64,000 nt of DNA, taken from the NCBI GenBank assembly GCA_014904985.1, contig MU128963.1, forward strand, positions 90,438 through 154,437, read 5' to 3'. Position 1 is the stretch's first letter, and each line of letters starts with the position of its first letter. This document shows, in pieces, positions 1 through 64,000 of the stretch. Under the pieces are notes generated by a model that was not told the DNA's origin, made no database searches, and saw nothing but the letters and a program-made list of their open reading frames with translations. Origin of the DNA: Hydnum rufescens UP504 (Eukaryota; Basidiomycota; Agaricomycetes; Cantharellales; Hydnaceae). A program made the translations under genes and the position numbers.

Positions 1-230
1 CTTCGCCTTCACAGCAACTGCAGGCTATTTGGTGCGTTCACCTATGCAGGTTCACATGTCATCACACTTTGACTCATCAACTGCTACAGGCTCTGCATTC
101 CAACAGATAATGACAGGCCCTTTGGATTCTTGCACTCAGGCTTTTTCTCCGAATCCACAGCCTCAGGTATTTCCTATCAGTTGTGGCATTCCACCCAATC
201 TGTTATGCACTGGTTAATGTATCTGTTCAG
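1..230 (+). other. Upstream of the micro-exon gene: possible 5' exon plus intron
   Basis: An open frame from 29 to 217 encodes a Ser/Thr/Gln/Pro-rich stretch with no recognised domain. A possible intron runs from a GTATTT donor at 167 to a CAG acceptor ending at 230, just before the exon with the G-domain-like motif. I could not join a 5' exon to the exon at 231 in a convincing open phase, so the true start of the gene is unknown and may lie left of the window. Confidence 0.3.
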
Positions 231-3200
231 TGCCTGTTATTGGAATTTTCACCAAGTTGGATGGAAGAAAGACCAAAGTGGAGGTTGATACTCTAGGCCT
301 TGCTCCCAGCCCGTCCGATTTCCTCAATCATGCCCCAGAGGTGGATCGGAAAGTAGCTGAATTTGTCAATGGACTTGAGACAGAATTTCGGAAGCAGCGG
401 TACCCACCTGCTGGATTCATCAGGATTGGGAGTATGTATACTCTATCTGAGCAGCAATTTTGGCACTTAAATCTATGGCTTAAAGACATGCATGAAGTCA
501 CTGAGCAGAGTGTGGCATCATGTAACCAACTTCTTCAAGCCACTATGGGTGCTCTTCCCCATGAGACCCAGAGATCAATGCTCAGGCTCACAGTTTGGAA
601 AAGAAACCGTCGGGTTCATACCATATTTATCTTAAAACGGTGAGTGCAGATGTCCAACATATTGGTAGTAGCAAACAATCATCTTCATCTCCTAGTGTCC
701 TTGACAGTAGAGGTGAGGGTGACATCTCAAGCTGTGTCAATGAGATGATGGTACAATTTAACTATATTCAGGGAGCATTGTGACCAAAGCCCCAGGACTC
801 GGGGAAGATGAATTACGCACAGATAAGGGGTTCAGAATTCTCATGGTAAGTGAGTGCATCACTTGCAAGTAATGTACTGAGTGCATATCTGCTATAACTG
901 TGACACCTGGCTGTGACCATGTGGTACATTATTGGTTTGTTGGATGGTATCAACAATGTAGGAGGTGTGCCTGCAAGTGCTAACCTTCAGTGCACAATGA
1001 CTGGCTTACATGTCACTTTTTTGGGGCATTGATAATGTAGTTGGTCAGTCCAGGTTTCCAACAATTTCATACATGGAGCTGGCTGATACATCTTTTGGTA
1101 CCACTGGGAATCCAGTATGTGAGTCTGGACCTCCCACAATTCCATGCATGGCCACTCCCTGATTTGGGTCCTGGTGGGATCTGTAATGTGCAGGGAGTGA
1201 GTTTGCATCCCTTAGTTGATGAGACTACTGTCCAGATATCTTTTGGTGTCATGGATAACATAGCATGTGAGTATGAATCTCCCACCTTTATATTGACACT
1301 CTGATCCACTGATATGTGACATTGACAATGTAGGTGGTAAGACTGCACCTCTCACAGTTTGATATGGGATTGGTACCTGATAGAGCATTTGGTGGCATGA
1401 ACAACATACTGTAGAATGTGTGTTGGGTGCCTCAACTATTTGGTGTGTGATGACTGAACTCTTGGTGACATCAACAACACAGGATGTATGTTCAGTTGTC
1501 TTTGAATTCAATGCTTGTTTGCTGACTGGTAAACCTGTTGTTGACATTCACAATGTAGTATGTGAGTGCAGAGTGAATATGGGGTCCATGGCTGATACAT
1601 TTTTGGTGTGATATAAAATAGGAGGTATATCACCCAGTATTCAGAAGTGCATGCTGGCTGATGCATCATTTGGTAATGTAGTATGTAAGTCAAGGATTTC
1701 AATAAGTCAGCCATGATCACTTGTTGATCCATGATCTGATGACATGGATGATGTAGAGAGTAAGTCTGGATCTTGTGCAATTTGATGTCTGTGGGTAGCC
1801 TGACATTTGTTTTCTCTGTTGTGGACACTGTAGGGAGTAAGTCAGGATCTCTTTCACCCTGATGTGTGCTCCCTCATGGATACATCATTTGGTCCTGTTG
1901 ACACCACAGCCTGTTAGTTCAGATGTTTCCAATTTGATGTGTGGTCACTCACAAATCCATTGTCTGTTAATCCTGATAACATAGTATGTAAGTCTGGATC
2001 TCCTGGCACCATCACTGGCTAACACATCACTGGATGACATCAACAATTAAGAATGTAAGCTTCCCTTCATGTTGGTGTGCAATCATTGGCTAATTCATCT
2101 TCTGGTGACATTCACCAGTTGGTGGGCTGGTTCTCTTACAATTTGATGTGGGGCCCTGGCTGATATGTCAAGTGGTATCTACAATGTAGGTGGTGAGTCT
2201 GTTTCCCCACTATCATTAATCACCAGCTGCACATTTTTCAATGCATCAATAATTTAGGAAGCAAGTGTATGTCTCCCACCATCTATGGGTGGTTGCTGGG
2301 CTGAAACATCTGTGGTGGCACTGACAATGTAGAATGTAAGTCTGGATTTCTTACTATACAAGCTAGGGTTGTTGGCTAATATATGTTTGGTGGCATTGAC
2401 CATGTAGGCTGTAAGTCTGGTTCTCTTCTGATGCAATGCATAGGTGTGGATGATGTTTCTTTGTCTGACATGGACTATGTAGGAAGTAAGGCTGGATATC
2501 ACAATGTAATCCATGGTCACTCTTTGATCCTCTATTTAATCCCATTGATAATGAAGAATGTAAGTTGGGATCTCTTCTAATTTAATGTGGGGTCACTGGC
2601 CAATATCTTCATTGGTGACATGAACAATGTAGCATGTAAGCTCTGATCTCTGCCACCTTGACACACAATCACTGGTTGATCCATCTCTGGATGACATTGA
2701 CAACCTAGGAGGTAAGTCTGGCCCCATTTTGATTCAGTGTATGGTGACTGGCTGATCCCATCAATGACCTCAACAATGTAGCTGGTGGGCCTATGACCTC
2801 TCACAATGTGATGAAGGATTATAGGCTGATTCATCATCTGCCCACACTGACAATGTAGGAAGTAAGTCACACCCCCTTCCCTTTGATACATGGGTGTTGG
2901 CTGACACATTGTTGGTGGCATGGACAATGTAAGGTGGTGAGTTTTGCATCTCTCACCCATTTATTGGGTGATCCTTGATTTATAGATCTTTGGTGGCTTT
3001 GATACCATAGTATGTAAGTCCAGATCCCAGATTGATGGATGGATTGTCTCTGTCTGATTCATCTTTTGGTGGCATATGCAACCAAGAGGGTAGGTCTGGA
3101 TCTTTCAATTCCATGCACCATTGCTGGCTAAGTTATTGTTTGGTGGTGTTAGAGTGTAAGATGATATTTTTTACTTGATGCAGGAGCTGGGCTGAGACAT

Positions 3201-6200
3201 TGGTTGGCCACCTGACCACTGTAGGATGTAAGTCCATATCACCTACCATCTGAAGAATGGTTAAACATCTTTGGGTGGCATTGACAATGTAGGAAGTAAG
3301 TCCTAATGTAAATTTGACACATTTTCCCTTGCTGGCATATTTTGACAGCATTGACAACATAGGATGTAAGCTTGGATGGGTCAGAATTTAATGCATTGTC
3401 CTTACTGATTCATCATTCATTGACAAACACAGCTTGTATGTCCGGATGTCTTAGAATTCAATTTATTCTCCCTTGCTGATTCATCTCATGGTGATATTGA
3501 CAACATAGTATGTAAGTCTGGATGTCTTAGGATTCAATGCCTTCTCCCTTACTGATTTATCCATTCATGTCATTGACCACATAGCTTGTAAGTCTGGATG
3601 TCTACAAACTCAATCTATTGTGCTTTCCTAATCCAGCTTTTGGTGCCATTGACAACATAGGGTGTAAGTGTCTGGATGTCTTAGAATTCAATGCATTGTC
3701 CCTTTCTGATTTGTCTTTTGGTGCCATTGACAAAGGATGTAAGTCTGGATGTCTGTGAATTTAAACATTGTCCCTCCTTGATTCATCTCTTGGTGGTATT
3801 GGCAACATAGCCTGTAAGTCTGGATGTCTTGGAATTCAATGCATTGTCCCATATTGATTCATCTTTTGGGGACACTGACAACATAGGGTGTGAGTCTGGA
3901 TGTCTTAGAATTCAATGTATTGTCCTTGGTTGATTCAGCTTTTGGTGGCATTGACCACACAGCATGTAAGTCTGGGTTTCTTAGAATTCAATGAATTGTC
4001 TCTTCCTGATTCATCATTTGCTGGTGTGATAACATAGTATGTATGTCTGGATATCTTAGAATCCAATGGATTGTCCCTTCCTAATACATCTTGTTGGTGG
4101 CATTGATGACATAGTATGTAAGTCTGGATGGGCTAGAATTCAATCAATTGTCCTTTGCTAATTCATCTTTTGGTGGCATTGACAACATAGTTTGTAAGTC
4201 TAAATGCCTTATATTTCAATAATTTTGATTCATCTTCTGGAAACATTGACAATATAGGGTGTAAGTGTCTGGAGGTCTAAGAATTCAATGTATTGTCCTC
4301 TCCTGATCCATTGTTTTATGGCATTGGCAACACAGGCTGTAAGTCTGGATGTCTTAGAATTCAATGCATTGTCCTGCACTTATTCAGCTTTTGGTGACAT
4401 TGACAATATAGCTTGTAAGTCTCAATGTGCTAGAATTCAATGTATTTTCCATTTCTGATTCATCTTGTGGTGGTGTTGACAATACAGTTTGTAAGTCCCC
4501 ATGTCTTAGAACCCAATATATTGTACTTTTCTGATTCATCTTTGGTGATATTGGCAACATAGGGTGTAAGTGTCTGGGTGTCATCCAATTTGATATATTG
4601 TCCCTTGCTGATCCATCTTCTGATGGCATTGACAACATAGCCTGTAAGTCTGGCTGTTTGAGAATCCAATGTATTTTCCATTGCTAATTCATTTTTTGGT
4701 GGCATAGCTTGTAAGCCTGGTTGTCTTAGAACTTAAGGTGCATTCTTTGCTGATTTATCTTTTGGTGGGCTTGACAACATAGTTTGTGAGTTTGGATGTC
4801 TTATAACTCAATGGATTGTCCCTTCCTGACTCATCTTTTGGTGGCATTCATGACATAGGGTGTAAGTGTCTGGGTATCTTGGAATTTAACATTTGTCCTT
4901 GTTAATCCATCTTCTGGTGGCATTGGCAACATAGGATGTAAGTTGGGATGTCTTAGAATTCAATACATTGTCCTTTCCTGATTCATCATTTGGTGGCATG
5001 AGCAACATAGGTTGTAAGTCTGGATTTCCTAGAATTCACTGCATTGTACTTTGCTAATTCATGTTTTGGCGCATTGATGACATAGCATGTAAGTATTGAT
5101 GCCTTAGAATTCAATGTATTGTCCTTTTCTGATTCTTCCTTTGGTGGCATTGACAACACAGAATGCAAGTCTGGATGTCTTAGAATTCAATCCATTTTCC
5201 TGTCCTGATTCATCTTTTGGTGACATTGACAATATAGCTTGTAAGTCTGGATGTCTCAGGATTCCATGGATTGTCCTTTTCTAAGTCACCTTATGGTTGC
5301 ATTGAAAATATAGCTTGTAAGTCTGGATGTATAAGAGTTGAATGGATTGTCCCTTTCTGATTCATCTCTTGGTGGCATTGACAACATAGCATGTGAGTTC
5401 TGATCTCTTATAATTTGGTGTATCTTCTTGACTAATTCATCTTTGGATGGCCTGGACAATGTAGGAGGTAAGTCTGGATGTCTTGGAATTCAATGCATTG
5501 TCCTGTACTGAACTTGTCTTTTGGTGCCACTGACAACATAGCCTGTGAGTCTTCAACTCTTGGGATTCAATGTATCACTCACTGATATCCTCCTTGATGG
5601 TTTCCTCAATATAGGAGGTCTGTCCAAATCACCTATTCTTTGGTTCATGATGTCTAGTCAGTCTCTTACTTGGTGGCCCCTAGACACAGGATGTAAGCCC
5701 ACAGTTCTTACCCCTTACTACTCAGTGCATTGTCCCTGGCTCATGCACTACATTCACAATGTAGCTTGTGAGTTCTTAGATGTATACAATAGAATCACAT
5801 TTTAGTTTCCCATTGCAATCCCTATGTTTGGATTTACTCCAGGATAATGTAAGTCACCCCTTATGTGCCAAAATGATTCTATCCAATGGCAATATCATTC
5901 ATTCCTCACCTCTCCTTTCAATATATCTGGTAAATATCATTAATTTATGCTCCCAACCCTACCCATCTCTCACTTAACCCTTATTAGGTACTCAAACATG
6001 CAGGGGATCCAGGCTTGTGTGCCCTTGCTCAAACTATCAGTGAGTTTAGATTTTCACTAATTTCCCACCTCCAGGAAGTCTAAGCACTCATTACAGCATC
6101 ACCTTTCTGTCCCATCGAAGCCTAATGTTCAATATCTGGTGTTTATTTGTTGTCAGTGTTGAGACTGATTCCAAATGCACAAGACACTGCTTAAACTGGG

Positions 6201-6391
6201 TTGTTAAATTAGTGGTGATCCTTTGGATTCGGTGTGGGAGGAATGCAGGTTCACCCACTGCACATGAAACCAAGCACACTGCCAGCTCCATCCAGGCTCA
6301 GATCAAGGACAACAGAGATTTTCAAGGACAAGATTCATACAACATTGCAAGGAGACTTACAACAATCATTGATGAATATACAGCATTGTAA
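231..6391 (+). CDS. Micro-exon gene: G-domain-like 5' part followed by 67 micro-exons and a 3' tail
   Basis: Modelled exons are 231-431, 486-639, 708-712 (5 nt), 772-845, then 66 exons of 3 nt and one of 6 nt between 962 and 5848, then 5988-6039 and 6075-6391 (TAA stop). The 231-639 part contains FTKLDG, resembling the TKxD guanine-specificity motif, then YPPAGFIRIG and CNQLLQATMGALPHET, a pattern seen in fungal P-loop G-domain proteins; no P-loop is visible because the 5' end is missing or unresolved. In the phase set by exon 772-845, every micro-exon is one sense codon and the frame stays open through both 3' exons, giving about 335 residues. The array codons give Leu 10, Glu 9, Tyr 8, Asp 7, Gly 7, Asn 6, His 5, Val 4, Pro 4, Phe 3, Ala 2, Arg 2 and Ser 1: acidic, with no Lys, Ile, Thr, Cys, Gln, Met or Trp. 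Function is unknown. Weak points are the missing 5' end, an AAG acceptor at 485, a 35-nt last intron (6040-6074), and long first and last array introns (116 and 139 nt). A non-coding satellite that mimics introns is the alternative. Confidence 0.62.
846..5987 (+). repeat. Tandem array of 68 intron-like units separated by 3-nt exons
   Basis: Each unit is a GT(A/G)AGT-type donor, a CTGAT/CTAAT/CTGAC branch-like motif about 30 nt before the end, a TAG/CAG acceptor and three spacer bases, then the next donor. Intron lengths are 57-78 nt except the first (116) and last (139), mostly 72-75, so the period is about 76 bp. Spacer (micro-exon) starts are 962, 1041, 1116, 1194, 1264, 1334, 1415, 1483, 1559, 1622, 1682, 1757, 1834, 1910, 1985, 2052, 2119, 2190, 2258, 2333, 2408, 2483, 2557, 2633, 2709, 2782, 2859, 2934, 3011, 3087, 3153, 3225, 3293, 3363, 3433, 3509, 3585, 3661, 3736, 3811, 3887, 3963, 4038, 4115, 4191, 4258, 4336, 4412, 4488, 4563, 4641, 4708, 4783, 4859, 4935, 5011, 5086, 5162, 5238, 5314, 5390, 5465, 5542, 5615, 5690, 5765 and 5843 (6 nt). 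Units before about 3300 are diverged. Later ones share a GTAAGTCTGGATGTC start and an AGAATTCAATG core. Confidence 0.88.
2261..2266 (+). promoter_or_regulatory. GC-AG type donor (GCAAGT) inside the array
   Basis: The donor after the micro-exon at 2258 is GCAAGT. The same form occurs at 5165-5170. Genuine GC-AG introns normally keep an otherwise perfect consensus, and both sites do. This is what splice-site selection would allow. Confidence 0.55.
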
Positions 6392-6491
6392 GCATCATGT
6401 GCAATATATCCATCCAAAGTGATGTCCTGTGATTCATTGGGCTTAATCCCTATCTCCAACAGGGTTTCAGGAAATTGATGACCATCATTTC

Positions 6492-7145
6492 TGTCAGGGT
6501 TCCACCCTTTTTCTGATCTACTCCAGTCAACTCTTGCCAACTCCAATCTACTCTGGTCTACTCCAGACCACTCCTCTGTCTGTCCACTCCACTCCACCCC
6601 TGCTTTCCCTGAGTTTGGTTTGCTTCCAGCTTGCCTCCAGTTTGCTTCTGATTTAATTTAATTTCTTTTTCATTTCCTGTTGCTTCTGACATGCTCCCAC
6701 ACATTCCTGTTCCTGTCTGCTTTCCCCCTGCCCACCTTCCTGTTCCTGCCCCCCTGTAACCATCTCCTGTTTAGTGATCACTCCCCCATAGTATAGCAAT
6801 CATGTATAAGTAGTCTGGCAGTGAAGTCCAGAGACCTCAGCTTTGGTCTCAGGATTTCTGCTGTAACTCCAGACTACAGGTCAGCCTTCTTGTATTCCTT
6901 GTTCATATTACATAATCTCAGGATTTCTGCTGTTACTCCAGACTACAGTTCCAAGTTTCTCTTAGTGTGATCCACAAGCTAAGGACCAGCCACTCCCAAT
7001 TCTGCCTAGTCCCTTCTGGGCTGCTGGACTGCTCCTCCAGTCTCTCCTGCCTTGTTATCTCATTCTTTCCTGGATTCTTTCAGACTTAGCTGGATTATTT
7101 GTGTTTACATTTGTTTGGTGCCCTCATCACAGCATGGCCCTGACA
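6492..7145. mobile_element. LTR, probably solo, of an LTR retrotransposon
   Basis: The segment begins TGTCAGGG and ends CCCTGACA, a perfect 8-bp terminal inverted repeat with the canonical TG...CA ends. The flanks ATTTC and ATTCC may be a decayed 5-bp target duplication. It contains a TATAAG box near 6805 and two copies (near 6850 and 6918) of a motif starting TCAGGATTTCTGCTG and ending CCAGACTACAG. The left part (6510-6600) is rich in short CTCCA/CTACTC repeats. No gag, protease or RT reading frame lies on either side, so it is either a solo LTR or one end of a lost element. The strand cannot be set with certainty, but the TATA box suggests transcription to the right. Confidence 0.8.
6805..6811 (+). 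promoter_or_regulatory. TATA-like box in the LTR
   Basis: TATAAGT lies in the middle of the LTR, just before the repeated CAGACTACAG motif. This is the expected place for the U3/R promoter if the element reads to the right. Confidence 0.4.
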
Positions 7146-7713
7146 ATTCCCCCCTCAGCTGGAGCCCACAAGCTGTAATATAGTGCTTTATGTGGATATT
7201 GTCTGAGACTAAATATTCTGCTCAGCTTCACCCCAGAGGACTGAAAACATGCTGAGGTAAAATATTTCACCTTGGACAGCCATAAGTCTGGTCCTTCTTA
7301 GGTAGCAAATCCCAGACATGTTTTGGTACCTAACTAGGTACTCAAGACTATGGGGGCCCAAATGCACCCAATGATCATCCATGATGGGGGCCCAGTGGGG
7401 CCCAATGGGGCCCCAGAACTCTCACTTAAGATATTCTCTCTATTTAGTATAGGTACTGGGGGTTAACCAAATTAGCCAAAGTATGATGTGGAAATCAACA
7501 GTTTATTGCTAAGGAGGTACTGAGATCCTTAACCAAATTAACTAAAGCATAGTAACTAATGTAGCCAAAATATAATCTGGAAATCAATGGCAGTTTATTG
7601 ATATGGAGGCCAGCTCATAGAGTCACTCAATAAGTTGGTTGTTGCAAAGGATGAGTGTGTGGAGAGATTGGCATCAAGAGAGGGATCAAATGGCATTTGA
7701 CTTATCAAGCTTG
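7146..7713. other. Intergenic; GGGGCCC cluster and a decayed direct repeat
   Basis: No coding signal was seen. Around 7350-7420 GGGGCCC-type motifs recur at short spacing. Two related stretches (about 7468-7520 and 7558-7610) share GTAGCCAAA/TTAGCCAAA, GGAAATCAA and AGTTTATTG, indicating an old duplication of about 90 bp. Confidence 0.4.
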
Positions 7714-9490
7714 CTAAGGCATCAAGCTCAGCATCTGTGCCAAGATTGAAGTTTGGCTGAGTGAATGAACCTGGAAAGGGGGGTCCCCCTCAATGTCTCC
7801 ACCAGAGAACAGTGGTACATTAGTCGGTTGAGCCACTGTACTGGGCGGAATTGTAAAGCAGGGTTTGGGACATGGCTGTGAAGGTCCAGGAAGAGAGGTG
7901 TGCACTGGCTCAGAGGTATTGGACAATGTAGTTGAAGCATGATTGTACAGGCTGTCGGGGCTGTCTGCTGTATCATCTTCACTTGAAATAGTTGCTGCAG
8001 ACTTTAGGGTCTTCTTTCGCTTTCCTTTATGCCTGACACCTGCAGCCCCCAGTAAACTTGCACCTCACAACTTCCTGTGGTTCCCTGTGTCATAAAGACC
8101 AGCATCCCCTTCACTATGCTTCACACCACGCCCTGATGACCCCTCAGATCCCTTCTTGGCCACAGAATCCCTTGCAGTCTGCAGAGATAGTATCACTGCA
8201 CCCTCCCTATCTGTGATGAGTGCAATGTCATCTGCATCACTGTCTGGCCAGTTGTCTAGTTGAGAGACCCCTATCCTTTTATCAGGACTCATCTCCTCAA
8301 GTGCAAAGTATAATGCTCTGAATTCATCAGTTGAGTGGCCATCAACATAGGAAGATCTGAAGTTGGGGAACTTGCGATCCAGGACAAAGTTTGTGATACT
8401 GAGTTTGTGCTGGATGAGAATCTTGGCCAGGTTAGTCCAAGGGAACATGGACATCTTGACAAAGGGCCTGAAAAGGTGAATTAAGTGATCCTTCACTGCG
8501 GTCCTGGTCTTATACACATTGCTGAGATCCTCATTCTGCTTTTTCAAAGTGTCCTCCTCCGTAAATTCATGCAATTCCTGATATTGTGAGCACCGCACAA
8601 GGATGAACCGATAGATATCAGCCAACTGTGTTGGCATGTTGAACTTCAAGTGGTACCATGCTGCCATCTCTTCAGATCCAAGTTGACACTCATTCTGGGC
8701 ATGTGCAGCAGGGGAGGCAGCATTCCCACTAACCATTATAATTAGTGAATGGATATCCATAGTGGCAAGCCAGTGCATGTCATGCATCCACTTCTCCTTC
8801 TGGGAAGACATAATCTGCACAATATCGCCTCCAGATTGAGCTATCTGCTTGGCGGCTCCTGCCTTCACACCCGTGTTCTGCAACCAGCCTTGCTGCTTCA
8901 ACTGCCCACTCTTCAGTATCTTCACCTCCAAAGGATTGGATCAAGGTGTTGTATGCAGGTTTAACCATGTGTGCAGTATAGTCCAATGCAGTAACTAGAG
9001 TCGTATAGTGTTAGTACTCGGACTGAAGGGGACATGAATGAAGAACAAACACACCAGATGGATCTGTGTTAGGGTGGGACTGGTGGTATGAATATTGGAA
9101 TGCATTCCATGCATTTCCATTGCATTGGGACTTGGATGGTGCTATTCACCTGACTGATTCCGGACTCCGTTTCCACTCCCTTGCCTTGGCATCCAATTCC
9201 TGGAAGAAATCGAGACACTTTGATTGCGCCCAGGTGATTTGATCATTGGTGAACTGACCACCATGATAGTCCTCAGAATCTGAACCAGCATTGGCAGAGC
9301 CCTGTTCATCATTCTGTTCTGCATGAGATGGATGGGGACTTGTTTGTGCAGTGACAGGCAAGCTTCTATGTGTAATGCTGGATACAGGGCTCACATGGGG
9401 GATAGATTGACGAGAAGGAATAGTGGGCGGATCAGGACTTGTTTGTGCAGCGACAGGCAAGCTTCTATAAAAGGTAAGTCGCCCTGTCAA
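7714..9490 (-). CDS. Hypothetical fungal protein with a basic stretch near the C-terminus
   Basis: The family is not recognised. The minus-strand pieces are a 5' exon about 9490-9146 (rich in Ser/Thr/Pro, with two related SLPV(A/T)AQTSP segments, then FFQELDAKAREWKR), a central part about 8986-8065, and a 3' exon ending at 7714 that carries GVRHKGKRKKTLK, a possible nuclear localisation signal, followed by an acidic Ser-rich segment. The central part begins in one frame (HMVKPAYNTLIQSFGGEDTE) and must change to another (SGGDIVQIMSSQKEKWM) between about 8850 and 8930, so there is a small intron or a frameshift there. The rest (288-residue frame) is mixed helical sequence without a known motif. 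It is divergent from the DUF6532-type gene at 9521. A domesticated or transposon-borne gene cannot be excluded. Confidence 0.5.
9337..9468. repeat. 34-bp direct repeat, period 98 bp
   Basis: A 34-bp segment beginning GGACTTGTTTGTGCAG is present at 9337-9370 and 9435-9468 with one base difference. On the minus strand it encodes the repeated SLPVTAQTSP / SLPVAAQTSP peptide of the neighbouring gene. Confidence 0.75.
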
Positions 9491-9520
9491 TGTCTACAGA
9501 TTTCTTTATGCAGGCACACA

Positions 9521-11273
9521 ATGTTTACAGGTGATCATGGCCATGATCCTGCCAAGATCTCTTTGATGGATCCCATGAGTGGAGATGAAAATAGTGTCGC
9601 CAAATCCTGTATGGATATGCTCTCTGACAAAGACATAGACCTAGTCAGCAACAGTAATGATTATGAAGGTCACAGAGAGCACTGGTATGGTTCATTGACA
9701 CCATCTTCTCCTGATCCTGACTCACCTTCCCCTGGTTTCTTGGGCAAAAGCAGTGGAATGTCAGAATATGAACTAGAGGGCAGCAAGCCCATTGGCACCA
9801 GCACAAGCAATATAGGCAATGGTTCAGGGCCTGGTGACAATGACACTTCCAATGATGGTAACTTTGAGAACTCCGATCTTGTCAACTTTCAGCAGGGCTA
9901 TGGGCATGAGCTGCTCAGTCAGCCACCTGCGAAACGGGTCAATGACTTTGAGTCTAACTCTGAGGATGTTGAACCCCATCTGCCACCAAGAAGCCCTGGC
10001 TGGTGAGTCAGTCATAGTAGGACCTTATATCATGATCACTAATAAATTTGCTTGTTGAGTCTAATCCTTTGCCTTCGATGTTGTCAAGCGGCACTCTGCA
10101 AAAATCTTTGAAGATGCACGTATCTCAAGGAATCAAGCCTCAGCTTCAGGTAAGGTTTTGTTTATCATCTTTATTTTTTGATTGTTGATTCAAAGTCTTG
10201 ACCATTATGGCAAGATAGAAGAAGATCCATGCTCGCCTCGTGCACACTGTGGGTACTGACACCCAAGAAGAACAGGGGAGCTCTGATGCCTCACTGTCTC
10301 ATTCAGTAACACCCGCTGTAGGCAAGTATGAGAGCACCAAGGCCAATCATCAGCTCGTCATCAAAATGACAAAGTCTTTATACTGCCTTGCACTGATTAC
10401 AAGCAACCCCTGGGCAACTATGGGTATGCAGGACATACTTGTCAACAATGCATTCAAGATAGCCCATTGACAAAATCCTGACATTCTGCACTTCTGCAAG
10501 ACAGTGGAGCTCCACAAAAATGTAAGACCAATGAAGAAATAGTTTCAAGTGTTTATTCCCTTTGAGCAGATCATGGGGGTTCACTCAAGATTCCGCAACC
10601 AATTCAAACAGGCAGCTCAAAAGCATGTCCCTTCATTTTATGGTCTCGTCAATATGTCACCTGAGAGCATCAGTGGCAAAGTTGCCATTGCACTGGCTAA
10701 TGGAAATTATCGTGCCAAGATGTTTGCTGCAGGCAAGGTATGTATCCTATTTTATCCCCAGTTCCATTCCAAAATCATCCTACCGCAGACTTGGACTGGA
10801 CTCTATGAACATCCGTGTATCTCAGCTGTCATCAATGAGGGTTATTTCCTGAATGACAAGAGTGAAGGGGTGGCACACTTTATGAGCTTCACACCTCAAA
10901 TGCCTATTCCGACAGTTTGCTTTGCCGTCACTGCAGTACAGTTTTATACCTTTTCTTTTTGATTAATTAACTCATGTATAATCCAGATCAAGGCGGCACT
11001 CTCTGAGTATGCTACTGGAATTTATAAGCCTGCTGAATTTTCGGCAAAGGTTTGGGCACCTGATTATGAAGCTGAGGTTGCCAACTGGAAGTTTTGGGCA
11101 AGCAAGGATGATGTGCACATTGCAATGTCTCGCCACATACTCGTATCACTGTCAAAACTCACCGCATACTTTTTTCCACTTTTTGTATTACCTGTCACTA
11201 ATATTTTATCTAAATATAGGAAAACTTGTCGATACAACCCTGCTGGAAGTACCAGCAACATAATATTGGATGA
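9521..11273 (+). pseudogene. DUF6532-type gene with two in-frame stops
   Basis: The first exon (from 9521, M-F-T-G-D) is acidic and Ser/Pro/Asn-rich, a disordered N-terminal half. The second half shows the DUF6532 pattern: ISAVINEGYFLNDKSEGVAH, then PIPTVCFAVTAIKAALSEYATG, then FSAKVWAPDYEAEVANW. Introns that keep this frame are about 10738-10791, 10936-10986 (donor GTACAG) and 11143-11219, with a TGA stop at 11271. Between about 10,226 and 10,737 the frame is broken by TGA (about 10,468) and TAG (about 10,540) without a convincing intron. DUF6532 proteins are abundant in Agaricomycetes and have no assigned function. It may be a decayed gene or may use an unusual splice pattern. Confidence 0.6.
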
Positions 11274-11404
11274 TGATTAATACATCCACCTCTTGTATGT
11301 TTGTACTCAAACACCCGGATGTTCATACACTCATCTTTCTCCCCTCAGATGTTCATATACTCATATCTTCATATGCCTGGGCATTCATATATTCCTGCTT
11401 TCAT

Positions 11405-11755
11405 ACACTCACATTCGTAAACTTGGACATTTGAAAAATTCAGATGCCCAAAAACTTGAATGTTCATAACCTTGCACATTCGTAAACTCGCATATTTGCA
11501 AACTCGCACATTCATAAACTCGCATATTTTCAAACTCGCATATTTTCAAACTCACATATTTTCAAACTCGCATATTTTCAAACTCACATATTTTCAAACT
11601 TGCGCATTCGTAAACTTGCATATTTGCAAACTTGCGCATTCATAAACTTGCATATTTGCAAACTCGTGCATTTGTAAACTTGCATATTTGTAAACTCAGA
11701 TGTCTGTAAACTCAGGTGTTTGTAAACTCAGATGTTCATAAACTCAGATATTTGT
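11405..11755. repeat. Minisatellite, 16-17 bp unit
   Basis: About twenty degenerate head-to-tail copies of a unit close to CAAACTCGCATATTTT. Variants include CATTCGTAAACTTGCAT and, at the right end, TGTTTGTAAACTCAGA. The central copies (about 11,520-11,600) are nearly identical and the edges are decayed. It lies between the DUF6532 relic and the LINE fragment. A short open frame across it is an artefact of the repeat. Confidence 0.85.
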
Positions 11756-11969
11756 TTCCCCACTTTCTCCTGCTGTACACTTTTCTTGGGTCACTCCTTT
11801 TTGTTCACCACTCATATTCTATACTCTGCAATACAGTTTCTGTATGCTTCAAAACACAATTGAAGACTCTGAATTATTTACATTTTTTGAAGCCTCAGGA
11901 AGAGGAGAGCAATTTTGAACTTCAAAAGACTTCAGAAGCTGTAAAGCTTGGGCTCTGAAGGCTCAGAAT

Positions 11970-12599
11970 ATGGACTTTGCTTCCTTGCCTTCCATTCCTC
12001 AGGAGCCTTCTGAAAGCTCAGAACCTCATCTTGATTTTCCTGATGTACTCAAGCTATTAGACACAAACAAAGACCTGGTGATACTGATGGGGTGGGCACC
12101 TGGACACCTTGATATAATAGGCAATGAACATGCAGACCTCCTGGCCAAAAGGGGTGGTGGTGAAGTATCGACCCATCCCAAGTTTCTCTCACTATCCTAC
12201 ACAGGTAGCCTTCAGAAACAAGAGCTCCTGGAGCACTGGATATGTGAATGGATCCCCTCAGCCTGCAACTGCAACTCAGCCTTCCACCCTGCTGACAAAT
12301 TCAGCCCAAGTCTCCACCAAATGGTGCTGTGCAGCAAACTCAGGCAGAAGACCTTTAGCCAGGTTGTCCAATGCTTGACTGGACATGCACATATAGGGAG
12401 CTACTATGCAAAATTCATACCTGACAAAGAAGTCTATTGCCCATGTGGCAAAGACCTACAGACCCACGAACACATCCTATGGTCATGCATGCTCCACAAG
12501 GAACACTGCCACTTACTAGGCAACACAGACCAAGACCACAATATGGCAAAACTCCTGGGCACGACAGATGGTAATGTACAACCTCACTGGCTTTATTGA
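11970..12599 (+). mobile_element. 5'-truncated LINE (non-LTR retrotransposon): RNase H and C-terminal Cys motif
   Basis: The 209-residue frame contains GWAPGHLDIIGNEHADLLAK, the conserved C-terminal RNase H segment (GH...GNE.AD.LA) found in Tad1/Jockey-like LINEs. It ends with CPCGKDLQTHEHILWSC, the Cys/His motif that terminates many fungal LINE ORF2 proteins. The reverse transcriptase and endonuclease are absent, and the residues before about 12,040 have no LINE similarity that I can see, so this is a 5'-truncated copy. The 3' UTR and tail, if present, lie in 12600-12720; I see no clear poly(A). Confidence 0.75.
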
Positions 12600-13088
12600 G
12601 GCATCAGAGGCATTCTCAAAGACTTAAATGTACCTCACTCTAACTATTCCCCACAGCCCAAGACACAGGAGAAATTCAACCTACAAGATGTGACATCAAG
12701 GCGGAATGGTTCATGTCTCTCCCTAACTGTTCTTTCCCCCTCCCACCTCTGCAACTGAAGGGACTGTCTGTCAACACTCTCAGGAGTGTTCACCCCCTGT
12801 TAGCTTTTGTATGTGTGAACAACCCAGCATATCACCAGGCATGCTGTTTCACTTCAATTAATTCCTATATGCCCCCTCCATCTCATATGTACCCCATGGC
12901 TCCGTCCCGCTGTCCCATCCATCTCAGAGCACACCCGCACTATATAGAATCTACACCCCTCCACTCACCCCCGTCACAATACCCCGTTCAAACTGTTAGA
13001 TTAACTTCCAAGTACAGACTCATCATGTATTTGGACCGTTCTTGGCCCTCCGGGAGCCTACTGCGGTATATAAACCAGAATTCCTCCT
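12600..13088. other. Non-coding or unrecognised, right of the LINE
   Basis: No domain was recognised in any frame. CpG remains scarce in most of it. A TATATAAACC motif lies near 13068, just before the inverted-repeat arm at 13089. Confidence 0.3.
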
Positions 13089-13120
13089 CCTCCAAAAAAA
13101 CCGAAGCATGTGATTTTCGG
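13089..13120 (+). repeat. Left arm of a 32-bp inverted repeat (partner 14681-14712)
   Basis: The arm contains AAAAAAACCGAA, CATGTGATTT and CGG, and matches the reverse complement of 14681-14712 with two mismatches. The two arms enclose 1.56 kb without a recognised transposase, so this could be a small non-autonomous element or two inverted insertions of one family. Confidence 0.7.
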
Positions 13121-14195
13121 CAAGAGCCGAAGTGTATTGCAGTCGCAGCAGCAATGGAGAACTTTTCAACTACACAAATTAAGGGAAAACTACTTGGCCA
13201 GTAGGAAGGGCACAAGTTTGGTCTTAGCAGGACTGCAGCAAGATGAACTCTTGCCCTAACACAAGAAAATTTGAATTTGAAACTCAACCACAGTCATACA
13301 AGCAAACACGAGAGCAACACCGAGGGGGGGAATTGAAGGAGAAGCCAGAAAATACAGGCAAAATAAAGAAAAACTAGGGCAGGTGATGGAGGGAAGCTCA
13401 AAAAAGGAAGGCTGGATGGTCCACCCTATGACCATAGTTAATATGATATAGGGTTGCATGAGGGAAGTACATAAAAAGGGGAGCTCAAGGGGTGTACCCC
13501 CTTTGAGGGAATAAAATTTCCCTGGTGTGATTAGCAAGGCTAGATAGGAAAGAACCTTGACTGCATATCTAGAACCCAGATAGGATAGAACACGGGGTCC
13601 AACTGCAAGTCTATGCAGCCGAGGGCAAACCGTGACCTGGGGGTTTTGCAAGAAACGAGAGAGCAAGTCGCGGACTTACTCAACCCAAGGTGCCTCAGCT
13701 CTTTACAAGGTGCCCATACTTGCATTCAACAAGGACTGATCAGCCAGCATTGGATTATTGGAAGGTACGCACTCCATTTCGTTTCATCCGATATTCATCC
13801 ACCCACCAGCTGCACTCTGCAGTACCATCCGTCGGCATGCCCTGGTTTTTATCACATCAAGCAGTAGATACAAGGGGAGCAGTCCCCGGACGTGCAAGTT
13901 GACCATGTGACACTGTCTGCCAAGCATTCAGGTCAGGAGCACTGGGATTAGGCTCGTTCGGTGGCACCGGCACATAGGAACACAGCACTGAAAACACCTT
14001 GTTGGGGTTGTCGTCGGCACCCGCGACCCCCGGGGTATTCAGTGGAGAACTTAACTGGTTGAGGGATTTGAAATCGCCGACGACGACGATCCCCTCATCA
14101 TGGGACCGTCGTCATCATCGTTCGAGGTGGGGACACACAAGGGGAATAGTCCCTATAAGCGAGAATAATGAATGTTGTTAGTAACACCACGAAAA
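13121..14195. other. Interior of the inverted-repeat segment, left part
   Basis: No recognised gene. A minus-strand frame of 136 codons (13256-13666) is hydrophobic but has no motif. CpG becomes frequent from about 13.5 kb, so the change in base composition falls inside this segment. Confidence 0.3.
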
Positions 14196-14214
14196 GGGTG
14201 GCTTAAAGCCACCC
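14196..14214. repeat. Perfect 19-bp palindrome GGGTGGCTTAAAGCCACCC
   Basis: Both halves pair without mismatch around AAA/TTT. A related but imperfect form (GGCAGCTGAAAGCCGCC) lies at about 14452-14468, before the second hairpin. Confidence 0.8.
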
Positions 14215-14254
14215 ACTGCGTGGGAGAAGGCCGGGGCTCGAAGACATACCTCGT

Positions 14255-14285
14255 CACCACACCCCAACAGTGCTGGGGTGCGGTG
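14255..14285. repeat. Hairpin 1
   Basis: CACCACACCCCA pairs with TGGGGTGCGGTG around a short ACAGTGC loop. It lies about 60 bp after the perfect palindrome. The same palindrome-then-hairpin order recurs at 14452-14533, so the unit has been duplicated. Confidence 0.75.
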
Positions 14286-14500
14286 TAGTGCTCATCGGAC
14301 TTGTGGTCGCATTCATCCTTCCGATTCCGTGATCGTAAATCGTACGTCGTAATATTTCATAGCGGGGGATGGTGCCTCGGGGTGTAGAGAAAGTCTCTAG
14401 AATGAAAAAGCTTGAAACAATCAGCGAAAATATTGAAGGTGTACGAAAGAGGCAGCTGAAAGCCGCCCCCTAACGTACTGGAAAAGAAAAACTTAGCTGA

Positions 14501-14533
14501 GTACCACACCCCAGCACTGCTGGGAGGTGGTAC
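14501..14533. repeat. Hairpin 2, related to hairpin 1
   Basis: GTACCACACCCCAGCA pairs with TGCTGGGAGGTGGTAC. Paired changes relative to hairpin 1 keep the stem, while the flanks differ more. Confidence 0.75.
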
Positions 14534-14680
14534 AGGGTCTATTGAGCTCCCAGGTTTGTCCTTGGGGCCTGCGGCTGTACGGGACCATAACGCCCAGATT
14601 AAACTTGAGTTGGGCGTTCGTGGGCGATAGCAATAGTCCCTAGAAGACGCAAGCGATACACAAAACGCCAACGGGCGTCT

Positions 14681-14712
14681 CCGGAAATCACATGATTCGG
14701 TTTTTTTGGAGG
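14681..14712 (-). repeat. Right arm of the 32-bp inverted repeat (partner 13089-13120)
   Basis: Reverse complement of the arm at 13089-13120, containing AAATCACATG and CGGTTTTTTTGGAGG. No clear target-site duplication was found outside the two arms. Confidence 0.7.
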
Positions 14713-14779
14713 CCTTATTGGGGGATCGTGGGTGTGTCAGATTTTCGGAATAATTCACACATCCATTCATATACTTCAA

Positions 14780-15748
14780 TCAAGGCGGTGTGGTGGCTGG
14801 GGAACAGGTGTTGTTTCCATTAGGGGGATGGTTGGATGAGCTATCCGTCACTGCAGTGGGGTGGCCGAACTCCTCAACTCCCGTTGTTAGCTTGACAGGC
14901 TCAGACAGCACCAGGGAACCCTTGAAGATTGAGTCTGCTTCTAGCTGGCTACATGCTCCTTTACGACTCTCATAGGGGAGTATTAACAACCTGGGAAGTT
15001 TCCGCTCGTGTCTCTTCCAGTTTATGCTGCTCTTGAGGATCTTCATGGAAGTCTGCCCGTCAGGCAGGCTTACTCCCACAAATACTGGCTCCCTTACGAC
15101 AGGTTCTACCCTCAGGCCTTGACCAAGTTCGGATACAGGAGTTCCGGTCCCTCTCAGCAGCGTCAGTACAGAGCCTCACGCGATGGCCCTTTCATTAACC
15201 CTGGGTCCAGGCCTCCATCTAGATTCGATCTTGCGTATGTTGGTATGGCCTTGCATTGTTGTATTCCGGGCACCCGTATGGCTTAAAGCTTGGGCCATGA
15301 TCCCTTGGAGCAGATACTCTCGTGGTGGAGGCCGTCGTATGTTACTATCCGTAACGCTGGTAGGGTGGCTAGTTTGCATAAACCTCGTAATCGATTCTGG
15401 CTTCTCCCTGACCGTGGCAGTGCTCACGCTCACATCACCATTGCCGGTTCGCATGAACTTCTCAGTTGTAACAATGGCCACGGTAGCAACCGGCTGCTTA
15501 GAATGGGACGGTCTTGCGGATAACTCGAGTCTCATAGACATGGATGAATCCGGCGGCTCATCCGGTTCAAGTCCATTGTGAGATGTATCTTTTTGCATTC
15601 TTGATCGTTTGGGGAAGACTGGTCCCTTCACTGATGCTGGTTCCTGAGTTTTGGGGTCTTGAGCAACCATTTTGATAGTCCATTTGCTGTGTTTGGCACT
15701 GTCCTTGGATGCTCTCGTTCGGGATTGGATGTGGGAATCTCAGCATTC
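14780..15748 (-). pseudogene. Hypothetical gene, single in-frame stop
   Basis: One minus-strand frame is open from about 15748 to 14780, except for a TGA at 15176-15178 that may come from a single substitution. The upstream part (ATG at 15670) is Ser/Thr/Pro/Arg-rich with PPPREYLLQGIMAQALSHTG. The part after the stop contains VSLPDGQTSMKILKSS and LPRLLILPYESRKG. No family was recognised. Because codons on either side of the stop are in the same frame, a recent nonsense mutation or a sequencing error is more likely than an intron. Confidence 0.4.
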
Positions 15749-16512
15749 CTCGATAACAACGGTGCGGATCTCTGAGCCTCGGGTCCTTGGGCTGTCGTAT
15801 TCTGGGCATGCATCCAATTTAAAATCGGGAACATGTTCCCCTGAAACAGGTCTACTCATGTAACATGCTTGCTTAGGGCATCAGTGAGCTCTCATGCAAT
15901 AAGCTGGCTAAATCTAGACATGAAGGGTTGAATGGTCCCTGTACACGACATGAGATACAGTATTCAATGACGGTTATAAGGTATGCATCCAGGAATCATC
16001 GATGGAAGATGGCTGGGTCCGACCATCTTCCGGTAAGTTTAGAGTAGCTTCCTCGAGTACTCGTGAGGCTCGAAGGCAGGAGCCCCCTTGTTGGATCGTG
16101 TCCCCTTGTGGTGGCAACACCGCATCATTCCGATGACTGCCTGATTCGAGTCTGGCCATTCTGCTTTGAAGAATGAGTCCGAGATCAATTGGTGCTGTAT
16201 TGTAAAATTCAAAGCCACAAGCGCAGTGTTCCCTGTCCGAGGTTATTATCATTGGATTAGAATACTTGTCACTGGCCGGACTACCTAGCAGCGGTAGGAA
16301 AGGTTACTCCACGTAATACCCGAGGCCCTACCGTGAAGCCGAGGGCGAGCGAGAGGGGTACCGTATTTTCCAGCAGTAGAACCGTGCCAAGGCCCGAAAT
16401 CCCAGGCTGAAAAATATCGTAGGTGGTATCAGTTGCTCCAAGCGCTTCGTAAGAGCCCACCGCCATCACCGTCGTAATATCCAACTGATACCCTCACGGT
16501 CGAGGCGTAGAA
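15749..16512. other. Gap between the hypothetical gene and MED7
   Basis: Short frames are present on both strands, but none with a recognised motif. It probably holds the 3' side of MED7 and the 5' side of the minus-strand gene to the left. Confidence 0.3.
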
Positions 16513-17690
16513 TCACCCGGCAGTACGAAACGCGTGCGTCTCCTCTGCCCACCTCCAAACCTGATCCAGATCAACGAGATCCCATTCATCGCCAGCACGA
16601 GCGCCGAGGATGCCGGCAGGCAAATCGCCGTCTATTGCCATAGGTTCCGCAGACATAACTGCTTCATCCGCAGACAGAGTTTTATCGATGATCCTCCGCT
16701 GCGCCTGGTCGCAATCGCCGCTGCCACCACTGGGAGAACCAATCTCTGCCGCGCGCAGGCGAAGCGTGGCTAGCGTCGCAGTCAGTGCGTCACATTTCCT
16801 GTCATCCCATAGTCTAGTGGTAAGAACATCGCATGGCGGGGACAAGAAAGACCGCGAATGAACGTAAACTGACGCGTGAATTGCTCTGGTTTCCTCCCGT
16901 CTCGCTGCAAGCTGGTTCTTGCGGGCGAGCTCCAAAGTACCTCGGGCCTACACCACACCCCAAAATACCCATAGATCAGAAACATCTCAAGGAAACAAGG
17001 TCTCATATGCAAAAAGGGATGAACGCACTTGGATAGGTCGAAGCTCGTTGACCGCCGCGACCATGTTCAACGCCACAAGACCGATCCAGTCGATATGCTT
17101 CGCCCACAGGGGCTCTTGAGGGACATCCGGAAGTATTGGCGGCGGCGGGATCAGGAGTGCCCCAACGAGGGAGTGATACTCCAATAATAGTGTCTGAAGG
17201 AGTTTCTGCAGCGCAGGTCGATGATCTACAAGAGTACCTCAATGATGACAATTATGAGCAGAATGAGTATATAGATGCACATACCTGTCCCTTTTGGATA
17301 TAACCGCGTAATTCCACCTTCTTCCAACGTCGGATGTCTTTCTGGGTCTATCAAATCCAAAGCGATCAAAATGGCATGAACGAGCAGTTCACAAACCCGT
17401 TTTGCAAACGCACGGGCCAGAGATCCCCAAAAGTCTCATAGCCGCCCTCTTCCACGATTCAATCCGCCCGAGGGGGCTCCAGTGTCGTCAGATCCCAGGC
17501 CGGGACCTGACTCTGGTCTGCCAGGACCTCGCGCTGCTTTTCGAGGGACAATTCATCGTGAACAGAGGTATCCGTCCGTGCGCGAAGAAGACTCAGAAGA
17601 GCAAGATTTGTCTTTGTGTAGAGCTTGTACTGCGACGGTGGGGATGGGAATGGATTCACGATCTCCTCCAGCCATGTGTACGTCTTATGT
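16513..17690 (-). CDS. MED7: Mediator of RNA polymerase II transcription subunit 7
   Basis: MED7 belongs to the middle module of Mediator and pairs with MED21. Minus-strand exons are about 17690-17397 (NPFPSPPSQYKLYTKTNLALL, the classic F-P-P-P...YKLYT start, then DWIVEEGGYETFGDLWPV), about 17347-17285 (HPTLEEGGITRLYPKGT), 17225-17029 (LQKLLQTLLLEYHSLVGALL, later HIDWIGLVALNMVAAVNELR), 16947-16874 (ARGTLELARKNQLAARREET) and 16798-16513 (KCDALTATLATLRLR, then an acidic tail and TGA). The splices give NELRPIQ-ARGTLEL, matching the conserved NEyRPHQARE. The first intron boundary (17348 to about 17410) and the initiator are uncertain: no ATG directly precedes NPFPSPP, so a tiny first exon is likely. 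The gene looks intact and is a good single-copy anchor for this part of the window. Confidence 0.9.
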
Positions 17691-18297
17691 AAGGAGCTGT
17701 ACGGTCACGTCACTCGTGACATAATACTGTCGTTGTCACGCACGGCCGCACGAAATACATCAACTTGTAACGAATTCGAATATCGCGCATATTCATGTTG
17801 CCAAAAGATCTCTAGGCCAGCCATCTAGCTCTATTCACACTCCCCCTCCAGCAATCCCCGGGCCCCGATCTAATCCCCCATCGTCGCTTGTGAGGAATTT
17901 CACCTATCCATATCCACCCGTCTCTCCCCTCCCCTCCCCCCCCGCTCGGAAACTATCCGATACTATACATCAGGATGCACAAAAACGACCATCTTAAAAA
18001 GGCATTTGAAACCAACCTATATTGTCAAAGAATTCCTCTTGCACTGTCTGTCCTTCTCCCTTGTTCTCGACACTCGGTGGTAGTGGTGGTGGTGGACAAT
18101 GCGAGTGTCGGTGGAACGGAGAATAAGAAATGACAGAGAGCATAGGGAATGGATGACATGAAGCCTACCTGGCGGGGGGGAGAAGGAAGGAACTCCCGTG
18201 CATCTCACGAGATATTCACTAGAACTTAATCATGCAGACGACCTAGGGTACACAGAATTTAAAGGAGAAAAAAGAGAAGAAACAGCAACAGCAACCA
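17691..18297. other. MED7 upstream region
   Basis: No gene seen. It contains a C-rich stretch (about 17930-17945) and a CACCACCAC/GGTGGTGG run at about 18075-18095. This is probably the MED7 promoter and the decayed 3' end of the neighbouring membrane-protein copy. Confidence 0.35.
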
Positions 18298-18900
18298 TCA
18301 AGGGAAAAACAGAAAGGAGTCTGAACCCAATACCCCATCAAGAGACACCCCAAGCGATATACGGACATAGACGGAGAGTAGAATACGTACTGAAAAGCAT
18401 AGAAACCTGGAGCAACAAGGTGAGACCAATATACGAGGTGGAAGGAGCGATGAGTAACGAAACATACGCAGCGACAATATTGATATACTCCAGAGTCGTA
18501 TTGTAGAGCAGAGCCATATAAATAGTCGCGATTCTATGGGGGGACGTGAATGGAGTGTATAGAGAGAATGTATAGGGTGACTAAGTACTGTGGGACCCAA
18601 AACAGGCATATAATATAAAGCAACGTATGCCATTAGCGCTAGACGGGCGGGGAATAAGCGTGCAGACCTTGCAATACATCGGGAATAAAAGGCAAAATAT
18701 ATACCAGTTTGGGATACATCAAAAATGCAAAAGCCAAAAACCATGCCCCGTATAAAGACGGGTTCGGAGGGCAAGAAGCTGCCGCAAAAGTCGGAAAGTT
18801 GGACAACAAAGGCGCCGTTTAGATACATGTCATCATGTTGGCAAACAGCTGTTGGGCAGCATGATAAACATGTTTTTCAACGGGATGTTTTTGGTCCAAC
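18298..18900 (-). pseudogene. Membrane-protein family 2, copy g (5' part only)
   Basis: The minus-strand 5' part resembles the family 2 N-terminus: LNGAFVVQL, then PVFIRGMVFGFCIFDVSQTG, followed by the second conserved segment. It breaks off at about 18,300, where it joins sequence resembling the stretch after 47.0 kb. The downstream exons (RLTDRW, DLATGN and the C-terminal tail) are missing. Family 2 is possibly a distant relative of DUF6534. Confidence 0.5.
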
Positions 18901-20000
18901 GGTCAAATTTCCGCAGGTGCTTCTTGTCTGCTGAGGAGGAATATCTGTGCATTTATACCGCAGTAGGGGTTGAGGACGACAGAATGCGACAAGACTATAA
19001 GCAGAGACACCGAAGGCATTGAGGGATGGGACGGATCGGTGTGGGGATGAAGGCCATCAGATGATATTAATAGCGAGCACATACTTCCAAGAGTAGAACA
19101 AATGATATCCAAACGGTCCGGCTAGGACGGCCTCGAGACGATGAAAGTCATAAAATTCACGCAAGGGCTGGGAGGGCGTTGTGACAGAGGACACAACCCA
19201 AGAAACGTGTGAAACATAGGAAGTATGAGATGCTATTCAGAGAGAGTGCTTAGATAGTTTGAAATCTTTGGGCTCGCAGGGATGGCCAGAAGTCCAGTGA
19301 CAGGTACTTGCACTAGCCGCAGCAGTCCAGTATATATGCCGTTTCTTATTTCCATACCAACCGTCCTTCCGTAGAAAGCCACATGGCATCCTATCCCAGT
19401 GTGCTGATGACGAATTTTCGAGTGCGTAAGGACAGATGGAATCGTAGGAAGAGAATAGCCTAAACTCGCAGGGGAGAACGAGAAGAGACATTGAGATGAT
19501 CGCAATGATTCCTAGAATACGGGAGATGTTATCAGTTTCATGAAGTATAATCAATATCATACGGATGGATTCTCAGCCCCCTGCCTGAAAGAGGCGATGG
19601 ACGGAATTTTCTTTATTGGAGCCATTGAAAAGTACGATATTCGTGGCTAGGGTGACGAGATCTGGAGTCTTGGACCAAGCTCCGTGACATCCAAATTTAG
19701 TGACGGAATATATGGTCATTTGGTGGCATTGCATTCATTAGTGTCGGAGATCAGGGCCAGATCGTCACTCATCCTGGTGGTATTCTACGTTCCTCGACGA
19801 CGACCTTAGAGAACATATTTATTACCATGGAATAGCATTTACTCGCTCCAAATCTTAGAGCGGACCTATCGGTGTAGATAACAATGTGACACCCCGTTGA
19901 GCATTGCTTGCGTCGTACTCCGACGTCTCGGCAGGTGGATCTTTTCAACTGATCGGATGGCTTAGATAGAGTTGGCAGGATTCCTATCAAGATGTAAGGA
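18901..20000. other. Unrecognised sequence with short minus-strand frames
   Basis: A 107-codon minus-strand frame (19237-19560) starts with a hydrophobic segment (ISRILGIIAIISMSLLVLP), compatible with one membrane helix. I do not recognise it and found no second exon with confidence. The rest shows no signal. Confidence 0.25.
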
Positions 20001-20011
20001 TCGCGCGGTGG

Positions 20012-21346
20012 ATGTCGCTGCGAAAATATTCGCCTTGCGCAGTTCTCCCGCCTTTTCGCCGCCAACAACAAAGGCTTTTTGGGTCACGTGATCCACACAT
20101 CTGTCGCCAGAAATTTGGCCATTCTCTATGTACTCGACGCTTGGGTGGCGTGCGGGATGGTCTTCATGTACTCCTCATCGCACGACTTCAGGGAGTGCCG
20201 GAGAAGACCCTGGATCGCGCTTCGGTTCAGCAATCTCACTCGAAACCATTCACTGCCCCCTTGGGAGGGCTATTTTTCTCATTATGTCCTTGGCTTCAAC
20301 TGCATGAGCTCGCTACGGCCCAATCCTGTGGAATATTATGGGGGGCTTCTGCGGAAAATGTGTACATTCCTATCCCTCAAATCCCTTTCTCTTTTCGTCC
20401 CAGCCTCTGGTTTCAATATCAGAAAGTTCCAGGCTATTCGCGACATCACCCTGTTGAGAGTCCGCATTACCTACGTCTCTCGGCCAGGGATCTGCTGACA
20501 GACCCGAAGTCAGGCAATCCTCAAATAATGCTATACGTGCTAGTGCCCTCTCCAGGAGGGTGGCTCCGTATAGACTGTGTCGGCTCACACATTGAGCTGG
20601 TGTTTGGCTCCCGATTCGCGCAATCACTTATTAGGTTCATAAGCCCAGGAAATCGTGCGGTCCGTACATTTCTAATCTCGTCGCCACCACTGCAATTCCC
20701 AGCCTAATCTATGGCAGACGACTCCGTGGTAAAGGCTTCGGAAACCATCTTGTTTCTCGACGCACGGGAATATCATCCGTGCACAACGGGGCATCCAGTC
20801 CGAGGACTGTTTCTGAATCCATTCCCTTTCGCCGTTCTCGGTGTTCTGGACGTCTGTGTGCGATGTGCCCTCTAAGCACCATGGGTATCGTTCTGTACGG
20901 GGACAGCAGAAGACCAGATTCGTGGAGTTGAGTTGAGCCATTGGCCGCTACGCAAGAGCTGAATCCTGGATGGTTTTTCTGATTATTCTACCCAGGCACA
21001 AGGCGGCAGGATTTCGGTGTAGAATATTCGTGGTGTTTCGGTGAACGCACACGTTTTGGCGTCCTATCCAACAGATTTGACCATTGTTCCTTCACGTCTC
21101 GAATCCCGCTTTCAGCATCGGAAGGTTCTAAGGTTATTCGCCTCATTCCTATGTTGTACTTGTGCGTTCACCATTGGTCAAAGGAACCCGACGTCTGTGA
21201 ACCAGCACGCCACAACGCGTTACGAACGACCGGGATGCGTGCTAACCATTCCCCGAGGACAATTGGCCCCGACCGCCGGGCTGCGAATCCCCAACTGTCT
21301 AATTAATATTGCGAGGTTCTATTCCCAGGGAACCATAGTGCTCTAA
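20012..21346 (+). other. Repeated gene-like block (family 4), first copy
   Basis: A 231-codon plus-strand frame (20012-20707) and further frames up to 21346 are present. A diverged copy lies at about 30.73-32.12 kb and a partial third at about 36.90-37.17 kb. Differences between copies include small indels, so reading frames are not conserved along the whole length. That argues against a simple intronless gene. No domain was recognised; both copies are split by possible introns. Confidence 0.35.
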
Positions 21347-21348
21347 GC

Positions 21349-22273
21349 ATGCCACTGTCCACAGGCACGATGACGGAAGAGGATCTGCATCTGGTTGCCT
21401 CAGAAGCATATCTATCGCTAGAGATTGCTGCCTTTCCTCTGGCCTCCGTTCTATCAGTTCCCCAGACTCCAGTGTACCCGTTATCGCTTGTGTTGCAAAT
21501 TGATCTTATAAGGCAGGGCCTTGCAAATCCGGCAGATTCTTACATCCCAACCAGCTTCTTACGACGGACCATAGTTCGGGCTCGCGTACACTTGGTGTTT
21601 CTTGGACCCTGGTCATTGGCGATAGTCCAGCGAGGGACACAGTAACGAAATAATTATTGTGGAAGGCCTGTAAAGAAAAGGAAAGTACAATTGCACTTCG
21701 TATGTACTCTTGCCGTGAATCGCGCGACGGCGATTGGCTCAGTTTTCCGCCTTCTCTTGAGGCTAGGTTTATTCTCAATAGGCTTCTAGCAACCCCTTCG
21801 CGAGATTCTCGTTAATCGATAGTCGATGGACGTCTCAACGTCCTACCCTTGCAGAGCAATCACAACTTTAATCTCGTCCACATGGTTCAATTGCACCTGC
21901 TCCATGTGTATGAACGAGTGCAACCATGGACACTATACTTGGTGCCCCGGATTGGCCTTGGTAAGATCCTCCACATTTCATCCCCCCGGTAGGCGGCGGA
22001 GTACGAGCCATCCTCTCTTGGTCACTTACGACCCTTCTGGTTTATTCCGCGCCATTTGGGTCTCTGTCCACCATCAGTCCTCTCTTCCTGGCTTTGGGTA
22101 CAGCGGAATCACCCCTTGGTAGACGCACCGGGGTCTCTATAGCTCTGGGGCTCGTGTACGCAGGGGCAGAGATGGATATAATAGGACCGCTAGGTGAGTA
22201 CCAGCCGTATGAGAAGAAGACCGTGGACGAAGAAGGTTTGGTGATGCTATATCGTACACCTTGGGTCATGTAA
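21349..22273 (+). CDS. Unrecognised gene family 3, best-preserved copy
   Basis: The 3' exon 21993-22273 is open for 93 codons to a TAA. It encodes a hydrophobic part (AILSWSLTTLLVYSAPFGSL, then GRRTGVSIALGLVYAGAEMD) and a polar tail (QPYEKKTVDEEGLVMLYRTP). It joins in phase to the preceding exon (YERVQPWTLYLVPRIGL) across a 32-nt GT-AG intron (21961-21992), whose sequence is kept in the other copies. A 98-codon frame at 21349-21645 (MTEEDLHLVASEAYLSLEIA) is probably part of the same gene, but the connection was not resolved. It is probably a membrane protein of unknown family. It converges on a family 2 gene to the right. Other copies of the tail (44.1, 59.2 kb) contain stops or deletions. 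Confidence 0.45.
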
Positions 22274-22944
22274 GGATGGAATAACCATTTTGACGTCCTT
22301 GCGACTCAATCGACCTTGCCAAATTGTTTATTTCAACTTTCAGGATTGGGTACCCATGGGCTTCGGAGCTCAATGCTGAACGTCAGGATGAATGCCTCCA
22401 AGTGAGCGGTTAGGGCAAACACGATTCCGACTGTCGTGTAGGGGTCCTGAATTCAGCGGGGGACGGGGCGAAAACAGAAAACTCTCCTAGATACCATTTC
22501 TGTCTGGGATGATCGAAATACCCCTTGCCGGCCGAGACAATAATATTTATGCGAGATATACATATAGTGACAAATAAATATATATACAGAATGAGACAAA
22601 TTGGCTTTTTGATAGATCTACTATCCCCTCAGGATCTGATCGCTCCTGTCCAGACACCAGAGCCTGAAAACAGTCACAAAACAAATGCTTTGGGGAATAG
22701 CCTGATCATGTCGGGGCGGAGGACCGCCGCCCATGGCGTCCCCCGCCCCTCCTGTGATTTGGTTGTTCACCGAAGCAAACTGCATTGGCGACTGGCGGAT
22801 TCCAGGATACAGGGAAACATCAGTATTGCATTCCTCATCGTGTCACAGAGGCTTCTTAAGGACTCACGGCAGTCTGGGACCCCACCTCCAACATTTTTTG
22901 CATCTTCTGACACCCGCACTGATGATATGTCCTACCAGCCATTG

Positions 22945-24590
22945 TCAGCAAGATGTTTGGGTGGCCTCTTTGCATCTTCTCACCTGCTCCAGACTAGGAA
23001 CACCTGATTCGTGACCGAGTCGGTCTGGCCCCAGTATTCCCATCTCTGTCAGCTCCATGGTGAAGGAATCATCTGTTGACGAATTTGTCTGTCGCCATTG
23101 GGGCGCAAACTCAATCCCGTGGTCCAACTAGTGGAGGGTTGGGGTGGTGCTGTTAGTACTCTTCCCTAGATACCACTCCGAAGTGCAGTACTAACGATAG
23201 TTGCAATCGGCGGAGCATGTCGGAGGGCTTGCCGCGAATTTAGACCATGCAGCAAGGTATTTGACCACACCTACGCAAGGGAAAGGACATACGAGAGGAC
23301 CCAAGTTGATCAACAAACATCCACCGTCTCGATCAGGATTTACCTACTTTTCCGATGATAATCGCTATCACCGTCGATATGTGCGATTTCGGCTGGGCCG
23401 ATATTTGATCTGTTTCAAATACGTGTGGATAGAGCAAGAGGTGCTACTTACGAAGAGGATATACGCCACCAAATCGGTTGCGCTACGCACAACCAGTGGT
23501 ACATGAACCCGCATCTACGAATTTGAATGCATCAGGCATCACAAGCTGCCGCCCCTCGAAGTGTGCTTACCGAGACAATCTGCAGATGATGGAGTACGCC
23601 TCTCCGCGCTGGCAACACCCTCACGGGACTGTTACGAAAAGTGATGATCACAGGAGACCATTATGCACAATGAGCATAGAAAAGCGCCCGTTGTACATAG
23701 GACTGTCCCCGCCATCGTCATCCTGTTTCCTGTTGCGAGGTCCACACTGTAACGATAGGATATATCAACTGGGGACTATAACGATTCTACATGCGATAAT
23801 GCTGCCAAGAATACCCACAGTGTTTGTGCCTTTGACCGTGCCAATGGTCCAGAGGATGGCGCCGCCTTCAGTGTCCATCCATGACAGTCAATTATCCACA
23901 CGTAATCTAAGCGCCATAGCATACTTACCTGTTTGCACGAACAGAAGGCATATCACGAATACGGGAATCGTCCACTCATCTGTCAATTTCTGGATCCTGT
24001 AAACCATTTGCACCGATTGGTGGTGTACGGGCATGGACCGGAGAGCAGAATACGTACTGAATGCATAGAAACCTGGAGCAACAAGGTGAGACCAATATAC
24101 GACGTGGAAGGAGCGATGAGAACAAACCATATGCAGCGACAAATATTGGTATACTCCAGAGTCGTATTGTAGAGTAGAGCCATATAAATAGTCGCGATTC
24201 TATGGGCGGACGTGAATGGAATCTATAGAGAGAATGTATGGGGCGACCACGTACTGTGGGACCCAAAGCAGGCATATAAAGCAACGTATGCCATTACCGC
24301 TGGACGGGTGGGAAATAAGCGCGCAGACCTCGCCACACATCGGGAGTAAAAGGCAAAACATATACCAGTTTGGGATAAATCAAAAAAGCAAAAGCCAAAA
24401 ACTATTCCCTGTATAAAGATGGGTTCGGAAGGCAAGAAGCTGCCATAGAAGTTGGATAGTTGAACAACAAAGGCGCCGTTTAGACACGTATTCATCATAT
24501 TGGCAAACAGCAATGCACCGGTACTATGCAAAGGATTATGTTTATAGTGGGTGGCGGAATAAACGAAATAACTCACAGGGCACTCATCAT
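22945..24590 (-). CDS. Membrane-protein family 2, copy a (distant DUF6534-like)
   Basis: The minus-strand start is M-M-S-A-L at 24590, a short first exon followed by a GTGAGT donor (24576) and then TGALLFANMMNTCLNGAFVV, PIFIQGIVFGFCFFDLSQTG, a middle exon and a Cys/Thr-rich membrane segment near 23.6 kb. The last exon ends in a polar tail (EFAPQWRQTNSSTDDSFTME) with a stop at 22945. G-A-L-L...L-N-G...V-Q and a following D/Q-T pair are reminiscent of the start of DUF6534 proteins, which have seven membrane helices. Assignment is tentative because the D-x-x-I-A...RRTGF core was not found. Confidence 0.45.
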
Positions 24591-24639
24591 GCTCTTTTGT
24601 TTTGTATCGATTGATTCGGTAGAATTTTGGGGAGAAAAA

Positions 24640-24960
24640 GTGATGGTTGATTTGGTGGCACCAGAATGATGAGTTGCTTCCGCTTATGTCAACTTCAAAC
24701 TAATCCGAGTTTGGAGCCTCAGTGGAGGCACAGCTTGCTTTGTGACTTGGATCATGTCGAGTTGCTGGTTTAATTTATTAGAGAAGTCGGAGGAACGACA
24801 GGACTTCAATTCAAGTGTCAAGTCACGACAACAGGTCCGGTCGGTTCATGCCAATAGGTTGCGCAAGACTTGCACGTAAGCCGACTTGTGCCCAACGAGC
24901 TCACTGGCACCCAGGCCCATATTATACTTTACAGTAGCGACAGTGTTGCCAGGATGTAGC
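24640..24960. repeat. AAGTC-rich remnant upstream of family 2 copy a
   Basis: The stretch is rich in AAGTC/GACTT motifs and ends near ACAGTGTTGCCAGGATG, which resembles the terminus of the TIR element at 40264. Similar remnants recur at about 46.60-46.86, 49.83-50.08, 52.27-52.50, 61.70-61.98 and 62.84-63.08 kb, each beside a family 2 copy or its duplicated flank. Confidence 0.5.
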
Positions 24961-25521
24961 ACATCGCGGTCATGGTCAACGGATCCGATCTGTGAACCGG
25001 CGCACCCCAACGCGCTAGGAAAAACCGGGATGCGTGCTAATGATCCATATGGGACAATTGGCCCCAAACGGGCTGCGAATTTCAAGTGGGCTCTATTCCC
25101 ACCATAGCGTTCACTATTGTAATCTTGTCGGAACCATTGTCGTCACTTCAATTTGCGGCTCATGAGTGCCTGAGGCGAAGGCGCAGGCAACTATCCTGTT
25201 TCCCAATATAGGGATGCTCGAGAGCAGAAAGAAAGTCTCGATTTAATTACATGTAAATAAATGTTGCGGTAAGTACAGTATTCGTCGCCAGGGGCCCCTG
25301 TGATTAAAGGAGGGAGCATTTTTTTACTTGTAACATCCAAAGCCACATCAACATAAAACCCGAGCCTTAAACTGCTTATTCGATCGAGGTAACGACCAAT
25401 ACGAACCATCGGTTTTATATCCACATTGGTTACCACCTCCGTGGTGATATTTATCCTTGCAGCATGGGGACTCTCTCCCTAGAAAACGGCCAAGTTCCGA
25501 TCAGTGTCAGTTAGCATCACC

Positions 25522-27569
25522 TCATCCCCCTGAGATTACGAAGGTCCCAATATATGCATTAAGACGTACACTTCGATGATCGGCCGCATTCTGCCGCATT
25601 CTCTTTTTGATCGAGGAGTTGATTAGTTCAAGAGGGGTTGGTGTATCAAGCCTCGCCCGGAGTCTTGTACGGATGTGCAGACTGCAAGGCCAAACATAAA
25701 ATTAAGTGCTTAGTGCTTCGGCATCGCACGTATCACGAGCTGTAAGAGGAGCCTACTTGGCGAGCATGGTGATGGAATAGAACACGCCTAGTGACTAGAA
25801 GAGAATCAAGGAATTAGTCTTGTATAGAAATATGGTGATTTTCGAATGAACTGGAGGGCGAAAAATCGAGTAACCTACTGTGCCGATAGCAACTACACCA
25901 AGATGGAACGCCTCCTTGGCAACCTGTCTCATACTTAGTTCAGCACCAGCGTTATCACACCGAAAACGAAAGGAAATTTGCTGATACGCACCAGCACAAG
26001 AAGTAAACATGAGAGAACACTAGTGATTAATCCCGTACTAATGGTGTACAATACCATGCGGTTGATTACCGAATCAGTCCTGTGAGACGCAACAACGGGT
26101 GAGATCACTGATCAGACAAAACGACTCATTTAGTGCATCGAAAATCTATCAAGATACACACTTCTCGAACCCGGTCCGCCGACGCCGCAGTAAGATACAC
26201 ATATAGACTGCAATCACAACATCTGCGATTGCCTAAAAGCCACAAAATCACAGCATATGCCGTGTATCAGTGAGGCAGAGAGTGTGTGTCAGAAACAAGG
26301 GCAGATAGGCGCACTTGAATAATGAGCCATGCCGCGGCGAACCGTGAACATTCCTTGATTATGAGCTGAAAGTCTAGTATCATGTTCCTACAACAGTGAG
26401 AGATACAACCAAATTGGACCAACAAATTGTTAGTTGAGGCCTTGCCGAAGTGAATACAGGGATGCATACGCTCTGATGGCGGTTGCTGCAGCATGCCAAA
26501 ACATCGGTTTCACCGGAATACAATGAGTCACGATCAATCGAGACATGGGAAGACGAGTACCAACCGACAGCGAATCCTAGTGCGGGAAGAATAAGACAGA
26601 AGAAGCATCGGAAAGCAATAATAATCAGACGAGACTAACCAAACTGAAGTAACACAAGGACTTGCTACAACGTCATAGTGCATGACTTTCAGACTCATCC
26701 ATTACGACATCAGGGCCACAACATACCACAAGCACGCCCACATAAGATTGCCGCTCACTGTGGAAATCAAGGGGTATTATGAGTGCGACGCCTCTCCAGA
26801 AGGGATATGTGACAAGACCTACGAGAATAGACGCGATACACAAAGAATGTCTGGACAGTGACTGATGCGCAGGCCTTGAAGTAGATAGCGCCAAAGCCAA
26901 GATAAGGGCATCCACAACACGAACCGACTCAGTACTCACTGTGGTGATTTGATATATTAAGAATTCCCTATAAATATGCGGCGATTTCATGGTCGAGGGG
27001 GGGTCGTTAGGGGGGGAACGGGGAACGGCCGTGATGCACCCGATACGCACCATGTCGCCCGCCCCAGAGCCAAACGATTAAGGTAATTTATGGCCGACCA
27101 CCAATATAAAGACCAGGTAATGCACACACTGTATAGCGTACATAGTGTCGGCACGGTAAGCCTCCACATTATTCCTGGAAGCAGTTGAAGAGCACCGAAA
27201 GGAAGATACCAACATTTGAAAAGCTTGGGAAGCCCTTTATAATGGAAGATGAGGAATGTGCCTCGAAAGATAAGTGCGAGATTTTCACCATAAAAAGCCT
27301 ACCTGAGAAAGGGATAGATAATGGGCGATGAATGCGCATTTCAAGGGAATATGCAGAAACGTACCGCCAGTTTCAGCGGCCTTCCGTCATTTGGGAACGA
27401 ATGATAATAGCTAGAGACCTGGATAGTGAGGACACCGAAGCATCTGCCAAATATGTCAGGTCAGCGCCATCATGCCTTTGAGGCTGGAGGAGACTGACAA
27501 AGTGGTGAGGAGGTTACCAAAGAACGAGCCACCCAAGATGTTGATTGGGGTGAGGTTGATTATCTTCAT
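25522..27569 (-). CDS. DUF6534 family multi-pass membrane protein, copy A
   Basis: DUF6534 proteins are Agaricomycete integral membrane proteins, usually seven helices and of unknown function. Exon 1 (27569-27499) encodes MKIINLTPINILGGSFFGNL. Exon 2 gives FGVLTIQVSSYYHSFPNDGR followed by PLKLA, the diagnostic Q-x-x-x-Y-Y...FPxD segment. Later exons give INYLNRLALGRATW, SVTVQTFFVYRVYS, SRLIIIAFRCFFCLILPALG, then ADVVIAVYMCILLRRRRTGF and TDSVINRMVLYTISTGLITS, the family core. FYSITMLA and a basic tail (LHIRTRLRARLDTPTPLELI) follow. Stop TGA at 25522. Compared with copy C, one extra G shortens the tail. It looks otherwise intact. Exact limits of the middle exons are uncertain. Confidence 0.82.
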
Positions 27570-27815
27570 GATGAAGGGCAAAGAGGGGGCGGATCGGGGA
27601 AGGAAATGAATGCTCAAATTTGCTCACTTTATTAGAAACGAGCTGAGTGAAATATCAAAATGAACTGTATAGGAGTTGCGGGCGGCTTGACAGACTGCGG
27701 TAATTCCCCACGTTACCCCCATATCATCCGTGATAGATCGACGAGGAAGGAATTAACGAGGAAATATATGGAGTGATCCCGAACTCTTGTTTGCTGTGCT
27801 TTCAGGGCCATGGCA

Positions 27816-28455
27816 CTTTTAGTCCTTGAACGAATTTGATCAGAGGCATTTGGAATGCCCTTTTTCCCCTCAGCTCGCCCGAGAACCTGGCGGCAGATCT
27901 AGAGGATGGGGTAACCCCATGAGAGCCCCGCACAGCAGATGGGGTGCGGGGTGTCCCCGCGACGGACGGGGTCTGCGGTTGTCCCCGCACATGTACCTGA
28001 CTTACATACATAAAAAGATGGAGACAAATGTCCTTGGTGTAGTGGGTAGTGGACTTTAGGCTTGAGTGTCGGTTTTGAACGACCCTCGGTCACGTCCGAG
28101 TTCTGTTAGATATTTGAATTAAGCACTCGTCCACTACTTACACGTGCGACACCCAAGATGTTGGGGAAACAGCACTTGGGCTCCCCTCAACATCTTTCTA
28201 CCTCCGTACCCCACTTCTACATGGACCACACCTGTGCGCCGGGCAAGTCAGGAATTCCCTTTCGTGGAAATCCTGAGAATCATCTTCAAACTGAGACAAA
28301 TAACTTTTAAAACATATAATCTATAATCTATTTGTGGTTTTCTGCATCTAAGTGTTGTATTTACAACTTATGCCCCCTCAATCAACTTGCGCTGGTGTTG
28401 AGTCGCACTCCCGGCGGCTTATTTGCCAAAATTTACATTAACTTGAATCTTAATA
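27816..28455. other. Segment present only in block copy 1
   Basis: Comparison with about 35.14 kb shows an extra stretch of about 640 bp here. Its left half (27.9-28.0 kb) is G/C-rich, with ATGGGGTAACCCCAT and several GGGG/CCCC pairs that could form hairpins. The right half is A/T-rich and ends near TTAATAAAAGGCC. No coding motif and no clear target-site duplication were seen. It may be a small mobile element or a loss in the other copies. Confidence 0.45.
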
Positions 28456-30720
28456 AAAGGCCGGGTCCTCATGTCCTTCCAAGTAGAGTGCCTCCACACT
28501 GACTACGGGATAGACAAAAAGAGTGCTCGGATCATGTGTTGCCTTTCTTTGAGATAGATCCAGGTTCCTTTCCCAACAAAGTGGTGAAATTCTTCTGTAT
28601 GCAGTGCTGTACTTACCCAGGATCTCAGAGGATCCACCACCTGCAAGACGTCTTTCTGCACACGTTCCCAATAAATCAACCACGATATTCAACAGACCGG
28701 AGGACGAGCTTTGCACATGATCCCTTCCAGTTTGATTGTAACAACGGTCACTGAGAACACTGATTTTACCCTCCCCCCCCACTCTCTGGCCAAATTTCCG
28801 GCTGTGACACCAATATGCTATGAATGCCCCTATTGAAAAAAGTTGTGAATTAGTAGTGCCCCCCTCTCTGGCCAAATTTCCATCTGTGACACCTATGAAT
28901 GCCCCTATTGGGTTTTTTACGTGAGGTAACACTGAGACCACTGACTGTGACGTGACAGATTCATAGACTTCAGGTGGCTACAGTATAACGCACAGCACTT
29001 GTCCGCAGAGGATAGTGAGAGGCTGAACAGTCACTAGCTGAGGGGAAGAATACACAAGAAGTGTAGCTACAACCCGTCCCATTTCCCTCATTATGTTACT
29101 CTGGATATCAAAGCCACAGGGTGGGAGGTATTGAAATTCTGTCAAATGGATGCTGTCCAACAACATGGGGCACTCTCGGGATGCAAAATTCTCCTATCGA
29201 TCTGAATAAGCGGCGTGCCGTACCACAGGGCACACATACGGTGAGCGAGAAGTCGACCCCCAAATTGGACTCAATGATCTACCCGAATATTCTCAAAGTA
29301 TATCTCTCTTGAGTCCAAAGCCACGACGACAGGGGCGGCGGCGCGAATGGGGGTATGATACTGCGGTATGATCAACTACGAATGGGGGTGTTCATCAACC
29401 AGACGCGACACCAGGACCCTTTGTGGCCTTCATCAAAGTCAAATTGCAAATTTGGTTTTAGATAGCCGAACAAATTTCATTAGACTGTACCCGTAGCCGC
29501 CAATGGCGGCTTAACTTTAAGCGGTAGTCCCCAGTTTACAGTGCCAGGACCCCCAACAGTCAGAACTAAATTTGAGTTTGTCACGAGTTACACCAAGTTA
29601 GTAACGTTAGAAACTGTAGAGGCAGTTTATAGGCTACAGGAGGCCACAGTAGGAGCAGTGTTTCCGAAGACTCCGGGCTTGAGCCGCTCGAGTCTGAGCC
29701 AAAGCCACAACGATAGGGATGGCGGCGCGAATGGAGGTATCTATAATGATACTCTATTCAACTAGGATGGCTCGGCTCGAGCCGGTATTTGCATCCGGTG
29801 GGCCGAGCTGGTACCTTTCTTCTAGCTTCCACTGTTTATCCGTTCTCAGTGCTCCAGTGCACCCGTTGTCGCTTGCGTTGCAAATTACTGTATTCCTGTA
29901 AGACTGTAAGACATGACCTCTGCAAGGTTCTCAACCTAGATGAGGCTGGTTGAGAACCTGCCTATTCTCAACCAGCTTCTGCGAGGTTGTAGTTTGGACA
30001 CAGGCACCTCTCGTGTTTCTTATGGCCCGATCGGTGGGGTTAGTCAACCCGAGTTCGAGGGGTGCAGTAACGAATAATCATCATGGAAGGCCTGCGAAGA
30101 CAAAGGAAAGTATGTGTCGCCATGAATCGCGCCGCAGAAATTGCCTCAGTTTCTGCCTTCTCCCCTTGAGGGCGTTGAGGCTAGGCTCCTCGTCTCGGTT
30201 TCATCTTCCATAGTAACCGTTCACGAGATTCTAGTTAACTGATACCCCCGACCCAACGTCTGGGCCTTCCCTTACATAATGATCACAACTCCAGTCTGGT
30301 CAAAATGGTTCAATGGCCGCCTTCCGCATATGCCATTCACTCCGTATGAGCAGGTACAACCATGGGGATTATACTTGATGTCCGGAATTGGTCTGGCTAA
30401 TATCCTCCACATTTTATTCCCCCCCGGTAGGTCACGGAATACGAACCATTGTCGCTTCGTCGCTTATATGAGTTCTCTTCCGGTATATTCTACTCTTTTC
30501 GGTCGTTTGTGTGTGTCTCTGTCCTTCACGTCATAGCATCCACGGTCCCAAAGAACAGATCTCTTACCAACGAGCGCGGAATATGCCGATGGCATAGCGT
30601 TTACTCCAAATCTTAGAGCTCACCTGTCGGTTGTAGATAATAGTCTGATACCGATTGAACGTCTCCTGCGTCGTATCTCCAACGTCGAAATCGGCAGGTG
30701 AATCTTTCATAGCGGGCAGG
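28456..30720. other. Right part of block copy 1
   Basis: Repeats of this part lie at about 35.16-36.9 and 39.8-42.9 kb. A near-tandem pair inside it (28790-28850 and 28855-28915, starting CTCTCTGGCCAAATTTCC) is a local duplication. The segment 30280-30530 is a family 3-like remnant (YEQVQPWGLYLMSGIGL) whose following exon has a stop. I see no complete gene. Confidence 0.4.
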
Positions 30721-30729
30721 ATTCCTACC

Positions 30730-32120
30730 AATGTCAGTGTTCTTGACAATGTTTGGAGCTAGGATGGCGCGACGGGTGTTGCTGCGAAAGCTCTTCGCTA
30801 TCCGATCTGCCCTGAGCCCTTTTCGCCGTCCACGCCACAGACGATGGCCATTTTTAGGTCGCGAGAATTACCCACAAGCATCAAATTTCGAATCATTTGT
30901 GTTCTCTGGTCACCCCTATGGACTCGACGGTTGGGTGGGCGTCCGGAATCGTCTTCGTGGCCCTCGTTGCGCAACTTTGGGGAGAGCAAAAGAAGACCCT
31001 AGATCGCGGACTTCGATTCAGCAATCTGCTACCTCACTCGAAGCCGTTCACTGCTCCCTTTGGGGGGGGCTATTTTTCTCATTATATCTTTGGTTTCAAC
31101 CGCCTGAGCTCACTGCCGCCGAATTCTGTGCAATGCTGTGGAATATTTTGGAAGGCTTCTTCGGACAATGTGTACATCTGTGCGACCTATCCTTTCTCTT
31201 TTCATTCCAAACTCTGGTTTCAATATCGGAAGGTTGCAGGCTATTCGCCACATCACCCTGTTGACAGTCTTGTACATTCCCTGCATCTGTCGGCCGGGGA
31301 TCTCACTGGCAGGCCCGAAGCTAGGCAATCCTCATTTAATACTATAGGTGCTAGTGCCTGGGTGGCTTCGTATAGACTGTGTGGGTCCAGACACTGAGCT
31401 GGTGCTTTGCTCCCAATTCCCGCATCCACTTAGGTTCATGCTCCCGGGAAATCCTGTGGCTCGTACGGTTCTGATGTCGTCGCCACCGCTGCAATTCCAG
31501 CCTAACCCATCGCAGATGACGCCGCCATGTTTGGTGGTAGAGGCTTTGGAGACTATCTTGTTTCTCAGCGCATATCATACTGTAGACAACCGGGCATCCA
31601 TTGCGAGAACTGTTGCTGAACCCTTTCTCTTCTTTCGCCGTTTGTTCCGGATGTCTGTGCAGTATGCGCTCTAAGCTTCATGGCTGTCGTTCTATACGGG
31701 GAGAGCAGAAGACCAGTCGTAGAGTTCAGTTGGGCCATTGGCCACTAGGTAAGCGCTGAATCCAGGATTGTTTCTGGCAATTGTTGTGCTTTTTCTACCG
31801 CAGCACAATGCGGCAGGATTTCGGTATGCAATATTTATGATGTTTCGGAGAATGCGCGCGTTTTGGCGACCTATCCATGAAATTTGACCGTTGCTCCTTC
31901 ACGTCTCAAACCACATTGGGAGGTTCTAAGATTATTCGCCTCGTTACTATATATACTATACTTGTGCGTTCACTAAGTAAGTCGGCGAGTAAATTGGTCA
32001 ACGGACCCGGCGTCTGTGAATCGGCACGCCCCAACCCGTTACGAAAAACCGGGATGCGTACTAATGATCCCTCGAGGACAATTGGCCCCAGCCGGGCTGC
32101 GGATTTTCAAGTGTCGAATT
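30730..32120 (+). other. Family 4 block, second copy
   Basis: Diverged duplicate of 20.0-21.3 kb. The longest frames are 177 and 166 codons in different frames, consistent with frameshifts or introns. No domain recognised. Confidence 0.35.
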
Positions 32121-35100
32121 AATATTGCGAGGCTCTATTTCCAGGGGACCATCAGCGTTCACTATTCTAATCTTGTGGCAACTGCGGAGGCGGAGGTAAC
32201 TATCCTGTTTCCCAGTATAGGGATGCTCAAGACCAGATAGATTTAATTACATATAAACAAATGTTGCGTTAGGTATCCATCGCCAGGGGGCCCTGTGATT
32301 TAAGGACATAAAACCCGAGCCTTAAAACTGAATATTCATCGGGGAAACATCTAGTACGGACCATCGGTTTTATATCCACATCACTGCTTACCACCTCCGT
32401 GGTGATACTTATCCTTGCAGCATGGGAACCCACTCCCTATAAAACGGACAAGTCCTGATCAGTGTCAATTAGTATCACCTCATCCCCCTGAGATTACGAA
32501 GGCCGCGATATATGCATTAAGACGTACACTCCGATAATCCCCCACATTCTGTTGAATTCTCTTTTTGATCGAGGAGTTGATTAGTTCAAGAGGGGTTGGT
32601 GTGTCAAGCCTCGCCCGGAGTCTCGTTCGCAGGTGCAAACTGCAAGGCCAAGCATAAAATTAAGTGCTTCAGCATCGCACGTATAACGAGCCATACTGGA
32701 GGGACGTACTTGGTGAGCATGGTGACGGAATAGAACGCGCCTAGTGACTAGAACAGAATCAAGAAGTCAGTCTTGTGTAGAAATATCGTGATTCTCGAAT
32801 CAGCTGAAGACTGAAAAATCGAGTAACCTACCAAGCCGATAACAACTACGCTAAAATGGTACCCATGTTTGAAAACCTGTCTCATAATTAGTTCAGCGCC
32901 AGCATTATCGTACTGAAAAACAAAAGGAAATGACTGAAACGCACCATCCCAAGAAGGAAACACGAGAGAACACTAGTGATCAACCCCGTACTAATGGTGT
33001 ACAATACCATGCGGTTGATTACTGAATCAGTCCTGTGCCGCCCAACAATGCATGAGATCATAAATGTGGCATCGCAAACGTATCCGGATAGTATCAGGGC
33101 ACGCACTTCGGGAACCCGGTCCGCCGACGTCGCAATAAGATACACATATAGGTTGCAATCACAACATCTGCGATGGCCTGAAAGCCGCATAATCATAATA
33201 TATACTATGTATCAGTGAAGGCAGGGGCGTGTGGGCTAGAAACACGGGCAGATACATTGCCCCAAGACGCACCTGAATAATGAACCATGCCTCGACAAGC
33301 CACGTACACTCCTTGATTATCACCCGAAAGTCTAGTACCATGTACCTATAACAGCGAGAGACACAAGCAAATCAGACCAACAAATTGGCAGTTGGGGCCT
33401 CGCCGAAGTGAATACGGGGATGCATACGCTCTGATGGCGACTGCTGCAGCATGCCGAAACATCCATTTGATCAGAATACAATAAGTCATGGTCCATCGAG
33501 ACATATGAAGACGAGTACTAACCGGCAGCGAATCCTAGTACGGGAGGAATAAGACAGATGAAGCACATCGGAAAGTGATGATAATCGGCCAAGACCAACC
33601 AAACTGAAGCAACACAAGGACTTGCTACAACGTCATATTGCGTGGCTTTCAGACTGATGTATTACAACATCAGGGCCACAACATACCACAAGCACTCCCA
33701 GATAGAGATTGTCACTCACTATGGAAATCAAGAGGTACTATGAATGCGATGCCTATCCGGGGGGGATATGGGGCAAGACTTACGAGAATACACCCGATGG
33801 GCAAAGAATGTCTGGACAGTGACTGATGCGCAGGCCTTGGAGTAGATAGCGCCAAAGCCAAAATAAGGACATCCACAACAAAAACTGACTCAGGACTCAC
33901 TGTGGTGATTTGATATACTATGAATTCCCTATAAATATGTAGCGATTTCATGGGTAGAGGGGTCAGTAGGGAAAGGAACGATGAACGGCTAATTACATCC
34001 GACACGCACCACGTTGCCCGCTCTAGAGTGAGATGGCTATTGTAATTTACAACTAACCACGAATATAAAGACTGGGTAATGCATGCACTGCGTAACGTAC
34101 ACGGGATCGGCCATTGGTAAGTCTGCACATTATTTCCTGGCAACAGTGGAAGAGCACCGAAAAGGAGATACCAACATTTGAAAAGCTTGGGAAGTCCTTC
34201 GCAACAGAAGATGAGGAATATGCCTTGAAAGATGAGCGTGAAATTTTCACCATAAAAAGCCTACCTGAGAAAGGGATAGATAATGGGCGATGAATGCGCA
34301 TATCAAGGAAATATGCAGAGACGTACCGCCAGTTTCAGCGGCCTTCCGTCATTTGGGAATGAGTGATAATAGCTAGAGACCTGGATAGTGAGGACACCGA
34401 AGCCTCTGCCAAATATGTCAGGTCAGCGCCGTCACGCCCTTGAGGCTGGAGGAGACTGACAAAGTGGTGAGGAGGTTACCAAAGAACGAGCCACCCAAGA
34501 TGTTGATTGGGGTGTGGCTGGTTCTCTCCATGATGGGGGGCAAGGAGGGGGAGGATCGGGGAAGGAAATGAATGCTCAAATGTGCTATATACATCAGCTC
34601 ACTTCATTAGAAACAAGGTGAATTGCATAGGAGATCCGGTCATTTGTGGGCGGCTTGACAGGGGACCCCTGTGAGCACCAACCGGTATCCTAGTTCCTGT
34701 ATTTTCGAAGGTAATTTTGACGAAGAACATAAGCTGTAATTTCCGGGATTCTGGGTCCAAAATTGGGCTTCAAACACTAGAAAAGTGCAACAAAACCACC
34801 TGTAGCCAATAAAAAATAGAAGTCCTTGCATTCTGATGCAGGGTATACTTGGGAGATAACACGCAGGAGGTTCGGGGAGCTCTACAGAGCTACCGTGACG
34901 TACCGTCGTCGTCGCGGCTAATACCGGGCCGTGGGATATTCCCTTTTATGGTAATAAAAATTCCGGATGCTGTCGTGAGTTTTCAGAACCCCTGGATAGG
35001 GTTAAGGGTCCTCTTGACAAATTGCGGTAATTCCCCACGTTACTCCCATATCGTCCGCAATAGATCGCCGAGGAAGGAATTAACGAGGAAATATATGGAG

Positions 35101-36900
35101 CGATCCTGAACTTTTGTGTTTACATTTGCTGTGCTTTCAGGGCCGTGCAGCAGGGGCGTAATCCGCAAGAAAAGGCCGACAACGGTCCTCATGTCGTTCC
35201 AAGGATGGTGGTTCCACACTGACTACAGGGTAGACAAAAAGAGTCCACGAATCGTATATTGCCTTTCTTTGAGATAGATCCAGATTCCTTTCCCAATGAA
35301 GTGGTGAAATTCTTCTGTATGCAGTACTGTACTTACCCATTTTCCTCTTTCGGTGGCTAGATCGTTCCTTTCACCCGCCCCACTCCTCTCGGCCGCACCG
35401 GTGAGCGATATACATAATCCTGAAGAACTGGGCGCACTACCAAGTTGCAGCGGATATCAGAGGGTGACCACCTGCAAGAGCCTTTCTGCACACGTTCCCA
35501 ATCAACCAACCACGATATTCAACGGATCAGAGGACGAACTTTGCACAAGATCCCTTCCAGTTTGATCTCAGCGAAACCAGGTTATGTAAAGCAGTTTCCA
35601 GACCGTCATCAGCAATTTGAAACGGGAAAATCGCGACCTATTATTCAAAAGGGGGACACCCGCGACGTGCGGAATCGCGCCATTGCGTTTCGTCCCCTGT
35701 AACTGGCGCAGAAACAGGGTGCCTCTCTAATACACATATAACGCGCAGTACTTGGCCACAGAGGATACTGAGAGGCTGAACAGTCACTAGTTGAGGGGAA
35801 GAAAAGGATACACAAGGAGTAATAGGAGTTGCTCATTATGTTACAATCCCACAGAGGGCGTGAGGTTTTTTGAAATTCTGTGAGATGGATGCTGGTCCGT
35901 GTTTTCCAAAGACATTATGGACACCCTCAGATGCAAAATTCACCCATCGATTGGAATAAGCGCCGTTCCATACCACAGGGCACAGATACTGTACGGTGTG
36001 TGAGAAGTTGACACCCGAATTGGAGATCTGAACACGGATCTCCCAGCATTCTCAAGGTATATCTCTTGAGTCCAAAGCCACGACGACACGGGTGGCAGGC
36101 GCGAATGAAGGTATGATACTATGACCAAGTAGGTCACGAGTCGGCTCAAGCCGGGCTTTGCATCCGGTGACCGAGCTACACGACCTCGGGAACAGATCTA
36201 CCGCTAGAGACTGCTACCTTTCTTCTAGCTTCTGCTTTTCCCCCATTCTCAGGGCTCCAGTGCGCCCATTCTCGCTTGTATTGTCAATTAATCTTGTAAG
36301 ACACGACCTTGCAAGGTTCTCAACCACCTCTACGACCAGCTGTAGTTTGGACGCAGGTACCCCTCGTGTTTCTCGTACCCCGATCGGTGGGGATAATCGA
36401 CCCGAGTTCGAGGGGTGCAGTAACGAAAGAATCACCATAGAAGGCCTGCGAAGACAAAGGAAAGTATGACTTTACTCCGTCCATACAGTTCCCATGAATC
36501 GCACCGCAGCAATTCGTTCAGTTTCCACCTTCTCCCCCTGAGGCCAGGCTCCTCGTCTCGGTTTCATTCTCCATGGAAACCCTTCACGGGATTGCAGAGT
36601 GATTACAACGACAATCTGATCAAAATGGTTCAATGGCCACCTTCTGCATGTGCCATTCACTCCGTATGAGCAGGTGCAACCATGGAGGCTACTTGATGCC
36701 CGGAATTGGTCTGGCTAAGATCCCCCGCATTTTCTTCCTCCTGGTCGGTCACGGAGCACGAGCAGTTCGCTTCGCTCGCTTATATGAGTCCACTTCTGGT
36801 ATATTGCACTCTTTTCGGTCGTTTGTGCATGTCTCTATCCTTCATGGACTTCGCCTTTATTCAGTCCACTGCAAATCCTCTCTTCCTGGCTTAGCATACC
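31960..36900. repeat. Segmental duplication block, copy 2
   Basis: Second copy of the block with a minus-strand DUF6534 gene. It lacks the 640-bp extra segment of copy 1 but holds about 500 bp (34.64-35.14 kb) between the DUF6534 start and the shared right part that differs from copy 1. Confidence 0.75.
32480..34531 (-). CDS. DUF6534 family multi-pass membrane protein, copy B
   Basis: Tandem paralogue of copies A and C with the same exon order. ATG at 34531 (MERTSHTPINILGGSFFGNL), intron donor GTCAGT, then FGVLTIQVSSYYHSFPNDGR. Later come VVNYNSHLTLERATW, SVTVQTFFAHRVYS, ADVVIATYMCILLRRRRTGF and TDSVINRMVLYTISTGLITS. The C-terminal exon is expected to end at about 32480 in the same shortened frame as copy A (TGA after an extra G). 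The family's FPxD and RRTGF cores are intact, so the gene may be functional. Small differences lie mainly in the loop exons. Confidence 0.8.
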
Positions 36901-37538
36901 GTTATGGCGTCGTATCGAAAAGATTTGACCGTTGCCCCTTTATATCTCAAACCCCGCTTTCAGCATCGAAAGGTTCTACGGTTATTCGCCTCATTACTAT
37001 GCTGTCCTTGTGCGTTCGAACGATCACCCAGTAAGTCGGCGAGTGAATTGGCCAATGGACCCGACGTATGTGAATCGGACGCCCCAACGCGTTACGAACG
37101 ACCGGGCTGCGTGCTAATGATTCCTCGAGGACAATGGGCCCCGACCAGGCTGCATATTTTTCAAGTGTCGAATTGCGGGGCTCTATTCCCAGGGAACCAT
37201 ACAGTTCATGCTACTGTAATCTTGTCGCAACCACTGCCGTCACTTCGATTTGTGGTTCGTGACACTGCCCTGGGAGGCAAGTATCAGAAAGAAAGTCTAG
37301 AATCAATTACATGTAGAGGATTGTTGCGTTAAGTATTCGTCGCCAGGGTGCCCTGTGATTAAAGGAGGGAGAATCTCTCTACTTGTACAAATCCAAAGTC
37401 ACATCAACATACAGACCCGAGCCTTAAAACTGCTTATTCATCGGGTTAACATCCAATACGAACCATCGGATTTATATCCACATCGCCGCTAACCGCCTCG
37501 GTGGTGATATTTACCCCTGCAGCATGGGAACACTCTCC

Positions 37539-39626
37539 CTATAAGTTCCGATCAGTGTCAGTCAGCATCACCTCATCCCTTGAGATTACCAAGGTCGCAA
37601 TATATGCACTGAGACGTACACTTTGATGATCCCCCGCATCCCGCCGTATTCTCTTTTTGATCGAGTGGCCGATTAGTTCAAGAGGGGTTGGCGTATCAAG
37701 CCTCACCCGGAGTCTCGTTCGCATGTGCAAACTGGAGGGCCAAGCATAAAATTAGGTGCTTCAGTATCGCATGTATAACGAGCCATACTGGAGGGGCGTA
37801 CTTGGTGAGCATGGTGATGGAATAGAACACGCCTAGTGACTACAACAGCAACAGAATCAAGAAATTAGTCTTGTGTAGAAATATCCCGATTCTCGAAAGA
37901 CCTGGAGAGCGAAAAATCGAGTAGCCTACCATGCTGATAACAACCACACTAAAATGGTACCCGTATTTGGCAACCTGTCTTATTAGTTCAGCACTTGCAT
38001 TATTCTACTGGAAACAGGGGAATTACTGAAACGCACCATCCCAAGAAGGAAACACGAGAGAATACTAGTGATCAGCCCCGTACTAACAGTGTACAATACC
38101 ATGCGATTGATTACTGAATCAGTCCTGTACCACGCAACAACATGTGTGATCATTCATCGGATAAAGGGACTCATTTAGTACATGAATGTGGCGTCTCAAA
38201 CGTATCAGGATACGCACTTCGGGAACCCGGTCCGCCGACGTCGCAATAAGATACACATATAGGTTGCAATTACAACATCTGCGATGGCCTGAAAGTGGCA
38301 ATGTACCACCTATCAGTGAAGGCAGGAGAGACCGCGCTAGAAAGAAGGCCGGATTGCGCCCAAGACACACTTGAGTAATGAGCCATGCCTCGGTGAGCCA
38401 TGTACACTCTTTGACTATCACCCGAAATTCTAGTATCATGGTCCTACAACGCGAGAGATACAAGCAATCAGACCAACATTTTGGTGGCTGAGGGCTTGCC
38501 GAGATGAATACGAGGATACATACGCTCTGATCCCAGTTGCTGCAGCATGCCAAAATATCGATTTCATCGGAATACAATAAGTCACAGTCTATCGAGACAT
38601 GTGAAGATGAGTACTAACCCGCAGCGAATCCTAGTGTAGGAAGAATAAGACAGAAGAAGCGCATCGGAAAGCGATGATAATTGGGCAAGACTAACCAAAC
38701 TGGAGCAACACAAGGACTTGCTACATCGTCATATTGCATGACTTTCAGACTGATCTATTACAACATCAGGGGCACAACATACCACAAGCGCTCCCAGATA
38801 GAGATTTCCGCTCACTATGAAAACCAAGAGGTATTATGAATGTGATGCTTCTCCAGCGAGGATATGTGGCAAGACCTACGAGAATAGACGCGATGGGCAA
38901 AGAATGTCTGGACAGTGACTGATGCGCAGGCCTTGAAGGAGATAGCGTCAAAGCCAAGATAAGGGTATCCACAACAAGGATCGAATCAGTACTCACTGTG
39001 CTCGTTTGATATGTTAAGAATTCCCTATAAATATGCAATGATTTCATGGGTAGAGGGGGTCAGTAGGGAAAGGAATCGTGAACGGCTGTGATCCACCCGA
39101 TACGCACCACGTCGCCCGCCTAAGAGTGAAATGGTGGTTGTGATTTGCAACAAACCATGAATATAAAGACTGGGTAATGCATGCACTGTATAATGTACAC
39201 GGTATCGACCAACGGTAAGTCTGCACATTATTTCCTGGCAACAGTGGAAGAACGCCGAAAAGGAGACACTAACAGTTGAAAAGCTCCACAAGTCCTTTAC
39301 AATGGAAGATGAGGACTATGCCTCGAAAGATAAGTGTGAGAGATTTTCACCCTAAAAAGCACACCTGAGAAAGGATAATTAATGGGGGATGAATGCACAT
39401 TTCAAGGAACTAGGAGACGCACCGCCAGTTTCACCAGCCTTCCATCATTTGGGAATGAATGATAATAGCTAGAGATCTGGATAGTGAGGACACCGAAGCA
39501 TCTGGAAAATACGGCAGGTCAATGCTGTCACGCCCTAAGGCTGGAGGAGACTGACAAAGCGGTGAGGAGATTACCAAAGAACGAGCCACCCAAGATGTTG
39601 ACTGGGGTGGCGTTGAGCACCTCCAT
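37539..39626 (-). CDS. DUF6534 family multi-pass membrane protein, copy C
   Basis: Third tandem paralogue. ATG at 39626 (MEVLNATPVNILGGSFFGNL), then the Q-x-x-x-Y-Y exon, SVTVQTFFAHRVYS, ADVVIATYMCILLRRRRTGF and TDSVINRMVLYTVSTGLITS. The C-terminal exon continues past the point where A and B stop, to DEVMLTDTDRNL and TGA at 37539. Copy C may therefore show the ancestral end. Loop and C-terminal regions are the most diverged. Neighbours are block remnants only, so any regulation is unknown. Confidence 0.8.
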
Positions 39627-40263
39627 GATGAAGGGCAAAGAGGGGGAGGATCGGGAAGGAAATGATGTCCTACTCATTAGAACCGAGGCTAAATCAAATA
39701 TAAAAATGAACTGTAATTCTTGGGCGGCTTGACAGATTGCGGCAATTCCCCACGGTATCCCGCCATAGATCGACGAAGACAGAATTACCGTAGCGAGGAC
39801 ATATACACAGCAATCCCTACGCGCTGCACATGTCCGCAAGGGATAGTGAAAGGCTAAAAAGTCACTAGCTGAGGGGGAAGAATAAAATACACAAGGAGTA
39901 TGAAGTGTAACTACATACCCGTCCCATTTCCCTTGTTACGTTACTCTGGATATCAAACCCACAGAGGGCGTGAGGTTTTGAAATTCTGTCAAATGGATGC
40001 TGGTTCGTGGTTTCCACACCGTCGGGATGCAAAATTCTCGGAATAAGCGCCGTACCGGGCACACATACGGTGTGGGAGAAGTTGCGCCCAAACCGGATAT
40101 CTCAATGCAGATCTACCTGGATGTTCTCAATGTATATCTGTTGAGTCCAAAGCCACGACGACAGGGGTGGCAGCGCGAATGCAACTATGATCAAGTAAGA
40201 ATGATGAGTCGGCTCGAGCCGGGATTTGCATCCGGTGGCTGAGAGACTGCTACCGTTAGACTT

Positions 40264-42042
40264 TAGTGTTGCCGCGACTCGGGCTTCGAGTCGACTTAAG
40301 TCCGAGTCAAGCCGCTTTCAAGCGGAGTCAAGCCAAGTCGACTGATTACAAATCATTGACTTGAGATGACTTGGCTTCGCTCGAAAGTCAGCTCAAGTCA
40401 TCAAGTCAAATTTAGGGCACAATAGGTACAGACATTGGAATCATCCTCAAGCTTAGTCTCACCAATGATAATGATGTGGAAATGAAACATTTCCGTCAAT
40501 CCACCGGCAAGGTAAGTTTCTGCCATCTCCCTATGCCCTTATTGATCTGCTGTACGTCGAACTCCATGCTTAGTCAGCGCATGTTTCTCGGGATGTTCCG
40601 ATCCTTCTCTCGCTTGCATGTAAGGCTCCACCTATTAGATTAACTATTACTCCTTGAAAAAAACTAATATATTAGAAAATATAATATATTATAACCTATT
40701 ATAATATATTACTAATAGATGGGAAGTGCCGTACCTGTCAAAACACTGCAGGAAGCCTGGAGGGATGCAGAGGGACGCTTGGGATAGTTGTGGGGACACA
40801 AGCAAAGTGTAGGAGCTCAAGATTTCAACTGTACTCACCACCGCAACATGCCGAGAATATTATTACCAAAATAGGAAGCTTTGGCTTTCAGTTCTGGGAA
40901 GGTTTTTAATTGTCTTCCGGAGACCCTCTAGAGCGCATAAACATTCAACACATTTGGGACCGGAATCATGTGGAGAGCCATAGAGGGTTGCAAAGAGTCA
41001 AGGGCAGGCAGGCCACCTAGGAAGGTTTAAGGGTGGTGCGAGGGAGATACAGTAATCAGGGTCACAGATAGTTAAAAATAATTTTCAAAAAATTCTGATG
41101 GCCGACACCTGAGTCCGGAATGATCAAGAAATAGTTCCCAGACCTCTCTGGGGAGTATGGGGCCAGTCTCTGGCCTGTTCTGCGCCTGTGCACAACAACC
41201 TATTACTAATATATTAGTACTCATTACACAGGTATTACAGGCCTGCCAGTAATTAATACTAATAGTATGCTATTATAATATATTATAATACGGATTTAAT
41301 AGTAACACCGTGGAGCCTTACTTGCATGGACTTTGTTAGTCTCGTAACCAGACCGGAGCTACGCTCGGTCTGGTGGAAAGGGGAGTTCCGAAGGCGCGGG
41401 CATGAAGCTTCCGCTCCAGCCAATCACAAAAAGTTTTCACCGGCATTTGCCGCGACCTCCAGTTGGGTACGTGCTCTACACAGTATCCATGCCCTGATAG
41501 GAACTTCGTGAGATGGATATCTCCCAGCCAAAAAATGACCAAGAGCCTATTTGGTCACCCAGTGTCTCTGCAGCCTATCCTGCATTAGCCTCTCTGATAG
41601 GAACCAGGAAATCGAAATTAGTTGAAATAATATTCCCATCTCAGAAGCAACTGGGAGCCACGGCAAGCACCGGTCAAAACCTCTTGTGATTGGCTAGACC
41701 GGAAGCGTCATGCCCGCATCTTCGGAACTCCCCATTTTCCCAGACCAAGCGTAAGCTTGGTCTGGTTACGAGACTTGGACTTTGTTCAAACATCAAACAC
41801 TGATTTGTTGGTGTTGCATGAATCTATAAGTACAAACAATTGATCCAGAAACACACAGTATACCTTTGCAGAAATATATATATACTATTGATTCCTACAG
41901 ATTTTTGACTTAAGTCGGCTTGAGTCAAAGTCAAGTCGGTAAATTTGACTTGACTTCGGAGATAAGCCAAAGTTGACGGAAGTCGTGCGGAGTCGCCTGA
42001 AGTCAAGCCAAAGTCGAACCAAGCGGAGTCGCGGCAACACTA
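40264..42042. mobile_element. Non-autonomous TIR element, hAT-like ends
   Basis: Starts TAGTGTTGCCGCGACTC and ends with its exact reverse complement. The subterminal parts (40280-40420 and 41895-42020) are full of AAGTC/GACTT motifs on both strands. GCTACCGTT occurs at 40249-40257 and 42043-42051; six extra bases (AGACTT) separate the left copy from the TIR. T/CAGTGTTGCC ends are typical of hAT elements, but no transposase frame is present in the 1.78 kb. A/T-rich near-palindromes lie at about 40660-40720 and 41195-41300. A smaller foldback element is nested inside. Confidence 0.75.
41338..41775. mobile_element. Nested 438-bp foldback element (MITE) with 11-bp target duplication
   Basis: The ends are AGTCTCGTAACCAGACC and its reverse complement, and the two arms (about 41338-41475 and 41640-41775) are related over more than 100 bp each. 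The element is flanked by perfect TGGACTTTGTT copies at 41327-41337 and 41776-41786. Such a length of target duplication points to a Mutator-like (MULE) origin. No coding capacity. Confidence 0.85.
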
Positions 42043-42429
42043 GCTACCGTTCTCCAAGCTTCCCCTCTTTACCCATTCTCAGGACTCCAGTGCGCCTATT
42101 GTCGCTTATGTTACAAATTAATCTTGTAAGGCGTGACCTCGCAAGGTTCTCAACCAGCCTCTACGTAGTTTGGACGCAGGTACCCTCATGTTTCTTGTAC
42201 CCCGGTCGGTGGGGATGGTCCGAGTTCGAGGCGTGCAGTAACGAAATAACAATCATGGAAGGCCCGGGAAGACAAAGGAAAGTATGACTTTACACCGTAT
42301 GTACTGTTGTCATGAATCGCGACGCTGCAATTGGCTCAGTTTCCGCCTTCACTTGAGGCCAGGGCTCATCTCGGTTTCATCCCCCCTACTGTAGCAGCCG
42401 TTCACGAGATTCTAGTTAGCTGGTACACT

Positions 42430-44220
42430 GTCTCAACGTCTGGGCTCTCCCCTGCAGAGCCATCACAACCCCAATCAAAATGGTTCAATGACCGCCTTCT
42501 GCATATGCCATTCGCTTCGTATGAACAGCCATGGAGACTATCCTTGGCACCCAGAATTCGTCTAATCAAGATCCTCCATATTTTATTCCCCCCTGGTAGG
42601 CCACGGAGCTCGCTTCGTCGTTTATATGAGTTCTCTTCTGCTATCTACTCCGTTCTTCCCGGACGTTCATGAACTTGTGTCTCTGTCCTTCATGGACCTC
42701 GCCTTTATTAATCTATCCACTACAAATCCTCTCTTCCTGGCTTAACGTACGGCGGAATCACCCTCTGGTAGCCGTTCCTGCGGCCTCTGTAGAAGATACT
42801 CCGGTACTCGGGTATGCAGGCGCAGAGATGAATATTAGGGGACGAGTGCTGCCCGTATGAGAATCTGGCGACGCTATATCGTGCATTTACTTGAGCCCAT
42901 TATCTTGGAGCCATCCAAGGGCTGAGTAATGATGGGTGAACTATTTTGCTATCGTTGCGATCCGTTCATAGGCAACGTCGAGTATCAAGGTCAAAGTGTC
43001 AGGATTGTTTATTTAAAGTTTCAGGATTGGGTACCCATGAAGTTCGGAGCACGATTCTGAACTTCAGGAAACGAGCCTTGAACTGGTGTGCTCATCAGTT
43101 GGGGCGAATGCAATTCTGACGGCCCCGTTAGGACACCTGTATTCAGAGAGGGAAGGAGCAAACCGGAAAACTCTCCTAGATACCATCTCTGTCTTGGATG
43201 ATCGAAATACCCTTTGCCGCTGAGACATTTTATGCGAGATATGGATATAAATAAATATACATACATACATATACGAATGGGACAAATCCACCTCCGACCA
43301 TCCCTCTCAGGATCTAATTACTCCTGTCCAGACACCAGAGCCTGAAAACAGTCGCAAAACAGATGCTTCGGGGAATAGCTTGATCATGTCGGGGCGGAGG
43401 AACCCCGCTCATGGCGCCGTTACCCCTCTGGTTGTTTAAGTGTTCGCCGAAGCGAACTGGAATGGCGACCGGCGACTGGCGGATTCCAGGATACAGGGCT
43501 ACATCGGCATTGCATTCCTCATTGTGCCACAGAGGCTTCTTAAGGACTCATGGCGGCCTGGGACCCCACCACCAGGATTCTCCTCGGCTTCTGACAACCG
43601 AACCGACGATCCTGGTGGATCTGGCCCCAGTGTCGTTAACTCGATCGTGAAGGACCTCGTCCTCATCATCACTGGCTTCTAGCAACCACTTCGCGAGATT
43701 CTCATTAATCGATAGTCGATGAATGTCTCAATGTCCTACCCTTGCAGAGTGATCACAACTCCAATGCCGTCCACATGGTTCAATGGCACTTTCTGCATGT
43801 GCTATTCACTCCGTATGGACGAGCACAACCATGGAGACTACACTTGATGCCCCGAATTGGCCTTGGTAAGATCCTCCGTATTTTATCCCCCGGCTAGGCG
43901 ACGGAGTACGAGCCATCCTCGCTTGGTCGCTTATGACCTTTCTTACTGGTTTATTCCGCCCCTTCTGGGTCTCTGTCCACTTTAAGTCCTCTCTTCCTGG
44001 CTTAGGGTACAGCGGAATCGCCCCTTGGTAGAGGTACCGGGGTCTCTATAGCTCTGGGGCTTGCGTACGCAGGCGCAGAGATGGCTATGATAGGACCGCT
44101 AGGCGGGTAGCAACCGTATGAGAAGAAGACCGTGGATGAAGAAGGTTTAGTGACGCTATATTGCACGCCTTGGACCATATAAGGATGGAATAACTATTTT
44201 GACATCCTTGCGACCCGATC
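42430..44220 (+). pseudogene. Two decayed family 3 remnants
   Basis: 42.43-42.86 kb and 43.70-44.20 kb each repeat the 3' exon region of the 21.35-22.27 kb gene. The second keeps LAYAGAEMAMIGPLGG but then has a TAG stop before QPYEKKTVDEEGL. Between them (about 43.0-43.6 kb) lies a copy of the family 2 3' flank. Neither can make the full product. Confidence 0.5.
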
Positions 44221-44861
44221 CACCTTGCCTCAAGATCAATGTGTCCGAATTATTTATTTCAACTTTCAGGATTGGGTACCCATGGCCTTGGGAGCGCGAT
44301 TCTGCACGTCAGGAAGAATGCCCTGAAGTGGTATGCTGAGCGGTTAGGGCAGACGCGATTCCGATTGTCCTGTGGGGCTGCTGAGGGCGAAAACAGAAAA
44401 ATCTCCTAGATACCATCTCTGTCTTGGATGATCGAAATATCCTTTGCCGGCAGAGACATTTATGCGAGATATATGCATATAGTGACAAATAGTTATATAT
44501 ACATACATGAATGAGACAAATCGGCCCTCTGATAGATCTGCTATCCCCTCAGGATCTGATTGTTTCTGTCCAGACACCAGAGCCTGAAAACAGTCACCAA
44601 ACAAATGCTTCGGGGAATAGCCTTATCATGTCGGGGCAGAGGAACGCCGCTCCTGGCGTTCCCCGCCCCTCTGTTGGTTTGGTTGTTCGGCGAAGCGAAC
44701 TGGAATGGCGACTGGCGGATTACAGGACACAGGGAAACATCAGCATCCCGCTCCTCATTATACCATAGGGACTTAAGCACTCACAGCGGTCTGGAACCCC
44801 ACCTCCAAGATTCTTTGTGTCTTCCGACAACCGAGCTGACGATATGTCCTGCCGGCCGTTG

Positions 44862-46496
44862 TCAGCAAGATGTCTGGGCGACTTCTTTGCGTCTTCTCAC
44901 CTGCTCGAGATTAGGAACACCGGATTCGTCGCCAGATCGCTCTGGCCCCACTATTCCCATCTCGGTTAACTCCATCGTGAAGGAATCATTCATCGAAGAA
45001 CTCGTCTGTCCCCATTGGGGTACAAACTCAATCCCGTTGTTCAACTAGTGGAGAGGCTGTTAGTACACTCCTCTAGATACCACTCCGAAGTGCAGTACTA
45101 ACCGTGGTTGCCGTCACTGGAGCATGTCGGAGGGCTTGCCGCGAATTTAGACCATGCAGCAAGGTATTTGACCACACCTATGCACAGGAAAGCACATACG
45201 ATATGGCGCAAGTTAATCAACAAACATTCTCCGTCTCGATTAGGATTTACGTACTTTTCCGACGATAATCGCTATCACCGTCGATATGTGCGATTTCGGC
45301 TGGGAGGATATTTGATCTATGTTTCAAATATGTGTGGCTAGAGCCAGAGGTTCTACTTACGAAGAGGATATACGCCACCAAATCGGTTGCAGTTATCACA
45401 ACTAGTGGTATATGAACCCGCATCTACGAATTCGAGGGCATAAGTCATCACAAGCTGCAGCCCATAGCGAAGTGTGCTCACCGAGACGATCTGCAAATGA
45501 CGGAGTACACCTCTCCGCGCTGGCAATACCCTCACAGGACTGTTGCGAAAAGTGACGATCACGGAGATCATTATACACAATGAACACATAAATGCACCCA
45601 TTGTGCAGAGCATGGTCCCCGCCATCGTCATGTCGTTTCCTGTTGCCAGATCCACACTGCAACGATAGGATACGTCAACTGGGGACTATAACAATTATAT
45701 ATGTGATAATGCCGGGAGGCATACGCACAGTGTTCCCGCTTTGGCCGTACCAATGGTCCAGAGCATGGCGCCGCCTTCAGTGTCCATGCATCATAGTCAA
45801 TTACCCACGTGTAATCTAAGTGCCATGGCATACTTACCTGTTTGCACGACCAGAAGGCATATAATGAGCACGGGAATCGTCCACCGATCCGTCAACTTCT
45901 GCACCCTGTAAACCATTTACATCAATTGGCGATGTACGGACCTAGACCGGAGAGCAGAATACGTACTGAAATGTGTAGAAACCTGGAGCAGCAAGGTGAG
46001 ACCGATATGCGACATACAGCGGAGCGATGACAACGAACCATATGCAGCGACATATATTGGTATACTCCAGAGGCGTATTGTAGAGTAGAGCCATACGAAT
46101 ATTTGTGATTCTGTGTGGAGTGTGAATAGGATATATATGGGGAAGACATAGGGTGAGTGCTTACTATGCGATCCAAAACAGGCATATAAAGCAACATATG
46201 CCATTACCGCTGGACGGGATGGGAATAAGCGCCCAGACTTTGCAAGATATCGGGAATGAGAGACAAACGCATACCAGTCTGCAATATATCAAAAATGGAA
46301 AAGCCGAAAACTATGACTCGTATAAAGACAGGCTCAGCAAGCAAAAAGCTCCCGCAAAAATTTGACAGTTGAACGAGAAACATTCCGTTCAAAAACATGT
46401 TAACCATGTTCGCGAACAGCAATGCACCGATACTGTGCAACGGATTATGCTTATAGTGCGTGGCAGAATAGAAGAAATCACTCACAAGGCACTCAT
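44862..46496 (-). CDS. Membrane-protein family 2, copy b (distant DUF6534-like)
   Basis: Best-ordered copy. ATG at 46496 (M-S-A-L), donor GTGAGT, then SIGALLFANMVNMFLNGMFL, PVFIRVIVFGFSIFDILQTG, an exon ending ISVRILLSG, RVQRLTDRW-like sequence near 45.9 kb, then DLATGNDMTMAGTMLCTMGA and FMCSLCIMISVIVTFRNSP near 45.6 kb. A polar C-terminal tail (FVPQWGQTSSSMNDSFTMEL...VRRRKEVAQTSC) stops at 44862. Several membrane helices are evident. The closing basic/Ser tail resembles that of fungal membrane receptors and DUF6534 proteins, but I could not find the DUF6534 core. I cannot rule out that one or two exons are broken. Confidence 0.5.
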
Positions 46497-46741
46497 AGTG
46501 ATTTTGATCCGGTATCGGTAGGCTTGGTGGAATTTTGGGGAGAAAAAGTGATGGCAGATTTGGTGGCACCGGAGTGATGAGTTGCATCCGCTTATGTCAA
46601 CTTCCAACTAATCCCAGTTTGGATAGGCACGGCTTGGTTTGTGACTTGGGTCAAGTCACAAGTTGCTGTTTACTTTACTATGGAGACGCAGGAACAATGG
46701 GAATTCAAGTCTCAAGTCGCGACGATACCTTTGGTTAGTTC

Positions 46742-47422
46742 ATGCCGATAGTGTTACGTACGGTGCCCGAGCACTGTTGTGCCCAACGAGCTCCGCCCGC
46801 TTCGCATTGTGCTTCGTATTCATGTCTTTTCTTCATAATACCGGTAGTGTTGCCAGAATGTGGGCCATCGTGGCCGCAATGGTTGATTTCTTCCCATACC
46901 GCCTGTCCTCAACGTTGGGTCGCGATCGGTGGTAGTGTGAGTGAAAGGAGACAATTATTGGGATGGGGAATGAAAGAGATCAAGGAGCGATGGACGGTAC
47001 AACCTCTAAAAGAGAAATCGAGTTTGGGGGAAAGAACCCGCTGCACGCATCTCACAAGATATCCGCACTTCACCAAAGACAAACACAGGGTACACAAAGC
47101 AAAAAAGTCACAGCAATATAAGGAGCATGAATCCCGAAAAACCCGAAAACCTTTCAGACACTCCGAAAACCAGAAAGCCGGCAACCAGAGACAGGAGCTC
47201 AAGACAATTATACCTTCGAGCACACCAAGACCAAACCTTGTAAGTAGAATAGATAATGAAGCCCAGAACGTCAATTTACGAGATCCCAGACCAAGAGAAG
47301 AGAACCCCATCCAACCAATTAATGATAGGCCGATTTATTGGGCGAAACACTGTGGAAAACATCAAAGCTCTTTCCGCGTAGCTCAGCACGAAGAGGAAAA
47401 CCTAGCCATTCCAGAAATGTAA
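46742..47422 (+). CDS. Open frame of 226 codons, unrecognised
   Basis: The longest uninterrupted frame in this half besides 20012-20707. The C-terminal two thirds are Lys/Arg/Glu/Gln-rich (KEHESRKTRKPFRHSENQ). The same sequence is repeated at 62.0-62.6 kb and, inverted, at about 51.7-52.2 kb, but the frame there is broken. It runs over the terminus of an AAGTC-rich remnant at its start. It may be a chance frame in repeated DNA. Confidence 0.2.
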   Translation: MPIVLRTVPEHCCAQRAPPASHCASYSCLFFIIPVVLPECGPSWPQWLISSHTACPQRWVAIGGSVSERRQLLGWGMKEIKERWTVQPLKEKSSLGERTRCTHLTRYPHFTKDKHRVHKAKKSQQYKEHESRKTRKPFRHSENQKAGNQRQELKTIIPSSTPRPNLVSRIDNEAQNVNLRDPRPREENPIQPINDRPIYWAKHCGKHQSSFRVAQHEEENLAIPEM

Positions 47423-47499
47423 ACATATTGGAGACGAGACATGTCCACACGAAAGAAGGCTTACCATATACCAAGAGGACCGGCGAGGAGCGGGATGCT

Positions 47500-48880
47500 G
47501 ATGTTTCCCTGTGTCCTGTAATCCGCCAGTCGCCATTCCAGTTCGCTTCGGCGAACAGCTGAATCCACAGAGGGGCGGGGAACGCCATGAGCGGCGTTCC
47601 TCCGCCCGACATGATCAAGCTATTCCCCGAAGCATTTGTTTGGTGACTGTTTTCAGGCTCTGGTGTCTGGACAGGAGCAATCAGATTCTGAGGGGATAGT
47701 AGATCTATCAGAGGGACAATTTGTCTCATTGGTGTATGTATATATATTATTTGTCACTGTATGCATATATCTCGCATAAATGTCTCGGCCGGCAAAGGAT
47801 TTTTCTGTTTTCGCCCTCTGACAAGCAGTCGGAATCGCCTTTGCCCTAACCGCTCAGCATACCACTTCAAGGCATTCTTCCCTGAAAGTTGAAGTAAACA
47901 ATTCGGACACATTGATCTTGAGACTAGGTCGGTCGGGTCGCGAGGATGTCAAAATGGTTATTCCATCCCTATATGGCCCAAGGCGTGCAATACGGTGTCA
48001 CCAAACTTTGTCCATGATCTTCTTATCATACGGCTGCTACACACGTAGCGCTCCTATCATATCCATCTCTGCCCCTGTGTACACGAGCCCCAGAGCCATA
48101 GAGACCCGGGACCTCTACCAAGGGATAATTCCGCTGTAACCTAAGCCAGGAAGAGAGGACTGATAGTGAACAGAGACCCAGGAGGTGCGGAATAAACCAG
48201 AAGAGAGGTCATAAGCGACCAAGCCGATGCCTCGTACTCCGTAGTGAATACCGCATGCAGAAGGTGCCATTGAACATGTGGACGGGATTGGAGTTGCGAT
48301 CGCTCTGCAAGGGTAGGACGTTGAGACGTCCATCGACTATCAATTAACGAGAATCTCGCGAAAGGGTTGGTAGAATTCTAGTGAGGATGAGGACAGGATG
48401 CCTAGCCTCAACAGGAGAAGGCGGAAAATTGAGCCAATCGCCGTCACGCGATTCACGACAACAGTACATCGGTACATACGAAGTAAAGTTGTATTTTCCC
48501 TGTCTTCACAGGCCTTTCCTCGCCGGACTATCGCCAATGACCAGGGTCCAAGAAACACGAAGTGTACCTAAGTCCGAACTAGTAAGAAGTTGGTTAAGAC
48601 TTGAGGATCTGCTGAACGCCCTGTCTTATAAGATCAATTTCCAGCACAAGCGACAACAGGTCTGGAATCTAGGGAACTGATAGAACGGGGGCCAGAGGAA
48701 AGGCAGCAATCTCTAGTGGTAGATATATATTCCTAGGTCGTAGTTTGGCAACCGGATGCAAATTACGGCTCACCACTCTTCCGTCATCATGAGAGATAGA
48801 GAAAATTCAGGTTTAGATCCGAGTTGAGAACTCCAATTCAGGCATCAACTTCTCGTGCGCCCTTTCGAGTCGGTACGATA
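47500..48880 (-). pseudogene. Inverted copy of family 3 and its flanks
   Basis: Reverse-orientation relative of 21.3-22.7 and 43.6-44.7 kb. The family 3 3' exon region lies at about 48.33-47.95 kb on the minus strand, but the tail is broken. The part at 47.50-47.80 kb is the shared flank with the TCTGGTGTCTGGACAG landmark. Confidence 0.45.
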
Positions 48881-48907
48881 TGGCACTTATTCGGATCGCT
48901 AGCAGCC

Positions 48908-50078
48908 TTGCTTCCTCCGTTCCTCGTTCGGATATGCACCGGTGTCAATGTGTCTGAACCGAAGCCAAAAGTTCAAACTCCCACTTGTATTGGACTCATC
49001 AGATTGGTTTGTTTCCACACTCTCCACACAAACCATAGTGCCTATAGGTCCCATTTTTCTCCTGCTTGTCATTTCGTTTTCATACGAACCCCAGTTCCGG
49101 TTTTGGTGTGAGTCCCAGTCCTCTTGGTATATGGTAAGTCTCCATGCATGTGGTCCTGTCTCGCCTCCAATATGTTTACATTTCTGGATTGGCTAGGTTT
49201 TCCTTTTCGTGGTAAGCCACGGGGAAAGGTCTTTGATGTTTGCCACGGTGTTTTGCCCAATAAATTGGTTGGCTATTGATAGGTCGGGCGGAGTTCTCTT
49301 CTCTTGGTCTGCGATATCGTAAATTGATGCTCTGGGCTTCATTCTCTATTCTACTTACAAGTTCTCGTCATTGAGTGCCCTGAGTTGGCCCAGTCGCTGT
49401 GGTCTTAGTCTGCTTGAAGGTATAACTGTCTTGGGTCTCTGTCTCTGGTTACTCGTTTTCTCGTTTTCGGAGTATCTTCGTCCGCTGCTGCGATGGCTGG
49501 CTTCTTGGCCTGGAAAGGTTTTCGGGATTGCTGCTCCTTATCTTCCTTCGATTGTTCTTACTTTTTGCTCAAATTGTGTTTTGTGTAGCCTATGTTGTCT
49601 TTGATGAAGTGTGGATATCTCCTGAGATGTGTGCAGCAGATTCTTTTCCCCAAACTCGATTTCTCTTTCAGGCGTTATGCCGTCCATCACTCGCTGATCT
49701 CTTTCATTCCTCGGCCCAATAATTGTCTCCTTTCACTCACACTACCACCGATCGTGACCCAATGTTGAAGACAAGCGGTACGAGAAGAAATCAACCATCG
49801 TGGCCATGATAGCCTGCATTCTGGCGACACTACCAGTACTTTAAAAAAATGACGTGGATACAAAACACACTGTGGGCTTGAGGGAGCTCAAGTCGGCTTA
49901 CGTCCAAGTTTTCGGAAATACTATCGGCATGACCTGAGCTGACCAGACTTGTCCTCACTTGAATTCAAGTTCCGTCGTTCGTGCGACTTCCCTAGTAAAG
50001 TAAATTAGCAACTTGCGACTTGACTTGACCCGAGTCACAAATCAAGCCGTTCCTACGTTATCCAAACTGGGATTAGTT
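48908..50078. repeat. Inverted repeat arm (partner 62842-64000)
   Basis: Reads TTGCTTCCTCCGTTC at its start and is found in reverse complement up to the last base of the window. It contains unrecognised frames (for example 48942-49196) and an AAGTC-rich remnant at about 49.83-50.08 kb. The partner arm is cut by the window end. Confidence 0.8.
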
Positions 50079-50184
50079 CCAAGTTGACATAAGCGGATGC
50101 AACTCATCACTCTGGTGCCACCAAATCACTCATCATTTTTCTCCCAAATTCCACCAAACCCACCGATACGGAATAAAAAATTGC

Positions 50185-50660
50185 GATGAGTGCCTTGTGA
50201 GTGATTTCGTTTATTCTGCCACACATTATAAGCATAATCCGCCGCACAGTATTGGTGCATTGCTCCTGGCAAACATGATAAATACATTTTTAAACGGGAT
50301 GTTTGTGGTCCAACTGGCTACTTTTTGTGGTAGCTTCTTGCTTGCCGAGCCTGTATTTATACGGGTGATAGTCTTTGGCTTTTCCATTTTTGATGTATCC
50401 CAAACTGGTATGCATTTCGCCTTTCATTCCGATGGGTTCCGAGGTCTGCGCGCTTATTTCCCGCCCCGTCCAGCGGTAATGGCATATGTTGCTTTATATG
50501 CCTCTTTTGGGTCTCACAGTGAGTGGTCGCCCCATGCGTTCTCTCTATAGATTTCATTCACGTCCCGCCCATAGAATCGCGACTATTTGTATGGCTCTAC
50601 TCTACAATACGACTCTGGAGTGTGCCGATATATGTCGCTGCATATGGTTCCACCCAATCC
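50185..50660 (+). pseudogene. Membrane-protein family 2, copy c (5' part only)
   Basis: Keeps the N-terminal exons (SIGALLLANMINTFLNGMFV, PVFIRVIVFGFSIFDVSQTG). At about 50,655 it jumps into family 3 flank sequence (like 47.89 kb). The breakpoint lies inside the exon after ADICRCIW, so the gene is truncated. Confidence 0.55.
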
Positions 50661-52500
50661 TGAAAGTTGAAGTAAACAATTCGACACATTGATCTTGAGA
50701 CTAGGTCGGTCGGGTCGCAAGGATGTCAAAATGGTTACTCCATCCTTATATGGCCAAGGCGTGCGATACGGCGTCACCAAACTTTGTCCATGATCTTCTT
50801 ACATACGGCTGCTACACACGTAGCGCTCCTATCATATCCATCTCTCTGTGTACACGAGCCCCAGAGCTATAGAGACCCCGGCACCTCTACCAAGGGGTAT
50901 TCCGCTGTAACCTAAGCCAGGAAGGAGGAGGATATACGAGTAAGTCGTACTTCCTTGTCTTCAAGCCTTCACCATAATTATTTTGGGGTTGCTGCGTCCT
51001 CGCTGGACTATCGCCCAATGAATCAGGGTCCAAGAACAGAAGTGTACCCAGTCCGAACTCGTCCGTCTAAGAGTTAGTTGACTCTGCTGAACGCCTAGTC
51101 TTATAAGACCAATTTGCAACCAACGATACGGGTATATGGGCCTGGGGAACTGATAGAACGGAGGGCAGAGGAAGGCAGCAATCCCCTACGGTAGATATGT
51201 CGCCTGGAGGTCGCTCGACACCGGATGCGAGCCTCGTCCGACCGCTCGTCACTCTTCGCTCATTCGCCTTCCTCCACTCTTCCGTCATCTGTCCTGTGTG
51301 CAGTGATATGCTTAGAGATAGTAGAAGGTCAGGATAGGATATCGACGGGAGAACCTAATTGGCATCATTTCGTGCGTTTCGTAACGGTACGCGCTTATTC
51401 GATCGCTACAGCCTTTGCTCGTTCGTTCCTTAGTTCGTAATATGCCGGTGCAGTGTTCTGACTGAAGCAAAGCTCCGCTCTCACTTGTGTTGACCAACAC
51501 ACGTGTTGATCATCAGATTGATTTGTTTCACACTACACACAAGCCATAGTGCCTATAGGTCCATTCTTCTCCTGCTCGTCGTTCGGTTTTATACACACCC
51601 AGTTCCGGTTTGGTGCGCGTCCCGGTCCTCTTGGTATATGGTAAGCCTTCTTTCGTGGGACATGTCTCGTCTCCTCCATATGTTTACATTTCTGGAATGG
51701 CTAGGTTTCCTCTTCGTTGCTAAGCTATGCGGAAGAGCTTCGATGTTTTCCCAGTGTGGGCCAATAAATTCGGCCTACCATTAATAGGTAGGATGGGATC
51801 TCTTCTCTTGGTCTGGGATCTCGTAAATTGAGTTCTGGCTTCATTATCTATTCTACTTACAGGTTTGTCTGGTGTGCTCGAAGGTATAATTGTCTTGGCT
51901 CCTGTCTCTGGTTGTCGGCTTTCTCGTTTCGGACTATCTTCGACGTGCTGTGACGTCTGGCTTACTGCTGGAAAGTTTTTGGATTTTTCGGGATTTCTGC
52001 TCCTTATTTTCCTTTATTGTTCTTACTTTTTTGCTTTGTGTATCCTATGTTTGTCTTTGGTGAGTACGGATATCTTGTGAGATGCGTGCCAGCGGGTTCT
52101 TTCCCCAAACTCGATTTCTCTTTTAGTGTTGTATCGTGCATCGCTCTTGATCTCTTCATTACCCATCCAATAATGTCTCCTTTCACTTACACTACCACCG
52201 ATCGTGACCCTGTTGAAGACAAGCGGTACGAGAAGAAATCAACATCGTGATGCCGATGGGCCTACATTCTGGCGACACTACCGTACTGTAAAAAATGACG
52301 TGGATACACTGGGGCCTGGGGGAGCTCAAGTCCGCTTACGTCCAAGTTTTCGGAATACTATCGGCATGCCTGAGCTGACCAGACTTGTCCTTACTTGAAT
52401 TCAAGTTCCCTCGTTCGTGCGACTTCCTAGAAGTAATATTAGCACTTGGACTGACGACCCGAGTCCAAATCAAGCCGTTCCTATCAAACTGGGATTAGTT
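50660..52500. repeat. Decayed copies of family 3 flank and of the 46.8-49.7 kb segment
   Basis: 50.66-51.35 kb repeats the 47.9-48.8 kb sequence with many single-base deletions, and 51.40-52.50 kb repeats 48.95-50.08 kb. No intact frame. The density of 1-bp gaps is much higher than in the corresponding upstream copies. Confidence 0.55.
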
Positions 52501-52609
52501 CCAAGTTTGACATAAGCGGATTGAACCTCACACTCTGGTGCCACCAAATCACTCATCATTTTTTCTCCCCCAAATTCCCAAACCACCGATACGGAATAAA
52601 ATTGCTATG

Positions 52610-54300
52610 GTGCCTTGTGAGGTGATTTTGTTTATTCTGCCACACATTATAAGCATAATCCGCTGCACAGTATTGGTGCATTGCTGGCAAACATGATAAA
52701 TACATTTTTAAACGGATGTTTGTGGTCCAACTGGCCACTTTTTGCGGCAGCATCTTGCTTGCCGAGCCTGTATTTATACGGGTCATAGTCTTTGGTTTTC
52801 CATTTTTGATGTATCCCAAACTGGTATGCGTTTCGCCTTTCATTCCCGATGGGTTGCGAGGTCTGCGCGCTTATTCCCCACCCCGTCCAGGGTAATGGCA
52901 TATGTTGCTTTATATGCCTCTTTGGGTCTCACAGTGAGTGGTCGCCCCATGCGTTCTCTCTATAGATTTCATTCACGTCCCGCCCATAGAATCGCGACTA
53001 TTTGTATGGCTCTACTCTACATACGACTCTGGAGTGTGCCGATATATGTCGCTGCATATGGTTCTTGTATCACTCCGTTCTACGTTGTATATTGATCTCA
53101 CCTTGGTGCTCTAGGTTTCTATGCATTTCAGTATGTATTCTGCTCTCCGGTCCATGTCCGTACATCGCCAATCGATGTAAATGGTTTTACAGGGTGCAGA
53201 GGTTGACAGATCGGTGGATGATTCCCGTGCTTGTTATATGCTTCTGGTCGTGCAAACCGGTAAGTATGCCACGGCGCTTAGATTAGACGTGGGTAATTGA
53301 CTGTTATGCATGGACACTGAAGGGGGCGCATGCTCTGGGCCATTGGTACCATCAAGCGGGAACACTGTGCGTATTCCTCGCAGCATTATTGGATATATAA
53401 TCGCTATAGTCCCAGTTTGACGTATCCTATCGTCAACAGTGTGGATCTGGCAAGAGGAATGCAATGACGATGACGGGGACAGTCCTGTGTACAACGGGCG
53501 CTTTTATATGTTCATTGTGCATAATGGTCTCTGTGATCATCACTTTTCGCAACAGTCCTGTGAGGGTGTTGCTGCGGCGGAGAGGTGTACTCCGCATCTG
53601 CAGATTGTCTCAGTAACCACGACTCGCACGGGGCTGCAGCTGTGATGGCTGATACATTCAAATTCGTAGATGCGGGTTCATATACCCTGGTTGTGATGAG
53701 TGCAACCGATTTGGTCGCCTATATCCTCTTCGTAAGTGTGGCCTCTGGCTTATCCACACATATTTGAAAGATAGTTCCAATATCCTCCCAGCGGAATCGC
53801 ACATATCGACGGTGATAGCGATTATCATCGAAAAGTACGCAAATCCTAATCGACGGAGGATGTTTGTTGATTAACTTGCGCATATCGTAGTGCTTTCCTG
53901 TGCATAGGTGTGTCAAATACCTTGCTGCATGGTCTGAATTCGCGGCAAGCCCTCCGACATGCTCCGTGACGGCACCACGGTTAGTACTGCACTTCGGAGT
54001 GGTATCTAGAGGAGGTACTAAGCGCCTCCACTAGTTGAACAACGGGTTGAGTTTGTACCCAATGGGGACAGACGAGTTCTTCGATAAGTGATTCCTTTCA
54101 CTCGAATTAACGAGATGGGAATACTGGGCCAGAGCAATCTGGCGACGAATCCGGTGTTCCTAATCTCGAGCAGGTGAGAAGACGAAAGAAGTCCCCAGAA
54201 TCTTGCTGTAAGGCTGGTAGGACATATCGCGTTTGGTTGTCCAAAGACTGAAGAATCTTGGAGGTGGGGTTCCAGACCGCCGTGAGTGCTCAAGTCCCTA
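52610..54300 (+). pseudogene. Membrane-protein family 2, copy d
   Basis: Nearly full-length copy in plus orientation: N-terminal exons around 52.66-52.95 kb, then ISVCILLSG, VQRLTDRWMIPVLVICF (53.18-53.26 kb), the DLATGN region about 53.44-53.65 kb (SATDLVAYILF near 53.70), and the C-terminal part about 54.03-54.25 kb. Single-base deletions break the frame in the first exons and in the tail. The RLTDRWMIPVL motif is best seen here and resembles the third cytoplasmic-loop/helix start of DUF6534 proteins. Confidence 0.5.
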
Positions 54301-55960
54301 TGGTATGAGAGGGGGATGCTGATGTTTCCCTGTGTCCTGTAATCCGCCAGTCACCAGTCCAGTTGCCTTCGGGAACAGCTGAATCCACGAGGGGCGGGAA
54401 GCAGAGCGGCGTTCCTCCGCCCTGACATGATAAGGTATTCCCGAAGCATTTGTTTGGTGACTGTTTTCAGGCTCTGGTGTCTGGACAGGAGCAATCAGAT
54501 TCTGAGGGGATAGTAGATCTATCAGAGGGACATTTGTCTCATTGGTGTATGTATATATATTATTTGTCACTGTATGCATATATCTCGCAAAATGTTCGGC
54601 AGGCAAGGATTTTCTGTTTTCGCCTCTAATACAGGTACAAGCAGTCGGATCGCTTTGCCCTAACCGCTCACGCATACCACTTCAAGCATTCTTCCCCCTC
54701 CTGAAAAGTTGAAGTAAAAATTCGGACACATTGATCTTGAGATAAGTCGGTCGGTCGCGAGGATGTCAAAATGGTTAATCCATCCCTTATTGGCCCAAGG
54801 CGTGCATACGTGGTACCAAACCTTTGTCCATGATCTCTTATCATACGCTGCTACACGTAGGCGTCCTATCATATCCATCTCTGCCCCTGTGTACACGAGC
54901 CAGCAGCATAGAGACCGGCACCTCCTACCAAGGGATAATTCCGCGTAACCTAACCAGGAATAGAGGATGATAGTGGACAGAGACCCAGGAGGGTGCGGAA
55001 AAAACAGAAAGAGGTCATAAGCGACGCAAGGGGATGCTCGTACTCCGTAGTGAATACCGCAATGCAGAGTGCCATTGAAACCTTGTGGCGGATTGGAGTT
55101 GCGATCGCTCTGCAAGGGTAGACGTTGAGAGTCTATCGACTATCAATAACGAGACATACTCCCGAGGAGGTTGGTAGAATCTCTAGTGGGATGAGGGCAG
55201 GATCCTAGCTCAACGGAGAAGGGAAAATTGAGCCAATCGCGTAGGCGATTCACGGAAACGGGTACATCGGTACACAAGTAAAGTGGTAATTTGCCTTGTC
55301 TTCACAGGCCTCTCGCCGGAACTATCGCAATGACCAGGTTCAAGAAACACGCGAGTCCTATATCCGAACTAGTAAAAGTGGTAAGACTTGGAATCTGCTT
55401 GAACGCCCTGTCTTATAAGTATCAATTTTCGCAGAAGCGATAACAGGTCTGGAATTTAGGGAACTGATAGAACGGAGGCCAGAGGAAGGCAGCAATCTCT
55501 AGTGTTAGGTGTCGTTTGGCACGGATGCAAATGAGCTCTTTCGGTCCACTCTTCGTCATAGAGAAAATTCAGGTTAGATCTGAGTGGAGAATCCAATTTG
55601 GGCTCAACTTCTCGTGCGCCTTCGATGGTAGAGTAAGCGCTTATTCGGATCGTAGTAGCCATTGCTCTCCGTTCCCGTTCGGATTATGCACCGGTGCCAT
55701 GTTCTGAACCGGAAGCAAAGCTCGCGATCCCCTTGTGTTGGCTCACCAGATTCTGGTTTGTTTCACATCTACACACAAACCATGTGCTATAGCTCCCAAT
55801 TCTTCCCTGTCGTCCGTTCGGTTTTTCATACGACCCAGTTCGGTTTTGGTGTGAGTCCAGTCCTTCTTGGTATAATGGTAAGTTCCTTGCTTGTTTCTGT
55901 CCGCCTCCACTATGTGTACATTTCTGGATTGGCTAGGTTTTCTTATTCGTGGTAGCATGG
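54300..55960 (-). pseudogene. Inverted, indel-rich family 3 copy and flanks
   Basis: Corresponds to 47.5-49.2 kb with many 1-bp deletions and insertions (for example in 54.36-54.45 kb compared with 47.53-47.64 kb). No open frame of the expected length remains. Confidence 0.5.
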
Positions 55961-55975
55961 AGAAAGGTCTTTGAT

Positions 55976-56845
55976 ACTGTGCGTATTCCTCGCAGCATTA
56001 TTGCATATATAATCGCTATAGTCCCCAGTTGACATATCCTTTCATTACAGTGTGGATCTGGCCACAGGAAATGCAATGACAATGACAGGGACAGTCCTGT
56101 GTACAACGGGCGCTTTTATATGTTCATTGTGCATAATGGTGTCTGTGATCATTACTTTTCGCAACAGTCCCGTGAGGGTGCTGCCAGCAAGGAGAGGTGT
56201 ACTCTGTCATCTGCAGATTGTCTCAGTGAGCACATCTCCCATGGGGCTGCAGCTTGTGATGGTTGATACATTCGAATTCGTAGATGCGGGTTCATATACC
56301 ACTGGTTGTGATAAGTGCAACTGATTTGGTCGCCCATATCCTCTTCGTAAGTGTGGCCTCTGGCTCTATCCACACATATTTGAAAGATAGATCCAAATGT
56401 CCTCCCAGCCGGAATCGCACATATCGACGAGTGATAGCGATTATCATCGGAAAAGTACGCAAATCCTAATCGAGACGGAGGAATGTTTGTTGATTGACTT
56501 GCGCCATATCGTATGTGCTTTCCTGTGCATAGGTGTGGTCAAATACCTTGCTGCATGGTCTAAATTCGCGGCAAGCCCTCCGACATGCTCCAGTGACGGC
56601 AACCACGGTTAGTACTGCACTTCGGAGTGGTATCTAGGAGAGTATACTAACAGCCTCTCCACTAGTTGAACAACGGGATTGAGTTTGTACCCAATGGGGA
56701 CAGACGAGTTCTTCGATGAATGATTCCTTCGACATCGAGTTAACCGAGATGGGAATAGCTGGGGCCAGAGCGAATCTGGCGACGAATCCGGTGTTCCTAA
56801 TCTCGAGCAGGTGAGAAGACGCAAAGAAGTCGCCCAGACATCTTG
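55976..56845 (+). pseudogene. Membrane-protein family 2, copy e (3' part only)
   Basis: Starts abruptly at the palindrome edge, without N-terminal exons. Contains DLATGNAMTMTGTVLCTTGA and FICSLCIMVSVIITFRNSP, then VVISATDLVAHILF before a GTAAGT donor (56346), and finally the C-terminal tail exon (56.66-56.84 kb). Confidence 0.5.
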
Positions 56846-58247
56846 CTGACAACGGCTGGTAGGACATATCGTCAGTTCGGTTGTCTGACAGACACAAAGA
56901 ATCTTGGAGGTGGGGTTCCAGACCGCCGTGAGTGCTTAAGTCCCTATGGTATGATGAGGAGCGGGATGCTGATGTTTCCCTGTGTTCTGTAATCCGCCAG
57001 TCGCCATTCCAGTTCGCTTTAGCGAACAACCAAACGCAAAGAGGGGTGGGGAACGCCGTGACCGGCGTTCCTCCGCCCCGACATGATAAGGCTATTCCCA
57101 AAGCATTTGTTTTGCGACTGTTTTCAGGCTCTGGTGTCTGGACAGAAACAATCAGATCCTGAGGGGATAGTAGATCCATCTAGAGGGCCGATTTGTCTCA
57201 TTCATGTATGTATATATAACTATTTGTCACCATATGCATATATCTCGCATAAATGTCTCTGCCGGCAAAGGATATCTCGATCATCCAAGACAGAGATGGT
57301 ATCTAGGAGATTTTTCTGTTTTTGCCCTCAGCAGCCCTACAGGGCAATCGGAATCGCGTCTGCCCTAACCGCTCAGTATACCACTTCAAGGCATTCTTCC
57401 TGACGTGCAGAATCGCGCACCGAAGGCCATGGGTACCCAATACTGAAAGTTGAAATATAAACAATTCGGACACATTGATCTTGAGGCAAGGTAGAATCGG
57501 GTCGTAAGGATGTCAAATGGTTATTCCATCCTTACATGGCCCAAGGCGTGCGATACAGCGTCACCAAACCTTCCTCCACGATCTCGTTCTCAATCCGGCT
57601 GCTACTCGCCTAGCGGTCCTATCATATCCATCTCTGCCCCACACGAGCCCAGAGCTATAGAGACCCGGTACCTCTACCAAAGGGTGATTCCCTAAGCCAT
57701 GAAGAGAGGACTTATAGCGGACAGAGACCGAGCAGGGGGGGGATGAACCAGAGAGGTCATAAGCGGCCAAGGAAGGATGGTCCGTACTCCGTCGCCTACC
57801 GGGGGGTTAAAATGTGCAGGATCTTACCAAGGCCAATTCGGGGCATCAAGTATAGTCTCCATGGTTGCACTCGTTCATACGGAGTGAATAGCACATGCAG
57901 AAGGTGCAATTGAACCATGTGAACGGGATTGGAGTTGTGATCGCTCTGCAAGGATAGGACATTGAGACGTTCATCGCTATTGATTAACGAGAATCTCGCC
58001 AAGGGGTTTCCACGAGTCTGGTGAGGATACGGGGAGCTAGCCTGAAGACGAGGAGGCGGAAAACTGAGCCAGTTGCCGTCACCCAATTCACGGCAAGAGT
58101 ACATACGAAGTTGTACCTTCCTTGTCTTCACAGGCCTTCCACCATAATTATTTTGTTGCTGCGTTCCTCGCTGGACTATCGCCAATGATCAGGGTTCAAG
58201 AAACACGAAGTGTACCCCAATCCGAACCACGGTCCGTCCTAAGAAGC
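55976..58247. repeat. Left arm of a large palindrome (partner 58603-60861)
   Basis: Begins ACTGTGCGTATTCCTCGCAG and ends at TCCTAAGAAGC. The right arm is its reverse complement with high identity. It holds the 3' part of a plus-strand family 2 gene (copy e) and a minus-strand family 3 copy. Confidence 0.88.
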
Positions 58248-58602
58248 GGGAGCAAAGCTGCTAGCGATCCGAATAAGCGCCGTACCGTTACGAAAGGCGC
58301 ACGAGAAGTTGATACCAAATTGGAGTTCTCGCCTCGAATCTATCCTGAACCTTCTCTATCTCTAAGCATATCACTGTCCACAGACATGATGACGGAAGAG
58401 TGGAGGAGCGAATGGAGTGACGAGCCGGCTCGAGCCGGGCTCTGCATCCGGTTGTCGAGCGACCTCAGGAACATATCTACCGCTAGAGATTGCTGCCTTT
58501 CCTCTGCCCTCCGTTCTATCAGTTCCCCAGGCTCCAGTATACCCGTTATCGCTTATGTTGCAAATTGGTCTTATAAGAAAGGGCGTTCAGCAGATTCAAC
58601 CA
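58248..58602. other. Palindrome spacer
   Basis: The unpaired 355 bp between the arms. Plus strand from 58388 shows M-T-E-E-W, similar to the start of the 98-codon frame at 21349, so it may carry a family 3 5' part. Confidence 0.5.
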
Positions 58603-60861
58603 GCTTCTTAGGACGGACCGTAGTTCGGACTGGGGTACACTTCGTGTTTCTTGGACCCTGATCATTGGCGATAGTCCAGCGAGGGACGCAGCAACAAAAT
58701 AATTATGGTGGAAGGCCTGTGAAGACAAGGGAGGTACGACTTTACTTCGTATGTACTCTTGCCGTGAATTGGGTGACAGCGATTGGCTCAGTTTTCCGCC
58801 TTCCCATGTTCAGGCTAGCTCCCCGTTTCCTCACCAGACTTGTGGAAACCCTTTGGCGAGATTCTCGTTAATCAATAGGCGATGAACGTCTCAATGTCCT
58901 ATCCTTGCAGAGCGATCACAACTCCAATCCCGTTCACATGGTTCAATTGCACCTTTTGCATGTGCTATTCACTCCGTATGAACGAGTGCAACCATGGAGA
59001 CTATACTTGATGCCCCGAATTGGCCTTGGTAAGAACCTCCACATTTTAACCCCCGGTAGGCGACGGAGTACGAGCCATCCTCGCTTGGCCGCTTATGACC
59101 TCTCCTCTGGTTTATCCCCCCCCTGCTGGGTCTCTGTCCGCTATAACTCCTCTCTTCATGGCTTAGGGAATCACCCTTTGGTAGAGGTACCGGGGTCTCT
59201 ATAGCTCTGGAGCTCGTGTGGGGCAGAGATGGATATGATAGGACCGCTAGGCGAGTAGCAGCCGGATTAAAGGAGGAAGGTTTGGTGATGCTGTATCGCA
59301 CGCCTTGGACCATATAAGGATGGAATAACTATTTTGACATCCTTGCGACCCGATCCCCCTTGCCTCAAGATCAATGTGTCCGAATTGTTTATTTCAACCC
59401 TCAGGATTGGGTACCCATGGCCTTGGGAGCGCGATTCTGAACGTCAGGAAGAATGCCTTGAAGTGGTATGCTGAGCGGTTAGGGCAAACATGATTCCGAT
59501 TGCCCTGTAGGGCTGCTGAGGGCGAAAACAGAAAAATCTCCTAGATACCATCTCTGTCTTGGATGATCGAAATATCCTTTGCCGGCAGAGACATTTATGC
59601 GAGATATATGCATATAGTGACAAATAGTTATATATACATACATGAATGAGACAATCGGCCCTCTGATAGATCTACTATCCCCTCAGGATCTGATTGTTTC
59701 TGTCCAGACACCAGAGCCTGAAAACAGTCACAAAACAAATGCTTTGGGGAACAACCTTATCATGTCGGAGCGGAGGAACGCCGCTGATGGCGTTCCCCGC
59801 CCCTCTGGATGTTTGGGAGTTCCCTGAAGTGAACTGGAATGGCGACTGGCAGATTACAGGACACAGGGAAACATCAGCATCCCACTCCTCATCATACCAT
59901 AGGGACTTAAGCACTCACGGCGGTCTGGGACCCCACCTCCAAGATTCTTCGTGTCGTCCGACAACCGAGCTGACGATATGTCCTACCAGCCGTTGTCAGC
60001 AAGATGTCTGGGCGACTTCTTTGCGTCTTCTCACCTGCTCGACACTAGGAACCCCGGATTCGTCGCCAGATCGCTCTGGCCCCAGTATTCCCATCTCAGT
60101 TAATTCGATGGCGAAGGAATCATTCATCGAAGAACTCGTCTGTCCCCATTGGGGTACAAACTCAATCCCGTTGTTCAACTAGTGGAGACGCTGTCAGTAC
60201 TCTCCCCTAGATACCCTCCGAAGTGCAGTACTAACCGTGGTTGCCGTCACCGGAGCATGTCGGAGGGCTTGCCGCGAATTTAGACCATGCAGCAAGGTAT
60301 TTGACCACACCTATGCACAGGAAAGCACATACGATATGACGCAAGTCAATCAACAAACATCCTCCGTCTCGATTAGGATTTACGTACTTTTCCGATGATA
60401 ATCGCTATCACCGTCGATATGTGCGATTCCGGCTGGGAGGACATTGGATCTATGTTTCAAATGTGTGTGGATAGAGCCAGAGGCCACACTTACGAAGAGG
60501 ATATAGGCGACCAAATCAGTTGCACTTATCACAACCAGTGGTATATGAACCCGCATCTACGAATTCGAATGTATCAACCATCACAAGCTACAGCCCGTGC
60601 GAGACGTGCTTACTGAGACAATCTGCAGATGACGGAGCACGCCTCTCCGCGCTGGCAATACCCTCACGGGACTGTTGCGAAAAGTAATGATCACAGACAC
60701 CATTATGCACAATGAACATATAAAAGCGCCCGTTGTACACAGGACTGTCCCCTGTCATTGTCATTGCATTTCCTGTGGCCAGATCCACACTGTAATGAAG
60801 GATATGTCAACTGGGGACTATAGCGATTATATGCAATAATGCTGCGAGGAATACGCACAGT
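58603..60861. repeat. Right arm of the large palindrome
   Basis: Reverse complement of 55976-58247. It contains a plus-strand family 3 copy (58.9-59.3 kb), whose tail is broken after GAEMDMIGPLGE by a TAG, and the 3' part of the minus-strand family 2 copy f. Beyond 60861 the sequence continues into that copy's 5' part, which the left arm lacks. Confidence 0.88.
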
Positions 60862-61615
60862 GTTCCCGCGTTGATGGTACCAATGGTCCAGAGCATAGCG
60901 CCGCCTTCAGTGCCCATGCATAACAGTCAATTACCCACGTCTATCTAAGCGCCGTGGCATACTTACCGGTTTGCACGACCAGAAGGCATATAACAGCACG
61001 GGAATCATCACCGATCTGTCAACTCTGCACCCCTGTAAACCATTTACATCGATTGGCGATGTACGGACATGGACCGGAGAGCAGAATACGTACTGAAATG
61101 CATAGAAACCTAGAGCACCAAGGTGAGATCAATATATAACGTAGTAGAACGGAGTGATCACAACGACCATATGCAGCGACTATATCGGCACACTCCAGAG
61201 TCGTATTGTCAGAGTAGAGCCATACAAATAGTCGCGATTCTATGGGCGGGACGTGAATGAAATCTATAGAGAGAACGCATGGGGCGACCACTCACTGTGA
61301 GACCCAAAAGAGGCATATAAAGCAACATATGCCATTACCGTGGACGGGGTGGGGAATAAGCGCGCAGACCTCGCAACCCATCTGGAATAAGGCGAAATGC
61401 ATACCAGTTTGGATACATCAAAAATGGAAAACCAAAGACTATGACCCGTAATGAAACAGCTCGGCAAGCAAAAAGCTAGCGCAAAAAGTGGCCAGTTGGA
61501 CCACAAACATCCGTTTAAAATGTATTTATCAGTTTGCCAGCAACAGCCAATACTGTGCAGCGGATTATGCTTATAATGTGTGGCAGAATAAACGAAATCA
61601 CTCACAAGGCACCAT
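59996..61615 (-). pseudogene. Membrane-protein family 2, copy f
   Basis: Minus-strand, ATG at about 61615 and C-terminal stop at 59996. The C-terminal half is well kept (FVPQWGQTSSSMNDSFAIEL), but the N-terminal exons at 61.26-61.60 kb have single-base losses that break LANMINTFLNGMFVVQ. It is the mirror of copy d. Confidence 0.5.
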
Positions 61616-61619
61616 AGCA

Positions 61620-62841
61620 ATTTTTATTTCCGTATCGGTGGTTTGGGATTGGGGGAGAAAAAATGATGAGTGATTTGGTGGCACCAGAGTGGAGTTCAAT
61701 CCGCTTATGTCAAACTTGGAACTAATCCCAGTTCTGGATAGGAACGGCGATTGGACTGGGTCGAGTCCCAGTCCAAGTGCTAATTCTGGTACTTTTAGGA
61801 AGTCGCTACGAACGAGGGAACTTGATAGTCATGGTGAGGATAAGTCTGGTCAGCTCAGACTGCCGATAGTATTTCCGAAAACTTGACGTAAGGGACTGAG
61901 CTCCCCCAGGCCCGCAGTTGTTTGTAATCCACGTCATTTTCTTAAAGTACTGGTAAGTGTCCCAGAATGCAGGCCCATTCGCATGGCACGATGTTGATTC
62001 TTCTCGTACCACTTTCTTCAACATTGGTCACGATTGGTGGTAGTGTGAGTGAAAGGAGACATTATTGGTATGGTAATGAAAGAGATCAAGAGGGATGGAC
62101 GTAGCATAAGCTAAAAGAGAAATCGATTTGGGAAAGAATCTGCTGCACGCATCTCAAGATATCCGTATCACTTCACAAAGACAAACATACGACTACACAA
62201 AAAAATTCAAAAAAGTAAGAACATAGCGAAGAATAAGGAGCACGCATCCCGAAAAATCCAAAAACTTTGCCAGCAGTAAGCCAGACATACCACAGCACGT
62301 CGAAGATACTCCGAAAACGAAACGCCGACAAACAGAGACAGGAGCCCAAGACATATTATATTCGAACAACCAAGACCAAACCTGTAAGTAGAATTAATAA
62401 TGAAGCCCAGAACGTCAATTTACGACGATCCCAGACCAAGAGAAGAGAACCCCATCCTATCTATTAATGGTAGCCGATTTATTGGCGCCGCCACACTGGG
62501 AAAACATCGAAGCTCTTCCGCATATCTTGCACGAGAGGAAACCTAAGCCATGCCAAATGTAAACATATGGAGGAGACGAGAGCATGTCCACACGAAGAAG
62601 GCTTACCATATACCAAAGGGACCGGGACGCGCAGCAAAACCGGAACTGGGGTTTCAAGTGTAAAACCGAACGACGAGCAGGAGAAGAATGGGATTATAGC
62701 ACTTCGGCTTGTGTGTGAGTGTGAAACAAACCATCTGATGAGTCCAACACAGGTGTGTGTGTTGGGGTCAACACAAGTGGAGCGGAGCTTGCTCAGTCAG
62801 AACACTGCACCGTCATATTCCGAACTACGAACGAGCACAAG
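61620..62841. repeat. Decayed copies of the AAGTC remnant and of 46.9-47.6 kb
   Basis: 61.70-61.98 kb is an AAGTC-rich remnant. 62.0-62.65 kb repeats 46.93-47.48 kb with many 1-bp gaps, and 62.65-62.84 kb repeats part of 51.4-51.6 kb in reverse. No gene seen. Confidence 0.5.
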
Positions 62842-64000
62842 AACTAATCCCAGTTTGGATAGGAACGGCTGTGACTGGGGTCGAGTCAAGTCGCAAGTTG
62901 CTAATTTACTTTACTAGGGAAGTCGCACGAACGAGGGAACTTCAATTCATGTGAGGACAAGTCTGGTCAGCTCAGATCATGCCGATAGTATTTCCGAAAA
63001 CTTGGACGTAAGGGGACTTGAGCTCCCCCAGGCCCGCAGTGTGTTTTGTATCCACGTCATTTCTTTACAGTACTGGTAGTGTCGCCAGAATGCAAGCCAT
63101 CATGGCCACGATAGTTGATTTCTTCTCGTACCACTTGTCTTCAACATTGGGTCGCAATCGGTGGTAGTGTGAGCGAAAGGAGACAATTATTGAGACGAGG
63201 AATGAAAGAGATCAGCGAGTGATGGACGGCATAACGCCTGAAAGAGAAATCGAGTTTGGGGAAAAGAATCTGCTGCACACATCTCAGGAGATATCCACAC
63301 TTCATCAAAGACAACATAGGCTACACAAAACACAATTTAAGCAAAAAGTAAGAACAATCGAAGGAAGATAAGGAGCAGCAATCCCGAAAACCTTTCCAGG
63401 CCAAGCAGCCGGCCATCGCAGTAGCGGACGAAGATACTCTGAAAACGAGAAAACGAGTAACCAGAGACAGAAACCCAAGACAGTTATACCTTCATGCAGA
63501 CTAAGACCACAGCGACTGGGCCAACTCAGGGCACTCAATGACGAGGCCTTGTAAGTAGAATAAAGAATGAAACCCAGAGCGTCAATTTACGATATCGCAG
63601 ACCAAGAGAAGAGAACCCCGCCCGACCTATCAATAGCCAGCCAATTTATTGGGCAAAACACTGTGGCAAACATCAAAGACCTTTCCCCATGGCTTACCAC
63701 GAAAAGGAAAACCTAGCCAATCCGGAAATGTAACATATTGGAGGCGAGACATGACCACATGCAAGGAGACTTACCATATACCAAGAGGACTGGGACTCAC
63801 ACCAAAACCGGAACTGGGGTTCGTATGAAAACGAAACGACAAGCAGGAGAAAAATGGGACCTATAGGCACTATGGTTTGTGTGGAGAGTGTGGAAACAAA
63901 CCAATCTGATGAGTCCAATACAAGTGGGAGTTTGAGCTTTTGGCTTCGGTTCAGACACATTGACACTGGTGGATATCCGAACGAAGAACGGAGGAAGCAA
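62842..64000. repeat. Inverted repeat arm (partner 48908-50078), runs off the window
   Basis: Reverse complement of 48908-50078 up to the last base. It carries the same unrecognised frames on the minus strand (63694-63966). The repeat probably continues to the right. Confidence 0.8.

Follow-up and report, generated by a model that had tools for sequence, protein, structure and literature searches.

The window, by which we mean the whole 64,000-nucleotide stretch of Hydnum rufescens UP504 DNA that was analyzed, carries a GTPase gene that contains an array of short introns separated by one-codon exons (Table 1). The gene starts upstream of the window, at position -449 relative to it (contig C55:89988), and its assembled frame stays open for 376 codons, through the GTPase and the array tail, before reaching a stop. 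The proteins begin with MWKSIRKHFK, and their spliced forms contain GPANAGKTT (matching GxxxxGKT) and TKLD, which we take to be the G1 and G4 motifs of P-loop GTPases. Pfam matches to G domains were weak, with scores just below the cut-offs, in L020, a second gene of this type with a clean frame. Among 27 aligned members, 12 Pfam families were matched, with NACHT or ANK among none of them; Der/EngA, Arf-like, and other named GTPase families were matched weakly only, and neither NB-ARC nor NACHT was detected by Pfam in L020 or the 27 aligned members. The predicted structure of the GTPase was of middling quality (mean pLDDT, 72.8; pTM, 0.73), with low values from about residue 271 onward. Ten neighboring open frames of the window gave no Pfam match.

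Table 1. Features of the GTPase gene and its intron array, in window coordinates
Feature	Position	Strand	Basis
GTPase exon 3, 3' end; exon begins at window -138	1..31	+	gene model
GTPase exon 4	90..166	+	gene model
GTPase exon 5, with TKLD motif	231..431	+	gene model
GTPase exon 6	486..639	+	gene model
GTPase exon 7, 17 nt	696..712	+	gene model
GTPase exon 8; GFRILM at end, phase 0 at first array donor	772..845	+	gene model
Intron array, 68 introns	846..6003	+	splice-path and curated models, motif shuffles
One-codon exons 1-33 and introns; 5' part common to paralogues (ELYGHVNDYEYRGPYNLVENAENHELEVYRSDE)	962..3295	+	gene model, paralogues; joined in relatives
One-codon exons 34-66 and introns; variable part, mostly NNT codons, EPEDL at close	3296..5767	+	gene model, codon statistics
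76-bp tandem repeat inside array; 29.6 copies, 72% matches	3348..5575	+	Tandem Repeats Finder
6-nt exon GAT AAT	5843..5848	+	gene model
36-nt exon GIQACVPLLKLS	6004..6039	+	gene model; homologous in other loci
Ordinary 35-nt intron, 3' of array	6040..6074	+	gene model
Last exon, E V stop	6075..6083	+	gene model

The curated model of the array, in which manual curation completed five spots at which the automatic path had fused or missed a unit, has a first intron of 116 nt, a last intron of 155 nt, and mostly introns of 72 to 74 nt between them. These introns enclose 66 exons of exactly 3 nt (962-964 to 5765-5767) and the single 6-nt exon. An earlier sequence-only reading had arrived at the same counts and had ended the array at 5987, 16 bases short of its last acceptor. 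The donors of the model (n = 69) comprise 35 GTAAGT, 12 GTGAGT, and 2 that start with GC, the remainder being weaker, and the acceptors comprise 50 TAG, 14 CAG, and 5 AAG. The motif YAGNNNGTRAG occurs 49 times in the window, 48 of them inside the array, compared to a mean of 7.0 (standard deviation, 2.8) when the window was dinucleotide shuffled 100 times, with every shuffle below 49. A strict two-unit pattern gave 786 and 450 matches genome-wide versus 0 and 1 in the reversed control. When exon length was left free between 0 and 30 nt across 23 oriented stretches, 1,165 of 1,240 exons were 3 nt long, an analysis that was only partly blind given that the site profiles had been trained on 3-nt junctions; the introns in this analysis measured 42 to 118 nt (mode, 73). 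Of the 75 exons with other lengths, 37 fall in L010, L018, L022, and L023, which are apparently frame broken or misassembled.

The window gene belongs to a family of about 50 GTPase loci in the genome, 45 of which carry evidence of an array (44 in our lists plus C96). The paralogues have the same architecture and the same 5' codon string as the window gene. In a comparison with introner elements, which are near-identical introns scattered through unrelated genes and flanked by target-site duplications, 68 of the 75 matches to an L-E exon-pair pattern were located 3' of a GTPase belonging to the family. The longest run, in L024, reaches up to about 99 tiny exons, and L010, L022, L023, and part of L018 look broken. 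All 25 of the deposited Hydnum models examined lack the tail, and genes with one-codon exons thus escape annotation.

Evidence that such exons are joined comes from relatives, all of them genes other than the window gene. Database proteins translated from short contigs without the pre-array introns, 931 to 1,641 bp long for P0038 to P0046, have one-codon exons joined in order: 33 in P0045, 29 in P0038 and P0039, 11 in P0040, 9 in P0042, 8 in P0041, and 4 in P0043 and P0046. Six of these proteins continue into the array intron of equal rank in genome loci, with residues after the join agreeing at 10/10 positions in P0041, 6/6 in P0042 and P0045, 21/22 in P0043, 18/22 in P0046, and 17/21 in P0040; the terminal SRYHID of P0038 and P0039 had no match at the expected intron rank. 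Each of the transcripts seen ends before or within an array intron that was kept, P0020 shows no removal of array introns, and none of the joined relatives extends past exon 33 or to the C-terminal exons. We infer from these sequences that the short-contig relatives probably represent partly spliced RNA. A search of the H. rufescens UP504 genome for an intronless copy found none. The DNA-like relatives P0027, P0036, and P0037 read through the GTPase introns, indicating that their sources do not splice by prediction. For the 5' part of the array in these relatives, the joined exons contradict the possibilities that the region is untranscribed, is removed as a single intron, or is spliced at only a few sites. 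The proposal of the sequence-only reading that each unit, if spliced, adds one amino acid is supported by the frame that stays open to a stop and by the runs joined in relatives. Strict 5'-to-3' removal of introns was not supported: P0019 and P0046 both come from 1304-long contigs and might derive from the same one; if so, GTPase intron 5 was kept there although introns farther downstream and four introns of the array were already gone. P0040 and P0041 likewise begin right after intron 5.

We considered that any donor might be joined to any later acceptor in phase 0, such that varying subsets of codons would give many tails per gene. All tail exons modeled in the window gene are whole codons, so any skip would stay in frame, and the truffle precedent discussed below is described as alternative splicing. 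P0044, a deposited model and thus a prediction, joins ILM to one later residue, followed by an intron-like stretch. Against this, the codons of P0038 to P0046 keep the order of the genome loci without clear skips (11/11, 9/9, and 8/8, and 26/33 and 24/29 for loci with gappy models), and no locus yielded two different isoforms. In its fullest form, this possibility would have the spliceosome build a recognition tail residue by residue, with a library of tails per gene, from germ line cassettes that are duplicated and reshuffled and in which only codon positions 1 and 2 of each 76-bp unit are near saturation. We regard both the variable splicing and this fuller form as tentative possibilities.

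The array in the window gene is real coding sequence that forms the C-terminal tail of the GTPase. Codons shared across loci show synonymous changes (GAG/GAA, GGG/GGA, and TTG/CTG), and in-phase stops number 4 in 1,472 codons versus 37 expected by base composition, an expectation that drops to 12 when the count is restricted to the 378 codons with a last base other than T. Stops are plentiful in phase 2, and phase 1 is also nearly free of them in most loci. Stop counts therefore do not single out phase 0, which rests instead on the flanking exons, the joined relatives, and the synonymous changes. Nor does codon conservation serve as proof of selection: in the 5' part, averaged over 37 aligned columns, identity at the three codon positions was 0.70, 0.74, and 0.78 versus 0.80 in intron interiors, and conservation as such is thus no sign of purifying selection.

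The variable part behaves differently at two bases per unit. Between 27 mutually closest unit pairs, codon positions 1 and 2 differed in 25 of 54 cells and control intron sites in 24 of 1,701, a 33-fold excess of mismatch at the codon positions. Over all 784 pairs at least 97% alike, mismatch was 0.63, 0.64, and 0.05 at positions 1, 2, and 3 versus 0.012 at control sites, which had also served to choose the pairs. Given that this count overweights large arrays such as L017, we relied on the mutual nearest neighbors. L010, L018, L022, and L023 were excluded from the nearest-neighbor and residue preference analyses. Position 3 is a poor neutral control, given that C is almost missing there (1 of 1,472).

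These changes bear on whether the array is a selfish satellite that spread in the last part of the gene, is spliced inefficiently, and leaves mostly truncated messages and a tail of little function. All nine of the database proteins extending beyond FRILM end within the array, and the broken-looking copies would also fit. However, a retained intron closes an open frame, and unfinished RNA is therefore overrepresented among such proteins. The scarcity of in-phase stops, a frame retained in most loci, invariant columns such as E1, Y9, Y11, L27, and Y31 in the 5' part, and the excess of codon over intron changes all point to a product that is used; we judge such a satellite unlikely. A process that directs mutation to two bases of each unit, in place of selection, could also leave two bases near saturation beside near-identical neighbors. 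The invariant 5' columns, the L018 block copies that are 100% alike with unchanged codons, and the residue preferences (first and second bases not independent, chi-square of 124; S, T, and C rare) speak against it. We know of no such mechanism and consider it very improbable. A noncoding satellite or chance motif, suggested by the Tandem Repeats Finder call, is contradicted by the shuffles, the reversed control, the open frame, and the codons joined in relatives, and its likelihood is negligible.

Our preferred reading, to which we assign a probability of about 0.8, is that the window gene is one of roughly 50 GTPase genes whose C-terminal tail is assembled from dozens of one-codon exons, 66 in this case. 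Each intron of about 73 nt would be recognized by intron definition, and neighboring introns would be removed stepwise because there is no room for two spliceosomes only 3 nt apart. The unit of intron plus codon may be duplicated, lost, and homogenized like a minisatellite, so that the protein would gain or lose single residues and stay in frame, with selection acting to diversify the first two positions of the codon. The product would be a signaling GTPase with a variable, fast-evolving tail, whose most likely role would be recognition, by analogy with what has been proposed for the variable C termini of fungal NLRs. The arrays offer a natural substrate for asking how the spliceosome copes with introns separated by 3 nt, and they present two bases per unit with change near saturation while the rest of the repeat is homogenized. 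The introns with one-codon exons stand from the sequence-only reading, which had not included the GTPase, the paralogues, the conserved 5' peptide, or the hypervariable codons; its claim of a lack of precedent does not.

Several known systems share parts of this design. Recursive splicing in flies and vertebrates, with its zero-nucleotide exons, resembles the array in that an acceptor abuts a donor and removal is stepwise; recursive splicing leaves no residue, whereas the 3 nt between each Hydnum acceptor and donor remain in the product as one codon. The schistosome MEG and aphid bicycle genes also have many small exons and form fast-evolving families. MEG and bicycle genes have longer exons and encode secreted proteins, whereas the Hydnum exons are one codon each and lie behind a GTPase domain. 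The single-nucleotide exon of Arabidopsis APC11, for which intron definition and stepwise removal were suggested by the authors (PMC4674806), is similarly too small for exon definition, but it is one tiny exon in one gene and not dozens in a row. In the high-identity WD, ANK, and TPR repeats of fungal NLRs, near-identical units vary at a few codons under positive selection (PMC4986451, PMC9815663), and the Hydnum array likewise has near-identical units with few hypervariable codons; the NLR repeat is protein, while the Hydnum unit is almost all intron with one codon. A precedent is the nank (NACHT-ANK) family of the ectomycorrhizal truffle Tuber melanosporum, reported to have "dozens of 3 bp mini-exons" or "tens of codon-sized microexons" (PMC4986451, PMC3689799, PMC10197012, and PMC9815663, citing Iotti et al. 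2012, Fungal Biol 116:261-275), which runs counter to the earlier statement that no gene of this design had been described. Both are expanded families of ectomycorrhizal fungi with successive 3-nt exons by the dozen, and the truffle mini-exons are said to diversify a recognition domain. As described there, nank is an ascomycete family with NACHT and ankyrin domains and alternative splicing, whereas the Hydnum genes are basidiomycete GTPases without a NACHT or ANK match and are represented by partly spliced forms only. The Hydnum family is not a member of nank, and it works like nank. The Hydnum array is thus a remarkable addition to a rare design and not its first example; together with the truffle case, it suggests that arrays of one-codon exons may have originated repeatedly in fungi as a means of varying the tail of a protein.

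The GTPase gene that enters the window ends in a C-terminal tail encoded by an array of one-codon exons. In our gene model, eight GTPase exons gave 294 codons and closed with GFRILM in phase 0; the tail then adds 66 single codons, a 6-nt exon (GAT AAT), one exon of 36 nt and a final E V before the stop, for a total of 376 codons. The sequence-only reading had proposed 68 units from 846 to 5987 with 66 gaps of 3 nt and one of 6 nt, and the curated model returned the same numbers (68 introns separated by 66 3-nt exons and a single 6-nt exon), with the end of the array at 6003. Five places, where the automatic path had fused or missed a unit, were completed by hand. That these are introns with one-codon exons was further upheld by an excess of YAGNNNGTRAG, with 48 of the 49 matches in the window lying inside the array against an expectation of 7.0 for the whole window. 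With exon length left unconstrained, 23 stretches gave 1240 exons, 1165 of them 3 nt long; 37 of the other 75 fell in the paralogous loci L010, L018, L022 and L023, where exons of 1, 2, 4 or more nt disrupt the frame and which look like broken copies (pseudogenes) or mis-assembled ones. Among 568 introns of ranks 1-30 (four stretches omitted), 500 had a branch-like YTRAY 7-45 nt upstream of the acceptor, with distance peaks at 30 and 9 nt before the intron end, a recurrence that owes part to the shared descent of the units. Downstream, a stretch with an inner duplication was 77-93% identical to sequence that follows the arrays of L017, L025 and L028 and, in inverted orientation, that of L010; it looks like a dispersed element, perhaps LTR-like.

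Positions of the window gene, its array and neighboring features
Feature	Position	Basis or detail
First exon of the window gene	contig C55 (MU128963.1):89988, upstream of window	gene model
Array of one-codon exons	window 846-6003	curated gene model
Stretch resembling a dispersed element	window ~6640-7090	
Tandem repeat	window 11474-11755	16/32 bp, unit GCACATTCGTAAACTCGCATATTTGCAAACTC

The same architecture recurs across the genome, and the paralogous locus L020, built like the window gene, has an open frame. We found 50 GTPase places, of which two on contig C243, separated by 1.8 kb, may be a single locus. At 44 of the 50, the same strand carried an array pattern no more than 12 kb downstream; contig C96 was not among these, and its array was found on inspecting the sequence. 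The locus on C96, L032, is the most diverged paralogue found, with a short array and a codon string unlike the others; given that it has an array, the architecture is an old feature of the family. A GTPase lay upstream of 30 of 34 among the matches listed for a restrictive array pattern, and an L-E exon-pair pattern gave 75 matches, compared to 12 for its reversed control, 68 of the 75 behind a family GTPase. Of the 1236 strict two-unit matches, 620 fall in the 23 stretches, which have 1577 modelled exons; by this proportion the genome may contain roughly 3,100 one-codon exons. Outside Hydnum, a protein search returned Galerina and Psilocybe GTPases of about 30% identity as well as metagenome proteins, and profile searches gave only weak G-domain matches. 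A second variable region is formed by acidic repeats (e.g., VPDEQ, VSDEE) that precede the G domain or lie at it in the family GTPases P0006, P0008, P0012, P0024 and P0025.

Nine database proteins, from short contigs of 931-1641 bp, read past FRILM into the array. The joined tail residues numbered 33 in P0045, 29 each in P0038 and P0039 (probably one transcript), 11 in P0040, 9 in P0042, 8 in P0041, 4 each in P0043 and P0046, and none in P0020. Every GTPase intron within the span was absent (introns 3-7 from P0045; 5-7 from P0039, P0042 and P0043; 6-7 from P0038, P0040, P0041 and P0046). GTPase introns are translated through in P0027, P0036 and P0037, and the sources therefore do not splice by prediction. 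In six proteins, the residues beyond the joined codons agreed with the array intron of equal rank in genome loci, including 21 of 22 residues of P0043 (intron after codon 4 of L020 and L013), 10 of 10 of P0041 (after codon 8 of L020) and 6 of 6 of P0045, then a stop (L011). Compared to single loci, the joined tails agreed at 26/33 residues for P0045 (L011), 24/29 for P0038/39 (L029, whose model begins at the fourth codon), 11/11 for P0040 (L018), 9/9 for P0042 (L022 and L023) and 8/8 for P0041 (L013 and L031). This pattern has the appearance of partly spliced transcripts, from which we infer that the contigs derive from RNA. Their origin is not the window gene but relatives or other loci; the best exon identity to the H. 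rufescens genome was 83-96% for P0039 and 88-93% for P0042, the two searched. All nine stopped short of both the variable part and the C-terminal exons, the open frame ending at the first retained intron. The terminal SRYHID of P0038/39 had no match at the expected intron rank; its bases are present in the intron after TAT of L017, L027 and L029, and a cryptic acceptor may thus have been used. The final residues of P0020 matched no array intron of the genome loci.

For a 1-nt exon in Arabidopsis, intron definition with stepwise intron removal has been proposed (PMC4674806). The array introns could likewise be removed stepwise, with which the partly spliced relatives agree. P0019 and P0046 come from equal-sized contigs and suggest that GTPase intron 5 can be retained after later introns have gone, so a strict 5'-to-3' order would not fit these relatives. 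Given that the tail exons of the window gene are all whole codons, skipping would be frame-safe and combinatorial splicing could possibly yield differing tails; no such tails were seen.

In phase 0, the 5' codons of the paralogues spell a common string near ELYGCENDYEYKASDNLDHENAEHDELE-VYRRDE, with synonymous substitutions; beyond it comes a stretch differing greatly in length and sequence, and the tails close with a short common end. In-phase stops occurred in 4 of 1472 codons, compared to 37 expected, all confined to L017, L022 and L023. Codons of the variable part ended in T in 562 of 609 cases; of these 562, most encode G, H, L, D or Y, with S, T and C rare. In the variable part, 83 of 550 neighboring codon pairs were identical, compared to 60 expected. 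Directly before the donor, C occupied position 3 in 1 of 1472 codons, though T to C is silent. We compared 72 unit pairs that were mutual nearest neighbors with flanking intron bases at least 95% alike. Mismatches affected 43 of 144 cells at codon positions 1-2 versus 69 of 4536 intron sites (ratio 19.6). The ratio was 32.8 in the variable part (25/54 versus 24/1701; p 1e-27) and 7.5 in the 5' part (9/68 versus 38/2142; p 8e-6). Internal copies of L018 that were 100% alike retained their codons. The simplest account is that units are homogenized while selection favors differing residues; mutation directed at codon positions 1-2 is very improbable.

Homogenization with selection for differing residues has been described for fungal NLR repeats (PMC4986451), and the same dynamics would account most simply for the tail codons here. 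The sequence-only reading knew of no described gene with dozens of single-codon exons, a claim that gives way to the NACHT-ANK (nank) family of Tuber melanosporum, for which "tens of codon-sized microexons" or "dozens of 3 bp mini-exons," alternatively spliced, have been reported (PMC4986451, PMC3689799, PMC10197012, PMC9815663). As far as these descriptions go, the Hydnum genes share the codon-sized exons with nank but differ in phylum and protein family; the design is thus already known, and what is new here is its occurrence outside the phylum and protein family of nank.
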